From contig NZ_CP150291.1 of NCBI RefSeq assembly GCF_038051985.1, forward strand, positions 2,790,001 to 2,854,000: a stretch of 64,000 nucleotides of DNA. Reading direction: 5' to 3'. This DNA comes from Solibacillus sp. FSL H8-0523. GTDB taxonomy: Bacteria > Bacillota > Bacilli > Bacillales_A > Planococcaceae. The number at the start of each line of letters is the position of its first letter. Within the stretch, counting starts at the first letter, position 1. Below, one piece after another: positions 1 through 64,000 of the stretch. The position numbers and the translations under genes were made by a program. The notes under the pieces were generated by a model. It did not search any database. It saw only the letters and a program-made list of their open reading frames with translations, and had not been told where the DNA came from.

Positions 1-634
1 CAAGTAACAACTGTTCGCGTTCCACTGTCATCGCCTGTTCAACTAATTTCTTCGTTTCCTTTAAGGTCTTTTGTGGGCTCACATTAATCGTTGCATGTCC
101 GATGCCTTCTTTTGTTGCAAACGTGACGATGTTTTTATTAAAGCGCGCGATATGCTCGGTTAATGCTTGATCGCCACTGACAAAGGCGACTGGTACTTGA
201 TGAAGCGCCGCAGCATATGCGTTAATTATAAATTCACTTGCATATTCACCATTAATTTTGATATCTGCCATTAAGCTTAATGTGTGCGCAAGTGGATTTT
301 TTTCGCTGCCCCCTTCACTGTGGTAGCCTATGAAAATTGCGCGGTCAAAGCTTTCATCAAGCCCGGCAACCATACACATCGGCTCCTGTGTCCACCCTCG
401 AATAATTTTCACGTTTTCTGGTAGTTGTTCTATTAATATGTTTCGCGCGGAATCATGCGCATCTTTCAACAAAATTTCTGTAGCCCCACCAAGAGTGGCA
501 CCTTCAATTGCAGCGAGCACTTCCTTTGTCATTTGTTGTTGGAATTGGTCATAATCCGGGGTGTTTAGCTCCGTTTCACTCCAAACGGTTGTCCCTGTAA
601 TGCCTTCGATATCTGCGCTAATATATACTTTCAT
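1..634 (-). CDS. dppA: DppA-like D-aminopeptidase (M55 family), 3' part cut by window edge
   Basis: The start MKVYISADIEG is preceded by a ribosome binding site, and the frame stays open to base 1, so about 211 N-terminal residues are visible. M55 peptidases are zinc enzymes that release N-terminal D-amino acids from peptides. The expected ligands are in place: Asp8 and Glu10 in SADIEG, His60 in KDAHDSA, His105 in GYHSEGG and Glu134 after INGEYAS. This matches the spacing known for B. subtilis DppA, shifted by one residue after His60. The next gene in the same direction is a second peptidase family able to act on D-residues, which suggests a shared catabolic role. In B. subtilis dppA leads a dipeptide permease operon, whose counterpart would lie beyond base 1. 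Confidence 0.9.
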   Translation of the reverse strand, partial: MKVYISADIEGITGTTVWSETELNTPDYDQFQQQMTKEVLAAIEGATLGGATEILLKDAHDSARNILIEQLPENVKIIRGWTQEPMCMVAGLDESFDRAIFIGYHSEGGSEKNPLAHTLSLMADIKINGEYASEFIINAYAAALHQVPVAFVSGDQALTEHIARFNKNIVTFATKEGIGHATINVSPQKTLKETKKLVEQAMTVEREQLLL

Positions 635-978
635 AATCGATACTCCTTTAGCTCATGCTGCTCTATTTTTATTGGTTCTATTCTAATAGTTCACTATATT
701 CAAGTAGTACTGGTTGTTCACCTGCCAAAGCTCATATTTGATTCGGCATAATTATTTTTCTAGAATTACTTTACACTTAAAATTATGTGACTTTATATAA
801 CATTATAATTAATAAAATATTTGGAGTTTTCAGTCTTTTTTATATAAATTACCACATTTATTTCGAATATGGAAGTTTTTTCTCGAAAATTTATTGGTAT
901 ATTGAGAAATAAGTATTTTATTCGATATTAAATAGTTCCAGTGTCAAGTTAAGTGACACTAATGATTTATAAATACCT
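635..978. other. AT-rich intergenic region upstream of dppA
   Basis: This 344-bp gap has no convincing ORF. It is very AT-rich, contains the region expected to carry the dppA promoter, and near its right end holds a 7-bp inverted repeat at 940-960 (annotated separately). I could not pick a single clear promoter. Confidence 0.6.
940..960. repeat. Short perfect inverted repeat AGTGTCA-N7-TGACACT
   Basis: Seven-base arms flank a seven-base spacer, 18 bp after the stop codon of the P1 peptidase and on the promoter side of dppA. There is no U-tract in either direction, so it is a poor intrinsic terminator. It could be a protein-binding operator or a weak transcript-end hairpin. Confidence 0.4.
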
Positions 979-2019
979 TTAATGGAATGGATAATTTATC
1001 ACACAATGCCCATTTCTTCCTATTGTTGTTTGTGCCTGGGCTAATGAATTTAAAATAGCCTCCTCTGTCGCCTCCGCCGCTGCGGTAAATAATTCATTCA
1101 TGATGGGGTGATCTTCTCGTAATTGTGTGCGTGTTTCAATGAACGTATCGCTATGATGATTCATTTTATGAGCGGTTGTAAAGCCAATGACAATATCGCC
1201 GCTGCCATTTGAAAAATGACTTCCTGTACGACCTAACCCAATCCCACAACGTTTAATGATACGCTTTAATTGGCGACTACTAAGCGGGGCATCTGTTGCG
1301 CACACAATCATAATCGAGCCATCTGTCGGTGCAATTATAGAATTTTCGGCATTCGTCTTAACCTCATAGCGTTCCTTCATAAATTCTTGAGTCGTTCCAA
1401 AGTTAGTTAAAACAAGGCAGCCAAGTGTATACCGTGCGCCTTTTACTTCAACGATTCTCGATGCACTACCAATCCCGCCTTTATAGCCAAAGCAAATCAT
1501 GCCTTTCCCGGCTCCTACTGCACCTTCCTCTACGAGATCCGATGTTGCTTTTTCAATGGCCTCTACAGCATGTTCAGGCTTGACTGGACAATGACGAATC
1601 GAATTTAAATGACTGTCATTGCACTCCCCAACGACAATGTTTACAGTTCCAGTTAACAAGCCTATTTCTTCGTTTTGGGCTAATAAATAATCTAGTGTGC
1701 CTTGTGTAACAGCTGGAACACCAAATGTATTCGTTAACATAATTGGCGATTCTAATACGCCTAGCTCATCAATTTGAACAAGCCCTGTCGTTTTCCCAAA
1801 GCCGTTTAATACATAGCTTGCAGCGGTTAATTTTTCACGAAATACGTTGCCCGCGTGCGGTAAAATTGCTGTCACCCCAGTACAGGCCATGTCTCCCTTA
1901 TCATTTATTGGATAATCTAATGTCACATGCCCTACTTTGACATCTGCAACATCAGTAATGCAATTTTTGGCACCTGTAGGTAATTTACCAATTCGAATGC
2001 CGTATTGTTGAATTTTCAT
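979..2019 (-). CDS. P1 family peptidase (DmpA/BapA-like aminopeptidase)
   Basis: This 346-residue protein belongs to the P1 (DmpA) family: N-terminal-nucleophile enzymes that cut themselves before a serine and then remove N-terminal residues, including D-amino acids in DmpA. The visible cleavage site is Gly234-Ser235 in PTDGSIMIV. The conserved GECND segment lies near residue 131 and GRTGSHFSNGSGD in the C-terminal third. An upstream ATG gives a longer frame, but the MKIQQYGIRIG start at 2019 has a GGAGGG site and leaves an N-terminus typical of the family. With dppA beyond it, it forms a possible D-peptide utilisation pair. Confidence 0.88.
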   Translation of the reverse strand: MKIQQYGIRIGKLPTGAKNCITDVADVKVGHVTLDYPINDKGDMACTGVTAILPHAGNVFREKLTAASYVLNGFGKTTGLVQIDELGVLESPIMLTNTFGVPAVTQGTLDYLLAQNEEIGLLTGTVNIVVGECNDSHLNSIRHCPVKPEHAVEAIEKATSDLVEEGAVGAGKGMICFGYKGGIGSASRIVEVKGARYTLGCLVLTNFGTTQEFMKERYEVKTNAENSIIAPTDGSIMIVCATDAPLSSRQLKRIIKRCGIGLGRTGSHFSNGSGDIVIGFTTAHKMNHHSDTFIETRTQLREDHPIMNELFTAAAEATEEAILNSLAQAQTTIGRNGHCVINYPFH

Positions 2020-2176
2020 CGTTCGCCCTCCAAAATGTAAATGAATTCCACCTCTATCGTAATAAATAATGAAGCTTTTGAATAGCAATAAAAAAGGAAT
2101 TTGTCTCAAATCTATCAGACAAATCCCCTCAAGTATCGTGAAATGGTGTGTTTTCTAGTATTAACATCATCATAAA

Positions 2177-2305
2177 TTAAATTTCTAAAATTCCTCTCGA
2201 CCAACGATCTACAAAACTTTCGAACGTAATACCGTATTTATTGTACACCTCATGATAAACGAAATAAATGCCCAGTTTATCTAATAATTCATCATTAATC
2301 TTCAT
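2177..2305 (-). CDS. Small conserved-looking protein of unknown function, 42 aa
   Basis: The frame beginning MKINDELLDKLG has a good ribosome binding site (GGGAGTTGG) and normal codon use. An upstream in-frame start would add 18 residues but lacks a site. The product is small, soluble and mixed in charge, with a YNKYGITFESFVDRW centre. I do not recognise a domain. It is separated from the peptidase gene by about 157 bp and probably has its own promoter. Confidence 0.55.
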   Translation of the reverse strand: MKINDELLDKLGIYFVYHEVYNKYGITFESFVDRWSRGILEI

Positions 2306-2548
2306 TGTACCAACTCCCTTGACTGATTTTAACGATGATGTTTTTTCCCATTTCAACACGATACAGTAATACTTAATTCATACCCCACAATTTAATTTAT
2401 TATTCACTTTATGAAGTCAATGATAAATTTTCATTATTTTCTTCTATTTTGTTTCGTTACAAATTTTTCACATTATGCCCAGAAATATGTCACTCTAAAC
2501 GCCGGCATTTTAGTATGATGGAAATATGGATAATTAGGGAGGATTGAA

Positions 2549-3034
2549 ATGAGAAAGTTAATTCCACTACTAGTTGTAGTTATTTTATGTACAGGGTGCG
2601 GCGATACGATGAGCGATATCAAGGAGGCTGCTGCTGGTATTAATTCAAAAGCAAATGAGGCTGCTTCTGCCATTTCTATTGATGTTCATTCAATTCGGGC
2701 AACTGAACTGACATTCGACAACGAGCAACATACAATTAACGACTTATTTAAAGCTATTTTACGTGATGTGCAATGGCAATATGACGAAGTTAATGAACAA
2801 TTAAAAATCTCTGGCACTTGGAAGGATAATGGACTATTTAGTGAGCAGCTATCCCCAGAACATCTAAGTGCCGATTTAGTCGAAAACGGGAAAGTTACAA
2901 TCGTACTTTCATTTAGCAATGGGGGATTACATCTCGATCGTACACAAGCCCATATGAAATTACATACAGACGTTATCGTTGATGCGCAAGGAGAACCATT
3001 ATTCCAGCATTTTTATGAAGTTTTCAAACAATAA
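2549..3034 (+). CDS. Putative lipoprotein of unknown function, 161 aa
   Basis: The N-terminus is a lipoprotein signal: MRK, a hydrophobic stretch and the lipobox LCTGC, with Cys17 as the predicted lipidated residue. The mature part starts with an Ala/Asn-rich helix and has no domain I recognise; the C-terminal half is predicted mainly beta. It would be anchored on the outer face of the cytoplasmic membrane. The start is supported by GGGAGG 7 bases upstream, and a terminator follows about 55 bp after the stop, so the gene looks monocistronic. Confidence 0.72.
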   Translation: MRKLIPLLVVVILCTGCGDTMSDIKEAAAGINSKANEAASAISIDVHSIRATELTFDNEQHTINDLFKAILRDVQWQYDEVNEQLKISGTWKDNGLFSEQLSPEHLSADLVENGKVTIVLSFSNGGLHLDRTQAHMKLHTDVIVDAQGEPLFQHFYEVFKQ

Positions 3035-3090
3035 AGTGTTTCCCCCATATTTTAGGGAGGTCATACAATAACGATAAGTAAATTAGCTTA

Positions 3091-3121
3091 AAAGCGCCCT
3101 AATTTTTGGGTGCTTTTTTTA
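3091..3121 (+). terminator. Terminator after the lipoprotein gene
   Basis: A stem formed by AAAGCGCCC and GGGTGCTTT (one G-U pair) around a short AT loop is followed by a run of T. Confidence 0.8.
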
Positions 3122-3330
3122 TTTGAAACAATCGATTGTATTGTTTCCATCTCGCATTCTTATTAAAATACATACATTTCAACTATCAAAATTTAAAACC
3201 TATCATTTATAAGGGTTATTTTACCTAGTAAAAGTGAATTTTTTTCATCTTTAAATTTCCACTCTTTATATTTATAGGAATTTTGGTATACTTTAAATAT
3301 TCTTACAATTATTTAAAGGGGGAAATCTAT

Positions 3331-5502
3331 ATGCACCTAAATCAATTACCACCCCTATCAAAAGACCGATTATTTAATTGGCTAAAAACCTTAAGTAACC
3401 AGCTTTCGAAAGGAACTCTGATTATTGATGTCCATGCGAGTGAATTAACGATTTTACACGCAAACAACCGTATTCTACAATTAACACAATATGAAGAGGA
3501 ACAGTTAATTGGACAAGGATTTTCAATTCTTAACGGGATACGTACGCATTACGATACCGCATTCGATTTAGCCGCTTGTATAAAATCTGGTGAGTCTCGC
3601 AAGTTGACGATCTTACACTACACACAGCAATCATCTGCCTTTTGGAATAGCATTATGGTTCATCCAATCCGTGACGACGAGCAAGCTCTTCAATATGTGT
3701 TATTGACTTGTGAAGATACAACGGATGAAGAACTAAATAAAATGGTGTATAAACTCGAGCATGAAGTTTATGCGGCGATTGACCACGAGGATAATTTGCA
3801 GTCGATTTTATCGTTAATCGCTAGAAAAATCGAGAAATTTTACATCCATAATAGTTACTGCGCGATCCATATATATGATGAAAATTATGATATTAAATAC
3901 CTTGGCACACATACTTTGCCACTTGATTTCATAGATAAACTAGATTTACTCGCAGTGACGCCAACGATGAATTATAGCCCATTAGCGATTTATATTAAAA
4001 GTTTCACAAACCAAGAAGTGACGTCTTACCTAGCGAATAACTATCACTTCAATCAGTTAACTGGCTCTTGGACAAAGCCTATTTTAACGTCGCAAAACAA
4101 GGTAATTGGTATCTTAACATTGTTTTTACAGGACTCAATCGAACTTAAACAAAGTGACATCAATTATTTAAATCGTTTAGCCTTACTAATTCAATTGGCC
4201 ATTAAATATGCAGAGCAAAAAATTGAGTTAAGTCGCTTAGCTTATTACGATGTCGATACAAATTTACCGAATTTACAGCACTTTAAAGTAGAACTTACTA
4301 AATGGCTCGAAAAAGGTGAAATGGGATATGTTGCGATTATGCACCCAACTGAATTCAACAAAATCGTGGACTTATATGGACGTCAAGCAGGCGCTGATTT
4401 ACTTGGTCAAATGGCGGAACGTATGCGGAAATATTTACCGCATGGAGATGAATTAATTTCACGTTTTTCAAATTCTCTTATAATGGCAATAAAGGCCAAT
4501 CTCGGGACATTCCATACACATCACAAACATGTAGAACCTCTCACGTTAGTGCCTTTCGATATCGACGGAGAAGAAAACTATATTACGCTTAAAATAGGCT
4601 ATTCAACATTTTCCCCGGATTTGACGGTAGAACAGTGTATTCATCAAACAGATATTGCATTAACGAATGCTCGTAAATTGAACGGGACCAGTTTTGCTAA
4701 GTATGAAGAAAATAGCATAAATCAATTGACGAAAGAAATGGATATTTTCAATCAGCTCACTTTTGGCATTCAGAATGATGAATTTGAGGTATATTTACAG
4801 CCAAAAATCAATTTCGAAACAATTCAAGTAGAAGGCTTTGAAGGGTTATCTCGTTGGAATTCAAGCAAACTAGGTTTCGTTTCGCCAATCAACTACATTC
4901 CAATTGCCGAACAATCTGGCAGAATTAAAGATATTGATTTATTGAATTTATACAAAATTTTACAATGGCTTCAGGGGCGTCTGGATGGAGGCAAAAAGAT
5001 TGTGCCTGTTTCCTTAAATATTTCGCCCGATCATTTTTACGAACCTAAATTTTTAGATAATATTATTCGTATTTTCAACCAATTTCATGTGCCAGCCAAG
5101 TACATTAAGCTCGAAGTCACAGAAAGCATTGAGCTTGTTGATTTTACAAAGGCAAAATCGATTTTAGAAAAATTAAATGAAATTGGTATTGAAAGCTCGA
5201 TTGACGATTTTGGCGTTGGCTTCTCTTCATTAAGCTACTTACCTAAGCTTCCGTTTTCGGAAATTAAAATTGACCGTAGCTTTGTAAACTCAATGGATGA
5301 ACCTGGGATGTACGCCATTGTTCAAACGATTATTCAATTAGCCCATAATATCGATATGCGCCCGATTGCAGAAGGCGTTGAAACAAAAGAACAGCTTGCT
5401 ATGCTTCAAAAACTCGGCTGCCCTGCTGGCCAAGGTTATTACTTCTATAAACCGATGACCATTGAGGACGCCGAAAAATTATTAGATCAATCCAACAGCT
5501 AA
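3331..5502 (+). CDS. PAS-GAF-(degenerate GGDEF)-EAL protein, probable c-di-GMP phosphodiesterase
   Basis: The order is a PAS-type sensor (about 25-130), a GAF-like region (150-295), a GGDEF-fold domain (300-450) and an EAL domain (470-720), with no membrane segment. The GGDEF signature is replaced by RFSNSL, so cyclase activity is unlikely, although this fold can still bind GTP. The EAL domain reads EGL instead of EAL in GFEGLSRW but keeps the family's metal and substrate residues: Asn in SLNIS, Glu in EVTES, the DDFG aspartates, Lys in IKIDRSF, Glu in AEGVET and Gln in GQGYY. It is therefore probably an active c-di-GMP hydrolase. The start at 3331 has GGGGGAAA upstream; a longer frame from 3283 lacks one. 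A promoter-like TATACT lies at 3287-3292. The gene at 30711 is a paralogue with the same layout. Confidence 0.9.
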   Translation: MHLNQLPPLSKDRLFNWLKTLSNQLSKGTLIIDVHASELTILHANNRILQLTQYEEEQLIGQGFSILNGIRTHYDTAFDLAACIKSGESRKLTILHYTQQSSAFWNSIMVHPIRDDEQALQYVLLTCEDTTDEELNKMVYKLEHEVYAAIDHEDNLQSILSLIARKIEKFYIHNSYCAIHIYDENYDIKYLGTHTLPLDFIDKLDLLAVTPTMNYSPLAIYIKSFTNQEVTSYLANNYHFNQLTGSWTKPILTSQNKVIGILTLFLQDSIELKQSDINYLNRLALLIQLAIKYAEQKIELSRLAYYDVDTNLPNLQHFKVELTKWLEKGEMGYVAIMHPTEFNKIVDLYGRQAGADLLGQMAERMRKYLPHGDELISRFSNSLIMAIKANLGTFHTHHKHVEPLTLVPFDIDGEENYITLKIGYSTFSPDLTVEQCIHQTDIALTNARKLNGTSFAKYEENSINQLTKEMDIFNQLTFGIQNDEFEVYLQPKINFETIQVEGFEGLSRWNSSKLGFVSPINYIPIAEQSGRIKDIDLLNLYKILQWLQGRLDGGKKIVPVSLNISPDHFYEPKFLDNIIRIFNQFHVPAKYIKLEVTESIELVDFTKAKSILEKLNEIGIESSIDDFGVGFSSLSYLPKLPFSEIKIDRSFVNSMDEPGMYAIVQTIIQLAHNIDMRPIAEGVETKEQLAMLQKLGCPAGQGYYFYKPMTIEDAEKLLDQSNS

Positions 5503-5524
5503 CAACGCGTTAGCTGTTTTTTAT
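5494..5524 (+). terminator. Terminator overlapping the stop codon of the EAL gene
   Basis: A perfect 10-bp stem, AACAGCTAAC with GTTAGCTGTT, is followed by TTTTTATTT. The left arm includes the TAA stop. Confidence 0.88.
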
Positions 5525-5589
5525 TTCAATTAAAGAAGGACTTTTTACGATTTTCACGAAAATTAACTAATAACGCTTTTTTATTGTCG

Positions 5590-5609
5590 TTTGAACGTTC
5601 GTTTACTAA
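5590..5609. promoter_or_regulatory. Palindromic operator candidate upstream of the flavoprotein gene
   Basis: The 8-bp palindrome GAACGTTC (5593-5600) sits in a larger TTTGAACGTTCGTTTA context about 65 bp before the flavoprotein start. Palindromes of this kind are common targets of TetR-type repressors, but no regulator gene lies next to it. The assignment is speculative. Confidence 0.25.
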
Positions 5610-5665
5610 TGAGCGATTTTAAGAGAATAAACGCTACTACCTATTTTTAGATTGGGGGATTTTTA

Positions 5666-7354
5666 ATGAATTGGAATTTAGAATATGATGTTGTGGTAAT
5701 TGGGGCAGGAGCTTCTGGTTTTTCTGCAGCAATCACCGCTAAAAACGAAGGGTTAAACACATTATTAATTGAAAAACAGCCCTATTTCGGCGGGGCTTCA
5801 GCACTTTCAGGTGGCGGTGTATGGATTCCGAATAATCGCTATTTAAATGCAGCAGGTGTCGGCGATTCGTTCGAAGAAGCAAAAACCTATTTAGATGCAA
5901 CTGTCGGAGATGCTGTTTCCGATGATATTAAAGAAGCCTATTTAAATCGTGGGATTGAAATGCTCGATTATCTACACGAATTAAGTCCACATATGCGCTT
6001 TTCTTATGCAAAAAATTACTCAGACTACTACCCTACCCACCCAGGTGGCAAAGGAACGGGTCGTTCAATTGAGCCGTTATTATTTGATTTAAATGAGCTT
6101 GGTGATTGGAAGGATAAACTTCTCCCACCAACCATTGATACAAAGGGCTTTGTCATGACTGGACAAGATTTTGTAAAGGTCAATATGATTGCGCGTACTA
6201 CAGCGGGTAAAGTACGTTCGCTTCGCTTAGGTTGGCGCTTAATGCAACATCTCGTGATGAAAAAGAATCTTTCAGCACTTGGACAAGCACTCGTTGGACG
6301 CATGGCACTTACTTATAAAGAATTAGAAGGCGAAATCTTTTTGTCCACGGCATTTGTTGATTTCGTTTATGAGGACGACAAAATCATTGGAATTGAAGCA
6401 TTAAAAGAAGGCGAAACCATTTTCATTAAAGCCGCACATGGTGTGATTTTTGCTTCAGGTGGTTTCTCACGTAATCAAGAGTACCGAGAGCGCTTTTTAC
6501 CAGCACCACAGCAAATTGACTGGACGAGCTCACCAGTAGGACAAACAGGCGATCTTATCGGGCCATTTGAAAAACTTGATGCCAAATTTGGCTTAATGGA
6601 CAAAGTTTGGGGAGCGCCTTCGATTATTGACCATACTGGAAGACCATTCTTCTTAGTGGCGGACCGTGGGATTCCTAATATGATCATTGTCGACCAAGAC
6701 GGACAACGCTACATCAATGAACCAACGCCGTATCATGAGTTTGTGGATAAAATGTATGAGCATAATGAGGCTACAGGTGGCAAAGCAATTACATCATGGA
6801 TTATTTTAGATGGTCGCGCGAAGAGCCGTTACTTATTTGCTGGATTATTCCCGATGCAGGATTTCCCGAAAGACTATTACGAGCACGACATCGTGTATAA
6901 AGCGGATAACATTGCTGACTTAGAGCAGAAGCTGAACATTCCATTTGGCAATTTACAAAAAACGGTGGAACGCTTTAACGGCTTTGCACGTACTGGAGTT
7001 GATTTAGATTTCCATCGTGGTGAAACGCCACACGACAAATATTACGGGGACCCAACATTAAAAAATCCGAACTTACTTGAAATTAACAGTGCACCCTTCT
7101 ATGCACTAAAGGTATATCCTGGTGATATCGGAACAAAGGGTGGCGTGGTGATTGACCGTGATGGTCGTGTATTACGCACTGATGGCTCTCCGATTGACGG
7201 CGTATATGCATGTGGTAACTGCTCGGCTTCAGTGATGGGTGCATCTTATCCTGGCCCTGGTGCAACACTTGGCCCAGGTATGACATTCGGCTATTTAGCA
7301 GCGCTAGATTGCAAAGTTAACAAAGCATTAGCCAATTCTAAAATGACAGTTTAA
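5666..7354 (+). CDS. FAD-dependent oxidoreductase, KstD/fumarate-reductase superfamily
   Basis: This 562-residue flavoprotein starts with a dinucleotide-binding motif VVVIGAGASGFSAA (about 10-23), followed by a FAD contact segment GGASALSGGGVWIPNN. The C-terminal ASYPGPGATLGPGMTFGY block resembles the active-site region of 3-ketosteroid delta1-dehydrogenases, including its catalytic tyrosine (about Tyr528 here). The superfamily dehydrogenates steroids and related enone substrates or reduces fumarate-like acids; the substrate here cannot be read from sequence. No signal peptide or c-type heme motif is present, so it should be cytoplasmic. The start is supported by GGGGGA. It stands alone between terminators. 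Confidence 0.85.
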   Translation: MNWNLEYDVVVIGAGASGFSAAITAKNEGLNTLLIEKQPYFGGASALSGGGVWIPNNRYLNAAGVGDSFEEAKTYLDATVGDAVSDDIKEAYLNRGIEMLDYLHELSPHMRFSYAKNYSDYYPTHPGGKGTGRSIEPLLFDLNELGDWKDKLLPPTIDTKGFVMTGQDFVKVNMIARTTAGKVRSLRLGWRLMQHLVMKKNLSALGQALVGRMALTYKELEGEIFLSTAFVDFVYEDDKIIGIEALKEGETIFIKAAHGVIFASGGFSRNQEYRERFLPAPQQIDWTSSPVGQTGDLIGPFEKLDAKFGLMDKVWGAPSIIDHTGRPFFLVADRGIPNMIIVDQDGQRYINEPTPYHEFVDKMYEHNEATGGKAITSWIILDGRAKSRYLFAGLFPMQDFPKDYYEHDIVYKADNIADLEQKLNIPFGNLQKTVERFNGFARTGVDLDFHRGETPHDKYYGDPTLKNPNLLEINSAPFYALKVYPGDIGTKGGVVIDRDGRVLRTDGSPIDGVYACGNCSASVMGASYPGPGATLGPGMTFGYLAALDCKVNKALANSKMTV

Positions 7355-7355
7355 C

Positions 7356-7391
7356 AAAAAGGAGGCGTCCGGTAATTAATTACCAGACGCC
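7356..7391. terminator. Shared hairpin between convergent flavoprotein and esterase genes
   Basis: A long palindrome pairs GGCGTC with GACGCC and continues through GGTAATTAATTACC with one mismatch. An A5 tract on its left gives a U-tract for the minus-strand gene; the plus side has no strong T run, so it may work better for the minus strand. Confidence 0.75.
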
Positions 7392-7399
7392 CCTGCTGT

Positions 7400-8050
7400 T
7401 TAGTTTAATGTTGTTGGTAAATCTGCTGCTATAAAGGCAATTAAATCTTGTAGGTTTTCAGGACTTACCCCGTGCCCTACCGGATAGGTTTTGAACGTTA
7501 CCTTTGTACCGTAATCATTGAAGAAGCGCACCGCATGCTCTGCCCATTCTAACGGATAATCATAATCATACTCACCATGTGAGATGAAAATCTTCGTACC
7601 ATCCATTGTTTTCTTGCTATATTCAAGTGCTGCAAACTCTGGTAAATAACCGCTAAGCGCAGCTGTACCACGAATTTTGTTGCCCATGACCATCGCAAGA
7701 GATTGTGCCATTGCCGCTCCTTGGTTGAAACCAACTACATAAAGTTGTGTTTCGTCTAAGTCAAACTCCTTTACTGCCTCGGCAATAAAGATTTCTACAC
7801 CTTTTAGTACCTTATCAAAGATACGGCGCTCTGGCTTCCCTTCTTCTTCAGCAAATGTATAGAATGCGTAGCCAGGACGATGTTTAATCGGTCCTTGTAA
7901 GCTGAAGATATGGCATTGTGATGAAAACGAATCCACTAATTGTAGTAAATCCTTTTCGTCACTACCTAAACCATGTAATAGGAAAATTGCCGGTTGCTTT
8001 TCCCCTTGTACAGCGGGTGCTTTGTGTAAGTAAGTAAATGGTGTATTCAT
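7400..8050 (-). CDS. Alpha/beta hydrolase of the carboxylesterase/phospholipase type with Asn in place of the nucleophile Ser
   Basis: This 216-residue protein has the compact esterase fold of the YvaK/carboxylesterase-2 type: an oxyanion segment HGLGSDEKDL (26-35), an acid region HGEYDYDYPL (158-167) and a histidine in VGHGVSPENL (His193). The nucleophile elbow, normally GFSQG, reads GFNQG with Asn109; the DNA codon is AAC, so this is not a translation slip. Without serine, normal esterase chemistry is not expected. The protein may be a pseudoenzyme, a binding protein, or a sequence or assembly oddity. It lies 16 bp downstream of the unknown gene at 8067, so the two are probably co-transcribed. 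Confidence 0.82.
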   Translation of the reverse strand: MNTPFTYLHKAPAVQGEKQPAIFLLHGLGSDEKDLLQLVDSFSSQCHIFSLQGPIKHRPGYAFYTFAEEEGKPERRIFDKVLKGVEIFIAEAVKEFDLDETQLYVVGFNQGAAMAQSLAMVMGNKIRGTAALSGYLPEFAALEYSKKTMDGTKIFISHGEYDYDYPLEWAEHAVRFFNDYGTKVTFKTYPVGHGVSPENLQDLIAFIAADLPTTLN

Positions 8051-8066
8051 AATTAAGAACTCCTTT

Positions 8067-8630
8067 TTAAGAAAGCGTTAGCTTGTTGACGATTTGGTCG
8101 CAGTGATACGCGATATAACCATCTACTATTTTTAACGTTTCTTCAATATTTCCTTTTGTTAAAATTTCTGCATTTTTTTTCGTCACTAATGTGATGAAGT
8201 CTACGCGTAAGCCGTGCCCAACCGATGCGTAGGCGTAATCGTAAATCACGTCTTCATCTGTTACTTGTAACTCCTCGTAACGTTTATGGAAATCTGCTGT
8301 GTAAGCGTCCATATTTTCAGCGACATTGTTTCGAACACGCATTTGCTGCGCCATTAATTCCTGCTCTAGAAAGCTCATCTTCGGCACTTGTCCCTTGCCG
8401 TATGTATCACGAACAATCGTTTCCCATGCCATTTGATTTTCAACGAAGTACGCCATATTTAACATTAAACGATCATAAAACTCAACAGTTGACGTGGCAG
8501 ATTCTCTTTTTTGATTGACATTGTCTTGAAGAATTTGCTGAAACTTATTTACATCTACATCTTTTGTTAATAAAAAAAGTACTTTTTCGATAAATGTTGT
8601 TATGTCTTTTTGTAATTGTTTTGTTGTCAT
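8067..8630 (-). CDS. Unknown soluble protein, 187 aa
   Basis: I do not recognise this protein. It is predicted to be almost entirely helical, rich in Gln and Asp, with no signal peptide, membrane segment or cysteine pair motif. A central VTDEDVIYDYAYASVGHGLR segment looks conserved in style. The ATG has a GGAAG site. It lies 16 bp upstream of the esterase-fold gene lacking its catalytic serine, which suggests a common transcript and perhaps a common role. Confidence 0.65.
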   Translation of the reverse strand: MTTKQLQKDITTFIEKVLFLLTKDVDVNKFQQILQDNVNQKRESATSTVEFYDRLMLNMAYFVENQMAWETIVRDTYGKGQVPKMSFLEQELMAQQMRVRNNVAENMDAYTADFHKRYEELQVTDEDVIYDYAYASVGHGLRVDFITLVTKKNAEILTKGNIEETLKIVDGYIAYHCDQIVNKLTLS

Positions 8631-8740
8631 AAACCGTCCACTTCCTTGTTAAATTTGCTTTCTATACCACTGTCTATCGTACCATTCCTTCGTTCATAAC
8701 GCACGTATTTTGGAATAGCTGATAACGTTTAGTGAAATCA

Positions 8741-8770
8741 AAAATGCCACCCGCATACGTAGCGGGTGGC
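8741..8770 (-). terminator. Terminator of tkt
   Basis: GCCACCCGC pairs perfectly with GCGGGTGGC around a six-base loop, and the minus strand continues into TTTTTGAT. Confidence 0.92.
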
Positions 8771-8789
8771 AACAATAAATTAAGTTAAA

Positions 8790-10784
8790 TTATAGCGCTT
8801 TTACTTTAGCTACTACGTTTTCTACTGTGAAGCCGTATTCTTTTAATACAACTTTCTCAGGCGCAGAAGCACCGAATTGGTCGATTGCTAGTACGTCGCC
8901 TTCGAAGCCAACGTATTTATGCCAACCGAATGATGCACCCATTTCGATTGCTAAACGTTTTGTTACAGATTTCGGTAATACAGACTCTTTGTATTCTTTT
9001 GATTGCTGCTCGAAACGATCCATTGATGGCATCGATACAACCGATGCATCGATTCCGTCTACTAATAAAGCTTTTTGTGCTTCTACTGCTAACGAAACTT
9101 CTGAACCTGTTGCAATTAAAATCGCATCTGGTGTTTCTTTCGTCGATGGCGCAACTACATAAGCACCTTTTTCAACACCTGTATACACAGTTTCAGTTGA
9201 AGCGTTTAATACTGGTAAGTTTTGACGTGATAACACTAAAACAGTTGGTGTTGATTGGCTTGATACGGCTAATTTCCAAGCTGCTACTGATTCGTTCGCA
9301 TCTGCTGGACGAATTACTGATAGGTTTGGCATTGCACGTAATGACGCTAAGTGCTCGACTGGCTCATGTGTTGGGCCATCTTCACCTACTGCGATTGAAT
9401 CATGTGTGAACACATACGTTACTGGTAATCCCATTAAAGCTGATAAACGCACTGCTGGACGTACATAGTCAGAGAATACGAAGAATGTACCGCCGAATAC
9501 GTTCACACCACCGTGTAACGCCATACCGTTCATTGCTGCACCCATTGCAAATTCACGTACACCAAACCAAATATTACGGCCTTCTGGAGTTTCTGCGAAG
9601 AAGTCACCAGCACCTTTGATTGTTGTTTTGTTTGAACCTGCTAAGTCAGCAGAACCACCGAAGAATGATGGTGTTGTTTTTGCTAGCGCGTTAATTGCAT
9701 CACCTGAAGAAGAACGTGTTGCTACAGATTGACCTACTTCATAAACTGGTAATTCTGACGCAAAGTTTTCTGGTAATTTGTTGTCCATTGCATTAACAAA
9801 CTGTACTGCAAGTTCTGGGTATTCGTTTTTATAACCTTCAAATACGCCGTTCCAAGCATTTTCAGCTTGCACACCTTGTACGTCTGCTGCTGCTTTGAAT
9901 GTGTCATACACTTCAGTTGGTACATGGAATGGTTCGTGCTCCCAAGCGTAAGACGCTTTTGTTAACACAACTTCGTCTGTACCAAGTGGTGAACCGTGCG
10001 AATCCGATTTACCTGATTTATTTGGAGAGCCAAAACCGATTACAGTTTTTACTTCAATAATCGTTGGGCCGCCTGTATTTTGTTTTGCTGTTTCGATTGC
10101 TGTATTAATCTCAGCAATATCTGTACCATCTTGTACTTTTAAGTAGTTCCAATTGTAAGATTCGAAACGTTTTTGGATGTTTTCTGAGAATGACTTTTCT
10201 AAATCACCGTCAAGTGAAATATCATTTGAATCGTATAACACAATTAACTTATCTAATTGTAAGTGACCTGCAAGAGAAATTGCTTCTGCTGCAACCCCTT
10301 CCATTAAGTCCCCATCACCACATAAAGCAAATGTATAGTGGTCTACTACATCATAGCCTGGTTTGTTATATGTAGCAGCTAAATGACGTTCAGCCATTGC
10401 CATACCTACTGACATCGCAATCCCTTGACCAAGTGGACCTGTCGTCGCTTCAACACCTACTGTATGACCATACTCTGGGTGACCTGGAGTTTTAGAGCCC
10501 CATTGACGGAATGCTTTAATCTCATCCATTTCTAAACCGTAGCCACCTAAGTGAAGTAAGCTGTATAACAGCATAGAGCCATGGCCTGCTGATAAAACGA
10601 AACGGTCGCGGTTATACCAGTTTGGGTTTTGTGGGTTATGACGTAATTGCTTTGTCCATAATGTGTAAGCCATTGGTGCTGCACCCATTGGTAAACCTGG
10701 GTGACCAGAATTTGCTTTCTCGATTGCATCGATTGATAATGTACGGATTGCGTTAATTGCTAACTGATCCATTTGTTGTGTCAT
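8790..10784 (-). CDS. tkt: Transketolase
   Basis: This 664-residue protein is a complete transketolase, which moves two-carbon ketol units between sugar phosphates in the pentose phosphate pathway using thiamine diphosphate and a divalent metal. Visible are SGHPGLPMG with the active-site His28, the thiamine-binding GDGDLMEG (156-163) followed by DSNDISLDG, the pyrimidine domain with ATGSEVSLA, and [16 protein letters not shown]. Length equals the family norm. The start has AAAGGA upstream. It is followed by a strong terminator. Position next to ynzC matches B. subtilis. Confidence 0.98.
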
Positions 10785-10922
10785 TATGTGACATCCTTTC
10801 TCGTACTGTATTTATACACTGTATAGTTTAGACAAATTTACGATAGAAAACAATGCTTAATCGCAACGTTTTCGAAATTATGTCATACTCAACGATAAAT
10901 GTGTCATATTATTTAGGGAAAA

Positions 10923-11159
10923 CTAGTTTATTAAGCCTTTTTGTGCTTTTACTTGTTTTAATTTTTCTGGTGTAACATCGTTTCCTTCTTCATCCACAAC
11001 TTTTACGTGCTCGATTGTATCACGCATTGTTGTACGGAATACATCTAAATATTCTTTACGTAGTGCTGTGCGTTCTTTTGCTAATTCCTCTGTTAATTTT
11101 CCTTCTTTTGCTAATTTCGATAACTCATTAATACGAGCTAATTTCTCTTTTGATAACAT
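10923..11159 (-). CDS. ynzC: UPF0291/DUF896 family protein YnzC
   Basis: MLSKEKLARINELSKLAKEG is the typical N-terminus of this 78-residue, helical hairpin family of Firmicutes. In B. subtilis ynzC belongs to the LexA-regulated yneA-yneB-ynzC operon; its biochemical role is not established. The longer frame would add residues encoded across the insertion junction at 11208, and the AAAGGTGAG site supports 11159. Here an inserted element separates it from yneB, so its original SOS read-through may be altered. Confidence 0.92.
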   Translation of the reverse strand: MLSKEKLARINELSKLAKEGKLTEELAKERTALRKEYLDVFRTTMRDTIEHVKVVDEEGNDVTPEKLKQVKAQKGLIN

Positions 11160-11207
11160 GTTGTTCTCACCTTTCTTATATCCAATACTACAAAGGTATA
11201 AAAAAAC

Positions 11208-11224
11208 GACTTGAAGAGCAAGTA
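11208..11224. repeat. Right copy of the 17-bp repeat (ynzC side)
   Basis: This copy of the attachment-like core has lost the matching 5' arm of the hairpin but is directly followed, on the minus strand, by G and seven T, consistent with the ancestral terminator tail. Confidence 0.75.
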
Positions 11225-11366
11225 AAACCGCTTTGCATTTAAACAATAATTGCATATCGTATGGTGTTTTATAGCCTTTACTAAGAATGTTAGTTTAATG
11301 ACATTGATAGTGATGAATATTTTTGGGGCTAGATTGGGTAAAAAAATCGCTTGGCAGCACGGTTGA

Positions 11367-11453
11367 TCAGATGAAAAACAGGCCCTCTAAAAAAGAGTGG
11401 CCTGCTCCGCCTTTCCAACCTTTGTGTTTAATATCATCAATGCACTGTTTCAA
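11367..11453 (-). CDS. Possible 28-aa micro-ORF in the insertion (TTG start)
   Basis: TTG at 11453 follows GGTGAG by five bases and opens a frame MKQCIDDIKHKGWKGGAGHS continuing to LFFI. The glycine-rich centre has phage-like small-protein character, but it overlaps the terminator hairpin at 11374-11403 and has no recognised domain. Confidence 0.3.
   Translation of the reverse strand: MKQCIDDIKHKGWKGGAGHSFLEGLFFI
11374..11403 (-). terminator. Terminator inside the yneB/ynzC insertion
   Basis: On the minus strand CAGGCCACTCT pairs with AGAGGGCCTG with one bulged base, followed by TTTTTC. It lies after the micro-ORF cluster, implying that the insertion carries its own minus-strand transcript. 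Confidence 0.75.
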
Positions 11454-11475
11454 TAAAACTCACCAATTTTTTAGG

Positions 11476-11565
11476 CTAGCCCTTACGTTTATTAGCCGCG
11501 GCTTCAAGTAACAACATACGATTACGTAACGATAAAGCACGCCATTCTTTAACTGTGATAAACAT
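11476..11565 (-). CDS. Micro-ORF of 29 aa in the insertion
   Basis: The frame MFITVKEWRALSLRNRMLLL continues to ANKRKG and has a strong, well-placed site (GAGGGGGATTGGGGC before ATG). It is basic and amphipathic, without a recognised domain. The good start signal makes translation plausible although the product is very short. Confidence 0.45.
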   Translation of the reverse strand: MFITVKEWRALSLRNRMLLLEAAANKRKG

Positions 11566-11683
11566 GCCCCAATCCCCCTCTATGATTTAATTAGCTACGC
11601 ACTATTGAAACGCATATTAGGCACTTCTATTAGTTCCAAATACGATAAATGCGCGTAGGTATATTTTTGTAAACCTGCTGTAC

Positions 11684-11872
11684 TTAGTTCTTAACGTTAG
11701 TTCCGATTAATTTCCGTTTGAAATTAGCAGCAATCGCTTTATTTAAATGTGCTGTATAAGCCAACATCCGCCGAGCTCGATGCTCTAGGTAATCATTTGC
11801 GCGATAACGTTCAGCGTACTTTTTATAAATGGCTTTACTAGCCTTAATTCGCTTGTGTGTACGTTTCTTCGT
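11684..11872 (-). pseudogene. Basic 62-codon frame with ACG where the start codon should be
   Basis: A GAGGTGATCTAA leader is followed by ACG-AAG-AAA-CGT and an intact frame of 62 codons rich in Lys and Arg (KRTHKRIKASKAIYKKY...). An in-frame TAA lies immediately before the ACG, so no upstream start exists. The simplest reading is an ATG-to-ACG loss in a small element gene; a rare ACG start cannot be excluded. The product resembles small phage-type basic proteins only in composition. Confidence 0.45.
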
Positions 11873-12280
11873 TTAGATCACCTCGCTTATATTTAAAAAC
11901 ACAATATGTAGCACACAGCCCGTATATGCCAATTGTTCAACTTTTAATATGCATCCACATCGTATTAAGGGAATGGATTACTTACGTCAATATGGAGTGG
12001 TGTGTGCTGGATTAGTACCTTCTTAATACTTACGAATTCCCCAAGTTCCTTCCCCTGTTCTTTTGTTGCATATTTTACACCTGGAGTTTCTCAATTTTCA
12101 CTTCCAAATACTTTTGGGCATATATACGCGTTTATTTTTATGTAATTATTGAGCAAGGTTCATAGCTAGCCGTACCGGATCTATATTTTGGAGGTCATAG
12201 CAATGGTTTGTAACTAAGTTAGGTGATGGCCTTGCTAACGTTGCCGCTGCTTTAGCTATTTTAGTACCAACACTTCTATA

Positions 12281-12290
<10 letters not shown>
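11873..12290. other. Coding debris in the insertion
   Basis: This stretch has no intact gene. On the minus strand a frame reading PGVKYATKEQGKELGEFVSI and on to IDVSNPFP runs about 40 codons between stops without a start. On the plus strand a ribosome binding site (GGAGGTCATAGC) precedes an ATG that stops after four codons, while another frame then reads GDGLANVAAALAILVPTLL. These look like remnants of inactivated genes. Confidence 0.4.
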
Positions 12291-13302
<1,012 letters not shown>

Positions 13303-13318
13303 CGTATAAACCCCTTTA

Positions 13319-13345
13319 AGAATGTATGTTCGGAATGTTTGTTCT
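13319..13345. promoter_or_regulatory. Two adjacent degenerate LexA boxes near the yneA start
   Basis: AGAATGTATGTTCG (13319-13332) and GGAATGTTTGTTCT (13332-13345) each keep one good half of the consensus CGAACNNNNGTTCG. They lie downstream of the yneA -10 and could act as roadblock sites. Confidence 0.5.
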
Positions 13346-13346
13346 C

Positions 13347-13375
13347 ATAATAATACGAACATATGTTTTTGTCAA
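13347..13375 (-). promoter_or_regulatory. yneA promoter with LexA box in the spacer
   Basis: The minus strand has TTGACA (13375-13370), 17 bp, then TATTAT (13352-13347), near ideal for the housekeeping sigma factor. The LexA box CGAACATATGTTTT (13356-13369) fills the spacer, so repressor binding would block polymerase directly. Confidence 0.85.
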
Positions 13376-13384
13376 CTGTTTTCT

Positions 13385-13424
13385 CGAACCTATGTTTGCA
13401 TTTCTGTTCGCATACTGCTATACT
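13385..13424 (+). promoter_or_regulatory. lexA promoter with overlapping LexA box
   Basis: TTGCAT (13396-13401), a 17-bp spacer and TATACT (13419-13424) form the lexA promoter. A LexA box, CGAACCTATGTTTG (13385-13398), overlaps the -35, giving autorepression. Confidence 0.85.
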
Positions 13425-13461
13425 GTATCTAAGAAAATAGCAATATAAAGAGGTGAGTTCG

Positions 13462-14085
13462 TTGACACAAAAAATTTCTAAAAGGCAACAAGCAATTCTA
13501 GCTTTTATAAAAGAGGAAGTTCGTTCAAAAGGCTATCCCCCTTCAGTGCGTGAAATCGGTGAGGCTGTAGGTTTAGCTTCTAGTTCAACTGTCCACGGGC
13601 ATTTAGCTCGTTTAGAAAGTAAAGGGCTTATTCGTCGCGACCCTACCAAACCACGCGCAATCGAAGTATTAGATCAGGACGATTTAATTGTCTCTAAATC
13701 AAGTGTCATTCATGTGCCATTAATCGGGAAAGTCACAGCAGGTTTACCGATTTCAGCAATTGAGGATATTCAAGAATACTTCCCTTTACCAGATAAGTAC
13801 GGTGCAGCAGAAGATGAATTATTCATGCTTGAAATTATGGGTGAATCGATGATTGAAGCTGGCATTTTAGATGGTGACTATGTAATCGTGAAGAAAACAT
13901 CTACTGCAGATAACGGAGAAATTGTTGTCGCGATGACAGAGGAAGACGAAGCAACGGTAAAACGTTTCTATAAAGAAAAAACACATTTCCGTCTACAACC
14001 TGAGAACAGCTCAATGGATCCTATTCTTGTAAATCAAGTATCAATTTTAGGTAAAGTAGTAGGTTTATATCGAAACGTTCACTAA
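13462..14085 (+). CDS. lexA: LexA, SOS transcriptional repressor and self-cleaving protease
   Basis: The 207-residue protein has an N-terminal winged helix-turn-helix (about 1-70, with [20 protein letters not shown]) and a C-terminal S24 protease domain. The scissile Ala-Gly is in KVTAGLPIS, the nucleophile Ser in MGESMIEAG and the general-base Lys in TVKRFYK. RecA filaments trigger its self-cleavage, freeing yneA and other SOS genes. The start is TTG at 13462, six bases after GAGGTG; a GTG nine bases earlier lies inside that site and is rejected. Length matches the 205-residue B. subtilis protein. Confidence 0.97.
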
Positions 14086-14090
14086 TCCAT

Positions 14091-14128
14091 AAAAATCCAC
14101 TATCAGCAAATTATGATAGTGGATTTTT
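14091..14128. terminator. Bidirectional terminator between lexA and the amidotransferase-like pair
   Basis: AAAATCCACTATCA pairs perfectly with TGATAGTGGATTTT, flanked by A-runs on the left and T-runs on the right, so it can end both convergent transcripts. Confidence 0.92.
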
Positions 14129-14129
14129 T

Positions 14130-14828
14130 TTAGCTTTTATAGTGAATCGCTGCTTCTATAAAGCTTTTAAATAATTTATCAGACGGTATATCATTTTGTA
14201 ACCCTTCCGGATGCCACTGAACACCGATACAATATGGATGCTCGGGATGTTCGATCCCTTCTACTACACCGTCTTTTGCACGTGCATTCAATAAAAATCC
14301 TGGCGCAATGGCATCAACCGCTTGATGATGGAAAGAGTTCGTTAAAATCGAATCTTGGCCAATAATTTGCTGTAATTTTGATGGGAACAGTTCGACTGTA
14401 TGCGTTAATTCATGACGCATTGAAGCCTGTGTATGCTTCAACACATGCTCTACTTGTGTATCAATATCTTGATATAATGTACCGCCAAAAGCTACATTCA
14501 TTACTTGTTCCCCGCGACAGATCCCGAGTAGTGGCATCTTGCGTTCAAATGCTTTTTTCGCCATTAAGATCTCGCTTTGATCACGCTCATCAATGACCAT
14601 ACCAAGCTTTGGATGTGGCTCTTGGCCATAGATAAGTGGGTTGACATCATAGCCCCCAATTAATAACACACCATTCAAACTATCTATTACAGAATCTACC
14701 GTTTCTTCATCTAAATACGGAATGCAAAGAGGAATCCCACCCGCGCGTTTAATCACATTAATATACGTATTATTAATTTCCATTTTGCCTTCAACTGGGT
14801 GCATTGTTAAACCAATAAGTGGTTTCAT
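14130..14828 (-). CDS. Class I glutamine amidotransferase-like gamma-glutamyl hydrolase (PuuD type), second of a tandem pair
   Basis: This 232-residue protein has the Cys-His-Glu triad of the peptidase C26 fold: nucleophile Cys in LGICRGEQ, and His and Glu in VQWHPEG. Relatives cut gamma-glutamyl bonds, for example gamma-glutamyl-GABA in putrescine breakdown. The true start is MKPLIGLTMHP at 14828 with AGGAGGAAAACC; a longer frame reads back into the upstream gene. It overlaps the stop of its paralogue by four bases (ATGA), showing translational coupling. The two proteins are clearly related but diverged. Confidence 0.88.
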   Translation of the reverse strand: MKPLIGLTMHPVEGKMEINNTYINVIKRAGGIPLCIPYLDEETVDSVIDSLNGVLLIGGYDVNPLIYGQEPHPKLGMVIDERDQSEILMAKKAFERKMPLLGICRGEQVMNVAFGGTLYQDIDTQVEHVLKHTQASMRHELTHTVELFPSKLQQIIGQDSILTNSFHHQAVDAIAPGFLLNARAKDGVVEGIEHPEHPYCIGVQWHPEGLQNDIPSDKLFKSFIEAAIHYKS

Positions 14829-15541
14829 GGTTTTCCTCCTACTAATGACGTTTGGCATGCCTCTACAAAGCTTGAAAATAGGCGCTGCGCATGAATATTG
14901 CCTATTGGCGCAAGTTCTTCTGGGTGCCATTGTACGGAAATACAATATGGATGATCCTCATGTTCCATCGCTTCAATGACCCCATCTTTTGCTACAGCAG
15001 ATAAGATAAGCCCTTCACCGAGCTCCCCTACTGATTGATGATGGAACGTGTTAACACGAAACACCTCATCTTCAAAAATCACCTTCATTTTTGGTGTTAA
15101 TACTTCTACACTATGTGCGAGTGCACCACGCTTTGACGCTTGCTTATGACCAATTGCCCCTTCAACTTGCGACGGGATATCTTGCAGTATTGTACCCCCA
15201 AAAAAGACATTCATAATTTGCATCCCGCGGCACACACCTAAGATTGGTAGATCACGCTCAAATGCACGCTTCATCAACAATAAGTCACTGTCGTCACGCT
15301 TACGTACAACACGACCGATATTTGGATGTGGCTCCTCGCCAAATAGCTCTGGATCAATATCCTCGCCACCAATTAAAACGATACCGTCCACTCGGTCTAA
15401 TAAAGCATCCACGTTTTCTTCCGTCGCATTAGGTAAACAGATCGGAATCCCACCTGCAATTTCAATTGAATCTAAATAGGCATTGTTGATATCTAATTTT
15501 TTATCAATGTCATACATCGTTAAGCCAATTACCGGTTTCAT
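14825..15541 (-). CDS. Class I glutamine amidotransferase-like gamma-glutamyl hydrolase (PuuD type), first of a tandem pair
   Basis: This 238-residue protein shares with its downstream neighbour the N-terminus MKPVIGLTMYD, the nucleophile elbow LGVCRGMQ and the VQWHPEE histidine-glutamate. The pair arose by tandem duplication. Substrate is unknown; gamma-glutamyl amines or gamma-glutamyl peptides are the family's usual targets. The ATG has AAAGGGAGAT upstream, and this gene leads the operon. Confidence 0.88.
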   Translation of the reverse strand: MKPVIGLTMYDIDKKLDINNAYLDSIEIAGGIPICLPNATEENVDALLDRVDGIVLIGGEDIDPELFGEEPHPNIGRVVRKRDDSDLLLMKRAFERDLPILGVCRGMQIMNVFFGGTILQDIPSQVEGAIGHKQASKRGALAHSVEVLTPKMKVIFEDEVFRVNTFHHQSVGELGEGLILSAVAKDGVIEAMEHEDHPYCISVQWHPEELAPIGNIHAQRLFSSFVEACQTSLVGGKP

Positions 15542-15705
15542 CTCTCTATCTCCCTTTACAGAAAATGATAATTATTCAAACTATTCAAATTATAACAGGA
15601 GATGACACGACTTAAAATTAGAAAAACACATTTCGCGCCAAATAGCGCGAAATTATGTCTTTTCTTATGTGGATTTCCTTGAAAAAGTTATACTTTCCTA
15701 TCCAC

Positions 15706-15737
15706 TAAAAAGATGAATCCATACAACCGGATTCATC
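15706..15737 (-). terminator. Terminator of the HAD nucleotidase gene
   Basis: GATGAATCC pairs with GGATTCATC around an eight-base loop; the minus strand continues TTTTTAG. Confidence 0.9.
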
Positions 15738-15744
15738 CTAGAAC

Positions 15745-16287
15745 TTATTTTTGTAGTTGTTCGACAAAGTACGCCTTGATCTCTTTCCAGTTATGCACGC
15801 GTTTATAACCTTCTTCTGCAGCATTGTAAGGCATTGAATATAAAATACCAGTTCCTTTAAACGACGCCAATTGACGTGGGCTATCGTCGATTAAATAATC
15901 CGTATGTATAACGGCCTTATTGCCACAAAATACAATATTTTGCGTTTTTAAAAATGGAAGATGCTCCATTAACCAGTCGTACTTTGCATTAAATGAACCT
16001 GGTACATCCATTGCCGCTGTCGCGATATAAATATCAAAATGTTCTTGTAATTCTTTAATAACCTCAATGCAATCTGGATCTAAGACTGCTAAATCGCGGA
16101 AATACTCCGGTTCATTTAGGAGAGCAAATAACTTCTTTGCATCCTCACGTGGTAAATCACGCTGTGTAGTTAGTAAAAATTCCTCTTGTGTGAAATTTGT
16201 TCCAAAATTTTCGTTATATGTGATGCACATTTTAGAGTAAAAATCCGCTAACACTTGGTCCATATCAATCGCAATACTTGGTTTCAT
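15745..16287 (-). CDS. 5'(3')-deoxyribonucleotidase-like HAD phosphatase
   Basis: The 180-residue protein starts MKPSIAIDMDQVLADFY, with the HAD nucleophile and acid in DMD (Asp8 and Asp10), motif II threonine in IYIATAA and the motif IV acids in YLIDDSP. This is the arrangement of the NT5C family, which removes phosphate from deoxyribonucleotides to balance nucleotide pools. It is soluble and of normal length. The start has GGGAGG. It has its own terminator; the next gene upstream starts about 71 bp beyond its start. Confidence 0.85.
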   Translation of the reverse strand: MKPSIAIDMDQVLADFYSKMCITYNENFGTNFTQEEFLLTTQRDLPREDAKKLFALLNEPEYFRDLAVLDPDCIEVIKELQEHFDIYIATAAMDVPGSFNAKYDWLMEHLPFLKTQNIVFCGNKAVIHTDYLIDDSPRQLASFKGTGILYSMPYNAAEEGYKRVHNWKEIKAYFVEQLQK

Positions 16288-16358
16288 GTATGTTGCCTCC
16301 CTAATGATTTCCTTATTTCAGTTTATACAATGCACTGTATAAAAAACAAGCTTTTGCT

Positions 16359-17066
16359 CTAGCAACGTACATATTTACGCTTAAAGCCGATGCGCCCCTT
16401 TTCAATTTGCTTTTCAATGTCGAGTGCTGCATGCAAAACTCCAGGTACCTTACCTTCTCGTTGCATTTCAACTGGTCCAATTTCATGGGCAATTCTTAAT
16501 GCTTCGTCATGTAACGGTTTATAGGACACCCCTACCGTCATTACAAAATTATTCATTGACGCTTGAGTACGTGGTGGCGCGTTATGGATTTCTACTTTCA
16601 CCTGCTCTAGCATCGCTTGAATTTTTTTCGAATCAAACTCTTCGTCTTTACGATTGCCAAGTAACCAGCAATAACAGCTCCACCCGGCTGACATTTTTAG
16701 CTCCTCGCCACTTGTAATCCATTTATCGCTCACCTGCTGCGCGATATCTGATTCAGCTAATGTGACCGCCACCACATAATCGGAAAGCATATAAAAGTAA
16801 GCCCCGTCAATCCAGCGGTCATAGTCGGCTTCTGTCATCGCCTTTGGGTCGGCAATGACGCCAGCAAAATACATCGCATCATAATTGCCTGTTGCATATA
16901 GTTGTTCAGCTAATTGCTGATTGATTTTAATTTCTTTTTTTAATGGCTTCATTGATCCCGTTGTCACGCCAAACACTGGCTCTATTGCACCGTTTGACAT
17001 GTAGATTTTTTTCGTACGCTCTTTACCCAAAGCCTCAAGCTCTTGCATGACTGTCTCAAATTCCAA
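16359..17066 (-). CDS. DNA alkylation repair-type protein (AlkC/AlkD-like HEAT-repeat fold)
   Basis: This all-helical protein of about 235 residues has the N-terminal pattern of the AlkD-like family (NGAIEPVFGVTTGSMKPLKKEI), whose members excise positively charged alkylated bases. Trp residues in CYCWLLGN and DRWIDGAYF could serve in the DNA face, but I cannot assign a catalytic aspartate with certainty. A much longer frame extends upstream, but AAGGG and a TTG at 17066 (then Glu-Phe-Glu-Thr-Val-Met) give the best start; the ATG six codons later is an alternative. Confidence 0.68.
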   Translation of the reverse strand: MEFETVMQELEALGKERTKKIYMSNGAIEPVFGVTTGSMKPLKKEIKINQQLAEQLYATGNYDAMYFAGVIADPKAMTEADYDRWIDGAYFYMLSDYVVAVTLAESDIAQQVSDKWITSGEELKMSAGWSCYCWLLGNRKDEEFDSKKIQAMLEQVKVEIHNAPPRTQASMNNFVMTVGVSYKPLHDEALRIAHEIGPVEMQREGKVPGVLHAALDIEKQIEKGRIGFKRKYVRC

Positions 17067-17159
17067 TTTGCATACGTCCCTTCTCTTTCGCATTCGCTCT
17101 TTATAGTTTAACAAATTTCTAATTGATAAGAAATTATACACAGAATAATTAGTCTTTCC

Positions 17160-17334
17160 TCTTTTGCACATTTTGTATGTTATATTAAGAAAGTAGTAAA
17201 CGAGCAAGAGCATTTGACATCGAATCATACTGATATAAAGACTTTACGTCAGAATGATTGGGTGCCAAACCCATTAGAGTTCTTCAGGAACAAAGAATTC
17301 TACCGCAGCATCTCTTTTGAGGTGCTGCTTTTTT
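17160..17334 (+). ncRNA. Candidate small RNA or leader ending in a strong terminator
   Basis: A plus-strand segment in the gap after the AlkD-like gene's start ends in a strong terminator at 17305-17334, yet no plus-strand gene precedes or follows it. It contains a small hairpin TGGGTGCCAAACCCA (about 17260-17274), a second one, GTTCTTCAGGAAC, and a -10-like TATATT at 17181-17186. A weak resemblance to the T-box core (CTACCGC before the terminator) was considered but the TGG part is absent. It may be an sRNA or a decayed leader. The frame seen here is not convincing as protein. Confidence 0.35.
17305..17334 (+). terminator. Orphan plus-strand terminator
   Basis: GCAGCATCTC pairs with GAGGTGCTGC (one G-U) across TTTT, followed by six T. 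No annotated gene reads into it from the left. Confidence 0.82.
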
Positions 17335-17346
17335 GTGTTTTATATA

Positions 17347-17384
17347 GTAAAAAGAAGAATCTGAGAATGATATCCCAGTTTCCT
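17347..17384 (-). terminator. Stranded ancestral glnA terminator
   Basis: Directly after the detached copy of the glnA 3' end, the minus strand forms an imperfect GAAGA...CTG/CAG...TCTTC hairpin followed by TTTTT. It is placed where the original glnA terminator would have been before the insertion. Confidence 0.55.
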
Positions 17385-17427
17385 CTTCATCTATTAATAC
17401 ATTTTTAAGTATTGATTGCGTTCCCAT
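17385..17427. repeat. Detached copy of the glnA 3' end (attachment-like repeat)
   Basis: These 43 bases match 18556-18598 with one mismatch (T for C at 17417). They include the last codons and stop codon of glnA and continue a few bases beyond it, and mark the distal boundary of the insertion. Confidence 0.85.
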
Positions 17428-17645
17428 ATTAAATAAAGATAAGACCTCTGCAAATTAATTTTGTAAGGTTTTATTTATGCATACATAATGTTTAATTCCC
17501 CTTAGACTTCAATTAAAAAAACCGTATATCTCGTGACTTTTCTCAAGGGTAAGGAGTACTGCCAACATTACTTAAACGCCCTTGTAATCCATAATTCAAA
17601 ATTAACAGCTTTAATATAATTTCCAATGTTAGCGATTTTCTGTTA
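17428..17645. other. Non-coding left part of the glnA island
   Basis: This 218-bp AT-rich stretch has no convincing ORF, repeat or terminator. A short CAAGGG...CCCTTG pair is visible but has no U-tract. Confidence 0.5.
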
Positions 17646-18104
17646 TTATTCTTCTCTTTTCAACCAATCTTCTAATGTCATCATTTTAAAATCTTCCTGG
17701 AAATCTAATCGAATGGGAGTAATCAATTCAATTGAGTTACCATCTGGATCATCAAAGTATATTGCGGCATGTGCATGAGGATTATTAGGTAATACAAGAG
17801 GTTGATGATGTTCATCAAAGCCAAATGAAGTGCGAATAGCTATTCCTTTATCATTCAACCACTTCTTAGACGAGATGATATCTTCCTGTTCAACTCGAAA
17901 TGCGATATGCCGTATAGAAGGATGATAAGGTAGCTCAACTTTATCGCTTTCCCATAACCCAAGCCAACTTTCTCCTTTTACAATCCAGAAAAAAGCTAAT
18001 TTATCCTGCTTATAGGCCATTTCTAATCCCAAATTCCGATAAAATGAAATTGAGTTTTCTAGGTTACTGACTGGTAAATGCGCTTCATATAAACCTTTTA
18101 TCAT
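17646..18104 (-). CDS. VOC (glyoxalase/bleomycin resistance) family protein
   Basis: The 152-residue protein has two VOC half-modules: an N-terminal LYEAHLPVSNLENSISFYRN and a C-terminal AIYFDDPDGNSIELI. His9 in EAHLPVS, His58-type residues in IRHIAFRV and Glu in SIELI are the usual metal ligand positions. Members act as dioxygenases, glyoxalases, epimerases or drug-binding resistance proteins; the reaction here is not readable. The start at 18104 has AGAGGTG; a longer frame from 18206 lacks a site. It is cargo of the glnA island and its original promoter context is unknown. Confidence 0.82.
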   Translation of the reverse strand: MIKGLYEAHLPVSNLENSISFYRNLGLEMAYKQDKLAFFWIVKGESWLGLWESDKVELPYHPSIRHIAFRVEQEDIISSKKWLNDKGIAIRTSFGFDEHHQPLVLPNNPHAHAAIYFDDPDGNSIELITPIRLDFQEDFKMMTLEDWLKREE

Positions 18105-18235
18105 AGTAACACCTCTATCATGAATATTACATTCATAATACCAATATAAGGGAATATTCACTTCATTCAAAGGTCTTATATTATTGGTGCGCCACTTTGA
18201 TGGCATTTGCGCGATTGAACGTTCACCTCGTTTGA

Positions 18236-18469
18236 TTAAATCATAATAAAGCTTTATATATTAAACATGAACCCCTGCCCATTCACTCAACAAGGCATAC
18301 ACACGTTGCAATACTTATTGAAGCGAACTGGGATTTGAAATCTATCGCAGATCGTTTAGGCCATAGCTCCCCTGTAACAACGTTGAATACTTATGCACAT
18401 ATTTCGAATAAAGTTGCAGAAAAAAGTATGGATAGTTTCGAAAAATACATGGAGAAATTGGGGCAATAA
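18236..18469 (+). pseudogene. int: C-terminal fragment of a phage-type tyrosine recombinase (integrase)
   Basis: The 77 codons follow a stop codon and have no start. They read HSTRHTHVAILIEANWDLKS, then ADRLGHSSPVTTLNTYAHI. This contains three catalytic residues of the family: Arg in HSTRH, His in LGHSS and the nucleophile Tyr in TLNTY. The N-terminal DNA-binding and core domains are missing, so it is not functional on its own. It points toward the glnA-proximal repeat, as integrases commonly lie next to their attachment site. Confidence 0.88.
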
Positions 18470-18473
18470 AAAG

Positions 18474-18517
18474 TTTGTGGGCAATTTGTGGGCAAACCAA
18501 AAATGGCTTGTGGGCAA
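18474..18517. repeat. Tandem 11-mers next to the integrase fragment
   Basis: TTTGTGGGCAA occurs twice back to back (18474-18484, 18485-18495) and a third time with one change (CTTGTGGGCAA, 18507-18517). Between an integrase stop and its attachment site, such repeats are good candidates for arm-type integrase-binding sites. Confidence 0.7.
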
Positions 18518-18525
18518 GAAAAAAG

Positions 18526-18559
18526 AAAAAAGCGTTGGAGCATAGAGCCCCAACGCTTC
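18526..18559 (-). terminator. Current glnA terminator, supplied by the island
   Basis: AAGCGTTGG pairs with CCAACGCTT around an eleven-base loop, and the minus strand continues TTTTTTCTTTTTT. It overlaps the attachment repeat only at its first bases, so most of it belongs to inserted DNA. Confidence 0.88.
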
Positions 18560-18598
18560 ATCTATTAATACATTTTTAAGTATTGATCGCGTTCCCAT
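18556..18598. repeat. glnA-proximal copy of the 43-bp attachment repeat
   Basis: Covers the last eleven codons and stop of glnA; partner of 17385-17427. Confidence 0.85.
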
Positions 18599-19899
18599 TG
18601 GTGTACTGTTGAACGGTACATGTCGAACTCGATTTCTTTTGCTTCTTTAAAGTTTGCATAGATGTGACCACCTAATGCAGATTGAACAACTTCATCTTTT
18701 GCAAGTAACGCAAGGGCGTCGTCTAATGCAGCTGGTAAGTTGTCGATACCATTTGCTTGGCGCTCTTCTTCGCTCATTACATAGATGTTGCGGTTAATTG
18801 CTGGAGGTGGTGTCATCGCTTTACGAATACCTTCTAAACCAGCCTCTAAAATAACAGCCATTGCTAAGTAAGGGTTTGCAGATGGATCCACCGAACGTAC
18901 TTCTACACGTGTTGATACACCGCGTGAAGATGGGATACGGATTAGTGGAGAACGGTTTTGTGCAGACCATGCTACGTAACATGGCGCTTCATAACCCGGT
19001 ACTAAACGTTTATATGAGTTGACAGTTGGGTTTGTAATCGCTGTAAAGCCTTGAACGTGCTTTAACACACCCGCCATGAATTGCATCGCTGTTTCAGATA
19101 AACCAAGTTCTGTTGACTCATCGTAGAATGCATTTTCTTTGCCTTTGAATAATGACACGTTAAAGTGCATACCCGATCCAGCTTCACCGAATAATGGTTT
19201 TGGCATGAACGTTGCGTGTAAGCCGTGTTTACGAGCGATTGTTTTTACTACTAATTTAAATGTTTGGATGTTGTCACAAGCTGTGATGGCATCTGCATAT
19301 TTAAAGTCGATTTCATGTTGACCTGGTGCTACCTCATGGTGAGAAGCTTCGATTTCAAAGCCCATTTCTTCAAGTTCAAGAACGATATCACGACGGCAGT
19401 TTTCACCTAAGTCCGTTGGTGCTAAGTCGAAGTAACCACCGTTGTCATTTACTTCTAACGTTGGCTCACCTTTTGCGTCTAATTTGAATAAGAAGAACTC
19501 TGGCTCAGGCCCTAAGTTGAAGTCTGTGAATCCTAATTCTTCCATTTCCTTTAACACACGCTTTAAGTTGTTACGTGGGTCACCAGCAAATGGCTCACCT
19601 TTTGGATTATAAATATCACAGATGAAACGTGCTACTTTTCCTTTTTCAGCTGTCCATGGGAATACCATAAACGAATCGTAGTCAGGGTATAAGTACATAT
19701 CTGATTCTTCGATACGTACGAAGCCTTCAATTGAAGAACCATCAAACATCATTTTGTTGTCTAGTGCTTTATCTAGCTGGCTTACTGGAATTTCAACGTT
19801 TTTGATTGTGCCTAAAATGTCTGTAAACTGTAAACGAATAAATTTAACTTCTTCTTCTTGTACAAGACGTTTAATATCGTCTTTTGTGTATTTACCCAC
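18565..19899 (-). CDS. glnA: Glutamine synthetase, type I-alpha
   Basis: The 444-residue enzyme condenses glutamate and ammonia with ATP. Family signatures include [19 protein letters not shown] (with the Arg62 that mediates glutamine feedback in Bacillus), the nucleotide site near [18 protein letters not shown], and [19 protein letters not shown]. The adenylylation-loop Tyr of the beta subtype is absent. The start is GTG at 19899, ten bases after AGGAG, giving exactly the B. subtilis length; an earlier GTG lies inside the site. It follows glnR as an operon. Its last eleven codons and stop lie in the 43-bp repeat that served as integration site. Confidence 0.97.
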
Positions 19900-19965
19900 T
19901 AAATTCCACACTCCTAAAATTGTTCAGTACCGATCGAATCGATCTTTTTATTTATAATTCACACG

Positions 19966-20346
19966 TTATTGGTAGAAACGTGATAAATCCCCTTGTCGGA
20001 TAGATGACTTTTGCATACGCTGTGCTTGGCGCATTTCTTCTCGTAAAATTTTACGCAACTCTGTATCTGAGATTTCTTTGTTCGCTTGTTGTAATGCTGG
20101 ATTGTCCTTCATTTCGAACACTTTTTTAATGCCCGCCATGTTTACGCCTTGCTCAAGCATATCTTTAATTTCTAATAATTTGTCGACATCGTTAAGTGAG
20201 AACATACGTCGGTTGCCCTCTGTACGGTGTGGCTGAATTAAATCATGTTCTTCGTAATAACGAATTTGGCGCGCAGTCAAATCAGTTAACTGCATCACGA
20301 TACTAATAGATAATAGTGGCATTGAACGTCGAATTTCGCTACTCAT
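19966..20346 (-). CDS. glnR: GlnR, MerR-family repressor of nitrogen genes
   Basis: The 126-residue protein has a MerR-type winged helix-turn-helix ([24 protein letters not shown]) and a C-terminal tail (about 100-126) that in Bacillus makes DNA binding dependent on feedback-inhibited glutamine synthetase. It represses its own operon when nitrogen is plentiful. A consensus GlnR site lies just upstream of the promoter. An ATG and GGGAGGTGG site define the start. Confidence 0.96.
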
Positions 20347-20368
20347 TTAATCCACCTCCCTTGCATAC

Positions 20369-20398
20369 ATAATACGCCTTCGTCACATCCGTTGTCAA
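20369..20398 (-). promoter_or_regulatory. glnRA promoter
   Basis: Minus-strand TTGACA (20398-20393), an 18-bp spacer and TATTAT (20374-20369) lie upstream of glnR. Confidence 0.8.
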
Positions 20399-20403
20399 TC
20401 CAA

Positions 20404-20420
20404 TGTCAGAAAAACTAACA
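20404..20420. promoter_or_regulatory. GlnR/TnrA operator
   Basis: TGTCAGAAAAACTAACA matches the known consensus TGTNAN7TNACA at every fixed base and lies directly upstream of the glnRA -35. Confidence 0.85.
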
Positions 20421-20520
20421 CAAGGTGTAAAAGCTAGCATTTTTCATTCTGAAAGTAGCGAATTATCTGTTAATCATTCGGTTTTCATCCAATTATTTCG
20501 ATTTTTTACCTACATATTAA

Positions 20521-20549
20521 AAAAAGTCGTCCGATTACTCGAACGACTT
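20521..20549 (-). terminator. Terminator of ynbB
   Basis: AAGTCGT and ACGACTT form a stem around a CGAGTAATCG-type loop; the minus strand continues with a T run. Confidence 0.82.
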
Positions 20550-20554
20550 ACTTG

Positions 20555-21802
20555 TTACTTTAATTTTTGTACGGCTGCACAAATCGCGTATTTCACGTGC
20601 TCATACGTTAAACCACCTTGTACGAACGCGGTATACGGCGGACGGATTGGGCCGTCTGCTGTTAATTCAATACTTGAACCTTGTACAAATGTACCCGCTG
20701 CCATAATCACATCATCCTCGTAACCCGGCATATATGCTGGCTCCGGTGCGAAATGGGCGTTAATTGGCGAGGCAGCCTGAATTTCACGACAAAATGCGAT
20801 CATTTGCTCTGCCGTTTGGAATGACACCGACTGAATTAAATCCGTACGTGTATCAGTGTAATGTGGCGACGTTGTCATGCCGATTTCTTCTAGCATTGCC
20901 GATGTGAAAATCGCGCCCTTTAAGCTTTGTGCGACAACATGTGGTGCCAAAAAGAAGCCTTGGTAAAAGTCTGCTAATGTATTTAGTGAAGCGCCCGCCT
21001 CTGCACCGATACCTGGCGACGTCATACGGTAGGCACATTTTTCTACTAAATCGGCGCGACCGGCAATGTAACCACCGATTTTCGCCAAGCCACCACCTGG
21101 ATTTTTAATGAGTGAGCCGGCCATTAAATCCGCACCAATTTCTGTTGGTTCTAACTCTTCGACAAACTCACCGTAACAGTTATCGACAAAAATCACTGCC
21201 TCAGGTGCGATTGCTCGAATATTTTTGATCATTTCACGGATTGCTTCAATCGTAAACGAAGGACGTGTTGCGTACCCCTTTGAACGCTGAATGGCAATCA
21301 TTTTTGTGTTTTCTGTTACTTGTGTTTTTACACCGTCCCAGTCAATGTCTTTGTTATCGATTAAATCGACATGACTGTAGCCAATTTTATAATCCTTTAA
21401 AGAACCTGTGTCCTTCTCGCCACCATCCACAATAGATTGTAACGTATCGTACGGTTTGCCTGTAATATATAAAAGCTCATCGCCTGGACGAAGCACGCCA
21501 AAAAGGCTTAACGTAATGGCATGCGTACCTGAAATAATTTGCGGACGTACTATTGCCGCTTCTGCACCGAAAACTTGGGCATACACGCGCTCTAAATTAT
21601 CACGACCTTCGTCATCATAGCCGTAACCCGTTGATGGATGCAGGTGAAAATCACTTACTTGATGAGTACGGAATGCTGCTAATACTTTTTGTTGGTTTAA
21701 AAATGCGCGGCCATCTACCGCATTATGATAAGGACGAACTTTCTCTTCGATGCGTGTTGCTAACTCAATTGTATCGTTCGTTAAATTTGATTGAAATGCC
21801 AT
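20555..21802 (-). CDS. ynbB: YnbB, PLP-dependent methionine gamma-lyase/aluminium-resistance family protein
   Basis: The 415-residue protein is a fold-type I PLP enzyme. The likely cofactor lysine is in AGSLIKNPGGGLA, the PLP-contact aspartate in VIFVDNCYGEFVE and the phosphate-binding stretch in IISGTHAI. Relatives are annotated as methionine gamma-lyase-like or aluminium-resistance proteins; the physiological substrate is not settled. Its position directly upstream of glnR is conserved in Bacillus. It has its own terminator before glnR, so it is transcribed separately. Confidence 0.9.
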   Translation of the reverse strand: MAFQSNLTNDTIELATRIEEKVRPYHNAVDGRAFLNQQKVLAAFRTHQVSDFHLHPSTGYGYDDEGRDNLERVYAQVFGAEAAIVRPQIISGTHAITLSLFGVLRPGDELLYITGKPYDTLQSIVDGGEKDTGSLKDYKIGYSHVDLIDNKDIDWDGVKTQVTENTKMIAIQRSKGYATRPSFTIEAIREMIKNIRAIAPEAVIFVDNCYGEFVEELEPTEIGADLMAGSLIKNPGGGLAKIGGYIAGRADLVEKCAYRMTSPGIGAEAGASLNTLADFYQGFFLAPHVVAQSLKGAIFTSAMLEEIGMTTSPHYTDTRTDLIQSVSFQTAEQMIAFCREIQAASPINAHFAPEPAYMPGYEDDVIMAAGTFVQGSSIELTADGPIRPPYTAFVQGGLTYEHVKYAICAAVQKLK

Positions 21803-21920
21803 GTTTCTAACTCCATTCTTTTATTCAAACTCCCCCTATTATACATGAAAATTTTTCTTTTTGACGAATGATTGAAAAACTGCTATTCTCATTGTCTAGT
21901 AACTTTAAGGGGGCTGTGTA

Positions 21921-22529
21921 ATGGCTTGGGATGTGTTTAGTGTGATTGGCACGATTGCCTTTGCTATTTCCGGTGCGATTGTCGCGATGGAAGAAGAATA
22001 TGATTTATTCGGCGTTTATATATTAGGAATTGTAACCGCTTTCGGTGGTGGGGCCATTCGAAACTTACTGATTGGCTTACCGGTCTCAACACTGTGGAGT
22101 CAGGAAATGATGTTTCAAATCGCGCTTGCTGCGATTACGATTTTCTTTTTAATGCCACATCATTTAATTAAGCATTGGAATCGTTGGGGGAACTTTACTG
22201 ATGCAATTGGCTTATCGGCATTTGCAATTCAAGGGGCGATGCATGCGGTTCATTTACAATTACCGCTTGCGGCTGTTATTGTCGCAGCTGTTTTAACTGG
22301 TGCTGGTGGCGGAATTGTACGCGATTTACTTGCCGGTAGACGCCCGATTGTTCTGCGTCATGAAATTTACGGCGTTTGGGCAGCTTGTGCAGGTCTATTA
22401 ATCGGTTTAGAACTACTAAGCGGCGATTTTTTCTTATATGGCTTGTTTATTGTCATTACCGTTTTACGCATCTTTTCCTATACGCGAGATTGGCGTTTAC
22501 CGATGCGTAAATTACAGTATACGAAATAA
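21921..22529 (+). CDS. Trimeric intracellular cation channel family protein (UPF0126)
   Basis: The 202-residue protein has about seven hydrophobic segments and the two family repeats, each with a glycine-rich kink: GGGAIRNLL (near 50) and GAGGGIVRDLLAGRRP (near 127). These prokaryotic TRIC proteins form trimeric monovalent cation channels. It diverges from ynbB, has an AAGGGGG site and ends at its own terminator. Confidence 0.9.
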   Translation: MAWDVFSVIGTIAFAISGAIVAMEEEYDLFGVYILGIVTAFGGGAIRNLLIGLPVSTLWSQEMMFQIALAAITIFFLMPHHLIKHWNRWGNFTDAIGLSAFAIQGAMHAVHLQLPLAAVIVAAVLTGAGGGIVRDLLAGRRPIVLRHEIYGVWAACAGLLIGLELLSGDFFLYGLFIVITVLRIFSYTRDWRLPMRKLQYTK

Positions 22530-22541
22530 GCAGAAATTTGG

Positions 22542-22588
22542 GCTACATGGTGGACAGTTTTATCTGTCTTCATGTAGCTCTTTTTATT
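22542..22588 (+). terminator. Terminator of the TRIC gene
   Basis: GCTACATG pairs with CATGTAGC, with an inner GGACAG/CTGTCT helix, followed by TTTTTATTTT. Confidence 0.8.
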
Positions 22589-22697
22589 TTGCATAGAGAT
22601 ATAGCGGTCTGGTGCATAGCCAATATAGTTAAACAGAACAAGTCGAAACGGTTAACACTTCATTTGGGTCATATAAAAATGCCTCAACTCATTAACG

Positions 22698-22738
22698 CAA
22701 AAAGGGCTTGTTCAGAAATCACTCTCTGAACAAGCTCT
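22698..22738 (-). terminator. Terminator of the rhodanese gene
   Basis: GCTTGTTCAGA pairs with TCTGAACAAGC (plus strand GGGCTTGTTCAG...CTGAACAAGCTC), with T-run on the minus strand. Confidence 0.85.
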
Positions 22739-22751
22739 TACGTTTTTACGA

Positions 22752-23054
22752 CTATTTAAACTCTAATTCGCCGTCGTACGCCATCATACCGCCTTCAAGG
22801 TTTGTTACATCAAATCCTTGATCCGCTAAGTATTCACATGCATTGGCACTACGCACGCCACCTTTACATACTAAAATGTATGGTTTAGAAGCGTCTAATT
22901 CATTAGTACGCTCTGGAATTGAACCAAGTGGCATATGTACAGCGCCTGGAATCATCCCATGCTCTACTTCAAAATCTTCGCGCACGTCGATTACGTTTAA
23001 ATCCTCGTTTGCATCTAATAAGTTTAATAGCTCATCTTGTGTCATTGTTTTCAT
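22752..23054 (-). CDS. Single-domain rhodanese-like sulfurtransferase
   Basis: The 100-residue protein has the rhodanese fold with VIDVRED (near 21) and the active loop CKGGVRS, nucleophile Cys63. It can carry a persulfide in sulfur transfer; the partner is unknown. Two ATG codons are adjacent; the second, at 23054, is better spaced from GGAGG. It probably shares no operon with hfq, which lies 63 bp upstream. Confidence 0.9.
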   Translation of the reverse strand: MKTMTQDELLNLLDANEDLNVIDVREDFEVEHGMIPGAVHMPLGSIPERTNELDASKPYILVCKGGVRSANACEYLADQGFDVTNLEGGMMAYDGELEFK

Positions 23055-23116
23055 CATAAATCCTCCAATACTGCTTGTATCTTAGTCATTATAATCAATC
23101 CAACCGCAAAGTGCTA

Positions 23117-23350
23117 TTAAATTTGTTCCTCATCAGATAAAGCAATGTTTTTTGAAGGCACAAATGTTGAAATGGCATGCTTATAAATCAATTGCTGTTT
23201 GCCATCTGTTTCTAATAACACGGTAAAATTATCGTATGATTTCACTAAACCTTTTAATTGGAATCCGTTTAATAAAAACACTGTTACGAAAATATTATTT
23301 TTGCGCATATTGTTTAAAAATGTATCTTGCAAGTTAATCGATTTTGTCAT
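23117..23350 (-). CDS. hfq: Hfq RNA chaperone
   Basis: The 77-residue protein carries both Sm motifs: an N-terminal [14 protein letters not shown] followed by [23 protein letters not shown], and the second motif [10 protein letters not shown]. It forms a hexameric RNA-binding ring. Its position after miaA is widely conserved. Confidence 0.97.
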
Positions 23351-23438
23351 CGTTTTTCGTCTCCCTCATCCATAAAATACATGCAATACTTACCTATTCG
23401 TTATTTGTACAAATTATCCCTTCAAAAATTAGAACTTT

Positions 23439-24338
23439 TTAGAAGAAAGTTTTTATTTTATCCCATTCTTTCCCAATCCATTCAATTTCCATTTTATTGC
23501 GGAAATACGTTAATTGGCGTTTTGCATAGCGTCGCGAATTTTGTTTTACTTGCTCAATCGCTTCTTCTAACGTCACAAGTCCGTCAAAATACAGATAAAA
23601 CTCTTTATAGCCAATCGCTTTAATTGCTTGTACATCACGGATGCCGGCATCATACAATGCGCGCACTTCCTCAAGCAGACCTGCTTCCATCATTAAATCA
23701 ACACGTAAGTTAATGCGCTCATATAATTTTTCGCGCTCCATATCCATGCCAATAATTAAATGATTGTACAGCGCTACATCCCCACGATTAAATTGCTCTT
23801 CTGCACGTGATACGCCTGCAAGCTCCGCCATTTCGAGTGCGCGGATGACGCGGCGTGTATTATTTGGATGTATTTCTGAAGCTGCCGCGGGATCAATGTC
23901 CACTAATTTCGCATGCATCGCTTCTGGGCCAAGCTGTTCAAGCTCTTTATAGTAGGCATCGCGCGCTTCCTCATTCACTTCCTGCTTCGTAAACTGGAAA
24001 TCATAGAGCACCGATTGCACATACAGTCCGGTACCCCCGACTAATATCGGCATTTTTCCGCGCGACTGAATTTCTGCGATTTTCTCGCGCACAAGCGTTT
24101 GATATTCTGCTACCGAAAAGCCCTCTGTTGGATCTTTAATATCGATTAGGTGATGCGGTACACCGTCCATTTCCTCTGGTGTAATTTTCGCTGTACCGAT
24201 ATCCATCCCGCGATAAATTTGCATCGAATCGCCGTTAATAATTTCCCCGTCAATTTCTTTTGCTAGACGGATGCTTAATGCTGTTTTTCCTGATGCGGTC
24301 GGGCCAATGATAGCCACGACGTCAATCTTTTTATTCAT
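23439..24338 (-). CDS. miaA: tRNA dimethylallyltransferase
   Basis: The 299-residue enzyme adds a dimethylallyl group to A37 of tRNAs reading UNN codons. It shows a P-loop [10 protein letters not shown] (about 11-20), the conserved [15 protein letters not shown] and GGTGLYVQ. Its product is the substrate of MiaB, encoded 9 kb away. The ATG overlaps the end of the upstream hydrolase gene by eight bases, so the two are coupled. Confidence 0.97.
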
Positions 24339-25248
24339 GTTTTAACCACCGTATTATACTTTCATAAACTTTTTCTTTTTTCACTTCATTTAAGATTTCA
24401 TGGCGCATCCCTTCAAAAAGCTGCACCTTCACATGCTGTACCCCTGCATCGGCGAGCTGCTGCCCCGCTTTTATGACGCCGGTCGCCTCTTTTTCACCGA
24501 CAGGATCCTGTGTCCCACTGACAAGTAAAATTTTCAAATCACTACGTATGCCAGCATTATCAGTTGGGTTACTCATATGCTGCGCCATTGCTCCTGTTAA
24601 ATCCACATAAAACTGATTCGTCGAGATAAAGCCACAATACGGGTCATTGATATATTTCTGTACTTGTGCAGCATCAGACGAGAGCCAATCATAGGCTGTT
24701 TTTGGATTTTTAATGAAGGAATTAAAGCTACCAAAGCTCAATTTGTCCATGAGCTTACTCGGCTCTGCTGGTCCACTTAGGTTCACAAGCTGATTGGCGA
24801 GTACATGCCCAGCTTTATGCATAAGTGATGGCGAGCCTGTCCCACTCAAAATCAAGCGTTCGATTTCTTCGCTATATTTTTGTGCAAAGCGACGTGCGAC
24901 AAATGAGCCCATACTATGTCCAAAGAGAATCGGACGCCCATACGCAGCCTGCTTCACTTCATTTAAAATTTCACGAACATCATCAACGACTCGTTCAAAT
25001 CCGTTTTCTAAGTCAAAGTAGCCTAAAATGCCGTTGTTTGCTGTAGTGTAGCCATGACCTCGATGATCATGTGTTGTGACGAAATAGCCCTGCTCACACA
25101 GTGCTTCGGCAAATGCCTCATAGCGTGCACTATGCTCAGCCATCCCATGTAATAGATGAATATGTTGTTTCGGATTTTGCGGTTTAAATGTTCGTACAAA
25201 AATATCGTAGCCATCTGTCATTGTTAGATAAAACGTATTTTTCTCCAT
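24331..25248 (-). CDS. Alpha/beta hydrolase, lysophospholipase/monoacylglycerol lipase type
   Basis: The 305-residue protein has the oxyanion [10 protein letters not shown] (near 34), HDHRGHG and a complete nucleophile elbow GHSMGSF (near residue 109), with an aspartate in SGTQDPVGE and a histidine in [10 protein letters not shown] to complete the triad. The layout is that of serine hydrolase family S33/lysophospholipases. It is cytoplasmic by sequence. It overlaps miaA and follows mutL by 36 bp, suggesting one transcript. Confidence 0.88.
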
Positions 25249-25284
25249 AATTCCACCCCATCAACTAAAATGATATTCCCTTCT

Positions 25285-27165
25285 TTACATCACACGTTTA
25301 AACATTTTTTCTACTTCATACGACGTAAAATGAATCAATACTGGGCGCCCATGCGGACATGTAAATGGATTGTCAGCATTGCGCAAATCGGCAATGAGTC
25401 GCTCCATTTGTTGCTTGTCTAAATAATGATTCGCTTTAATCGACTTTTTACAGCTCATCATAATCGCAGCATCTTCCCGTAGTTTCTTTATATCCGTTTT
25501 ACGCGCACTTAACACTTGTTCAATAAGTTCTTCAATGAGCTCCTGCTCTTCCCCTTTTGGGAACCACGTTGGATATTCACGTACAACAAATGATGCATGG
25601 CCAAATTCCTCTAAATAGACGCCTACTTCTTCGAGTGCCGATATCGATTCTTTTAAGCGCAGCGCTTCATCTGCTGCATAATGGAACGTTAATGGCATGA
25701 GTAATGTCTGACGTTCATTGGCATTGACGTCCCCAACTTTATCACGGAAAAACTCGTATTTAATACGCTCTTGCGCGGCATGCTGATCGATTAAATAAAA
25801 ACCGTCCTCCATTTGTGCCACGATATAGGTACCATGGATTTGCCCGACGATTTCCACCTGAGGGAAATGGCGTTTTTGTTCTGACGATTGTTCGGTAGGT
25901 TCCACTTGCTCTGTGTAAACAGGCTCATCATACGGTAGAATCATTTCTGACACGGGTGATTCGGTACTTATCGGTTGCGCTTGTTCCACCAAGTGCTGCT
26001 GAACGGGTAGCGGTGCATACGGCTCTTTTACAACACTCGGCTCAGCTGCTAAGCGCTCAACAATCGTATTTAATTTCGTCGCATCAAAGGTTGGTTCTGG
26101 TGTTTTTTGTGGATTCCAAATATCCAGCTGTTCACTCGGTACACGTACCGGCTTGTCTTTTTTCTCCGCTAACGGAATCCGAATGACATTGCGAATGGCC
26201 GCGCGAATAGTTTCTTCTATTAACTTTAATAATTCGGGCTCTTTACTTAACCGAACCTGATGCTTCGCCGGGTGCACGTTGACATCGGTTAACTGCGGGT
26301 CACCTTCTACATACAAGAGCACAATTGGAAAACGCTCGATTGGCAAATACGTATGGTACGCATCGGTAATCGCCTTTTGAATAACAAAATGCTTGACCCA
26401 GCGACCGTTTACAAACAGGGACATATAGTTTTTCGAAGCACGTGTCACTTCCGGTAAGCTCGCATAGCCATGAATTTTATAGTCATTGTTACTACCTTCA
26501 AACGCGAGCATTTTTTTCGCATTGTGTACCCCATAAATCGCAGCTAACACTTGCTGTACGTGCCCGCGCCCATTTGTTTGAAGTAAGGTTTGCCCATTAT
26601 GCACAAGCTTCATCGCGACTTCTGAGTAACCAAGCGCAATACGGTTCACAAAATCAATCGTATGCCCTAGCTCGGTTTGAATCGTTTTTAAATATTTTAA
26701 ACGTGCGGGTGTATTAAAAAATAGCTGGGCAATTGTAATATCCGTACCGCGGCGTAGTGCAGTTGGCTTATGCTCTTTTACATGACCGCCCTCTAAATAC
26801 AGGTGCACACCACCGTCACCGTCTGATGTACGGAGTGTCAATTTCGAAACGGACGCAATCGATGCTAAAGCCTCCCCGCGGAAGCCAAGTGTACGAATAC
26901 GAAACAGATCCTGCTCTTTTTCAATTTTCGATGTCGCATGGCGAGAAAAGGATTTCAGCGCATCTTCTTCGTCCATTCCACTGCCGTTATCCACAACTTG
27001 AATCGAACTCAGACCCGCTTCTTCAAGAAAAATTTCAATCGATGTACTGCCAGCGTCAATCGCATTTTCAACGAGTTCTTTCACAACCGATGACGGTCGT
27101 TCTACTACCTCACCCGCTGCGATTTTATTCGACAGCCATTCATCCATAATTTGAATTTTTCCCAT
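25285..27165 (-). CDS. mutL: DNA mismatch repair protein MutL
   Basis: The 626-residue protein has an N-terminal GHKL ATPase ([31 protein letters not shown]) and a C-terminal dimerisation and endonuclease domain. The metal-binding endonuclease motif [12 protein letters not shown] begins near residue 460 and CPHGRP near 603, so it should nick the error strand, as in organisms without MutH. It follows mutS with a 13-bp gap. Confidence 0.97.
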
Positions 27166-27178
27166 GCGTTTCCCCTCC

Positions 27179-29800
27179 TTAGTTATTGCCTACTAATTTT
27201 TGCTGTAGCTCGTACAGTAATGTCATCGCTTGCATTGGTGTTGTTCCCATGACATTTAACTTCGCTAATGTGTCTAACACTTGTTTTTGTTCCGGTGAAA
27301 GCGCGGGTTCGTCACTGATGTTAAACAATGATAATTGTAATTCATCTTCTGCTACTTTTGCTGGTGCTGGTTGAACCACTTCAGCTTGCTCTACTGGTGC
27401 TTGTACAGCCAGTACTGGTTTTTCTGCACCTTCTGCTTCAAACTGTGCAAGTAACACACGCGCGCGCTGCAGGATTGCTTGCGGCATAGCAGCTAGTTCT
27501 GCTACATGGACACCGTAGCTTTTGTCGGCTGCACCTTTTTTTACTTTGTGCAAGAATACAACTCGTCCATCTTGCTCGGTCGCACTCACATGCACATTTT
27601 GTAGACGTGCTAGCTCGTTTTCTAAATCCGTTAACTCATGATAATGGGTTGAAAATAATGTATTGGCACCGATTTCGGTATGGATATACTCCATCATTGC
27701 CTGTGCTAAACTCATGCCGTCATACGTTGATGTTCCGCGCCCAATTTCATCAAACAGCATTAAGCTATTTTTCGTTGCATGCGTTATCGCGTGCTGTGAT
27801 TCAAGCATCTCGACCATGAACGTCGATTGACCCGCTGCTAAATCGTCCGCCGCACCAATACGTGTGAAAATTTGATCCGTAATTGGCAAGCTTGCTTCTG
27901 CTGCAGGTACATAGCAGCCCATTTGCGCAAGCACGACAATTAACGCTACTTGACGCATATACGTACTTTTACCCGACATATTCGGTCCGGTAATCAGCAT
28001 CATATTTTTCTCATCGGTTAATACGCAGTCATTTGGCACGTAGCTTTGTTTGTTCAGCATTTTTTCCACAACGGGGTGACGACCTTCGATTATTTTTAAT
28101 GCGCGTCCTTCATGAAATACCGGCTTTGTAAAACGGTATTTATCCGTTACGGTTGCAAAACTCATTAACACGTCTAACTCACTAATGTTTGCTGCGAGCT
28201 TTTGAACGCGCGGGATATACGTTTTTAATTCATCACGTAGAGCGACAAATAAGTTATACTCAAGCGCTAGACTTTGCTCTTCGGCATTTAAAATTAATGC
28301 TTCTTTTTCTTTTAGTTCTTCGGTAATAAAACGCTCGGCATTTGCTAGCGTTTGCTTACGTTCAAAGCGCGCTAAATCGGTATTACCTAAATGCGACTTC
28401 GTAATTTCAATATAATAACCAAACACACGGTTATAGCCAATTTTTAAGTTTTTAATGCCTGTTAATTCACGTTCTTTTTGCTCGAGCTGTGCAATCCAGT
28501 CCTTCCCATTACGTGAGGCGTCACGGTATGCATCAAGCTGTGCATTGTAGCCATCACGAATGACATCGCCTTCTTTAATCGAAATCGGTGGATGGTCAGT
28601 AATTGCCTCGGCAAGAAGTACTTCTATATCCGCGCAGACATCAAGCTGTTGCCCAAGTGCAGCTAGTTTTTCACGGCCACTCTCGATTAGTTTTTGTTGA
28701 ATTAGCGGCACTTGGCGTAATGACTCACGAAGCTGTGCTAAATCACGGCCACCTACCGAACCAAATGCTACACGTCCTGCTAAACGTTCTAAATCATAGA
28801 CGTTTTTTAGCAGTTCGTTTAATTCCTGACGTAAGAAAAACTCTTCAAGTAGCTCCGTCACAACAGATTGACGCGCTTCAATGGCATTCTTACTCGCAAG
28901 TGGCTGGTGCATCCATTGCTTTAATTTACGGCCACCCATTGCGGTAACTGTTTCATCTAATAACCAAAGTAACGTGCCTTTTGCATCGCCACCACGGATG
29001 GATTGGATCAGCTCTAAATTACGTTTAGAGTTTGTATCAATACGTAAATAGCTATCTGCTTCTGTGAACGTAAACGCTTGAATATGTGATAGTGAACGCA
29101 TTTGTGTACGTTCTACGTATTGTAATAAACGTTTTGCGACTGCCTGTAATGGCATTGGTAATTGTGAGACATACTGCGCAGCACGCACATCATCCATTTC
29201 CTGTTGTTCAAGTGATAACACGATGCCGCTTGTTTCGGCATAGTCGGCCATTAACAACTGCAACTGCTCTGTAACAATTACCTCTTTAATCGCGTAGGCT
29301 TGGAGCTGCTGCGTAAGTTCCTTTGCGCTTCCTTCAATAATCGATGTATTGGCTTCCCCAGTCGACACATCTAAATAGGCAAAGGCAATTTCGTTTTGTG
29401 ACAGCGCTTCTGCTGCTGCGATAAAGTGATTGGTTTTCCCATCAAGTGTCTTACCTTCCATGATTGTCCCTGGTGTAATCACTTGTACCACTTCACGTTT
29501 CACGACACCTTTTGCATGTTTTGGATCCTCTGTTTGCTCACATACCGCTACTTTAAAGCCTTTTGCGACAAGTGTTTCAATATAGCCCTTCGCTGCATGA
29601 TGTGGCACACCGCACATTGGAATCGGGTTATCGGTATTCCCCGCGCGCGCTGTTAATGTAATTTCTAGTAGTTGTGATGCTTTCACTGCGTCGTTAAAAA
29701 ACAGTTCATAAAAATCGCCTAAACGATAAAATAAAAACGCATCTTGATAGTCTTGTTTTACGAGCAAATATTGCTGCATCATCGGTGTATATGTAGTCAT
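27179..29800 (-). CDS. mutS: DNA mismatch repair protein MutS
   Basis: The 873-residue protein has the mismatch-wedge motif [11 protein letters not shown] (near 24-34), the clamp and lever helices and a C-terminal ABC ATPase with the Walker [12 protein letters not shown] and Walker [16 protein letters not shown]. The C-terminal tail (about 800-873) includes a Pro/Ala/Val-rich linker before LSLFNI, a beta-clamp-binding type motif. Order mutS-mutL and upstream cotE is conserved. Confidence 0.97.
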
Positions 29801-29879
29801 TTTTTGTTTCCCTCATTTGCTAAACTTGTACTAGCTATTATACCACTTGCACAGCAATTTTCCTTAAGTCAGGCATAAG

Positions 29880-29898
29880 AAAAGTGCTAAAGCACCCT
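29880..29898 (-). terminator. Short hairpin between cotE and mutS
   Basis: GTGCT pairs with AGCAC with extra G-C pairs and TTTTC follows on the minus strand. It may be a second, weak stop for the cotE transcript. Confidence 0.4.
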
Positions 29899-29944
29899 TT
29901 AAGCCCCGAAATGAACGAGGAGCTGACGATTTAACCTATACATT

Positions 29945-29976
29945 GAAAAAAGCTCAAGCACCTCATGTACTTGAGC
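29945..29976 (-). terminator. Terminator of cotE
   Basis: GCTCAAG and CTTGAGC form the stem around an eleven-base loop; the minus strand continues with seven T. Confidence 0.87.
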
Positions 29977-29983
29977 AAAAGAC

Positions 29984-30559
29984 TTATGAAAATGATGAGG
30001 AATCGAACGCTTCGCCAGATGAACTTGAAGATGATGAAGACGATGAGGATGAGCTTGATGTACTCGTTGAATCATGAGAACTTTCATCGAATGACCAATC
30101 CTCTTCAAAATCAGACGGATGGACATTAATAACAACTGTTGTCTCACCAATAATCTCAACTAAAAATTCACGTTCGATTGTTACTTGGAACTTTTCACCT
30201 GATTTTGTAATGACCGCTTCAATACAGTTTGGTTGCTGCAAGACGCGTACCTTTACATCATTTGAATCCACTTCTTCCCCATCACGAAACGATAATTTGA
30301 CGCGATCTTTATAAGCAATTGTTTCCGTATGCACTGCTGTTTTGGAATGGTTACTATACGCATACCAAACATTCACATCAAATTTCCCTGTTATATCTAC
30401 AAATTTCCCGTTACGCTTTGCCTGGTATTGATGATTAATAACCCAGCACCCTAATATACTTGTCGGTGCATTGGGCGGACAAAGAAGCTCCTTACACTCG
30501 GTTCGCTTTTTCCCTTTTGCAATGACCGCTCTTGTTACAATTTGACGCAAACGCTTCAC
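29984..30559 (-). CDS. cotE: CotE, outer spore coat morphogenetic protein, with a polyserine tail
   Basis: The 191-residue protein matches CotE through its body (KPSSILGCW-type segment TSILGCWVINHQYQAK, FDVNVWYAYSNHSKTAV, VRVLQQPNCIEAVI). CotE directs assembly of the outer coat on the forespore. The usual acidic C-terminus is replaced in part by a run of 14 serines (with more Ser and Thr before it), followed by GEAFDSSSFS. Six different serine codons are used, so the tract is not simple slippage. The start is GTG after AAAGGAGAG. Position before mutS is conserved. Confidence 0.95.
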   Translation of the reverse strand: MKRLRQIVTRAVIAKGKKRTECKELLCPPNAPTSILGCWVINHQYQAKRNGKFVDITGKFDVNVWYAYSNHSKTAVHTETIAYKDRVKLSFRDGEEVDSNDVKVRVLQQPNCIEAVITKSGEKFQVTIEREFLVEIIGETTVVINVHPSDFEEDWSFDESSHDSTSTSSSSSSSSSSSSSSGEAFDSSSFS

Positions 30560-30710
30560 AAAAACTTCTCTCCTTTCTTCAACTACTGCTAATGTATGCG
30601 GCAGTTGCCTAAAGGGTGAAATGGTATGAATGGCTACATAAAATCGAGAATAACCTTATCACAACCTGATTTCTCCACGAAAAAAGGAATGTTAAAAGTT
30701 AAAAAAACCT

Positions 30711-32906
30711 TTAACATTCCCCCATTACATGTACGGTATCCTCGAGTAATTTATCAATATCATCAAGTGGCATTGGTCGATAATAATAATAGCCTTGGCC
30801 AGTTTGACAGCCGAGTCGTTTTAATTCCTCATGCTGTTCTTCGGTTTCAATGCCTTCTGCGACAGAAACCATATTTAAATTTTTTGATAGCTGAATAATC
30901 GTTTTTACAACAGCATTCATGCGTGAATCTGCTAAATAATCGACAAAGCTTTTATCAATTTTAATTTCTTCAAATGGTAGCTCCTGTAAATAGCTTAACG
31001 ACGAATAGCCTACACCGAAATCGTCAATCGATGTGTCAATTCCATATGTTTTTAATTCATTAATTATTTTTTTCGCACGCTTCACATTGTCTAATTCAAC
31101 ACTTTCGGTAATTTCGAACTTAATATACTTCGGATTTACCTGATAGCTTTCAATTAAGGCAACGGCGCTTTCAACAAAGCCCGGATGATAAAAGTGCGTT
31201 GGCGATATATTGACCGAAACTTGATAAAGCTTTCGTCCAAGCTCCATACGGTTTTGCTGCCATTGTAATACTTTACGTAGTATTTCACGGTCGATTTTAT
31301 AGATATTCCCTGTATTTTCGGCAATCGGAATAAATAATGCAGGCGATACAAAGCCAATCTCTGCAGAAATCCAACGAGCCAATGCTTCGAAGCTTTCGAT
31401 CTCCCCAGTAGCGATATTTACTTTTGGCTGTAACATCGGGAAAAATTCATCATTTTTCAACCCTTTTGCAATATGTACAAGTATATTCATTTCTTCTTCT
31501 ACCGATTCAAGATGGCTTTGTTCAAACTTTTTAACGACGGTGCCTGTAGCTTTTAATGCATTCGATAGTGCTGTGTCTGCTTGGCGGATTGCTTCCATAA
31601 ACGGTTCATATTTATTAAACGCAGATTTACCGACTTTCAGCGTGACATAAGTTTCTTTTTCATGAATATAATACGGCTCAAACAGCAGTTCATCCTTTTC
31701 CTGTTGTGGAATATTTATTTCCTTAAACGATTGACGACTCGCTACAATAATTGAAGAATTTGTATAACGGGCAATGACCGAATCATCATACGTTGATAAG
31801 TTTTGCAAGCGACATGCGAGTTGCCTTAAAATTTCATCGCCGCCCTGTCGTCCATGTAAATCGACAATATTTTGATATTCACCTGGTTCAATAATATAAA
31901 GATAGCCTTCGCAGCCATGTGCGATTAACGCCATCATACTACTTTTGAAGTGTTCGAAATTTTTTAAACCGGTTGCCACGTCTTGATACGCTAATTGGTG
32001 AATCGCATTTTTTTGGTCAAAGTATTTGACCGCAAGTGTAATGATCGGTGCAATACGATTTAAAAATTTAAAGTCAGCTGCCTTTGGTTCAATCGCTTGC
32101 TCAAAATAGATTGTGAATAAACCAATAACTGTACCTTCTGTATTTAAAATCGGCTGGCTCCACATAGAAAAAAACGGATATTTTTCAAGGAGAGGTGCAA
32201 AAATCTGTTGATAATCCGATTCATGTAAATTATTTAGTATTACGGGCTTTTTGATAAGTTGCTGTTCACGATAGGTTAACCCGATTAAGAAGAACTCTTC
32301 TGGGAAAGTATTTCGCTCACTAGCTAGATCACCGTAGACCCTTTTCAGCCGATTGTGTTCATCGACTAACGCAATCGAACATACACACTTCTTCCCAAAA
32401 GTTGCGCCCACTGTACTACAAATATTATTTAATACTTGTTCGACTGCCGTGCCATTCTCTAGGCTAAAGAACACATCCCGCTCTAATTCAATCAGCGATT
32501 CAACATTCATTGCTTCGGTTGCATCCTTCATCAGGATCAAACTATATTGTAATTCCCCTAGCTGATTCCGCATTGGTAAATTGTTTACTTCATTCCAAAA
32601 TATTGAACCATCCTTGCGGTAATGTAACGAAGAAGTTTTAAACGTCAAACCATTTTCAATACTCTCTTGAATAGCTTCTTCATTTAATAAATCTGATGAT
32701 GGCCCATGTAATTTGGCTAAAGTTGCGCCATTCATGTCATATTCACTGTACTCGGTCATTTGTGAAAACACATGGTTCACAAAATCAATCGTACAACCCT
32801 TTTTGATATTGACAATTACAGCTGCAACATCTAATTGCCTGGCCATTTGACAGAGCCAAAAATACATCTCTGCGTCACTTAAACTTCGATTATCGAATTC
32901 GCTCAT
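30711..32906 (-). CDS. PAS-GAF-(degenerate GGDEF)-EAL protein, probable c-di-GMP phosphodiesterase
   Basis: The 731-residue protein has a PAS domain (about 20-130), a GAF-like region (145-295), a GGDEF-fold domain whose signature is replaced by RYTNSS, and a C-terminal EAL domain. The EAL domain keeps SFEALARW, SVNIS, EITES, DDFGVG, IKIDKSF, AEGIET and GQGYYYY, so it should hydrolyse c-di-GMP, while cyclase activity is unlikely. It is a paralogue of the protein at 3331. It is inserted between cotE and ricA, where B. subtilis has no such gene. Confidence 0.92.
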   Translation of the reverse strand: MSEFDNRSLSDAEMYFWLCQMARQLDVAAVIVNIKKGCTIDFVNHVFSQMTEYSEYDMNGATLAKLHGPSSDLLNEEAIQESIENGLTFKTSSLHYRKDGSIFWNEVNNLPMRNQLGELQYSLILMKDATEAMNVESLIELERDVFFSLENGTAVEQVLNNICSTVGATFGKKCVCSIALVDEHNRLKRVYGDLASERNTFPEEFFLIGLTYREQQLIKKPVILNNLHESDYQQIFAPLLEKYPFFSMWSQPILNTEGTVIGLFTIYFEQAIEPKAADFKFLNRIAPIITLAVKYFDQKNAIHQLAYQDVATGLKNFEHFKSSMMALIAHGCEGYLYIIEPGEYQNIVDLHGRQGGDEILRQLACRLQNLSTYDDSVIARYTNSSIIVASRQSFKEINIPQQEKDELLFEPYYIHEKETYVTLKVGKSAFNKYEPFMEAIRQADTALSNALKATGTVVKKFEQSHLESVEEEMNILVHIAKGLKNDEFFPMLQPKVNIATGEIESFEALARWISAEIGFVSPALFIPIAENTGNIYKIDREILRKVLQWQQNRMELGRKLYQVSVNISPTHFYHPGFVESAVALIESYQVNPKYIKFEITESVELDNVKRAKKIINELKTYGIDTSIDDFGVGYSSLSYLQELPFEEIKIDKSFVDYLADSRMNAVVKTIIQLSKNLNMVSVAEGIETEEQHEELKRLGCQTGQGYYYYRPMPLDDIDKLLEDTVHVMGEC

Positions 32907-33057
32907 ATTTCGCGTCCCTTCTAATTGTTCACACTAACTAAGTAGTATAACAAAAGACTCAAGTAATTACGACTCACACTACATACAATAAAGTATTAAT
33001 TATTAATATATTTTCTTTTTAAGGTATAATTTTACTTTATAAATAGTCGGTTTAACT

Positions 33058-33104
33058 AAAAAAAGACTAGCGAAGTAACTTACCTGTTTCGCTAGTCTTT
33101 TCTA
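33058..33104 (-). terminator. Terminator of ricA
   Basis: AAAGACTAGCGAA pairs with TTTCGCTAGTCTTT, with A- and T-runs outside both arms. It may act in both directions. Confidence 0.88.
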
Positions 33105-33110
33105 TTTCAA

Positions 33111-33548
33111 TTATGAACATGAACCAGGTACACTGTTGCGTACTTTTGAACCTGTTTCTCCTTTTAGTAAGTCGCCGTCAGTTGAAGCGATGACTTCGTT
33201 TGTTACGGTATTGGCAATCGCACTTGATACAAGTTGCAATAAATCGTTAACCTCTACTTGAGACTGCTTGAATTGTTGAACAACTGGTAATTCATCGATT
33301 TCCTGTTCAATGCCTTCAATCTTTGTTTCCATTGTTTTTAGCGCGCGCTCTTTCCCTAAGTGCTGGAAGTTCACAGCTTGCTTTTGTAATGTTTTTAATG
33401 AAGCAATTTTTTCGCGAACAAATTGGTTTTCGTTAATTTGCTCTTCTGCTTTTTTGAAAAACTCCACTTCTTCTGTGTTCGCAATCATGTGGGCAATTTC
33501 TTTCGCCTTTTCTACGATTTCGTCTTTCGTATACAATTTTGTTGTCAT
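33111..33548 (-). CDS. ricA: RicA (YmcA), RNA maturation and sporulation/biofilm factor
   Basis: The 145-residue helical protein ends in LLKGETGSKVRNSVPGSCS, with the single C-terminal cysteine seen in B. subtilis YmcA. RicA works with RicF (YlbF) and RicT (YaaT) as an iron-sulfur complex that helps RNase Y mature mRNAs and affects competence, biofilm and sporulation. It follows miaB by one base, so the two are co-transcribed, as in other Bacillales. Confidence 0.95.
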   Translation of the reverse strand: MTTKLYTKDEIVEKAKEIAHMIANTEEVEFFKKAEEQINENQFVREKIASLKTLQKQAVNFQHLGKERALKTMETKIEGIEQEIDELPVVQQFKQSQVEVNDLLQLVSSAIANTVTNEVIASTDGDLLKGETGSKVRNSVPGSCS

Positions 33549-33549
33549 G

Positions 33550-35076
33550 CTACCGCACCTCTTCTTTCACTTCTTCTAAAAACTCACCCATTAATGAGTA
33601 GCTTTTAGCCTCTGTAATTTTTACATGCACAAGCTTCCCAATATATTTGGGGTCTGCCTTAAAGTTCACAAGACGGTTTTTTCGCGTATAGCCAGCTAAA
33701 ACATCGTCTCGTCTTTTACTGCTACCTTCAACCAATACTTCTACTACTTGACCTTCTAAATCTTTTAATGCTTTGGCAGAAAATTCACCCACGACTGCAT
33801 TTAAGCGGTGCAGGCGGTCTTTCTTTTCTTCCTCTGATACGTTATCGACCATTTTCGCAGCCGGCGTACCTTCACGTGGTGAGTAAATATACGTAAAGGC
33901 CATCGCAAATCCTACTTGGCGATATAAATCAAGCGTTTCCTGGAATTGTTCCTCTGTTTCATTCGGATAACCGACAATAATGTCCGTAGTTAATGTCACA
34001 TTTGGAATCGCTGCTTTAATTTTATCAACTAATTGTAGGAAATGCTCGCGTGTATATTTACGCGCCATAATTTTTAAAATGTCATTCGAACCAGATTGGA
34101 CTGGTAAGTGAATGTGGTCGACTAAGTTACCACCTTTAGCCAATACTTCGATTAACTGATCGTCAAAATCGCGCGGGTGACTTGTTGTGAAACGAATGCG
34201 CGGAATATCGATCTTGCGTAATTCGTCCATTAAATCCCCTAAACGGTATTCGATATCGTCAAAGTCTTTACCATAGGCGTTAACGTTTTGACCAAGCAGC
34301 ATAATTTCCTTGTAGCCTTGTGCTGCTAATTCACGCACTTCCTGAATAATTTCATCCGGTCGACGTGAACGTTCTTTGCCGCGCGTATATGGCACGATGC
34401 AATATGTACAGAATTTATCGCAACCGTACATGATATTCACCCATGCTTTAATCGAGCCTAGACGTTTTTTCGGCAAGTTCTCAATAACGTCGCCCTCTTT
34501 TGACCAAACTTCTACAACCATTTCTTTTGCCATATACGCATCGTGTAGGATGTTTGGTAAGCGGTGAATATTATGCGTACCGAATACCATGTCAACATGT
34601 TGATACTGCTTTAAAATTTTGTTTACCACTGATTCTTCTTGCGACATACAGCCACAAACGCCAATTAGCATTTCTGGATTTTTACGTTTATATTTTAACA
34701 AGAAGCCTAGCTCACCGAATACTTTATTTTCTGCGTTTTCACGAATCGCACATGTGTTCAGTAACACCACATCTGCTTCTTCAATGTTTTCAGTCGATGT
34801 ATAGCCAAGCTGCATGAAAATACCAGCCATTACTTCGGTATCATGCTCATTCATTTGACAGCCATAAGTACGAATATAAAACTTACGATCTTGTCCCATT
34901 CCTAAAAACTTGTCTTCAATATCAAAATCCTTATGATATTTCACTTCTTCTTTACCGCGTTTTTTCGCATCTTTTAGTGAAGGAGCTGTAAATACTTTCT
35001 CAAAATATTTACTATAGTCTTTTTCTTCTTTTGGTTGTTTAATCTGCTGACTAGCTAGTCGTTGTTCTTCGTTCAT
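33550..35076 (-). CDS. miaB: tRNA-2-methylthio-N6-dimethylallyladenosine synthase
   Basis: The 508-residue radical SAM methylthiotransferase converts i6A37 to ms2i6A37 in tRNA. It has an N-terminal cluster domain with cysteines in [15 protein letters not shown] and CGCMSQ, the radical SAM triad CDKFCTYC and a C-terminal TRAM RNA-binding domain. Its 60-residue charged N-terminal extension is usual in Bacillus. The substrate is made by MiaA at 23439. The start has AGGGGGG. Confidence 0.97.
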
Positions 35077-35152
35077 CGACTACTTGCCCCCCTATCATTT
35101 ATTACAGTCACTCATTTCAACATTATAGCGAACAGTTCCTAGTAGTTACAAG

Positions 35153-35497
35153 CTAGTCGAGTAATTGTTTATAACTATTTATGTCATTTGTCCGCAAAAT
35201 TGTAAGAAATGTGACACTTAATTTCATTACCTGCGACCAATTCATTGCATACTTTGCTTCAAACTGATGCTTTGGTAGCTTTAAGGCATCTTGAAACAGC
35301 TGTTTTGCATCGAGCTGTTGTTCATGTAAATATGCTAAGAAGGCCAAAAATAATTTGTGGTCCTCGAGCACCAGTTCTTTACTTTCAAGCAGTGCGTGCA
35401 TGCGATTACTGGGTGAATTTGCACGCGCCAGTAACAGTTCAAGCCTTTGCTCCAGCTTGTCATTTTTGTATTGTAAAAAATTCAAAATGTCCGTCAT
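35153..35497 (-). CDS. Unknown helical protein upstream of miaB, 114 aa
   Basis: I do not recognise a domain. The sequence is all-helical, Leu/Lys/Gln-rich, and lacks signal or membrane segments. The MTDILNFLQYKND start at 35497 follows GGGAGGTGG closely; an earlier start six codons upstream is inside that site. It precedes miaB by about 76 bp in the same direction and may share its transcript. Confidence 0.6.
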   Translation of the reverse strand: MTDILNFLQYKNDKLEQRLELLLARANSPSNRMHALLESKELVLEDHKLFLAFLAYLHEQQLDAKQLFQDALKLPKHQFEAKYAMNWSQVMKLSVTFLTILRTNDINSYKQLLD

Positions 35498-35515
35498 GCT
35501 CCACCTCCCACGCAA

Positions 35516-36118
35516 AAATTCATGATTTCCTTATTAACTTTAGCAGAAGTTGCGGAGATTCTCATTAGAAAAGTGGTGGTTCGTATATAGTTTACTATTT
35601 AAATTGGCGGGCAATTCAACCTCAAATACTTTGTAATTTGAGGTTGGATTTGCGACGAAAGCGTAGCGGCAGGAGTATTCTTCAATGCCGTTGCACCTAC
35701 CAGTATATTATTTAATATCGAAATAAATATCCCAAAATCACAAAGAATTAGTAATTCTAACCGCTAGTATTAATCCAATTCTTGATAATTTAACTTAATA
35801 CAATAATATTCTCTTAATAAATGAACTCACTGGTTATGACAGAGTGTCGCGAAGTGAAGGGGTGAGCATAAGAATCATTTGCTTCAACGAAAAGAGTGTA
35901 GGGGCGGACTCCTTGGCGATTAAGCGTGCGCGGAAAGAAGGTTGCTCCTGTCGCTGTCGCTTTCGTCGCAAAGCTTTTTGGCAAAAGCTTTGGAGCCACG
36001 CCGCCCGGAAAGCCTGTCCCGGAACGCAGTACAACGGACTAAAGGTAAGACATTCATCAATATCAGCGTACAGTTCCCGTAACCTTGCAAAGCGGCCCCG
36101 ACGTTATAGAACTGAAAA
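35516..36118. other. Gene-free gap with hairpins and a dispersed repeat
   Basis: About 600 bp lie between the lepA terminator and the next gene. It holds a perfect 11-bp stem CAACCTCAAAT/ATTTGAGGTTG (about 35622-35650) and, at 35841-36037, one copy of a hairpin-rich dispersed repeat. Frames that cross the repeat on both strands are by-products of its composition. Confidence 0.6.
35841..36037 (+). repeat. Dispersed intergenic hairpin repeat, copy 1
   Basis: It shares with 61259-61404 the left arm GTGtCGCGAAGtGAAGGGG, the segment GGCGGACTCC...GATTAAGCGTGCGCGGAAA and the right arm TTGGAGCCACGCC...GGAAAGC...ACGG. Between the arms is a copy-specific hairpin (AAAGCTTTTTGGCAAAAGCTTT). This copy also has about 50 extra bases after the left arm. 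The family resembles intergenic repeats commonly seen in Bacillaceae and Planococcaceae genomes. Confidence 0.75.
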
Positions 36119-36153
36119 ATAAAAAGACGGAAAGAATTTAATCTTTCCGCCTT
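36119..36153 (-). terminator. Terminator of lepA
   Basis: GGCGGAAAGATT pairs with AATCTTTCCGTC-type arms (plus strand GACGGAAAGAATTTAATCTTTCCGCC); minus strand continues TTTTTATTTTT. Confidence 0.85.
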
Positions 36154-36166
36154 CAACTTGTTTATT

Positions 36167-37996
36167 TTACTTCGTATCATCCATCTTCAGTACCGCCATG
36201 AATGCTTCTTGTGGTACTTCTACTGAACCTACTTGTTTCATACGTTTTTTACCGGCTTTTTGCTTATCAAGTAATTTACGCTTACGAGAAATGTCACCAC
36301 CGTAACATTTTGCAAGAACGTTTTTACCCATTGATTTAATCGTCGAACGGGCAACCACTTTTTGGCCGATTGCTGCTTGAACTGGTACCTCGAATTGTTG
36401 ACGAGGAATTAATTCTTTTAGCTTCTCAACGATGATTTTTCCGCGTTCATAGGCAAAGTCTTTGTGCACGATGAAGCTTAATGCATCGACTTGCTCGCCG
36501 TTTAATAGGATATCCATTTTGTTTAACTTCGAAGGCTGGTAACCAATTAACTCATAGTCAAATGATGCGTAGCCTTTTGTATTTGATTTTAAGAAGTCAA
36601 AGAAGTCATAAACGATTTCTGCTAATGGCATTTCGTAGACGATTTTTACGCGTGTCTCATCCATGTAATCCATACCTGAGAAGTTACCGCGTTTCTTTTG
36701 ACAAAGCTCCATAACAGCCCCAACGTATTCGTTTGGTACCATGATTGTTGCTTTTACGTAAGGCTCTTCGATTTTATCGATTTTTTGTGGATCCGGCATC
36801 ATTGATGGGTTATCCACTTTTAAAATCGAACCATCTGTTTTTGTTACTTCATAAATTACAGAAGGCGCTGTTGTAATTAAGTCAATGTTGAACTCACGCT
36901 CGATACGCTCTTGGATAATTTCCATGTGTAATAGTCCTAAGAAACCACAACGGAAACCAAAGCCTAACGCTTGAGACGTTTCTGGCTCATATTGTAACGC
37001 TGAGTCATTTAACTCTAATTTTTCTAACGCTTCACGTAAATCGTTGTATCTCGCTGTGTCGATTGGGTAAAGACCGCAGTATACCATTGGGTTTAACTTA
37101 CGGTAACCTTCTAACGGCACTGTTGCACCATGTGGACCTGCATGTGTTACTGTGTCACCTACACGCGTATCTTGCACGTTTTTAATTGATGCTGTTAAGT
37201 AACCTACGTCACCTACTGTTAATTCGGCTTGTGGTACAGATTTCGGTGTATGAATCCCTACTTCGATTACTTCAAATTCCGCGCCCGTTGCCATCATACG
37301 AATCGTATCACCAGGCTTCACTGTACCATCGATAATACGAATCGAAATGATTACACCTTTATAGGCATCATAGACAGAGTCGAAAATAAGGGCTTTTAAT
37401 GGCGCTGCTGGGTCTCCAGTTGGTGCTGGAACTTTTTCAACAATTTGCTCTAAAATATCGACAATACCAATACCCGCTTTAGCAGATGCCAGTACTGCTT
37501 CTGATGCATCTAAACCAATAACATCTTCTACTTCAGCACGCACACGTTCAGGATCTGCTGCCGGTAAATCGATTTTATTAATAACTGGTAAAATTTCAAG
37601 GTCGTTATCTAATGCTAAGTAAACGTTTGCTAACGTTTGTGCTTCGATCCCTTGAGCTGCATCGACTACTAAAATAGCCCCTTCACATGCAGCTAATGAA
37701 CGTGACACTTCGTATGTGAAATCGACGTGTCCTGGTGTGTCGATTAAATGTAACGTATACGTTTCGCCATTTTTTGCTATATATTTTAGCTGTACAGCAT
37801 TTAATTTAATCGTAATCCCACGCTCACGCTCTAAATCCATTGAATCTAAAAGCTGAGATTTCATTTCGCGTTGTGTCACTGTTTGTGTTGTTTCTAAAAT
37901 ACGGTCCGCTAACGTTGATTTCCCGTGGTCGATATGTGCGATAATCGAGAAATTTCGGATATTTTCTTGGCGTTTTAAGCGTTGTTCTCGGTTCAT
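36167..37996 (-). CDS. lepA: Elongation factor 4 (LepA)
   Basis: The 609-residue translational GTPase has [15 protein letters not shown] (G1), RGITI (G2), DTPGHVDF (G3), NKIDLP (G4) and the LepA-specific C-terminal domain ending [20 protein letters not shown]. It back-translocates or remodels stalled ribosomes and affects initiation. Length is normal. It lies directly downstream of spoIIP, as in B. subtilis, but a weak terminator separates them. Confidence 0.98.
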
Positions 37997-38102
37997 AGTT
38001 AATCCCTCTCCTAATTAGAAAAAACACCGCTTTATTGTCGTTCAAAGCCTGGTGTTATGACGTATGTAAAAAATACCTCACTTACTTTTCTACTAAAATA
38101 CA

Positions 38103-38146
38103 GCCTCTATGCTCGCATGTTTTACGTACGCACGCGCAATAGAGGC
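38103..38146 (-). terminator. Possible terminator of spoIIP
   Basis: GCCTCTAT pairs with ATAGAGGC around a structured 28-base loop; the minus strand then reads TGTATTTT, a weak U-tract. Confidence 0.45.
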
Positions 38147-38263
38147 CTTTCGTATCTTTAATTATACTATGAAAGTGCGCGTTACGACAACAGCGAACGC
38201 GTGTTAACTGAATGCATTTTTTCTAATACGGATAAAAAATGTGCTTTACTAGACCAAAAAATG

Positions 38264-39079
38264 CTACACAATCGTTTCGACAAACGCCAAACGAATCGCT
38301 TGCGCTAATACCGCCATCGTTCGTTGCAGCTCTTGTTCGGTATTATCTATGCCGCCAAACTCAATGAGCAACATATTTGGCGATAAGTCCTGATTGTAAA
38401 CACCATTCACACCCGTACCTTGTTTTTTCATAATTCCGCGTGAAATGCCTGGTACAATGCTGTTTAATTGTTCACTTAGTGCATTTGCATGCCCTAAATT
38501 CGATTCAAATCCAGCATAATCAGCGCCAACGACAAAGGCAATTTTCGCATAGGTTTCATCTTTATGTTTAAGCGTCGTTACTTTTTTTGATGCAGAATCG
38601 CGATGGAAATCAATTACTAACTGATAATCGCTTTCTTGCAAATAATTCGCTAATACCGGTCTTGCAATTTTATACGCTTGATGGAACTTGGCATTCGTTA
38701 AGTTGATTTCGGTCATCACATCAAAATCTACAAAATGCGGGGTAATATCATTCAGCTCTAAATAGTGCGCCATCATTTGCTGCATTGAGTAAATATTGGT
38801 GTTTTCATCATATACAGCTTTTTGCCCCGTCGTTTGCTCAACAATCGGCTTATAGGATTCATGTGAATGTGTAAAAAGCATCAATACATGAAACGGTTCT
38901 ATTTGTTCCATTACCGGCGCTGGTGCTGGGACATCTGTTGCAGCATACACAAAATGTGGCTGCTCTTTTTTTTCGGTTGCCATTTTATTGTTTGGAAAAG
39001 GGAGTTGCCCAATCAGTATAGGCAGTGAAAATAAAAGGCATAGCAAGATCGTAAAGCGTTTTAGTTTTTGCAAACACAT
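38264..39079 (-). CDS. spoIIP: SpoIIP, sporulation peptidoglycan amidase/endopeptidase
   Basis: SpoIIP removes stem peptides and cross-links during engulfment, acting with SpoIID and SpoIIM at the forespore membrane. The 271-residue protein has an N-terminal membrane anchor (about 9-26), then the family blocks HVLMLFTHSHES (zinc-type histidine), DFHRDS and GVYNQDLSPNMLLIEFGG. It is clearly shorter than the B. subtilis protein (about 400), mainly in the linker after the anchor. Start choice is uncertain: GTG 39082, ATG 39079 and a TTG three codons later share one site. Confidence 0.93.
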   Translation of the reverse strand: MCLQKLKRFTILLCLLFSLPILIGQLPFPNNKMATEKKEQPHFVYAATDVPAPAPVMEQIEPFHVLMLFTHSHESYKPIVEQTTGQKAVYDENTNIYSMQQMMAHYLELNDITPHFVDFDVMTEINLTNAKFHQAYKIARPVLANYLQESDYQLVIDFHRDSASKKVTTLKHKDETYAKIAFVVGADYAGFESNLGHANALSEQLNSIVPGISRGIMKKQGTGVNGVYNQDLSPNMLLIEFGGIDNTEQELQRTMAVLAQAIRLAFVETIV

Positions 39080-39117
39080 CACCCTTTCCCCACTACGATA
39101 TGGAGATCAGATGAAAA

Positions 39118-40149
39118 TTAGAACGTTTTCCGAGCGTTTTTTATCCAGTCAAACAAACTTTCACTAATTAAAAATGCAAATTGATTTAACCAAAAATCGA
39201 CCTCTTTCGGCGTCACGATTAACCGCTCTGGATGTGAGCTAAACACCTCTTCAAACAATTGGCGCCGGTCTTCCTTTGGCCAATTTACCCATTGTCCAAA
39301 AATCGGTTCTAGCGTGGATAAATCGAGCGCTTCTGACGTTGGCGTCCAATTCGTTACTGATAATTTATGCGAAGGCTTATCCTTTTCACTAATTTTTGCA
39401 GCGATTGATTGAAATACTGCTTCGACTGCATCAGCCATTAAAATAGGCGCTTCGACAACCGTTGGAATCCCAATCGCACTTACTGGTACATTTAATACTT
39501 CCTTTGAAATTTCTTTGCGGTGATTGCCAACACCGCCACCGGGTTGAATGCCGGTATTCGTTAATTGAATCGTACGACACAGCCTTGCACTGCCACTTGT
39601 TGCAAGCGCATCAACAATAATGACAAGCTCGGGTTGGATTTTTTCGGTCAAGGCTTGGACATAATCACTCGTTTCAAAGCCCGTTTGTGCGGTCACACCC
39701 GGTGCATACAAAATAAAATCGGGTGTTTCCTGCTCTGACTGCTTTTTATGCATCGCATCAATGACATATGGACCAATTGCATCTGGTGTAATCGTTTTAT
39801 TTCCTAGTCCAATCACTAATATTTTTGATTGTGCCGTAATGTTAATGTCCTTATGCAATTCCTGCAAATAATGTGTAAGTGATTCTTGCATTTGTGAAAA
39901 GCCATGACGATCTTCAGAAGTAAGTGTTGGAATGGAGAGTGTGACATACGTTCCTTGTTTTTTATGCACCTTCTCTTCACCAATAGCATTTACTTCCACT
40001 TTTGTGATTTTTACGCGGTTTTGTTGCCATTCTTCTATCTTAATACCGCGCTCATCACTTAAATTTTCCTTTAACCGATCATTTGATTGGAAAACAACTT
40101 CTGCTGTTTCATCAATTAAATCTGTACGATTCCACGTAATTTCTTGCAT
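39118..40149 (-). CDS. gpr: Gpr, germination protease
   Basis: The 343-residue protein is the M/A25-type protease that degrades small acid-soluble spore proteins during germination. It is made as a zymogen; the N-terminal 15 or so residues (MQEITWNRTDLIDETAE) correspond to the propeptide region. Conserved segments include VIGLGNKTITPDAIGP, VIIVDALAT and GGGVGNHRKEIS. The start has GGAGGTG. It precedes spoIIP by 36 bp, the usual forespore-expressed pair. Confidence 0.96.
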   Translation of the reverse strand: MQEITWNRTDLIDETAEVVFQSNDRLKENLSDERGIKIEEWQQNRVKITKVEVNAIGEEKVHKKQGTYVTLSIPTLTSEDRHGFSQMQESLTHYLQELHKDINITAQSKILVIGLGNKTITPDAIGPYVIDAMHKKQSEQETPDFILYAPGVTAQTGFETSDYVQALTEKIQPELVIIVDALATSGSARLCRTIQLTNTGIQPGGGVGNHRKEISKEVLNVPVSAIGIPTVVEAPILMADAVEAVFQSIAAKISEKDKPSHKLSVTNWTPTSEALDLSTLEPIFGQWVNWPKEDRRQLFEEVFSSHPERLIVTPKEVDFWLNQFAFLISESLFDWIKNARKTF

Positions 40150-40210
40150 TTTAACACCTCCACTTGCAGTCTGTTCAAACTGTCAAGTAAATATTCTTTG
40201 CAATTATGTA

Positions 40211-40281
40211 TTGCAATTCCCTCAATCCTTTGGTAGAATGATTTTTGTTGTATTGACACATGAATTAAGTGAGTAAATACT
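40211..40281 (+). promoter_or_regulatory. Two tandem promoters upstream of rpsT
   Basis: P1 is TTGCAA (40211-40216), 17 bp, TAGAAT (40234-40239). P2 is TTGACA (40253-40258), 17 bp, AATACT (40276-40281). Both have ideal spacing, and both lie within 105 bp of the rpsT start. Confidence 0.65.
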
Positions 40282-40314
40282 CATCTCGTACCTAAATACT
40301 AGGAGGTGAAATAA

Positions 40315-40563
40315 ATGCCAAACATTAAATCTGCTATCAAACGTGTAAAAACTAACGAAAAAGCAAACGCTGCAAACGTACAAGCTAAATCAGCTATGCG
40401 TACTACAGTTAAAAAAGCTGAATTAGCGATCGCTTCTGGTGCTGAAAACGCACAAGAATTAGTAGTTGCTGCTTCTAAAGCATTAGATAAAGCTGCTTCT
40501 AAAGGTCTTATCCACAAAAACGCTGCTTCTCGTAAGAAGTCTCGTTTAGTGAAAAAAGCTTAA
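40315..40563 (+). CDS. rpsT: 30S ribosomal protein S20
   Basis: The 82-residue, Lys/Ala-rich helical protein begins [20 protein letters not shown], the S20 hallmark; it binds 16S rRNA early in 30S assembly. AGGAGGTGAA precedes the ATG. Divergent from gpr, with holA convergent. Confidence 0.98.
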
Positions 40564-40576
40564 TTAGCGACTTATA

Positions 40577-40608
40577 AAGCCAACTACCCAAGGGTAGTTG
40601 GCTTTTTT
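40577..40608 (+). terminator. Terminator of rpsT
   Basis: GCCAACTACCC pairs perfectly with GGGTAGTTGGC around AA-rich loop, followed by six T. Confidence 0.93.
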
Positions 40609-40614
40609 CGTATT

Positions 40615-40655
40615 CAAAAAGGATGTGGTAAAAGTTTTCACTTTCATCACATCCT
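40615..40655 (-). terminator. Terminator of holA
   Basis: AGGATGTG pairs with CACATCCT across a twenty-base loop, with TTTTTG following on the minus strand. Confidence 0.75.
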
Positions 40656-40659
40656 CTTT

Positions 40660-41670
40660 TTATAGCTTTTTCATTAAAAATAACTCTAAATGACGTTCAC
40701 GGTTTCCACCTGTCGTCTTTAGCTGTAAATCTACTTCTGCAAGGCTGTAGAGTGCCTGTAAGAGCCGCTCTTCACTCGGTCGATTTCTTTGACCTGAAAT
40801 GATTTGAACACGGTATGGATGAATTTTGAGCTGTTTGGCGATTTGTTGCTGATGGTAGCCCTTCTTTTGTAAGTAAAAGATATGATTCATCGTACGAATA
40901 TTGTTTGCAAGGAGGCCCACTAGCTTAATCGGCTCTTCTTTTTGGCGCAGTAAGTCATGATATATTCGCAATGCCTCTTCTTGATTGTGCTCTAAGTAGG
41001 CGTTTAACATTTTAAAAGCATCATGCTCTAGTGTTTTCGCCACCAGATCTTCCACTAAATCAACCGTAATTTCGGATTCTTCCCCTAAATACAGTGCCAT
41101 CTTTTCAATTTCCATTTGCAGTTGAAGCATGTTCGGTCCAACCATCTCAAGTAACTTGCCAATTGCATCATTTTCAATAACTTTGCCATGCTGATTCGCT
41201 TCATTTTGCACCCAAACGTTTAAGTCATTATTTTGCGGTGTTTGGGCAAGCAGCACTTCACATTTTTCTTTCATCAGCTTCGTTACTTTTTTTCGTTCAT
41301 CGAGCTTCTCATAAGGCGCAATAAAAACCGTAATGGCCGTATCTGTCGGATTTTGCAGCCAATTTTCTAAACGCTTCACATCATGCTCTATTTTTTCCTT
41401 ACCTTTTTCTGTCGCTTTTAAAAACGAGGCATTTTTCGCTATAATTAATTTACGTTCAGTAAAGAACGGAATTGTATCGGCTTCATCAATCACATAATCG
41501 ATTGGTTGCTCATTTAAATCAAACGTCATCACTTCTGCTTCTTCCTGAGTACTCAGTGCAGCTTTTAAGCGCTTTATCGTTTCATCAACAAAGTAGGATT
41601 CTTCCCCTACTACTAAATATACCGGGGCGAAATTCCCTTTTTTTATCTGTTGCCATGCTTTTGTTATCAT
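40660..41670 (-). CDS. holA: DNA polymerase III subunit delta (YqeN)
   Basis: The 336-residue clamp-loader subunit starts MITKAWQQIKKGNFAPVYLV and contains GEESYFVDETIKRL, matching the HolA N-terminal domain, and a helical collar domain at the C-terminus. It opens the beta clamp during loading onto DNA. Its position between comEC/yqzM and rpsT is conserved. Confidence 0.95.
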   Translation of the reverse strand: MITKAWQQIKKGNFAPVYLVVGEESYFVDETIKRLKAALSTQEEAEVMTFDLNEQPIDYVIDEADTIPFFTERKLIIAKNASFLKATEKGKEKIEHDVKRLENWLQNPTDTAITVFIAPYEKLDERKKVTKLMKEKCEVLLAQTPQNNDLNVWVQNEANQHGKVIENDAIGKLLEMVGPNMLQLQMEIEKMALYLGEESEITVDLVEDLVAKTLEHDAFKMLNAYLEHNQEEALRIYHDLLRQKEEPIKLVGLLANNIRTMNHIFYLQKKGYHQQQIAKQLKIHPYRVQIISGQRNRPSEERLLQALYSLAEVDLQLKTTGGNRERHLELFLMKKL

Positions 41671-41826
41671 CTGGGAACCTCCCTAAGTTGTCGTACCCAT
41701 TAGTATACACATTTTTGCCTAAATTGAGAATGTAGAGTTTAAAAAGCATGAGGTCTCGTAAAATGCAATCTTAATTTAGAAATTCCCCCGTAATATTGTG
41801 GATTTTTTTTGAAAAGTCGAACACCC

Positions 41827-41858
41827 CAAATCCTAATATAAGGAATAATTAGGATTTG
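41827..41858. promoter_or_regulatory. 11-bp perfect inverted repeat between yqzM and holA
   Basis: CAAATCCTAAT and ATTAGGATTTG flank a ten-base spacer in the divergent gap. There is no U-tract and no gene ends here on either side, so an operator is more likely than a terminator. No known regulator site was recognised. Confidence 0.4.
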
Positions 41859-41914
41859 ATGTAGCATTTTTAATGGTATTATTTTATAATTATGGCAGAT
41901 TAGGAGGGATACTT

Positions 41915-42088
41915 ATGGCAGGACATCAAGATCCAAACTACGTAACTGAAAACCCATTCGAGGGTCGCGGCCGTGCAATGAAAGGTAACGACTTCCCAGA
42001 TGCAGGTTACGGCTTTTTATTTGGTGGCGGTTTCTTCATCACAATGTTCATCATTGCGATTGTTATAGAAGCAGCTGTTCGTTTATAA
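41915..42088 (+). CDS. yqzM: YqzM-like small membrane protein, 57 aa
   Basis: The protein has a soluble, Asn/Gly-rich N-terminal half and one C-terminal membrane segment (GGGFFITMFIIAIVIEAAVRL region). The sequence and position between comEC and holA match B. subtilis YqzM (44 aa), with a longer N-terminus here. Function is unknown. MAGHQDPNYVTENPFEGRGR follows GGAGGG; a longer frame lacks a site. Confidence 0.78.
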   Translation: MAGHQDPNYVTENPFEGRGRAMKGNDFPDAGYGFLFGGGFFITMFIIAIVIEAAVRL

Positions 42089-42094
42089 TTCAGT

Positions 42095-42133
42095 AAAAAG
42101 AGCACCTTTGACATGTTCAAAGGTGCTCTTTTT
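42095..42133. terminator. Bidirectional terminator between yqzM and comEC
   Basis: AAAAAGAGCACCTTTGA pairs with the complementary TCAAAGGTGCTCTTTTT, ideal for both convergent genes. Confidence 0.93.
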
Positions 42134-42138
42134 GTATG

Positions 42139-44454
42139 TTAAGGAAATAAATTATTGGATTTTTCAAATTGCATGATACCCTTCTTTATAGTAAATTCAA
42201 TCGTTCCATCATACCCCGTCGTCAAATAGGGAATGTTACGCTGTTCAAAACGATTGACGACATCACTATTCGGATGCTGATACCGATTATTTTCACCCGC
42301 CATAAAAACAACAAACTTCGGATACGTTTTTTCAACAAATTCCTCAATACTCGATGTTTTACTCCCATGGTGACCAGCTTTTAATAAGTCGACATTGGCA
42401 ATTGACTCCCCGTATAAACGGACAATATCCGCCTCTCCTTCTTTTTCTAAATCACCCGTAAAAAGCGCTTTAAATGCCCCTTGACGAACCAGCAGCACAA
42501 GCGAGTCATTATTACCTTCATAATGCGTTTCGTGTGGCCATATATAATCAAAGCGGACATCACCGATTTGCCAGCCATCACCCGCCATTTTTTCTACAAT
42601 GATTGTATTTGTCTTCGCTGCTTCTTGTAAAAAATCAGCCATAACCGCATTTTCGAGAGAATTTGGCGTGACATGGACTTCTGATGCGCGAACTTCCCGT
42701 AGCACCTCTTCTGCCCCCTCTACATGATCAGCATCCGCATGTGTTAACACAAACGTATCAATTTTTTGAATCCCACGCCCCTTTAAATAAGGAACAACTA
42801 CCTGCCGTCCTACTTCATAGGGTGTATCTCGCTCTTTCCACTGTTCTTGTCCAAACCGCAATAAGCCGCCTGCATCAATCAAAATAACCGATTTTCGATA
42901 CGGTAATTCAATGACAATACAGTCGCCTTGCCCCACATTGACAAAGGCAATTTTTACATCTTGATGCATAGACGTTTGGAAATGAAATGCAATCGCAGGA
43001 ATCAGTAACATCATGGCAATTTTGATGGTTTTTGCACGTTGATCTAGTAGGTAAAACGTAACAAATACAGAGCCGTACAGCACAACCAACCAAAACAGTG
43101 TCGGTTTTCCGGGATTCCACATTTGGATGACGGGCTGCTGAATGACAAGAATGATGTCTGTTAACCACGTGCGCAGTGGCTCATAAACGGTAAAAATCAA
43201 TTGGTTAATAGGGAGTGGCATAAAGGAAAGTACAAAGAGGAGTAGATTAATCGGTAAAATGATGAAGGAAAATAACGGAACAAAAAAGATATTGGCAATG
43301 AACGAAGATAAACTAATTTCAAAAAAATGATGTAATAACAATGGATATACGAGGATTTGACAAACAAACGTAATAAAAAAGGATTGTACCCAAAAATTAT
43401 CATAGCGCGCTAAAATACGACTCGAATAAACCAGGCTATATGTTGCTAAATAAGATAATTGAAAGCCTACCTGATAAATCGCACCCGGTTCAAGCAGTAA
43501 AAAAACAATTAAACTAAGCGCTAATGCATCATCCATTGGGATTCTCCAACGAAAATACTGTGCAAGCATGACAAATTCTACAACACTTACCGCGCGCCAA
43601 ATCGACGGAGCACCGCCTGCTAGTACTGCATAAATGGGTAATAAAATAAGCAGTAACATACTCGCTATTTCACGTCGCACACCAAGTCGCAACAGTAGCT
43701 GAAAAAATAACATCGACAGCAACGCTACATGTAGCCCTGAAATCGCAAATAAATGGGTAATGCCAAGCTTTTGATACGCGCGGCTTAATTCTTCATCGAC
43801 ATTTTCCTGTAAGCCGATAAGTAGCGCCTGAGCCTCTGGTGCAAGTGATTTGGGAAAGGTTTGTTCAATATGCTGTTTCAAATGAAAACGCCAGTTATAG
43901 ATTGGCTGTAACAGTGATTTTTCTGCGACAACAAAAGTCATACTCTCAATTTCCACAATACCACGCGCATTTTTACTTTCTAAATAACGCCGCATTAAAA
44001 ACCCATAGCGATGTGCCGGGATCGAAGGCGCCACTTGTTCACCACTTACCAAATAAGTTTGACCCGCTAATTGTTCAGACTGTAGCAAAATTTTTTGCTG
44101 CTCACTTTGAATTTGGTATGTCACGTATAGTTTTTCTCCATTGGCTTCCTTCATAAAGCCGCGTAGCATCACACCGTTTATTTTATATTCGTCGGTCCAC
44201 GTTAACTCTGCTGGCAACACAACAGGCTGCGCTAATTTACTGACTTCGTGGCTAAAATAAACGTACGTTACAATACCAAGCGCCGCAATGCCGACTAAAT
44301 GCCATCGCCAAATCTTTTTCACATAGCAAACTAACAAAAGCAACCCAATTAACATTAAAAGCCTTACCGATTGAAAACTAGCGATTGCACTAATACAAAC
44401 CGATAAGGCATAGTAAATCCAATTATGCTTCCATAAGTTGACCAAATAAAGCAT
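42139..44454 (-). CDS. comEC: ComEC, competence DNA channel protein
   Basis: The 771-residue membrane protein moves single-stranded DNA across the cytoplasmic membrane during transformation. It has a N-terminal OB-like extracellular part, about ten membrane segments with the competence domain (GISGLHVALLS-type motif FAISGLHVALL), and a C-terminal metallo-beta-lactamase-like domain with THADADHVEG and GHHGSKTS, the putative nuclease. The start ATG at 44454 has GAGGAG and overlaps comEB by 32 bp. Confidence 0.95.
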   Translation of the reverse strand: MLYLVNLWKHNWIYYALSVCISAIASFQSVRLLMLIGLLLLVCYVKKIWRWHLVGIAALGIVTYVYFSHEVSKLAQPVVLPAELTWTDEYKINGVMLRGFMKEANGEKLYVTYQIQSEQQKILLQSEQLAGQTYLVSGEQVAPSIPAHRYGFLMRRYLESKNARGIVEIESMTFVVAEKSLLQPIYNWRFHLKQHIEQTFPKSLAPEAQALLIGLQENVDEELSRAYQKLGITHLFAISGLHVALLSMLFFQLLLRLGVRREIASMLLLILLPIYAVLAGGAPSIWRAVSVVEFVMLAQYFRWRIPMDDALALSLIVFLLLEPGAIYQVGFQLSYLATYSLVYSSRILARYDNFWVQSFFITFVCQILVYPLLLHHFFEISLSSFIANIFFVPLFSFIILPINLLLFVLSFMPLPINQLIFTVYEPLRTWLTDIILVIQQPVIQMWNPGKPTLFWLVVLYGSVFVTFYLLDQRAKTIKIAMMLLIPAIAFHFQTSMHQDVKIAFVNVGQGDCIVIELPYRKSVILIDAGGLLRFGQEQWKERDTPYEVGRQVVVPYLKGRGIQKIDTFVLTHADADHVEGAEEVLREVRASEVHVTPNSLENAVMADFLQEAAKTNTIIVEKMAGDGWQIGDVRFDYIWPHETHYEGNNDSLVLLVRQGAFKALFTGDLEKEGEADIVRLYGESIANVDLLKAGHHGSKTSSIEEFVEKTYPKFVVFMAGENNRYQHPNSDVVNRFEQRNIPYLTTGYDGTIEFTIKKGIMQFEKSNNLFP

Positions 44455-44998
44455 GCATCTTCTCCTCAAACGGGAGCAATTCCTCACGATTTGCACCAAG
44501 CACACGCATCTTTTCAAGCATCTCAAAAGTTAAGGCGAATTTTTCGTCCTTTAGAAAATCAATTTTTGCCTCATCAAACGGAATATGTACAACATTCACG
44601 TTGGCTTTTGCAAATAACTCTAATGCATACGGACTATTTTTATAGCTCTTTGCATAATAAACATTTTTGATCCCTGCTTGGATAATCGTTTTTGTACATG
44701 GTAAACACGGGAAATGCGTGACATACAGGTCGGCACCGTTCGCCGGTGTTCCGTATTTGGCACATTGCAAAAGTGCATTCGTTTCAGCGTGCACAGTACG
44801 TACACAATGATTATCAATGACGTAGCAGCCCTGCTCCGTGCAGTGCTCGTCCCCTGAAATCGAACCATTATAGCCACCTGCAATAATGCGTTTTTCACGA
44901 ACAATTGTTGCTCCTACCGCTAAACGTGTACATGTACTGCGCAGTGCAAGTAAATGACTTTGTGCCATAAAAAATTGATCCCAAGTAATACGCTCCAT
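44423..44998 (-). CDS. comEB: ComEB, dCMP deaminase family protein
   Basis: The 191-residue protein has the zinc-binding deaminase motifs TVHAETNAL and PCLPCTKT, plus GGYNGSISGDEHC at the allosteric region. It converts dCMP to dUMP and in B. subtilis also helps localise the competence machinery. GGAGG precedes the start. It is translationally linked to comEC. Confidence 0.95.
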   Translation of the reverse strand: MERITWDQFFMAQSHLLALRSTCTRLAVGATIVREKRIIAGGYNGSISGDEHCTEQGCYVIDNHCVRTVHAETNALLQCAKYGTPANGADLYVTHFPCLPCTKTIIQAGIKNVYYAKSYKNSPYALELFAKANVNVVHIPFDEAKIDFLKDEKFALTFEMLEKMRVLGANREELLPFEEKMHALFGQLMEA

Positions 44999-45083
44999 AT
45001 GTTAACCTCCAAAAATTATGTCACTTATCAGTTTATATGCAAACCCAGCGAGGTGCAATAAGTGATTATTCCGAACTTTTAAC

Positions 45084-45740
45084 CTACTTTACATCAATTA
45101 AGTCTTTTAACTGATCAAACGTTTTTTCACCGATACCGGTTACCTTTTTTAAATCCTCGATTGTTTGGAAATTTCCATGCTCGGTGCGGTGGCCAATAAT
45201 GGCATTCGCCTTCGATGGTCCAACACCTGGTAATTGCGTAAGCTCGCTTTCACCTGCTTTATTTAAATTGATTTTGCCAGTTTTACTGATGCCACCGCCA
45301 GCACTTGACGCAGAACTTGTCGAAGCACTCGCTACAAGCGTTCCTAGCTCCTCTGACAGCTCCTCACCTATTTTAGGGATATAGAGTACCATTTCGTCTT
45401 GAAGCTTCTGTGCGTGGTTAATAGGCGTTGGATTGGCATGCTCTGTATATCCACCAGCAGCTTCAATGGCATCAACAATTCTCATACCTTCTTCTAGCGT
45501 ATAAACACCTGGATAGCGAACTGCCCCCTTCACATCAATCATAAAGACTTCTGGTGCCGTATTATCAATTATTTCAGTTTCCGTCGTTTCAAGAGCGGCA
45601 AGTGGTGTGATGGGTTCTATCGTTTGAATGGAGGATTGTTCTGTAGCTTCGTACATGGTGAAAAAATAGAGTAGCAATGCTCCGATTACACTTCCAGCAA
45701 TCACAAGCACCTTTTTGTACTTCTCTAAAAATGAAGGCAT
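45084..45740 (-). CDS. comEA: ComEA, membrane-anchored DNA receptor
   Basis: The 218-residue protein has an N-terminal membrane anchor (about 10-28), an SLBB domain (about 70-125), a Ser/Ala/Gly linker and a C-terminal helix-hairpin-helix pair (LNKAGESELTQLPGVGPSKA and KKVTGIGEKTF) that binds double-stranded DNA outside the cell. The start at 45740 follows AAAGGG; a longer frame to 45848 adds a non-family extension. Confidence 0.95.
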   Translation of the reverse strand: MPSFLEKYKKVLVIAGSVIGALLLYFFTMYEATEQSSIQTIEPITPLAALETTETEIIDNTAPEVFMIDVKGAVRYPGVYTLEEGMRIVDAIEAAGGYTEHANPTPINHAQKLQDEMVLYIPKIGEELSEELGTLVASASTSSASSAGGGISKTGKINLNKAGESELTQLPGVGPSKANAIIGHRTEHGNFQTIEDLKKVTGIGEKTFDQLKDLIDVK

Positions 45741-45862
45741 AAAAAAACACCCTTTCTTAAAGAAGGCTTTATATATGGAGCTATCCCCACTATACAAAGT
45801 TTCATTCATTAAGAAAAGATGTTTTTCAAAACTCGCCGAAACTGTCAATTTCGCTTGTTTAT

Positions 45863-46600
45863 TTATTTTACCGCGCGAATAAAAATACGTTCACTTTCAT
45901 CGTGAGGTGCTTCATCAGACCAATCTGATGTTACTTCAACCGATGTAAAGCCAAGCTCTGTTAACCATGCTTCGTATTGTTTTATAGCAAATGTTCGCTG
46001 GAAATGTTCTTCATCAAAGCGTTCAAATAAGCCATTCTCTGTTTGCACAAAAAACGTCATTTGATGATACACCGAATGCTCGAAGTCTCCTGGCTCTGTA
46101 TGCCAAACATACGTAATTTCACCGTCATCATACGTAAATGGGCCATCTAAAAAGATCGAATCCATTTTAAATAATGAGTGCACATCAAAGAATAACTGCC
46201 CGCCATCGCGTAAACTTTCGTAAATACGCTTCAATGTTTCAAAGACGTTCGCTTCTTCTTTTACGTAATTAATCGAATCAATCGGGATAATCGCAACATC
46301 TAAGTTGTCAAAACCATCTAATTCATCCATACTCATCGCGTATAATGGCATTGAAATGCCGTTTGCGTTCATACGTGCACTTGCTACTGAAAGCATGTCC
46401 TCAGATAAATCAATACCTGTCACGTTGTAGCCTGCTTCGTGTAACAGACATGCTAACGTACCTGTACCGCAACCAATATCAAGCAAGTTTTTGTACTGCG
46501 TCGCTGGTGCAAAACGTGAAATCCATTCAACGTACTGTGCGTACGGAATGTCTGTCATAAGCTCGTCGTACACTTCAGCAAAGCGCTCGTAACTATTCAT
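45863..46600 (-). CDS. yqeM: YqeM, SAM-dependent methyltransferase
   Basis: The 245-residue class I methyltransferase has LLDIGCGTGTLACLL (SAM-binding motif I, near 39) and GIDLSEDML. The target is unknown. It overlaps rsfS by eight bases in the conserved yqeK-rsfS-yqeM block. Confidence 0.92.
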   Translation of the reverse strand: MNSYERFAEVYDELMTDIPYAQYVEWISRFAPATQYKNLLDIGCGTGTLACLLHEAGYNVTGIDLSEDMLSVASARMNANGISMPLYAMSMDELDGFDNLDVAIIPIDSINYVKEEANVFETLKRIYESLRDGGQLFFDVHSLFKMDSIFLDGPFTYDDGEITYVWHTEPGDFEHSVYHQMTFFVQTENGLFERFDEEHFQRTFAIKQYEAWLTELGFTSVEVTSDWSDEAPHDESERIFIRAVK

Positions 46601-46946
46601 CTTCTGATTGAATTGCGTCTAGCTGTGGAGCATCTCCCCATAAACGCTCTAGGTTGTAATATGCGCGCTCGTCTTTGTGGAAGATATGTGCCACAACATC
46701 GCCCATGTCTACTAAAATCCAACGTGCTGTGTCAAGACCTTCAAGTTTTTTCACTTCAAAGCCAGCTTCTTCAGCTTGAGCTTTAATTTCGCGTGCAATC
46801 GCTTGTACTTGACGCTCTGAGCTACCTTCAGCGATGATGAAGTAATCTGCTAATAACGAAATACCTTGCATGTTAAGTGCAACGATATCCTCGCCTCGCT
46901 TGTCGTCGATTGCTTTATAGGTAATATTTAATAATGTATCATTCAT
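46593..46946 (-). CDS. rsfS: Ribosomal silencing factor RsfS (YqeL)
   Basis: The 117-residue protein binds L14 of the large subunit and blocks subunit joining under nutrient stress. It shows the family sequence ADYFIIAEGSSERQVQAIA and WILVDMGDVVAHIFHKDERAYYNLE. It overlaps yqeM and follows yqeK by six bases. Confidence 0.97.
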   Translation of the reverse strand: MNDTLLNITYKAIDDKRGEDIVALNMQGISLLADYFIIAEGSSERQVQAIAREIKAQAEEAGFEVKKLEGLDTARWILVDMGDVVAHIFHKDERAYYNLERLWGDAPQLDAIQSEDE

Positions 46947-46952
46947 GTATGG

Positions 46953-47513
46953 TTATTCCTCTCTCATTAAGCTGTTGTAGCATTCGATTGATACCGGATA
47001 AATCGCAATTTGTGCCTCGATCAAAAACGTTAAGGAATGGGTCACACAAGCTCGGAAGGCATCTTCTAAGCTTAATTTTGCAACTTCTCGTAACGCTTTT
47101 ACACCCGGGAATTTGCGATTTGGTTCGATCATATCTGCAACATAAATTATTTTATCTAATAGGGTCATATTCGCTCGGCCTGTTGTATGGAAGCGAATTG
47201 CGTTTAAAATGTCTTCATCTTCTATCGCGTACTCATTTTGAACAATCCATGCGCCAACTGGTCCGTGTAAAATTTCACTGTTCCAATCAAGTAGTCGAGG
47301 GTCTAAATGCTCCTCGTAAACGATCTTTTTCATCCATTCTACATCGGCATATTTGGCGATATCATGGAAAATCGCCGCAATTTCGGCTTTTTTTTCATCT
47401 TGTCCATATCGTTTTGCTAAATGAATTGCCGTTTCCATTACTCCAATTGTATGAATGTAACGTTTTTCTGGCATGCGATCTTTAATAATCGCTAACATTG
47501 CTTGACGCTCCAT
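46953..47513 (-). CDS. yqeK: YqeK, HD-domain Ap4A hydrolase
   Basis: The 186-residue HD-domain protein has H and HD residues in YIHTIGVMETA and AAIFHDIAKY, then HGPVGAWI. YqeK-type enzymes symmetrically hydrolyse diadenosine tetraphosphate to ADP. Its start lies within nadD, overlapping by 32 bp. Confidence 0.95.
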   Translation of the reverse strand: MERQAMLAIIKDRMPEKRYIHTIGVMETAIHLAKRYGQDEKKAEIAAIFHDIAKYADVEWMKKIVYEEHLDPRLLDWNSEILHGPVGAWIVQNEYAIEDEDILNAIRFHTTGRANMTLLDKIIYVADMIEPNRKFPGVKALREVAKLSLEDAFRACVTHSLTFLIEAQIAIYPVSIECYNSLMREE

Positions 47514-48072
47514 AAAGACCTTCCTCCCGAATATAACGTTCTACCTCCTCTGGTAATAAAAACTGCAGAGGACCTTGCTGTTGTAATCGATTGCGAATAA
47601 ATGTTGAAGAAAGATTAATCTCCGGCACTTCCACCATCCGTACATTGTAATCGGTTTTTGCTTCAGAACCCGGACGCTTCACACCGACAAACTGAACAAG
47701 TTCTACCAGCTCATCAATGCGATACCATGTATGAAGCGAGTCGATCATGTCGCCACCGATAATGAAATAAAATTCCACATCAGGCTCCTGTTCACACATC
47801 GCCTTCATCGTATCATACGTATAGGATACACCTCCGCGCTCTAGTTCGAACGTAGAGGCAGAGAAGTAAGGTACATCTTGAATCGCCAGTTCAACCATTT
47901 TCAGGCGTTGCGCATTCGTGGCAGATGTGGTGGCTTCCTTATGCGGTGCTTTCGCATTCGGCATAAAGCGCACTTCCGTTAAATCAAGCGCTGCATACAC
48001 CTCATTTGCCATAATTAAATGCCCGATATGTGGTGGATTAAATGTACCTCCCAAAAGACCAATCTTCTTCAT
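47482..48072 (-). CDS. nadD: Nicotinate-nucleotide adenylyltransferase
   Basis: The 196-residue nucleotidyltransferase makes deamido-NAD from nicotinate mononucleotide and ATP. It has GGTFNPPHIGHL (HxGH) near residue 8 and the SSTFIRNR signature near 168. It lies in the conserved yhbY-nadD-yqeK order with an eleven-base gap after yhbY. Confidence 0.97.
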   Translation of the reverse strand: MKKIGLLGGTFNPPHIGHLIMANEVYAALDLTEVRFMPNAKAPHKEATTSATNAQRLKMVELAIQDVPYFSASTFELERGGVSYTYDTMKAMCEQEPDVEFYFIIGGDMIDSLHTWYRIDELVELVQFVGVKRPGSEAKTDYNVRMVEVPEINLSSTFIRNRLQQQGPLQFLLPEEVERYIREEGLYGASSNVSDY

Positions 48073-48083
48073 CCGTATTCACC

Positions 48084-48389
48084 TTATTTCGCTTGTACTT
48101 TTGGTAATGCGATTTTTTTGTTGTTACGAGATTCTTTATATAAAACAACTGTTAAACCGATTAATTGTACTAGCTCTGCGCGTGTACCAGCAGCCAATGT
48201 TTGTGCTACATCGTGTTTGTCATCTTCGCAGTTGTCTAAAATACGTACTTTAATTAATTCACGTGCTTCTAATACGTCACGTAATTGTGTAAGCATCGCA
48301 TCGTTCACGCCGCCTTTACCTACTTGAAAAATTGGATCTAAATGATGTGCCTCAGCACGTAAAAAACGTTTTTGTTTACCTGTTAACAT
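48084..48389 (-). CDS. yhbY: YhbY-type RNA-binding protein (YqeI)
   Basis: The 101-residue CRM-domain protein starts MLTGKQKRFLRAEAHHLDPI and contains the GKGG loop in FQVGKGGVND. It associates with pre-50S particles in ribosome assembly. AGGAGG precedes the start. Confidence 0.95.
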   Translation of the reverse strand: MLTGKQKRFLRAEAHHLDPIFQVGKGGVNDAMLTQLRDVLEARELIKVRILDNCEDDKHDVAQTLAAGTRAELVQLIGLTVVLYKESRNNKKIALPKVQAK

Positions 48390-48393
48390 ACTT

Positions 48394-49224
48394 CTATTTT
48401 CCTCCTAATTGCTCTGTTAAACGAGCAATCATTGCATTTGTATTTGGATAATTGCCTAACCAATGCTCATAAGCAATCGCACCTTGATGGACGAACATGC
48501 CTAAGCCGTTGACAATTGTTGCACCTTTTTGCTCAGCCGCTTGCAAAAAAGGCGTCATTAATGGATTATACACAATATCGGCCGCAATTGCGCCTGTTGG
48601 GAACTTTTCAAGCGAAAATGGTAATGCAAAGTCGCCTGTTGACATTCCTGCAGGGGTTGTTTGAATAAAAATTTGGTACGAAGCTAAGTTTTGTTCCGCT
48701 TGTTGCATCGTAATCGCTGTACCAGAATTTAGTTCATCAACAATTTGCTGTGCCTTTTCTACTGTACGATTGGCAATGGTAATGTTTTCATAGCCTGCCA
48801 TTTGGAGCGCGAAAGCAATACCACGTGCTGCGCCACCTGCCCCAATTAATAATACGGGTTCAGTACGCTTTTCATGACCAATTGCTGCTTCAAGTGACTT
48901 TACAAAGCCTGGACCATCTGTGTTATAGCCCTTCAACTTCCCCTGTGCTGTACGTACGACTGTGTTGACGGCACCCATTTTTTTTGCTAATTCATCTAAC
49001 TCATCTAAAAAAGGGAGTATCGTTTGTTTATGTGGAATTGTGACGTTCCAACCACTAGCACCTAGCAGCTTAAACGACGCAACCGCCTGCTGTAACTCTT
49101 CAGGCTTTACGTGTATTGGAATATAGGTTGCATCCACGTTCCCCTGTTCATACCACGCATTGTGCATTTCAGGAGATTTTGATTGAGCAATCGGATCTCC
49201 AATAACCGCAAACCACTTTTTCAT
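48394..49224 (-). CDS. aroE: Shikimate dehydrogenase
   Basis: The 276-residue enzyme reduces 3-dehydroshikimate with NADPH. It shows SKSPEMHNA, the substrate site NVTIPHKQ, the NADP loop GAGGAARGI and TTPAGM. ATG at 49224 fits GAAGGAC; a TTG two codons earlier would be too close. Between yqeH and yhbY, as in B. subtilis. Confidence 0.97.
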   Translation of the reverse strand: MKKWFAVIGDPIAQSKSPEMHNAWYEQGNVDATYIPIHVKPEELQQAVASFKLLGASGWNVTIPHKQTILPFLDELDELAKKMGAVNTVVRTAQGKLKGYNTDGPGFVKSLEAAIGHEKRTEPVLLIGAGGAARGIAFALQMAGYENITIANRTVEKAQQIVDELNSGTAITMQQAEQNLASYQIFIQTTPAGMSTGDFALPFSLEKFPTGAIAADIVYNPLMTPFLQAAEQKGATIVNGLGMFVHQGAIAYEHWLGNYPNTNAMIARLTEQLGGK

Positions 49225-49281
49225 CGACAAGTCCTTCTTTCCAAATCATTAAATTCAGTTACATTTATATTAAACGTACGA

Positions 49282-50385
49282 TTAGATTAATGAAGGGCGA
49301 ACGAATACTTCTACCCCTCGAGGTGCATATGCTGCAACAACAACGCCTGCATGCTGAACCGTAACCCAACCTAGGCCTGAAATTACTACGTCTGTTTTTG
49401 CTTCTTTAATTGAAAACTCATGGCGTACTAATTCTGGCAGCTTATCAATATGCGCAGCTGTCGGTGGTGCTAAAAGCTCACCTTTGTGCTCAGCGTATAA
49501 TGTATCTGCTTTTTCTAGCTTCGTGCGGTGAATTGGTAAGTCATTTGCAATGTGTACAGTAAATGCTGAACGCTCACCTTTAATGAAATCAAAACGTGCT
49601 AATGCGCCAATAAATAACGTTTGGCCTTCATTTTGTTGGTACACTTTTGGTTTAATTTCTTTTTTTGGCATAATGTATTTCAATTCACTTGAATCAATGT
49701 GGTGTGCCATTTGATGGTGATTGATAATCCCTGGTGTATCAAATAACGCAGAACCGTCATCTAGTGGAATGCCAATCATATCAAGCGTTGTTCCTGGGAA
49801 GTGTGATGTTGTAATAACTTCACCTTCACCTGTTGCTTGCTTAATAATACGGTTGATGAACGTTGATTTCCCTACGTTTGTACAACCTACTACATACACA
49901 TCTTGTCCATTACGGTATTCTTCAATCGCTTCGACAACCTCTTGCATCCCCATACCTTTATGCGCAGAGACAAGTTTGACATCGATTGGTTTTAAACCTA
50001 ACGCTTTTGCTTCGCGTTTTAGCCAGTTTACAACTTTTTGGTCTTTTACAGATTTCGGTAAAAGGTCCGCTTTGTTTGCTACTAATAGTACCGGGTTATT
50101 CCCGACAAAGCGGTGTAAACCTGGTAACCAGCTGCCGTTGAAATCAAAAATATCAACGATTTTTACGATTAGGCCTTCCTGCTCGCCAAGACCATTTAAA
50201 ATACGTAAAAAGTCGTCATCTGTTAAGCTTACTGGTTGGATTTCATTGTAGTTTTTTAAACGGAAACAACGTTGACAAATAATCGTTTCCTTTTCTAGTG
50301 AAGATTGTGGCGCGTAGCCTAATCCGTTCTTATCTTCTGTTTGAATCAGTGTTCCACAGCCAATACATTGTGGCATTTCGTTCAT
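49282..50385 (-). CDS. yqeH: YqeH, circularly permuted GTPase for 30S assembly
   Basis: The 367-residue protein has an N-terminal zinc finger (CIGC...CQRC, about 6-37) and a permuted GTPase order: NKADLLP (G4) comes first, then GCTNVGKSTFIN (G1) and FDTPGI (G3). It supports maturation of the small ribosomal subunit. It follows yqeG and precedes aroE in the conserved cluster. Confidence 0.97.
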   Translation of the reverse strand: MNEMPQCIGCGTLIQTEDKNGLGYAPQSSLEKETIICQRCFRLKNYNEIQPVSLTDDDFLRILNGLGEQEGLIVKIVDIFDFNGSWLPGLHRFVGNNPVLLVANKADLLPKSVKDQKVVNWLKREAKALGLKPIDVKLVSAHKGMGMQEVVEAIEEYRNGQDVYVVGCTNVGKSTFINRIIKQATGEGEVITTSHFPGTTLDMIGIPLDDGSALFDTPGIINHHQMAHHIDSSELKYIMPKKEIKPKVYQQNEGQTLFIGALARFDFIKGERSAFTVHIANDLPIHRTKLEKADTLYAEHKGELLAPPTAAHIDKLPELVRHEFSIKEAKTDVVISGLGWVTVQHAGVVVAAYAPRGVEVFVRPSLI

Positions 50386-50418
50386 TAATTATTTCCTCCT
50401 AAAATCTATGGCACCTTG

Positions 50419-50934
50419 TTAGTCTTGCCAAGGATATTGCCCTTTTCGTTTTAAATCATTGTATACACGACGCTCTACAAAGCGATTAAACTTTGTCACA
50501 AGGCCGTCTGAATCTGCGACAGGGCGCACTAAAAACGTGTAAATTTTTTGGCGTTTTGCACCCATTACATCCGTTAATAGTTGATCTCCCATCATGGCAA
50601 CCTCATCACGGCGTAAGCGCAATTGCACCATTGCATCATAATATGCCTTGCCTAGAGGTTTTTTTGCACGATAAATAAATGGAATTCCGTGTGGCTCTGC
50701 AAAAGCTCGGACACGCTGTTCATTGTTGTTTGACGCAATGATAATTTTAATACCTGCATCTCGCATCATATCAAACCACGCAACCAGCTCTTCCGTTGCA
50801 TCCGCACGATCCCATTCAACTAGCGTATTATCTAAATCAGTAATAATGCCTTTAATGCCTAAGTTGGTTAATTTTTCGGGCGTTACTTCGAAAATACTCG
50901 TGACAAATTCATTTGGTAATAAAAAGCTATACAA
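50419..50934 (-). CDS. yqeG: YqeG, HAD subfamily IIIA phosphatase
   Basis: The 171-residue HAD protein has the nucleophile motif ITDLDNTLVEWD (near 32), a motif II IIASNNN and MMGDQLLTDVMGA at the C-terminus. Plant and bacterial relatives include phosphatidylglycerophosphate phosphatases. The start is TTG at 50934 with AAGGGG upstream. It lies 33 bp upstream of yqeH and 33 bp after psd. Confidence 0.93.
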   Translation of the reverse strand: MYSFLLPNEFVTSIFEVTPEKLTNLGIKGIITDLDNTLVEWDRADATEELVAWFDMMRDAGIKIIIASNNNEQRVRAFAEPHGIPFIYRAKKPLGKAYYDAMVQLRLRRDEVAMMGDQLLTDVMGAKRQKIYTFLVRPVADSDGLVTKFNRFVERRVYNDLKRKGQYPWQD

Positions 50935-50967
50935 ATTCGTTACCCCTTACTCAAATTGATATTTTTA

Positions 50968-51750
50968 TTATAACATAGTAGCAAATGCTTCTCCCATCTT
51001 TATCTTCGCACCATGTGTTACATTGTCACAAAACGCAATGGCATCTTTTTCAAATAGCATGACAACCGTTGAACCAAAAGCAAAGTAGCCAATCTCTTCT
51101 CCCTTTGTCCACTCAGTCGTTGTATTCGTTAATTTAATCGAATTGACAAATGTCGCACCGACTTTAATAAATGCAGTTTGGTGTATATCGTCATAATTAA
51201 TTTCACTAATCATACGGTAATTATGACTAATTGGTTTCTTGCCATATTCAAGCCCGATTTGATTTACTGGATACGATTTTTGTCCAAGCACATATTGGCG
51301 GGAAATCTGTCCATCAATCGGACTATGTATACGATGATAATCAGCTGGGCTTAAATAAAATACAATATACTGTCCATCTTCGTAACGTTTTGCTTCCTTG
51401 GTTGAACCTAAAAGCGCCGCGAGTGAATATGGTTTATTTTTCACCGTAAACGTCATCCCATCGATGACATCGCCGTACGCTTCAATTTTCGCATCTACTG
51501 GACTTGTGAACACATTAACACGTCCATCTACCGGGCGTAGTTCTTGTTTTAACTCACGTACAAAAAAATCATGCAAGCTCGTAAATTGTTGAGGCTTTTT
51601 TGAAACTTCCGTTAGATTAATTCCGTATATGGTAGTATAGCTTTTAATGAAAGATTTACTTAGTCGAGACTGCGCAACGGTTTTAAGCACCTTTGAAGAA
51701 AGCTTCCCATTGGAAAGTTCAATCAAACTTTGATACAATTTTTCTTTCAT
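50968..51750 (-). CDS. psd: Phosphatidylserine decarboxylase proenzyme
   Basis: The 260-residue membrane-associated enzyme makes phosphatidylethanolamine. It contains SPVDAKIEAYGDV, the PADYHRIHSPIDG motif and the self-cleavage GST in YFAFGSTVVMLFE, which yields the pyruvoyl group. The pssA gene encoding the previous step diverges from it 274 bp away. GGAGG precedes the start. Confidence 0.96.
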   Translation of the reverse strand: MKEKLYQSLIELSNGKLSSKVLKTVAQSRLSKSFIKSYTTIYGINLTEVSKKPQQFTSLHDFFVRELKQELRPVDGRVNVFTSPVDAKIEAYGDVIDGMTFTVKNKPYSLAALLGSTKEAKRYEDGQYIVFYLSPADYHRIHSPIDGQISRQYVLGQKSYPVNQIGLEYGKKPISHNYRMISEINYDDIHQTAFIKVGATFVNSIKLTNTTTEWTKGEEIGYFAFGSTVVMLFEKDAIAFCDNVTHGAKIKMGEAFATML

Positions 51751-51804
51751 CTTTTGGCCTCCGAGGTCAATTTATTTATTTTTATATAAAATAGATTTTC
51801 GTTA

Positions 51805-51907
51805 TTAATGCGGGATAAAGTGAAACTCAACACGCTCTTGCGGTTGTTAGTTTCACCAATCGGGCTTTTACGAGCAGTTCTTCTACTGCTCGTTAATGCG
51901 GGATAAA
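51805..51907. repeat. Double hairpin bounded by 15-bp direct repeats
   Basis: TTAATGCGGGATAAA occurs at 51805-51819 and 51893-51907. Between them are two hairpins: GTGAAACT...AGTTTCAC (about 51820-51856) and ACGAGCAG...CTGCTCGT (about 51869-51892). The modular, gene-free structure between psd and pssA looks like a small dispersed repeat unit or a non-autonomous element. Confidence 0.65.
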
Positions 51908-52024
51908 AGTAAATTATATAATGTAAACGCACACAAAGAAAGGTCTTATTATGAATAAACTACTACCTTTTTTTCAATTAATAAGTATAATAAAGAATAG
52001 CGAATGAGCAAAGGAGTGTTTCCG

Positions 52025-52564
52025 ATGTTTCTATTTCAAAAGGTGGATTCCACTATGAAAAAGATAAAAGCAAATGCTGCAAATATTATAACAATTACCA
52101 ACATGTCATTTGGTGGGGCTGCAATTATGGCTACGCTAAATGATGCGTATAGCTATAGCGTCCTTTTAATTTTTATCGCAGCATTTTTAGATCGATACGA
52201 TGGGAAAGTTGCACGTAAATTTAATCAAGAGTCAGAATTAGGGAAACAACTCGATTCAATGGCGGATATTATTTCATTCGGTGTTGCACCAGCACTGTTA
52301 ATGTATGAAATGACTTTAATCGACGCTGGCGTTACAGGTATGATGATGCCTGTATTATTTATCGCTGCAGGCGCGATTCGTTTAGCACGCTTTAATGTAA
52401 TGGACTCAACTGGCTATTTTGTTGGGTTACCGATCACAGCAGCCGGAACGTTATTAACGTTTTCATATTTTTTCTCTCATGTACTATCAACTCAATTTTA
52501 CATGATTTTATTCCCCGTTCTTGCCCTACTGATGGTAAGTACATTCACATTAAAGAAAGTGTAG
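52025..52564 (+). CDS. pssA: CDP-diacylglycerol-serine O-phosphatidyltransferase
   Basis: The 179-residue membrane enzyme makes phosphatidylserine from CDP-diacylglycerol and serine. The CDP-alcohol phosphotransferase motif is visible as DRYDGKVARKFNQESELGKQ followed by LDSMAD (DG-AR-G-D-D pattern), and there are about five membrane segments. ATG at 52025 fits AAAGGAG; an ATG 21 bases earlier lacks a site. Confidence 0.94.
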   Translation: MFLFQKVDSTMKKIKANAANIITITNMSFGGAAIMATLNDAYSYSVLLIFIAAFLDRYDGKVARKFNQESELGKQLDSMADIISFGVAPALLMYEMTLIDAGVTGMMMPVLFIAAGAIRLARFNVMDSTGYFVGLPITAAGTLLTFSYFFSHVLSTQFYMILFPVLALLMVSTFTLKKV

Positions 52565-52588
52565 GCGAAAATTGCCTGCACTTTTTTT
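52556..52588 (+). terminator. Terminator overlapping the end of pssA
   Basis: AGTGTAGGC pairs with GCCTGCACT (one G-U) across GAAAATT, followed by seven T. Confidence 0.87.
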
Positions 52589-52641
52589 CATGCTAAGACG
52601 AAATTTATCATATACTGTCGAAAATACGAAAGGAGATTGCT

Positions 52642-53346
52642 TTGAGCGGATTTTTGACAGCATTCATTCAGCTTTGGCTTGAGTTCCCTGCACTTGTCGG
52701 CTATCTCAAGGGGCAAACGTTCTCAAAACCGTTAAGTCGTGAAAAAGAGCAGCTAGTAATCGAACGCTTTATGGAAGGTGATGAACAAGCACGCATTGAA
52801 CTCATCGAACATAATATGCGGCTTGTTGCACACGTCGTCAAGAAATTCCACCCCCCACACGAGCTGCTCGATGATTATATTTCCATCGGTACCATTGGAT
52901 TGATGAAGGCCGTCAGTAGTTTTACGCCCGAAAAAAAGACACGGCTCGCTACGTATGCCGCACGCTGTATCGAAAATGAAATCTTAATGTATTTACGTAC
53001 ACAAAAAAAGGTCCAAAAAGATGTCTCGCTATTTGAGCCAATTGGGTTCGATAAAGACGGCCAATCTTTACAAATACGTGATTTACTGCAATTTGACGAA
53101 CCTTCAGCCATTGAAAAAATCGAAAAAAAAGAGGATTTTGCCAAGCTCTACAATTATTTAAATACACTCGAACCGCGCGAGCTCGAAATTATTTCCTATC
53201 GCTACGGTCTTCAAAACTACGACCCTCATACGCAAAAAGAAATCGCAAAACGCTTAAATATTTCACGTAGCTATGTGTCCCGTATTGAAAAGCGGGCGCT
53301 TATTAAACTGTACCAGCAATTTAAACATAACGAAAACAACCATTGA
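52642..53346 (+). CDS. sigK: RNA polymerase sporulation sigma factor SigK, uninterrupted
   Basis: The 234-residue protein controls late mother-cell genes, including coat genes. Region 2 includes EHNMRLVAHVVKKF, DYISIGTIGLMKAV and TYAARCIENEILMYLR; region 4 ends in QKEIAKRLNISRSYVSRIEK. The hydrophobic N-terminal 20 residues are the pro-sequence removed by SpoIVFB. The frame is continuous, so no skin-like element splits the gene. The start is TTG, eight bases after AAAGGAG. Confidence 0.95.
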   Translation: MSGFLTAFIQLWLEFPALVGYLKGQTFSKPLSREKEQLVIERFMEGDEQARIELIEHNMRLVAHVVKKFHPPHELLDDYISIGTIGLMKAVSSFTPEKKTRLATYAARCIENEILMYLRTQKKVQKDVSLFEPIGFDKDGQSLQIRDLLQFDEPSAIEKIEKKEDFAKLYNYLNTLEPRELEIISYRYGLQNYDPHTQKEIAKRLNISRSYVSRIEKRALIKLYQQFKHNENNH

Positions 53347-53380
53347 AAAAGGTACTTTGCAGATGCAAAGTACCTTTTTT
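53346..53380. terminator. Terminator between sigK and the 28-aa gene
   Basis: AAAAAGGTACTTTGCA pairs perfectly with TGCAAAGTACCTTTTTT; usable in both directions. Confidence 0.92.
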
Positions 53381-53466
53381 CAAGCTTCATATTCATTCGT
53401 TTCAAAAATTAGCATGATACCAATAATTGCTGGAATAGCAATTGCCATGCCAAGTAAAATGCCCAT
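53380..53466 (-). CDS. Possible 28-aa membrane microprotein
   Basis: The frame MGILLGMAIAIPAIIGIMLI ending FETNEYEA has a strong site (GAGAGGGGAATCGCA before ATG). It would form one membrane helix with a short acidic tail. Its stop touches the shared terminator, an ideal gene end. No family was recognised. Strong translation signals and a clean transcript end make it more credible than most frames of this size. Confidence 0.6.
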   Translation of the reverse strand: MGILLGMAIAIPAIIGIMLIFETNEYEA

Positions 53467-53537
53467 TGCGATTCCCCTCTCGTTTTAGATACTACTAACC
53501 CATACCTGTTTAACAATCAACGGAAACGCTAGAAATT

Positions 53538-54233
53538 TTATAGTTTTGTAATCGCTTTTAATACCACTTCTGTTGAGTGTTTTGCTGCTAGTGGTAAAAA
53601 TTCATCAAAGCTCACATTGTTTGATTCTTCACCTGCGATATCCGATAATGCGCGGATGACCACAAACGGTGTACCAAATTGGTAACAAACTTGTGCAACA
53701 CCTGCTGCTTCCATTTCACAAGCTTTCATCGTTGGGAAGTCTTGACGCACTGCTTCAACACGTGCAGGATCTGCCATAAATACATCACCTGAACAAATTA
53801 ACCCAACAGCTGCGTTATGCTCGCCTACTTCAGCTACTGCTTGTTTCGCAATGTCCATTAGCTTTTCATCTGAATTGTAAGCTGCTGGCATACCCGCCAT
53901 TTGACCTTTTAAATATCCAAATGCCGTTACGTCTACATCGTGGTGACGTACTTCATCAGAAATAACGATATCTCCTACTTTTAACGCGCGGTCAAAGCCA
54001 CCTGCTGAACCTGTATTAATAACTACATCTGGCTGATATTTTTCTAATAAAATCGTAGTCGTCATCGCTGCATTTACTTTACCGATACCACTTTTCACAA
54101 GAATTACATCTTTGCCTTCGTATGTGCCTGTTGTGTATTCGCTGTTGGCGATTTTTTCTGTTTGTGTGTTTTCTAGTGTTGCACGTAATAATTCTACTTC
54201 TTGCTCCATTGCACCAATTACTGCAATTTTCAT
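53538..54233 (-). CDS. mtnN: 5'-methylthioadenosine/S-adenosylhomocysteine nucleosidase
   Basis: The 231-residue enzyme starts MKIAVIGAMEQEVELL and shows INTGSAGGFD, the catalytic region CEMEAAGVAQVC and IRALSDIAGEES. It removes adenine from MTA and SAH in the methionine salvage and activated-methyl cycles. The start at 54233 has GGAGG and gives the B. subtilis length. Confidence 0.97.
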   Translation of the reverse strand: MKIAVIGAMEQEVELLRATLENTQTEKIANSEYTTGTYEGKDVILVKSGIGKVNAAMTTTILLEKYQPDVVINTGSAGGFDRALKVGDIVISDEVRHHDVDVTAFGYLKGQMAGMPAAYNSDEKLMDIAKQAVAEVGEHNAAVGLICSGDVFMADPARVEAVRQDFPTMKACEMEAAGVAQVCYQFGTPFVVIRALSDIAGEESNNVSFDEFLPLAAKHSTEVVLKAITKL

Positions 54234-54367
54234 GTGTATTCCTCCAATAATCAATTACGCCTCGACGTTCTTGGCCTAAATTCTACTAATGCCGAGGTTT
54301 GAACCCCTGCTAAAGCACTCTTCTTAAAGTACTCAATCCTTGTATGATTCGTCAAGCAAAATCGTGC

Positions 54368-55021
54368 CTAATACGCACCTTCTACCGCATTTAACACTTC
54401 TAAGCGCGTTGGTTTCCAGCCTTCACCGTCAATCCACTCGATGCTGACACGATATTTTTGCTGTTTATCCATAGATGTCACAACCGCAATAGCCGTTGTA
54501 GTACTACCGTTGTTTTTTACGCTTAATACAATACTGTTATCTTGTGGGATGTCTAATACACTGAAAATAGCTTTAAGCTTTTCTTCATAATCGATGTGCC
54601 CTTTTTCGTATGTTGATTCATGCGGACCTGTTTGCTCGGTTGGATAGGCTGTCCATGCGTTATTTACTTGCACTTCATCAACTAATGGATCCGCAGATGG
54701 AAGCACTGTATTTTCAGTAGTTTCATTTGTGTCTTCTGCTTCTGAATTTGCTTCTGGCTCATCGTCTTTAACAGTATCCTCTGCATCTTGTGTAATCGCC
54801 TTCTCATCCTCATTCGCCGGCTGTTCGGATTTTGTTGGTGCCTCAGCCTTCTCTGTTGGCTTTGGATCGCCTGAGATAAGAATTGCTAACGTTGCTATGA
54901 TCGCTATGGCAACAACCCCAATTAACTTAAATAAATGCTTATTGAGCTTATCAAATAGTGTATCTGCTGCTTTTTCTTCCGCATACTGTTGTCGTGTTTG
55001 AAAGCGTCGTTTACGTTCCAT
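54368..55021 (-). CDS. yrrS: YrrS family membrane-anchored protein (DUF1510)
   Basis: The 217-residue protein has a basic cytoplasmic N-terminus, one membrane segment (about 32-50), an acidic Glu/Asp/Thr linker (about 52-110) and a C-terminal extracytoplasmic domain with WTAYPTEQTGPHESTYEKGH. YrrS is usually between greA and mtnN; its function is not established. Confidence 0.9.
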   Translation of the reverse strand: MERKRRFQTRQQYAEEKAADTLFDKLNKHLFKLIGVVAIAIIATLAILISGDPKPTEKAEAPTKSEQPANEDEKAITQDAEDTVKDDEPEANSEAEDTNETTENTVLPSADPLVDEVQVNNAWTAYPTEQTGPHESTYEKGHIDYEEKLKAIFSVLDIPQDNSIVLSVKNNGSTTTAIAVVTSMDKQQKYRVSIEWIDGEGWKPTRLEVLNAVEGAY

Positions 55022-55062
55022 TCAAAATCCCCCCCTATGCATGGATTTATTGTAACAAAATC

Positions 55063-55094
55063 AAAAGCAGTTAGCGACTACATGCTAACTGCTC
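55063..55094 (-). terminator. Terminator of greA
   Basis: AGCAGTTAGC pairs with GCTAACTGCT around an eight-base loop, and TTTTGATTTTG follows on the minus strand. Confidence 0.9.
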
Positions 55095-55111
55095 AGTTTA
55101 AATACATGAAA

Positions 55112-55597
55112 TTATTTAATTTCTAAAATAATAACTTCCATGTCGCCACCTGGTGTTGTTAATTTAACAACATCATCCACGTGTTTGCCCATAAGTGCTT
55201 TTGCGATTGGTGAGTCATTTGAAATTTTACCTTCGATTGGGTCTGCTTCTGCAGAACCTACGATTGTGTATGATTCTTCGAAGTTCGCACGCTTACCACC
55301 GATTAACTCATCAAACGTAATTGTCTTCCCTAAAGAAACAGCGTTTGAATTTTCATCTTCTGTGATCATTAATGCGTTGCGTAGCATTTGCTCGATTAAA
55401 GAAATACGTCCTTCAACGAAACCTTGCTCTTCTTTTGCTGAATCGTACTCAGAGTTCTCTGATAAGTCACCAAAAGAACGTGCTACTTTAATACGGTCTA
55501 CAATTTCGGGACGTCTTACTGTTTTTAATTCGTTTAATTCGTTTTCTAACTTCGTTTTACCTTCAAGTGTCATAGGATATTGTTTTTCGTTTGACAT
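55112..55597 (-). CDS. greA: Transcription elongation factor GreA
   Basis: The 161-residue protein rescues backtracked RNA polymerase. It has the N-terminal coiled coil ([17 protein letters not shown]...[19 protein letters not shown], with acidic tip residues) and the C-terminal FKBP-like domain ending with [10 protein letters not shown]. The start at 55597 fits GAAGGAG; the longer frame is not family-like. Confidence 0.97.
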
Positions 55598-55862
55598 GTT
55601 TCCCACTCCTTCATTATACCTGAAAACGTATACACGACACGCTTTCTTGTTGTTCACTTTGCAATATATTCTAACAAAGTATTTGAATCATATTTTTTGT
55701 TCATAAATAACAGAAAACCCGACTACTAGTTTACGGTATGTGCATCAGGACTCAATTAGAATCGATACACAGCGTTTACTAGCAGCCGAATTTCTTCATT
55801 GCTTATTTATGTTCAGAAATCATTATTGAAATGAAAAAATTTGTAAATACTAGACCATCATA

Positions 55863-56498
55863 TTACAAGTTCGTATCAGTTTCAAGAATTGTTTTTATTT
55901 TCGTTACCATTAAGTCGATTGCGACGTTATTACCGCCACCTTCTGGGATAATTACATCGGCATAACGTTTTGTTGGTTCGATAAACATATTGTGCATCGG
56001 ACGAACCGCTGTTAAATACTGGTCAATTACTGAATCCGCTGTACGACCACGCTCTTTAATGTCGCGCTGAATACGACGAATAATACGTAAATCTGAGTCA
56101 GTATCAACGAATAATTTAATATCCATTAGGTTGCGTAAACGCTCGTCTTCTAATACTAAAATACCTTCAACGATAATCACGTCTTTTGGTTCAACGTGAA
56201 TCACTTCTTCCGAACGTGTATGTTGTACATAATCATATACAGGCTTTTCAATCGCATTATAATCGATTAGGTTGTGCACATGCTCGATTAACAGGTCTGT
56301 ATCGAATGCTAATGGATGATCGTAGTTCGTTAGTAAACGCTCATCAAAAGTCATATGGCTTTGGTCTTTGTAGTAGTAGTCTTGCTCGATCACGACTACC
56401 GAATGATCACGGAAAACATCATAAATGGCACGTGTTACACTCGTTTTACCTGAGCATGAACCACCAGCGATCCCGATTACGACTGGACGCTTTGTCAT
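55863..56498 (-). CDS. udk: Uridine kinase
   Basis: The 211-residue enzyme phosphorylates uridine and cytidine in pyrimidine salvage. The P-loop [14 protein letters not shown] (about 9-22) and YDHPLAFD are visible. It starts directly after the stop of the U32 gene, as in B. subtilis (yrrO-udk-greA). Confidence 0.97.
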
Positions 56499-57776
56499 TT
56501 AGTTATTCTCCTTTCGCATCATGTCAAAGTGTGAAATCGGTTGATCCACTTTGAACTTCACGATTTGTAATGGGTGACGTGCAACATCTAACTCGTTGCC
56601 ATCTTCATCCCAAATTTGGCCTACCGTCATTTTGAATGTTTCGATGTTTGGACCGAAAAATTCAATTGTATCTCCAGGTTTGAAATAGTTACGTTGCTCT
56701 AATGTCACCATTTGTGTTTCAGCATCATAATCCATAACAAAGCCAGCGAAATCCCACTTCATTTTGTGTGAGTGGAAGCCGAACATTTGCTGTTTGTAAC
56801 TTGGCTCACCTTCGAAGTATGAAGAAGCGGTCGCACGGTTTGCACAGCGCGCTAATTCTTCTAACCATTCTTTTTCGAATGAGAAGTTTTCTGGGTCTGC
56901 ACAGTATGCATCAATAACTTTACGGTAAACAGAAATAACAGTCGCTACGTAGTGAATTGATTTCATACGGCCTTCAACTTTTAATGAGTCAATTCCTAAC
57001 TCAATCATGTGAGGTATCGATTCGATTAATTTTAAGTCTTTCGGGCTCATTGCGAATGGTGCTGCACCTTCGTCAAATAACGCTACTTCTTCACCATCTT
57101 TATTTTCGTATAGGTCATAGTCCCAACGACAAGATTGGCAGCAGCCACCACGGTTTGAGTCACGTGCCGTCATATGGTTTGATAATGTACAACGACCAGA
57201 GTAAGCGATACACATGGCACCGTGCACGAATGCTTCGATTTCAATGTCCACTTCCTCTTTCATTTTGCGCATTTCTTCGCCGCCAACTTCACGTGCTAAA
57301 ACAACGCGTTCTAGACCTTCATCTTTCCAGTACTTAACCGCTTTCCAGTTTGAAAGAGATTGTTGTGTTGAAAGGTGAATTTCTAGAGACGGTGCAGCCT
57401 TTTTACATGTTTCAATAATTAGTGGGTCCGCTACGATAATCCCTTTAACGCCCGCACCTTCAATAGCTTGTAAATACTCTTCAAGGCCGTCCATATTTTC
57501 GTTATGCGCGAAAATATTTGTCGTTACGTAGATTACCGCGCCGTATTTAGCTGCGAATTCTACGCCCTCTTTCATTTCTTCAATTGTGAAGTTTCCTGCG
57601 TTTGAACGTAGACCAAATTCTTGACCGCCGATGAATACAGCGTCTGCACCGTAGTGAACGGCAACTTTTAATTTTTCTAAGCTTCCTGCTGGTGCTAAAA
57701 GCTCAGGTTTTTTCGTAATAACTGTTTTTCCGTTAATTGTTTCACGGATTTTTTCGTTTTGAATTAACTGTAGCAT
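56499..57776 (-). CDS. trhP2: TrhP2 (YrrO), U32-family tRNA hydroxylation protein
   Basis: The 425-residue protein belongs to family U32, now linked to prephenate-dependent 5-hydroxylation of tRNA U34. Conserved cysteines are in MCIAYSGRCTLSNH and GGCCQSCRW, which probably hold an iron-sulfur cluster. It also has KKPELLAPAGSLEKLKVAV at the N-terminus and SLKVEGRMKS. It follows trhP1 by about 19 bp, and the two form a functional pair in Bacillus. Confidence 0.95.
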   Translation of the reverse strand: MLQLIQNEKIRETINGKTVITKKPELLAPAGSLEKLKVAVHYGADAVFIGGQEFGLRSNAGNFTIEEMKEGVEFAAKYGAVIYVTTNIFAHNENMDGLEEYLQAIEGAGVKGIIVADPLIIETCKKAAPSLEIHLSTQQSLSNWKAVKYWKDEGLERVVLAREVGGEEMRKMKEEVDIEIEAFVHGAMCIAYSGRCTLSNHMTARDSNRGGCCQSCRWDYDLYENKDGEEVALFDEGAAPFAMSPKDLKLIESIPHMIELGIDSLKVEGRMKSIHYVATVISVYRKVIDAYCADPENFSFEKEWLEELARCANRATASSYFEGEPSYKQQMFGFHSHKMKWDFAGFVMDYDAETQMVTLEQRNYFKPGDTIEFFGPNIETFKMTVGQIWDEDGNELDVARHPLQIVKFKVDQPISHFDMMRKENN

Positions 57777-57795
57777 GCTGCCTTCGTTCCCCTTC

Positions 57796-58728
57796 CTAGT
57801 AAACTGTTTCTTTGTAGATGAAGCCAGTATCCAGTGGACGTAACGCTGGCTGAATTGCCTCTACTTGCTCGAATAATTCAGACTTAATATCTTCATACGC
57901 ATCTTCGCCTTGCTCGAAGTACGTATCGATTGCTGTACGGTAAAGTGAAGTAACTTTTACGACATAGTCAAATGAATGTAAGATGCCATCGATTTTCAGT
58001 GAATCAATGCCTGCTTCGAATAATTCATTCAGCTCTTCAATGATACACATATCATTTGGTGAATAAATATGCGTACCGTTCATGTCTTCATAAATTGGGT
58101 ATTTGTTTTTACGTTCTTTGTCATGTAAGAACATGTTTTGGTTGTCTTTACGGTTTTCTATTTCCATCGCTTCATCGCGGTATAAGAAATAGTTCCCTAA
58201 AAGTGAACGTTTTGATTGGAACATACATGTCATGCCGTGCACTTGCACTTCAATTTCATGTTTCGTGTTTTCTTTAATTTCAAGAACTTCATCAACAGAA
58301 AGCTCACGAGCTAATACGCCGCGCTTACTACCGCGCTCGCCCCAATAATTTACTTGGAACCAGTTCGTTGCCGTTGTTTCTGGGTTCCAGTGTAATGGAA
58401 TTGTAATGCCTAATTCACGAACCGCTACAATCACAGCAGGATCACCGAAAATTAGTGCATCTACGCCAATACGCTGCATTTCTTTTAAATAGCCATCTAA
58501 CGCATCTAAACGATCGTTATGGAATAAAACGTTTACAGCTACATATACTTTTTTACCGGCAGCGTGAATCAGCTTTGTTGCTTCTTCCACTTGTGCTACT
58601 GTAAATTCTCCAGCCAAACGTAAGCCAAATTTTTGTTCACCAATTACAAAGGCATCTGCACCCGCTTCAAGTAATGCGGCTACATGTTCCACCGATTGTG
58701 GTGTTACTAATAATTCTGGTTTCTTCAC
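57796..58728 (-). CDS. trhP1: TrhP1 (YrrN), U32-family tRNA hydroxylation protein
   Basis: The 310-residue U32 protein starts with GTG (KKPELLVTPQSVEHVAALLE), supported by GAGGTGATTA; the longer frame reads back into trmR. It resembles trhP2 but lacks the four-cysteine cluster of that protein, having one cysteine in MTCMFQSKRSLLGNY. It ends near ALRPLDTGFIYK. It is five bases after the trmR stop. Confidence 0.94.
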   Translation of the reverse strand: MKKPELLVTPQSVEHVAALLEAGADAFVIGEQKFGLRLAGEFTVAQVEEATKLIHAAGKKVYVAVNVLFHNDRLDALDGYLKEMQRIGVDALIFGDPAVIVAVRELGITIPLHWNPETTATNWFQVNYWGERGSKRGVLARELSVDEVLEIKENTKHEIEVQVHGMTCMFQSKRSLLGNYFLYRDEAMEIENRKDNQNMFLHDKERKNKYPIYEDMNGTHIYSPNDMCIIEELNELFEAGIDSLKIDGILHSFDYVVKVTSLYRTAIDTYFEQGEDAYEDIKSELFEQVEAIQPALRPLDTGFIYKETVY

Positions 58729-58733
58729 ACTAA

Positions 58734-59366
58734 TCACCTCTTCAAACAAATTAACAAACCATCGCCAACTGGGAAGAACGCACTTTGATAATCTGGGTGC
58801 GCCATTATCCAATCAGAAAATGTTTTTAAGTTTCGAATCATCGTTCTTTTTCTTCTCGGTACTTCTTTAATGTCTAAATCTGAAAGCCCGTGCATATACA
58901 TATTATCGATGTATAGGACGCCACCCTTAGGTACGAGCGGTGCATACTTTTCGAAAAACTTCATGTATTGCCCCTTTGCCGCATCAATAAAAACAGCATC
59001 AAAAGTAGGTTGAATGGATTCCACCTCTACTTCTAACGCATCGCCCTCGATTACTTGTATACGGTCTTTTACCTGTGATCTTGCAATGAATTGTTTCGCA
59101 TATTGTACGCGTGACGAATCACGCTCAATTGTAACGATTTGACAATCTGGTAAGGCTTGTGCCATACGCATTGCTGAATAACCAATGGCTGTCCCAATTT
59201 CTAAAATCGATTTCGGATTTTGGATGCGCAGGAGCTGGTTTAATGATTCAATGCCAGCAAGTTGCATAATCGGTACATGGTTTTCTTCAGCGAAGCGTTC
59301 CATTTCTAATAATAATTCATCACGTTCAGGAATGAAGGAAGCAATATAAGCATCTGATAATTCCAT
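58734..59366 (-). CDS. trmR: TrmR (YrrM), tRNA 5-hydroxyuridine methyltransferase
   Basis: The 210-residue catechol O-methyltransferase-fold enzyme methylates the hydroxyl made by TrhP to give 5-methoxyuridine in tRNA. It shows ILEIGTAIGYSAMRMA (SAM motif), VIEGDAL, FDAVFIDAAKGQY and YIDNMYMHG. Clustering with trhP1 and trhP2 fits this pathway. Confidence 0.94.
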   Translation of the reverse strand: MELSDAYIASFIPERDELLLEMERFAEENHVPIMQLAGIESLNQLLRIQNPKSILEIGTAIGYSAMRMAQALPDCQIVTIERDSSRVQYAKQFIARSQVKDRIQVIEGDALEVEVESIQPTFDAVFIDAAKGQYMKFFEKYAPLVPKGGVLYIDNMYMHGLSDLDIKEVPRRKRTMIRNLKTFSDWIMAHPDYQSAFFPVGDGLLICLKR

Positions 59367-59617
59367 TCGTCAAACTCCCTTTACGTGTAGTGGCGCGAAA
59401 TTACGTGCTCATCTTAATGGATTTTCTAGAAAAGGTAATCCCCCCTCTATCCACCAAAAAAAGACGAAACGAAAGATGTTTGCGCCTACAAGTTTTTTTA
59501 TATAAGGACAAAAAATCACAACTTATGATAGCACGAAAAGAAAAGGAATGCGAATAATCTTTACTAATAATTCGCCTTGTGACGAAAAATTAAAGATCAT
59601 CGATTCCTTCTCAATCA

Positions 59618-60736
59618 TTAACGTAAATATTTTTCAATATTTGCTAAATGCTCATCATAAGATTTAGCAAAATGGTTGGTTCCTTCTTTGTCTGCTAAGA
59701 AGTATAAATAATCCGTTTCCGATGGATTTAACGACGCATCGATTGACGTTTTACCAGCCCCAGCAATCGGTCCTGGTGGTAAGCCCGTATTCACGTACGT
59801 ATTATATGGATTTTGAACTTCTAAATCCTCGTACAGCACACGGTCTTTATGCGAACCAATTGCATAAAGTACAGTCGGGTCTGTTTGTAATGGCATGCCA
59901 ATATCCATACGGTTATAGAAGACACTTGCAATCGTTTCACGGTCAGTTTTTGCCGTTGCCTCTTCTTCTAAAAGTGACGCAAATGTTAGCAATTCATGCA
60001 CTGACAGTTGTTTTTCTTCTAAAATAGCCGCGTACTCTGACACAATCGTATTCATAGACGTTAACATCGTTTTAATGACTTCATCAAGTGATGGGTCTTC
60101 CTCAAAGAAAGGATACGTTGCAGGATATAAATACCCTTCTAACGCATAACGAATGTTTTCATTTAAAATGTCTTCTGTCAGTAACTCTGGGAATTCTATT
60201 ATCAGCTGCTCGATGAACGTTTTGTCTGTCACGCGTGCCATGAACTTTTCTGCACTATGTGACGTTTTCTTTTCAACTACATCAGCAATTTGATCTAACG
60301 TTAACCCCTCAGGTACCGTCACCGTAAATACCGGCTCACGATACACACGACCTGTTTTTAAGCTTTCGATAATTTCATCGAGCGTCATGGACTGTGTTAA
60401 CGAATAATTACCAGCTTGGAACGCCGATTCATTTTTAAATTTCGTATAATATTTAAAAATTCGTGCGTCTTGAATAATGCCTTTTTCCTCTAAAATACTC
60501 GAAATTAGTGTAATACCCGAACCCATTGGAATTTCTACTTCCACTTTTTTGTTTGATTCTGGATCCACTGGCTCTAATGCCGACGTTACATAGTTATAGC
60601 CTGAATAACCTGCAATAGCGAGTATGATAAGAACGACAAGCGCGATGACCCCAACAATTCTACGCACGGTTTTCACCTCTCCTTTACGCTCTTTCATTTT
60701 ATTGAACATTTCTTGCTTTGAATTTTCATCTAGCAC
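59618..60736 (-). CDS. mltG: Endolytic murein transglycosylase MltG (YrrL)
   Basis: The 372-residue protein has a short cytoplasmic part, one membrane segment (about 26-48) and an external YceG/LysM-like catalytic domain. The catalytic glutamate is in ASLLEEEATAK, followed by SVFYNRMDIGMPLQTDPTV and NPYNTYVNTGLPPGPI. It cleaves nascent glycan strands. The start is GTG after a GGGGGGA site. Confidence 0.95.
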   Translation of the reverse strand: MLDENSKQEMFNKMKERKGEVKTVRRIVGVIALVVLIILAIAGYSGYNYVTSALEPVDPESNKKVEVEIPMGSGITLISSILEEKGIIQDARIFKYYTKFKNESAFQAGNYSLTQSMTLDEIIESLKTGRVYREPVFTVTVPEGLTLDQIADVVEKKTSHSAEKFMARVTDKTFIEQLIIEFPELLTEDILNENIRYALEGYLYPATYPFFEEDPSLDEVIKTMLTSMNTIVSEYAAILEEKQLSVHELLTFASLLEEEATAKTDRETIASVFYNRMDIGMPLQTDPTVLYAIGSHKDRVLYEDLEVQNPYNTYVNTGLPPGPIAGAGKTSIDASLNPSETDYLYFLADKEGTNHFAKSYDEHLANIEKYLR

Positions 60737-60915
60737 GGGAGTCCCCCCTTATTCTCTTTCATAATGATACAAAAAAAAGCGTGTTGATACAATAAAACAA
60801 TCACAGCTTTCCTCTAGAAGGAATTATTGCCAGTAATTTAACCCGTATTTTTAGACATTTTTTGGCTCATCACCATATATCGGTGTTGCTTTTTCTAATA
60901 GAATTTCACTTGATT

Positions 60916-61004
60916 AATTGGTGGGCTGCGGCAAGACAGCGCTAAAGCCTCGTGATACGTGACTTAATCTCTGCCTTTATTGCCGTTTGCGAGGCCCACC
61001 AATT
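60916..61004. repeat. Long inverted repeat in the mltG-upstream gap
   Basis: AATTGGTGGGC (60916-60926) is perfectly matched by GCCCACCAATT at the right end, and inner segments TGCGGCAA and TTGCCG continue the pairing. It would fold into an extended hairpin of about 89 bases. Confidence 0.65.
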
Positions 61005-61258
61005 CTTCATTTTTCCCTTGTTATAAAGTAAGAGAGCTTAAAATCAAGCCGCTTGCGCTACCGCGAGGCGGCCGGTGGTGAAAAAATTTTTCCATATTAA
61101 TTAAGTATACTTTAAACCAATTGGCTACTATATATTAGAATTCAATCGGAGTTTTCTTTTTCTACATTTTCTTTGATTAAAAGTACCCTTATTCTAAGGT
61201 ATAACTTTTCCATTTATTCGCTGTATTTTTTCGTTATAAAGCTTACTGTGTAAAAAGT

Positions 61259-61404
61259 AGAGTGACGCGAAGCGAAGGGGGCGACTCCCAGGGGATTAAG
61301 CGTGCGCGGAAAATCCAATGTACTGTGCCGCCGTAAGAGGCGCAGTACATTTAGTTGGAGCCACGCCCCCAGGAAAGCGTCCCCCGTAGCGTAGCAGAAC
61401 GGAT
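61259..61404 (+). repeat. Dispersed intergenic hairpin repeat, copy 2
   Basis: It shares its outer arms with 35841-36037 (GCGAAGcGAAGGGGGCGACTCC, GATTAAGCGTGCGCGGAAA, TTGGAGCCACGCC, AACGG). Its central hairpin differs: ATGTACTG...CAGTACAT with inner GCC/GGC. Confidence 0.75.
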
Positions 61405-61437
61405 AAAATCAACAAGTACCAAACTGAATAAACGGAA

Positions 61438-61480
61438 TAAAAAAAAGCATCTTAGGAAAAAGAACTCCTAAGACGCTTTT
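61438..61480 (-). terminator. Terminator of the tandem DUF1292 gene
   Basis: AAAGCGTCTTAGGA pairs with TCCTAAGATGCTTT (one G-U), with a T8-type tail on the minus strand. Confidence 0.88.
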
Positions 61481-61482
61481 AA

Positions 61483-61995
61483 TTAGTTTTGTGCTAAAGA
61501 ATTAAGAACTTCTTCAACCATTGCCCATTCCGCATCTGTTTCGATCGGTAATAGGTCAGCTACTTCACCGTTGTCACCTGCGATATACGCCGATGCGAAC
61601 ACTTCATCAAGCTGCGGCTCATCGTCTTCTACGATTGCGTAGAATAAATAGCTTTTGCCTACATTTTCAAAACGGTGTAAAATTTGACACATCACTTCTT
61701 CATCAGCTTCGTTTGTAATCGTGAAATAATTCGCTTGATCTTCACCGAACTCAGAAACGACTGTGTTCATTACTTCTTCGACCATAGCCCACTCTTCATC
61801 TGTTTCAATATCAGAGAAGCCAGCCATTTCACCGTTTTCATCAAGCTCATAACGTAGTGCAGAAATACCCGCATCGTCATCACCTACAAGTGAAAACAAT
61901 ACATACGAATGCTCGTCTGAATCAAATGTAAAGACAACGCGGCACGCTTGCTCTCCGCCATCTTCTGTTTGTAAAATAAATGTATTTTCTTCCAT
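61483..61995 (-). CDS. Protein with two tandem DUF1292 domains
   Basis: The 170-residue acidic protein is a head-to-tail repeat of the YrzB-type domain: residues 1-83 end IETDEEWAMVEEVMN and residues 88-168 end IETDAEWAMVEEVLN. Its neighbour yrzB has one such domain ending [15 protein letters not shown]. Duplication and fusion from yrzB is the simplest origin. DUF1292 has no known activity. Net charge is strongly negative; no signal or membrane segment. Confidence 0.85.
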   Translation of the reverse strand: MEENTFILQTEDGGEQACRVVFTFDSDEHSYVLFSLVGDDDAGISALRYELDENGEMAGFSDIETDEEWAMVEEVMNTVVSEFGEDQANYFTITNEADEEVMCQILHRFENVGKSYLFYAIVEDDEPQLDEVFASAYIAGDNGEVADLLPIETDAEWAMVEEVLNSLAQN

Positions 61996-62015
61996 TGTTG
62001 TTCCTCCTAAATAAC

Positions 62016-62053
62016 GAAAGGCCTGTACCGAAAATAAATTTCGGACAGGCCCT
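62016..62053 (-). terminator. Terminator between yrzB and the tandem DUF1292 gene
   Basis: GGCCTGT(c)CCGAAA and TTTCGG(t)ACAGGCC form a long stem with one internal mismatch, followed by TTTCGTTATTT on the minus strand. Confidence 0.78.
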
Positions 62054-62065
62054 TTGTCGAATGAA

Positions 62066-62359
62066 TTATTCTTCTTCGCCTAATTCGTCTTCGATTTGAT
62101 TTAATACTTCTTCGATTAAATCCCATTCTGCTTCAGTTTCGATTGGAGATAACTCACCATCTTCACCGTTTTCAGCTGGTACGAAAGCCGATGCAAAGAT
62201 TTCTACAGCACCATCTTCATCTTCTTCAGCACCTACTAAAGAATAAAGAACGTATGATTTACCGAATTCTTCTGATTCAAATGTGTGTAAAATTTCGCAA
62301 AGTTGTTCGTTACCGTTTTCATCTACTACTGTAATGTTGTTTTGTTGTTGTTCTGACAT
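62066..62359 (-). CDS. yrzB: YrzB, DUF1292 family protein
   Basis: The 97-residue acidic protein starts [20 protein letters not shown] after GAGGTGA and ends in EDELGEEE. Its place near yrrK-yrzL-alaS is conserved in Bacillales. Function is unknown. A longer in-frame start ten codons upstream has no site. Confidence 0.92.
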
Positions 62360-62482
62360 AATCGTCACCTCTTCATAATATTTAGGCATTGCCTAGTATT
62401 GCTTCATTCACCCATCTAAGCGGCAGTAAGATTTAAATAAATTTAAAGCTTCTGTTTACAAATAGTACCCGTGGGCCCGCTT

Positions 62483-62534
62483 GGTGAAAGCTAACAATCA
62501 GTGGCACAAAAGCACCACTGATTGAAGGTTCACC
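62483..62534. repeat. Palindromic element upstream of yrzB
   Basis: Outer arms GGTGAA and TTCACC enclose CAATCAGTGG...CCACTGATTG with a short loop. It follows the ruvX gene on the minus strand but lacks a proper U-tract, so it could be a weak terminator or a small repeat element. Confidence 0.5.
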
Positions 62535-62634
62535 TTATTATACATAAAGCTTTTGTATTTCAGTACAAAAAAGCCTTATTTTAAGCAATATTTATTTTCA
62601 ACTTAATAGTATTGCCTCTTAAAGCATGAAATCA

Positions 62635-63051
62635 TTAGTTTCGGCTATCTAAATAACCTTGTAAAATCATAACAGCAGCCATTTTATCAATGACTTGTTT
62701 ACGTTTTTTGCGGCTTACATCTGCTTCGATTAGCACGCGCTCTGCAGCCATCGTTGTTAAACGCTCATCCCACAACTTGACAGGGAAACCAAACGTCTCT
62801 TCTAGTAGCGTTTTATAGTTCTGCGAAGCTTCCCCACGAGGACCCACTGTATTATTCATGTTTTTTGGAAAGCCCACAACGAATTCAGTGACATTATGCT
62901 CTTTTACAAGCGCTTTAATTCGTTCAATGCCGAATTCGCCGATCGCTTCATTAATTTTTACCGTTTCGATCCCTTGCGCTGTCCAACCGAATGCATCACT
63001 AATTGCGATTCCGATTGTTTTTGAGCCAACGTCTAAACCCATAATTTTCAT
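62635..63051 (-). CDS. ruvX: RuvX/YqgF-type resolvase-like protein (YrrK)
   Basis: The 138-residue RNase H-fold protein starts [20 protein letters not shown] and has [16 protein letters not shown] and [15 protein letters not shown], with the acidic residues of the nuclease core. It is implicated in 16S rRNA 5' processing or Holliday junction resolution. It overlaps ireB by four bases. Confidence 0.95.
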
Positions 63052-63320
63052 TTTTCCGCCTCAGTATTCTTTCTAATATAAAATTTCACGAGCTCTTCTA
63101 ATATTTCATCACGCTCGAGCTTGCGGATTAAATTACGCGCGTCCTGGTGGCGAGGGATGTATGCCGGGTCACCAGATAAGAGATACCCTACAATTTGATT
63201 TGTTGGATTGTAACCTTTTTCTTCTAGAGACGTATACACCTTCAACATCACTTGCTTTACTTCTTGTTCCATAGACTCTTCAGAGAAACTGAATTTCATT
63301 GTTTGATCGAAAGAACTCAA
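63048..63320 (-). CDS. ireB: IreB family protein (YrzL, DUF965)
   Basis: The 90-residue protein includes [20 protein letters not shown] and [20 protein letters not shown], the family hallmark. In Enterococcus IreB is a target of the IreK Ser/Thr kinase in cell-envelope stress. The start is TTG at 63320 after GCGAGGTG; it lies between alaS and ruvX as in B. subtilis. Confidence 0.95.
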
Positions 63321-63343
63321 GACCAGCACCTCGCTTTCAGCAA

Positions 63344-63370
63344 TAAAGAGATGGAGTCAGACCCCATCTC
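63344..63370 (-). terminator. Possible alaS terminator
   Basis: GAGATGG pairs with CCATCTC, extended by GTC/GAC, with TTTATTG following on the minus strand. The tail is short, so read-through into ireB is likely. Confidence 0.5.
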
Positions 63371-63434
63371 CGTTTTTACTATTATAACTTATTCGCGCAA
63401 GCACATCAAATATGCTTCAACTAATTTTTCAATA

Positions 63435-64000
63435 TTATAAAGATTTCACATGCTCATATACGTTTGCTAACGCTTCATCTAACTTCGAAGCATCTTTCGC
63501 ACCAGCCATCGCCATATCTGGACGACCGCCACCTTTACCACCTGTTGCTTCTGCAACCATTTTCACAATGTTACCAGCGTGGTAATTACCGCCTACGATA
63601 TCTTTTGTTACGCCTGCAACAAGCATGACTTTTTCGCCATCAACTGCACCTAAAACGATAACAGCTTTCGACATTTTTTCTTTCAAATCATCCATCATTT
63701 GACGTAATTGGTTATTGTCTTTTGCGTCAACGCGTGTTGCAAGTACTGTTACATCACCGATTTGTTGTGCTGCATCTAGTACCGCGCCTGCTTGAGCATT
63801 AGCAATTTTTTGTGATAATGAATCATTTTCACGTTGTAATTCTTTGTAATCTGCTTGTAAAGTTGCAACGCGAGTTGCAACGTCTTTCGCGTTTGCTTTT
63901 AATAATGCAGCAGCTTCGTTAAGAACTGCTTCTTCTTCTTTGATTGCTTCGTATGCCGCTTTACCCGTTACCGCTTCAATACGACGCGTTCCGGCACCGA
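63435..64000 (-). CDS. alaS: Alanyl-tRNA synthetase, C-terminal part, cut by window edge
   Basis: The visible 188 codons are the C-terminal coiled coil and DHHA1 domain: LQADYKELQRENDSLSQKIA-type helices, then VIVLGAVDGEKVMLVAGVTK and GGKGGGRPDMAMAGAKD near the end. DHHA1 helps bind tRNA-Ala and links editing to the catalytic core, which lies beyond base 64000. Frame is open to the edge. Confidence 0.97.
   Translation of the reverse strand, partial: GAGTRRIEAVTGKAAYEAIKEEEAVLNEAAALLKANAKDVATRVATLQADYKELQRENDSLSQKIANAQAGAVLDAAQQIGDVTVLATRVDAKDNNQLRQMMDDLKEKMSKAVIVLGAVDGEKVMLVAGVTKDIVGGNYHAGNIVKMVAEATGGKGGGRPDMAMAGAKDASKLDEALANVYEHVKSL

Follow-up and report, generated by a model that had tools for sequence, protein, structure and literature searches.

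The 1.07-kb insert in the yneB–ynzC terminator of a Solibacillus strain as a probable decayed prophage

Decayed prophages of the lambda type carry direct-repeat attachment halves, correspond to empty sites in relatives, contain debris of phage-type genes and keep an integrase remnant at one end. The same traces are found at the intergenic region between yneB and ynzC in a 64,000-nucleotide stretch of the Solibacillus sp. FSL H8-0523 genome (NZ_CP150291.1, positions 2,790,001 to 2,854,000; hereafter the window, in whose coordinates all positions are given), the integrase remnant being present in two relatives of the window. The locus differs from the lambda-type pattern in two respects: its site is an intergenic terminator overlapping a promoter-like element and not a tRNA or protein gene, and the window copy has no integrase. 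A second point of comparison is a prophage (L172) of genome G014, another member of the family. Its full-length integrase belongs to the family of an integrase remnant found at the site in the genus (genome G002; 69% identity over 74 residues), and it carries a 29-aa gene and its neighbour that are also represented in the window. Unlike the insert in the window, this prophage adjoins a gene that we take, from its sequence, to be speB, and the yneB–ynzC site of G014 is empty. In a related genus, IME8 of Lysinibacillus sphaericus, an element of about 30 kb with its target inside yolD, is likewise a tyrosine-recombinase element at a non-tRNA site; unlike here, yneB, ynzC and a terminator are absent from the main text of that report (PMC13239906). 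In the parts of the literature consulted, yneB together with ynzC appears in connection with oxidative stress in Bacillus pumilus, with no report of this attachment site, and the texts on Solibacillus prophages and on terminator attachment sites do not report it either, which is not proof of absence. The kind of element is already known and ordinary; its target site is neat and unreported in the literature searched. We assign a probability of roughly 0.85 to the reading that the 1.07-kb insert is a decayed prophage, left by site-specific integration through a tyrosine integrase and later deletion of its genes.

On the reverse strand, yneB (12309-12965) is followed by a stretch of about 1.15 kb that looks non-coding, by ynzC (10923-11159) and by a 664-aa ORF, which we take to be transketolase from its sequence and the gene order. 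Both named genes belong to the host. yneB, which lies outside the element, encodes a resolvase N-terminal domain (PF00239) and was found in 255 of the 261 family genomes (E ≤ 1e-50). A first-pass annotation of the window had pointed to a 17-mer at both ends of about 1.07 kb, and the match is exact: TACTTGCTCTTCAAGTC stands at 12291-12307 (reverse strand, yneB side) and at 11208-11224 (reverse strand, ynzC side), where the original T-tract is kept. The annotation had added that its reading would fall if the 17-mer were a terminator sequence spread widely through the genome; in the 4.14-Mb genome it occurs at these two places only. Allowing up to two mismatches adds one match in the whole genome, the same number as in a backwards control, and at up to three mismatches the window holds three matches, a number reached by none of 100 shuffles. 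Beyond the exact 17-mer, the direct repeat lengthens to 20 of 21 nt. Between the two copies lie 1066 bp (11225-12290, no strand assigned), which are present once in their own genome and are missing from the empty sites of relatives; we annotate them as inserted DNA, a prophage remnant. Their G+C content (37.4%, against 39.6% for the window) is unremarkable.

Two features overlap in the 17-bp repeat: the 3' arm of the yneB terminator, and the first box of the promoter-like element that precedes ynzC. On the yneB side, it closes a terminator-like hairpin (12288-12325, reverse strand; minimum free energy -22.5 kcal/mol, z -4.7), which in its present form consists of the host 5' arm, the repeat copy and a T-rich tail that the incoming DNA contributed. 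On the ynzC side, the T-tract follows directly, a pairing arm is lacking and the fold is no better than chance (z 0.08). Joining the flanks in silico produces an 18-pair stem (-25 kcal/mol, z -8.6), and the outer arms AACGACTTGAAGAG and CTCTTCAAGTCGTT are complementary at 14 of 14 positions, as against 93% for the yneB-side pair. The ynzC-side copy thus pairs better with the yneB arm than the present partner does, which fits one terminator that has been split. The first-pass annotation had described the completed hairpin on one side and the unpaired copy on the other, and had taken both for a terminator split by integration; the folding calculations confirm the first two points and agree with the third.

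The promoter-like element before ynzC (11193-11221, reverse strand) reads TTGCTC, 17 nt, TACCTT, and its first box falls within the repeat. The pattern TTGCNY-N16-18-TAYNNT is present in 45 of 84 distinct 100-nt regions upstream of ynzC from the family and its neighbours, compared with a mean of 0.5 and a maximum of 3 in shuffled regions and none on the reverse strand; as the 84 regions are related, the excess overstates their independence. Eight of 15 genus genomes fit the pattern (G007 left out), six of the seven others read TTGT, and the seventh, the occupied genome G010, differs in the second box. Because the repeat covers both the terminator arm and the promoter box, integration regenerates both, one per side. 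Judged by sequence, yneB in the window still possesses a terminator-like hairpin and ynzC a promoter-like element. The terminator and the promoter are probably still functional, and occupation of the site may well be neutral or harmless to the host.

How the site looks in relatives bears directly on the integration reading: the first-pass annotation had argued that it would gain from empty sites, or from the same boundaries enclosing different or larger cargo with an integrase, and would lose if all relatives shared the 1.08 kb. The other family genomes do not have it. The genus is represented by 16 genomes, of which 11 show an empty site with a yneB–ynzC gap of 67-82 bp and one terminator-like hairpin each (by eye; five of the 11 were folded), and five are occupied. 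Four of the latter (G000, G002, G005 and G010) carry 0.8-2.9 kb; in the fifth, G007, contig ends interrupt the site on both sides, and upstream of ynzC there is a scrap that by eye looks like the one in G005. The inserts vary between genomes in length and content. Relationships within the genus were taken from pairwise identities around yneB, with no tree built: occupied G002 is 97.8% identical to empty G015 over about 650 nt, occupied G010 is 88.9% identical to empty G003, and G000 is 84-85% identical to both G002 and G015. In two cases the closest relative of an occupied genome is empty. By parsimony, this requires three or more insertions within the genus, provided that the empty sites did not arise by clean excision.

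Boundaries formed by direct repeats are present in G000, G002, G010 and G259, that is, in four of the 36 long gaps tested, with scores of 15-22 against a maximum of 13 in the controls (40 shuffles per gap). In G259, the repeat of this further insertion matches at 19 of 21 positions. The repeats of the remaining 32 gaps do not exceed the shuffled controls; these include G005, in which only the ynzC-side copy is detectable. The 36 gaps comprise selected ones and the four of the genus, with at least 15 others (g14) left out, and were measured among the matches listed. A family-wide hotspot, suggested by long yneB–ynzC gaps in other genera, was rejected on account of the gap contents and of the 32 gaps without such repeats; the long gap of G277, a genome of another genus, contains catabolic-type genes as judged by eye from ORF translations. 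Two of the longest gaps, both in g11 genomes, at L209 (G271) and at L207 with L208 (G282), span about 19-22 kb; by eye they hold biosynthesis genes of the cobalamin type, and they show no repeats. At L211 (G095, g14), phage-type small genes lie between yneB and ynzC, one of them a 50% relative of a gene of the G014 prophage, again with no flanking repeats.

Larger cargo with remains of an integrase is found in G002. Its insert of 2.8 kb, bounded by 22-bp perfect repeats, contains the C-terminus of a tyrosine phage integrase (PF00589, E 1e-7; phrog_1, E 6e-13), which is separated by about 50 bp from the repeat on the yneB side, together with more integrase pieces in the opposite orientation and an ORF matching phage repressors (phrog_3, E 1e-11). 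G010 holds a smaller integrase scrap, likewise at the yneB-side end and oriented as in G002, recognised by a 36-nt match to G002 that none of 1000 shuffles equalled; at the protein level the scrap is weak by itself (E 0.10). Together with the empty sites and the other repeat-bounded inserts, these two remnants uphold the earlier proposal of a site-specific integration in which the incoming DNA supplied the new T-rich tail. Moreover, the window shares an arm with the G002 insert next to the yneB-side repeat (12260-12289, reverse strand), 25 of 30 nt being identical with 0 of 1000 shuffles as high. The ynzC-side arms of the two are in register, a match that is not significant (147 of 1000 shuffles as good). 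No match beyond chance connects the yneB-side arm of the window with G010 or G259 (235 and 546 of 1000 shuffles as good), and for the ynzC-side arm the corresponding values are 818 and 576, and 63 for G005. The insertion in the window probably used an integrase of the same kind as those left in G002 and G010. Phage records with a relative of the G014 integrase number 2,238, the best of them at 41%. Scanning viral contigs for the attachment core returned 78 stretches, about what we estimate chance to give for 15 fixed bases, and no intact prophage with this site; yneB was not found in these contigs. One of the 78 stretches, L105, was considered as a prophage using this core and taken as chance: its integrase relative is distant (31%), about 290 bp separate the end of the match from the core, and the sequence is GC-rich.

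What remains inside the insert was previously described as micro-ORFs and a terminator only. This description is correct insofar as no integrase was found, either among the ORFs of the insert or by search against the fetched junctions, and it falls short insofar as two ORFs and a gene scrap have relatives in phage settings. All three of these recognisable pieces lie on the reverse strand. The first, a small phage-type ORF at 11687-11872, is an open stretch of 62 codons with no ordinary start codon here, and it was found in four of 261 family genomes, the window's own counted. It is 48-52% identical to genes at three loci: one in G032, adjoining a tyrosine integrase near smpB (smpB assigned by eye), and two in G116, namely in a Mu-like phage, identified by its Mu transposase and GemA domains, and on a short contig. 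Further relatives are present in three viral contigs and, interrupted by two stops, elsewhere in G010. The second piece, a 29-aa ORF at 11476-11565, shares 83% DNA identity over 77 nt with part of the G014 prophage, whose domains include terminase, portal, protease-capsid and integrase. The third, a gene scrap at 11388-11453, matches the gene that comes after the 29-aa ORF in the same prophage (55% identity across 22 aa, with E 0.003 when only 42 fetched junctions were searched), so that the order of the two is identical. The short G116 contig likewise holds relatives of the 62-codon ORF and of the scrap with their order kept (by eye). A terminator-like hairpin with a T-run lies at 11366-11410 (reverse strand; -20.9 kcal/mol, z -4.7).

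Searches with the insert itself added little. No structural phage gene was recognised inside it, PHROGs gave no significant match for its pieces, and 50,697 phage records contained, at the limits used, no relative of the 62-codon ORF or of its G014-type neighbour; consequently, the phage nature of the pieces is drawn mainly from the genomic settings of their relatives. The G014 gene related to the scrap does fall into a PHROGs family, one of unknown function (phrog_23736, E 7e-4). The insert DNA had zero matches among phage and plasmid records, and Rfam gave none at E ≤ 1 for 10800-13400. Near the yneB-side end, 12201-12278 (forward strand) encodes a short hydrophobic frame behind a GGAGG stretch, for which PHROGs has no match.

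The features expected of a prophage are thus unevenly preserved in the window: end repeats, a one-copy empty site in relatives and remains of three small genes whose relatives occur in phage-type settings are present, and an adjacent integrase is missing. As no integrase stands beside its attachment half, we class the insert as a remnant and not as a working prophage. In the course of events that we propose, a temperate phage with a tyrosine integrase would have recognised the terminator between yneB and ynzC, and strand exchange within a core containing TACTTGCTCTTCAAGTC would have left one core copy at each end. The yneB-side copy would then complete the yneB terminator with a T-rich tail of phage origin, and the ynzC-side copy would retain the first box and the remainder of the ynzC promoter-like element. 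Deletions would subsequently have removed nearly all prophage genes, the integrase included; the two ends, one terminator and remnants of three small genes would be what survived. The decayed island that the first-pass annotation had considered is in this way borne out, and sharpened to a decayed prophage by the phage-setting relatives of the contents and the integrase remnants in related genomes. The remnant in the window is probably immobile now; that it keeps working attachment halves and could be excised or exchanged in trans by a G002-type integrase, at a site where occupation is neutral, seems to us quite improbable.

A remnant of another tyrosine-integrase element, be it an integrative and mobilizable element, a conjugative element or a phage satellite, is an unlikely origin and still the strongest competitor. 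The integrase domains found (PF00589, Arm-DNA-bind_4 and Phage_int_SAM_3) are common to phages, satellites and conjugative elements, and a tail-like piece in the G002 insert gave a weak match only (E 0.06), and under the limits applied no relative of it appeared in the set of 50,697 phage records. Against such an origin stand the settings in which relatives of the small genes occur, namely the G014 prophage, the integrase neighbourhood in G032, the Mu-like phage of G116 and viral contigs. A look by eye through the listed ORFs of the genus inserts showed no relaxase or conjugation genes. We hold it very improbable that the insert is a very small non-autonomous element, still equipped with its attachment halves and mobilised in trans by the integrase of a phage, as had also been suggested before. 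In favour of this, the two copies of the repeat show no mismatch across 17 bp and a terminator-like hairpin lies within the insert, but several near-identical copies would be expected and there is a single one in the genome, its contents resemble phage debris, and the inserts of different genomes differ in length and content. Moreover, any DNA match to the insert is confined to seven of the 260 other family genomes, the longest being 149 nt; outside G014, G010 and the own genome, the matches in the other five genomes span 25-47 nt and are taken as chance. Least credible of all is that the resolvase-like yneB protein, whose gene directly adjoins the insert and carries the resolvase N-terminal domain, moved or duplicated this DNA, or that a replication error duplicated the terminator, given that yneB is equally present in genomes with an empty site, that no second copy of the insert exists in the genome and that two relatives have tyrosine-integrase scraps at the site.

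With the decayed prophage as the preferred reading, the locus represents an intergenic attachment site that was used, by parsimony, at least three times in one genus, and whose core combines a terminator arm with part of a promoter-like element; this dual role suggests why occupation of such a site can be harmless. For annotators, the 1.07 kb are most likely phage debris and not a novel gene or regulatory region. In Bacillus, yneA and yneB are members of the SOS regulon. If this membership holds here, the site would lie directly behind an SOS operon, with a possible link to induction. Elsewhere in the window, 18269-18463 (forward strand) encodes another C-terminal fragment of a tyrosine integrase (E 1e-7); no exact 13-bp direct repeat was found around it (17601-18700). 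Close to this fragment is a terminator-like hairpin that follows the gene at 18565-19911 (reverse strand), by sequence a glutamine synthetase.
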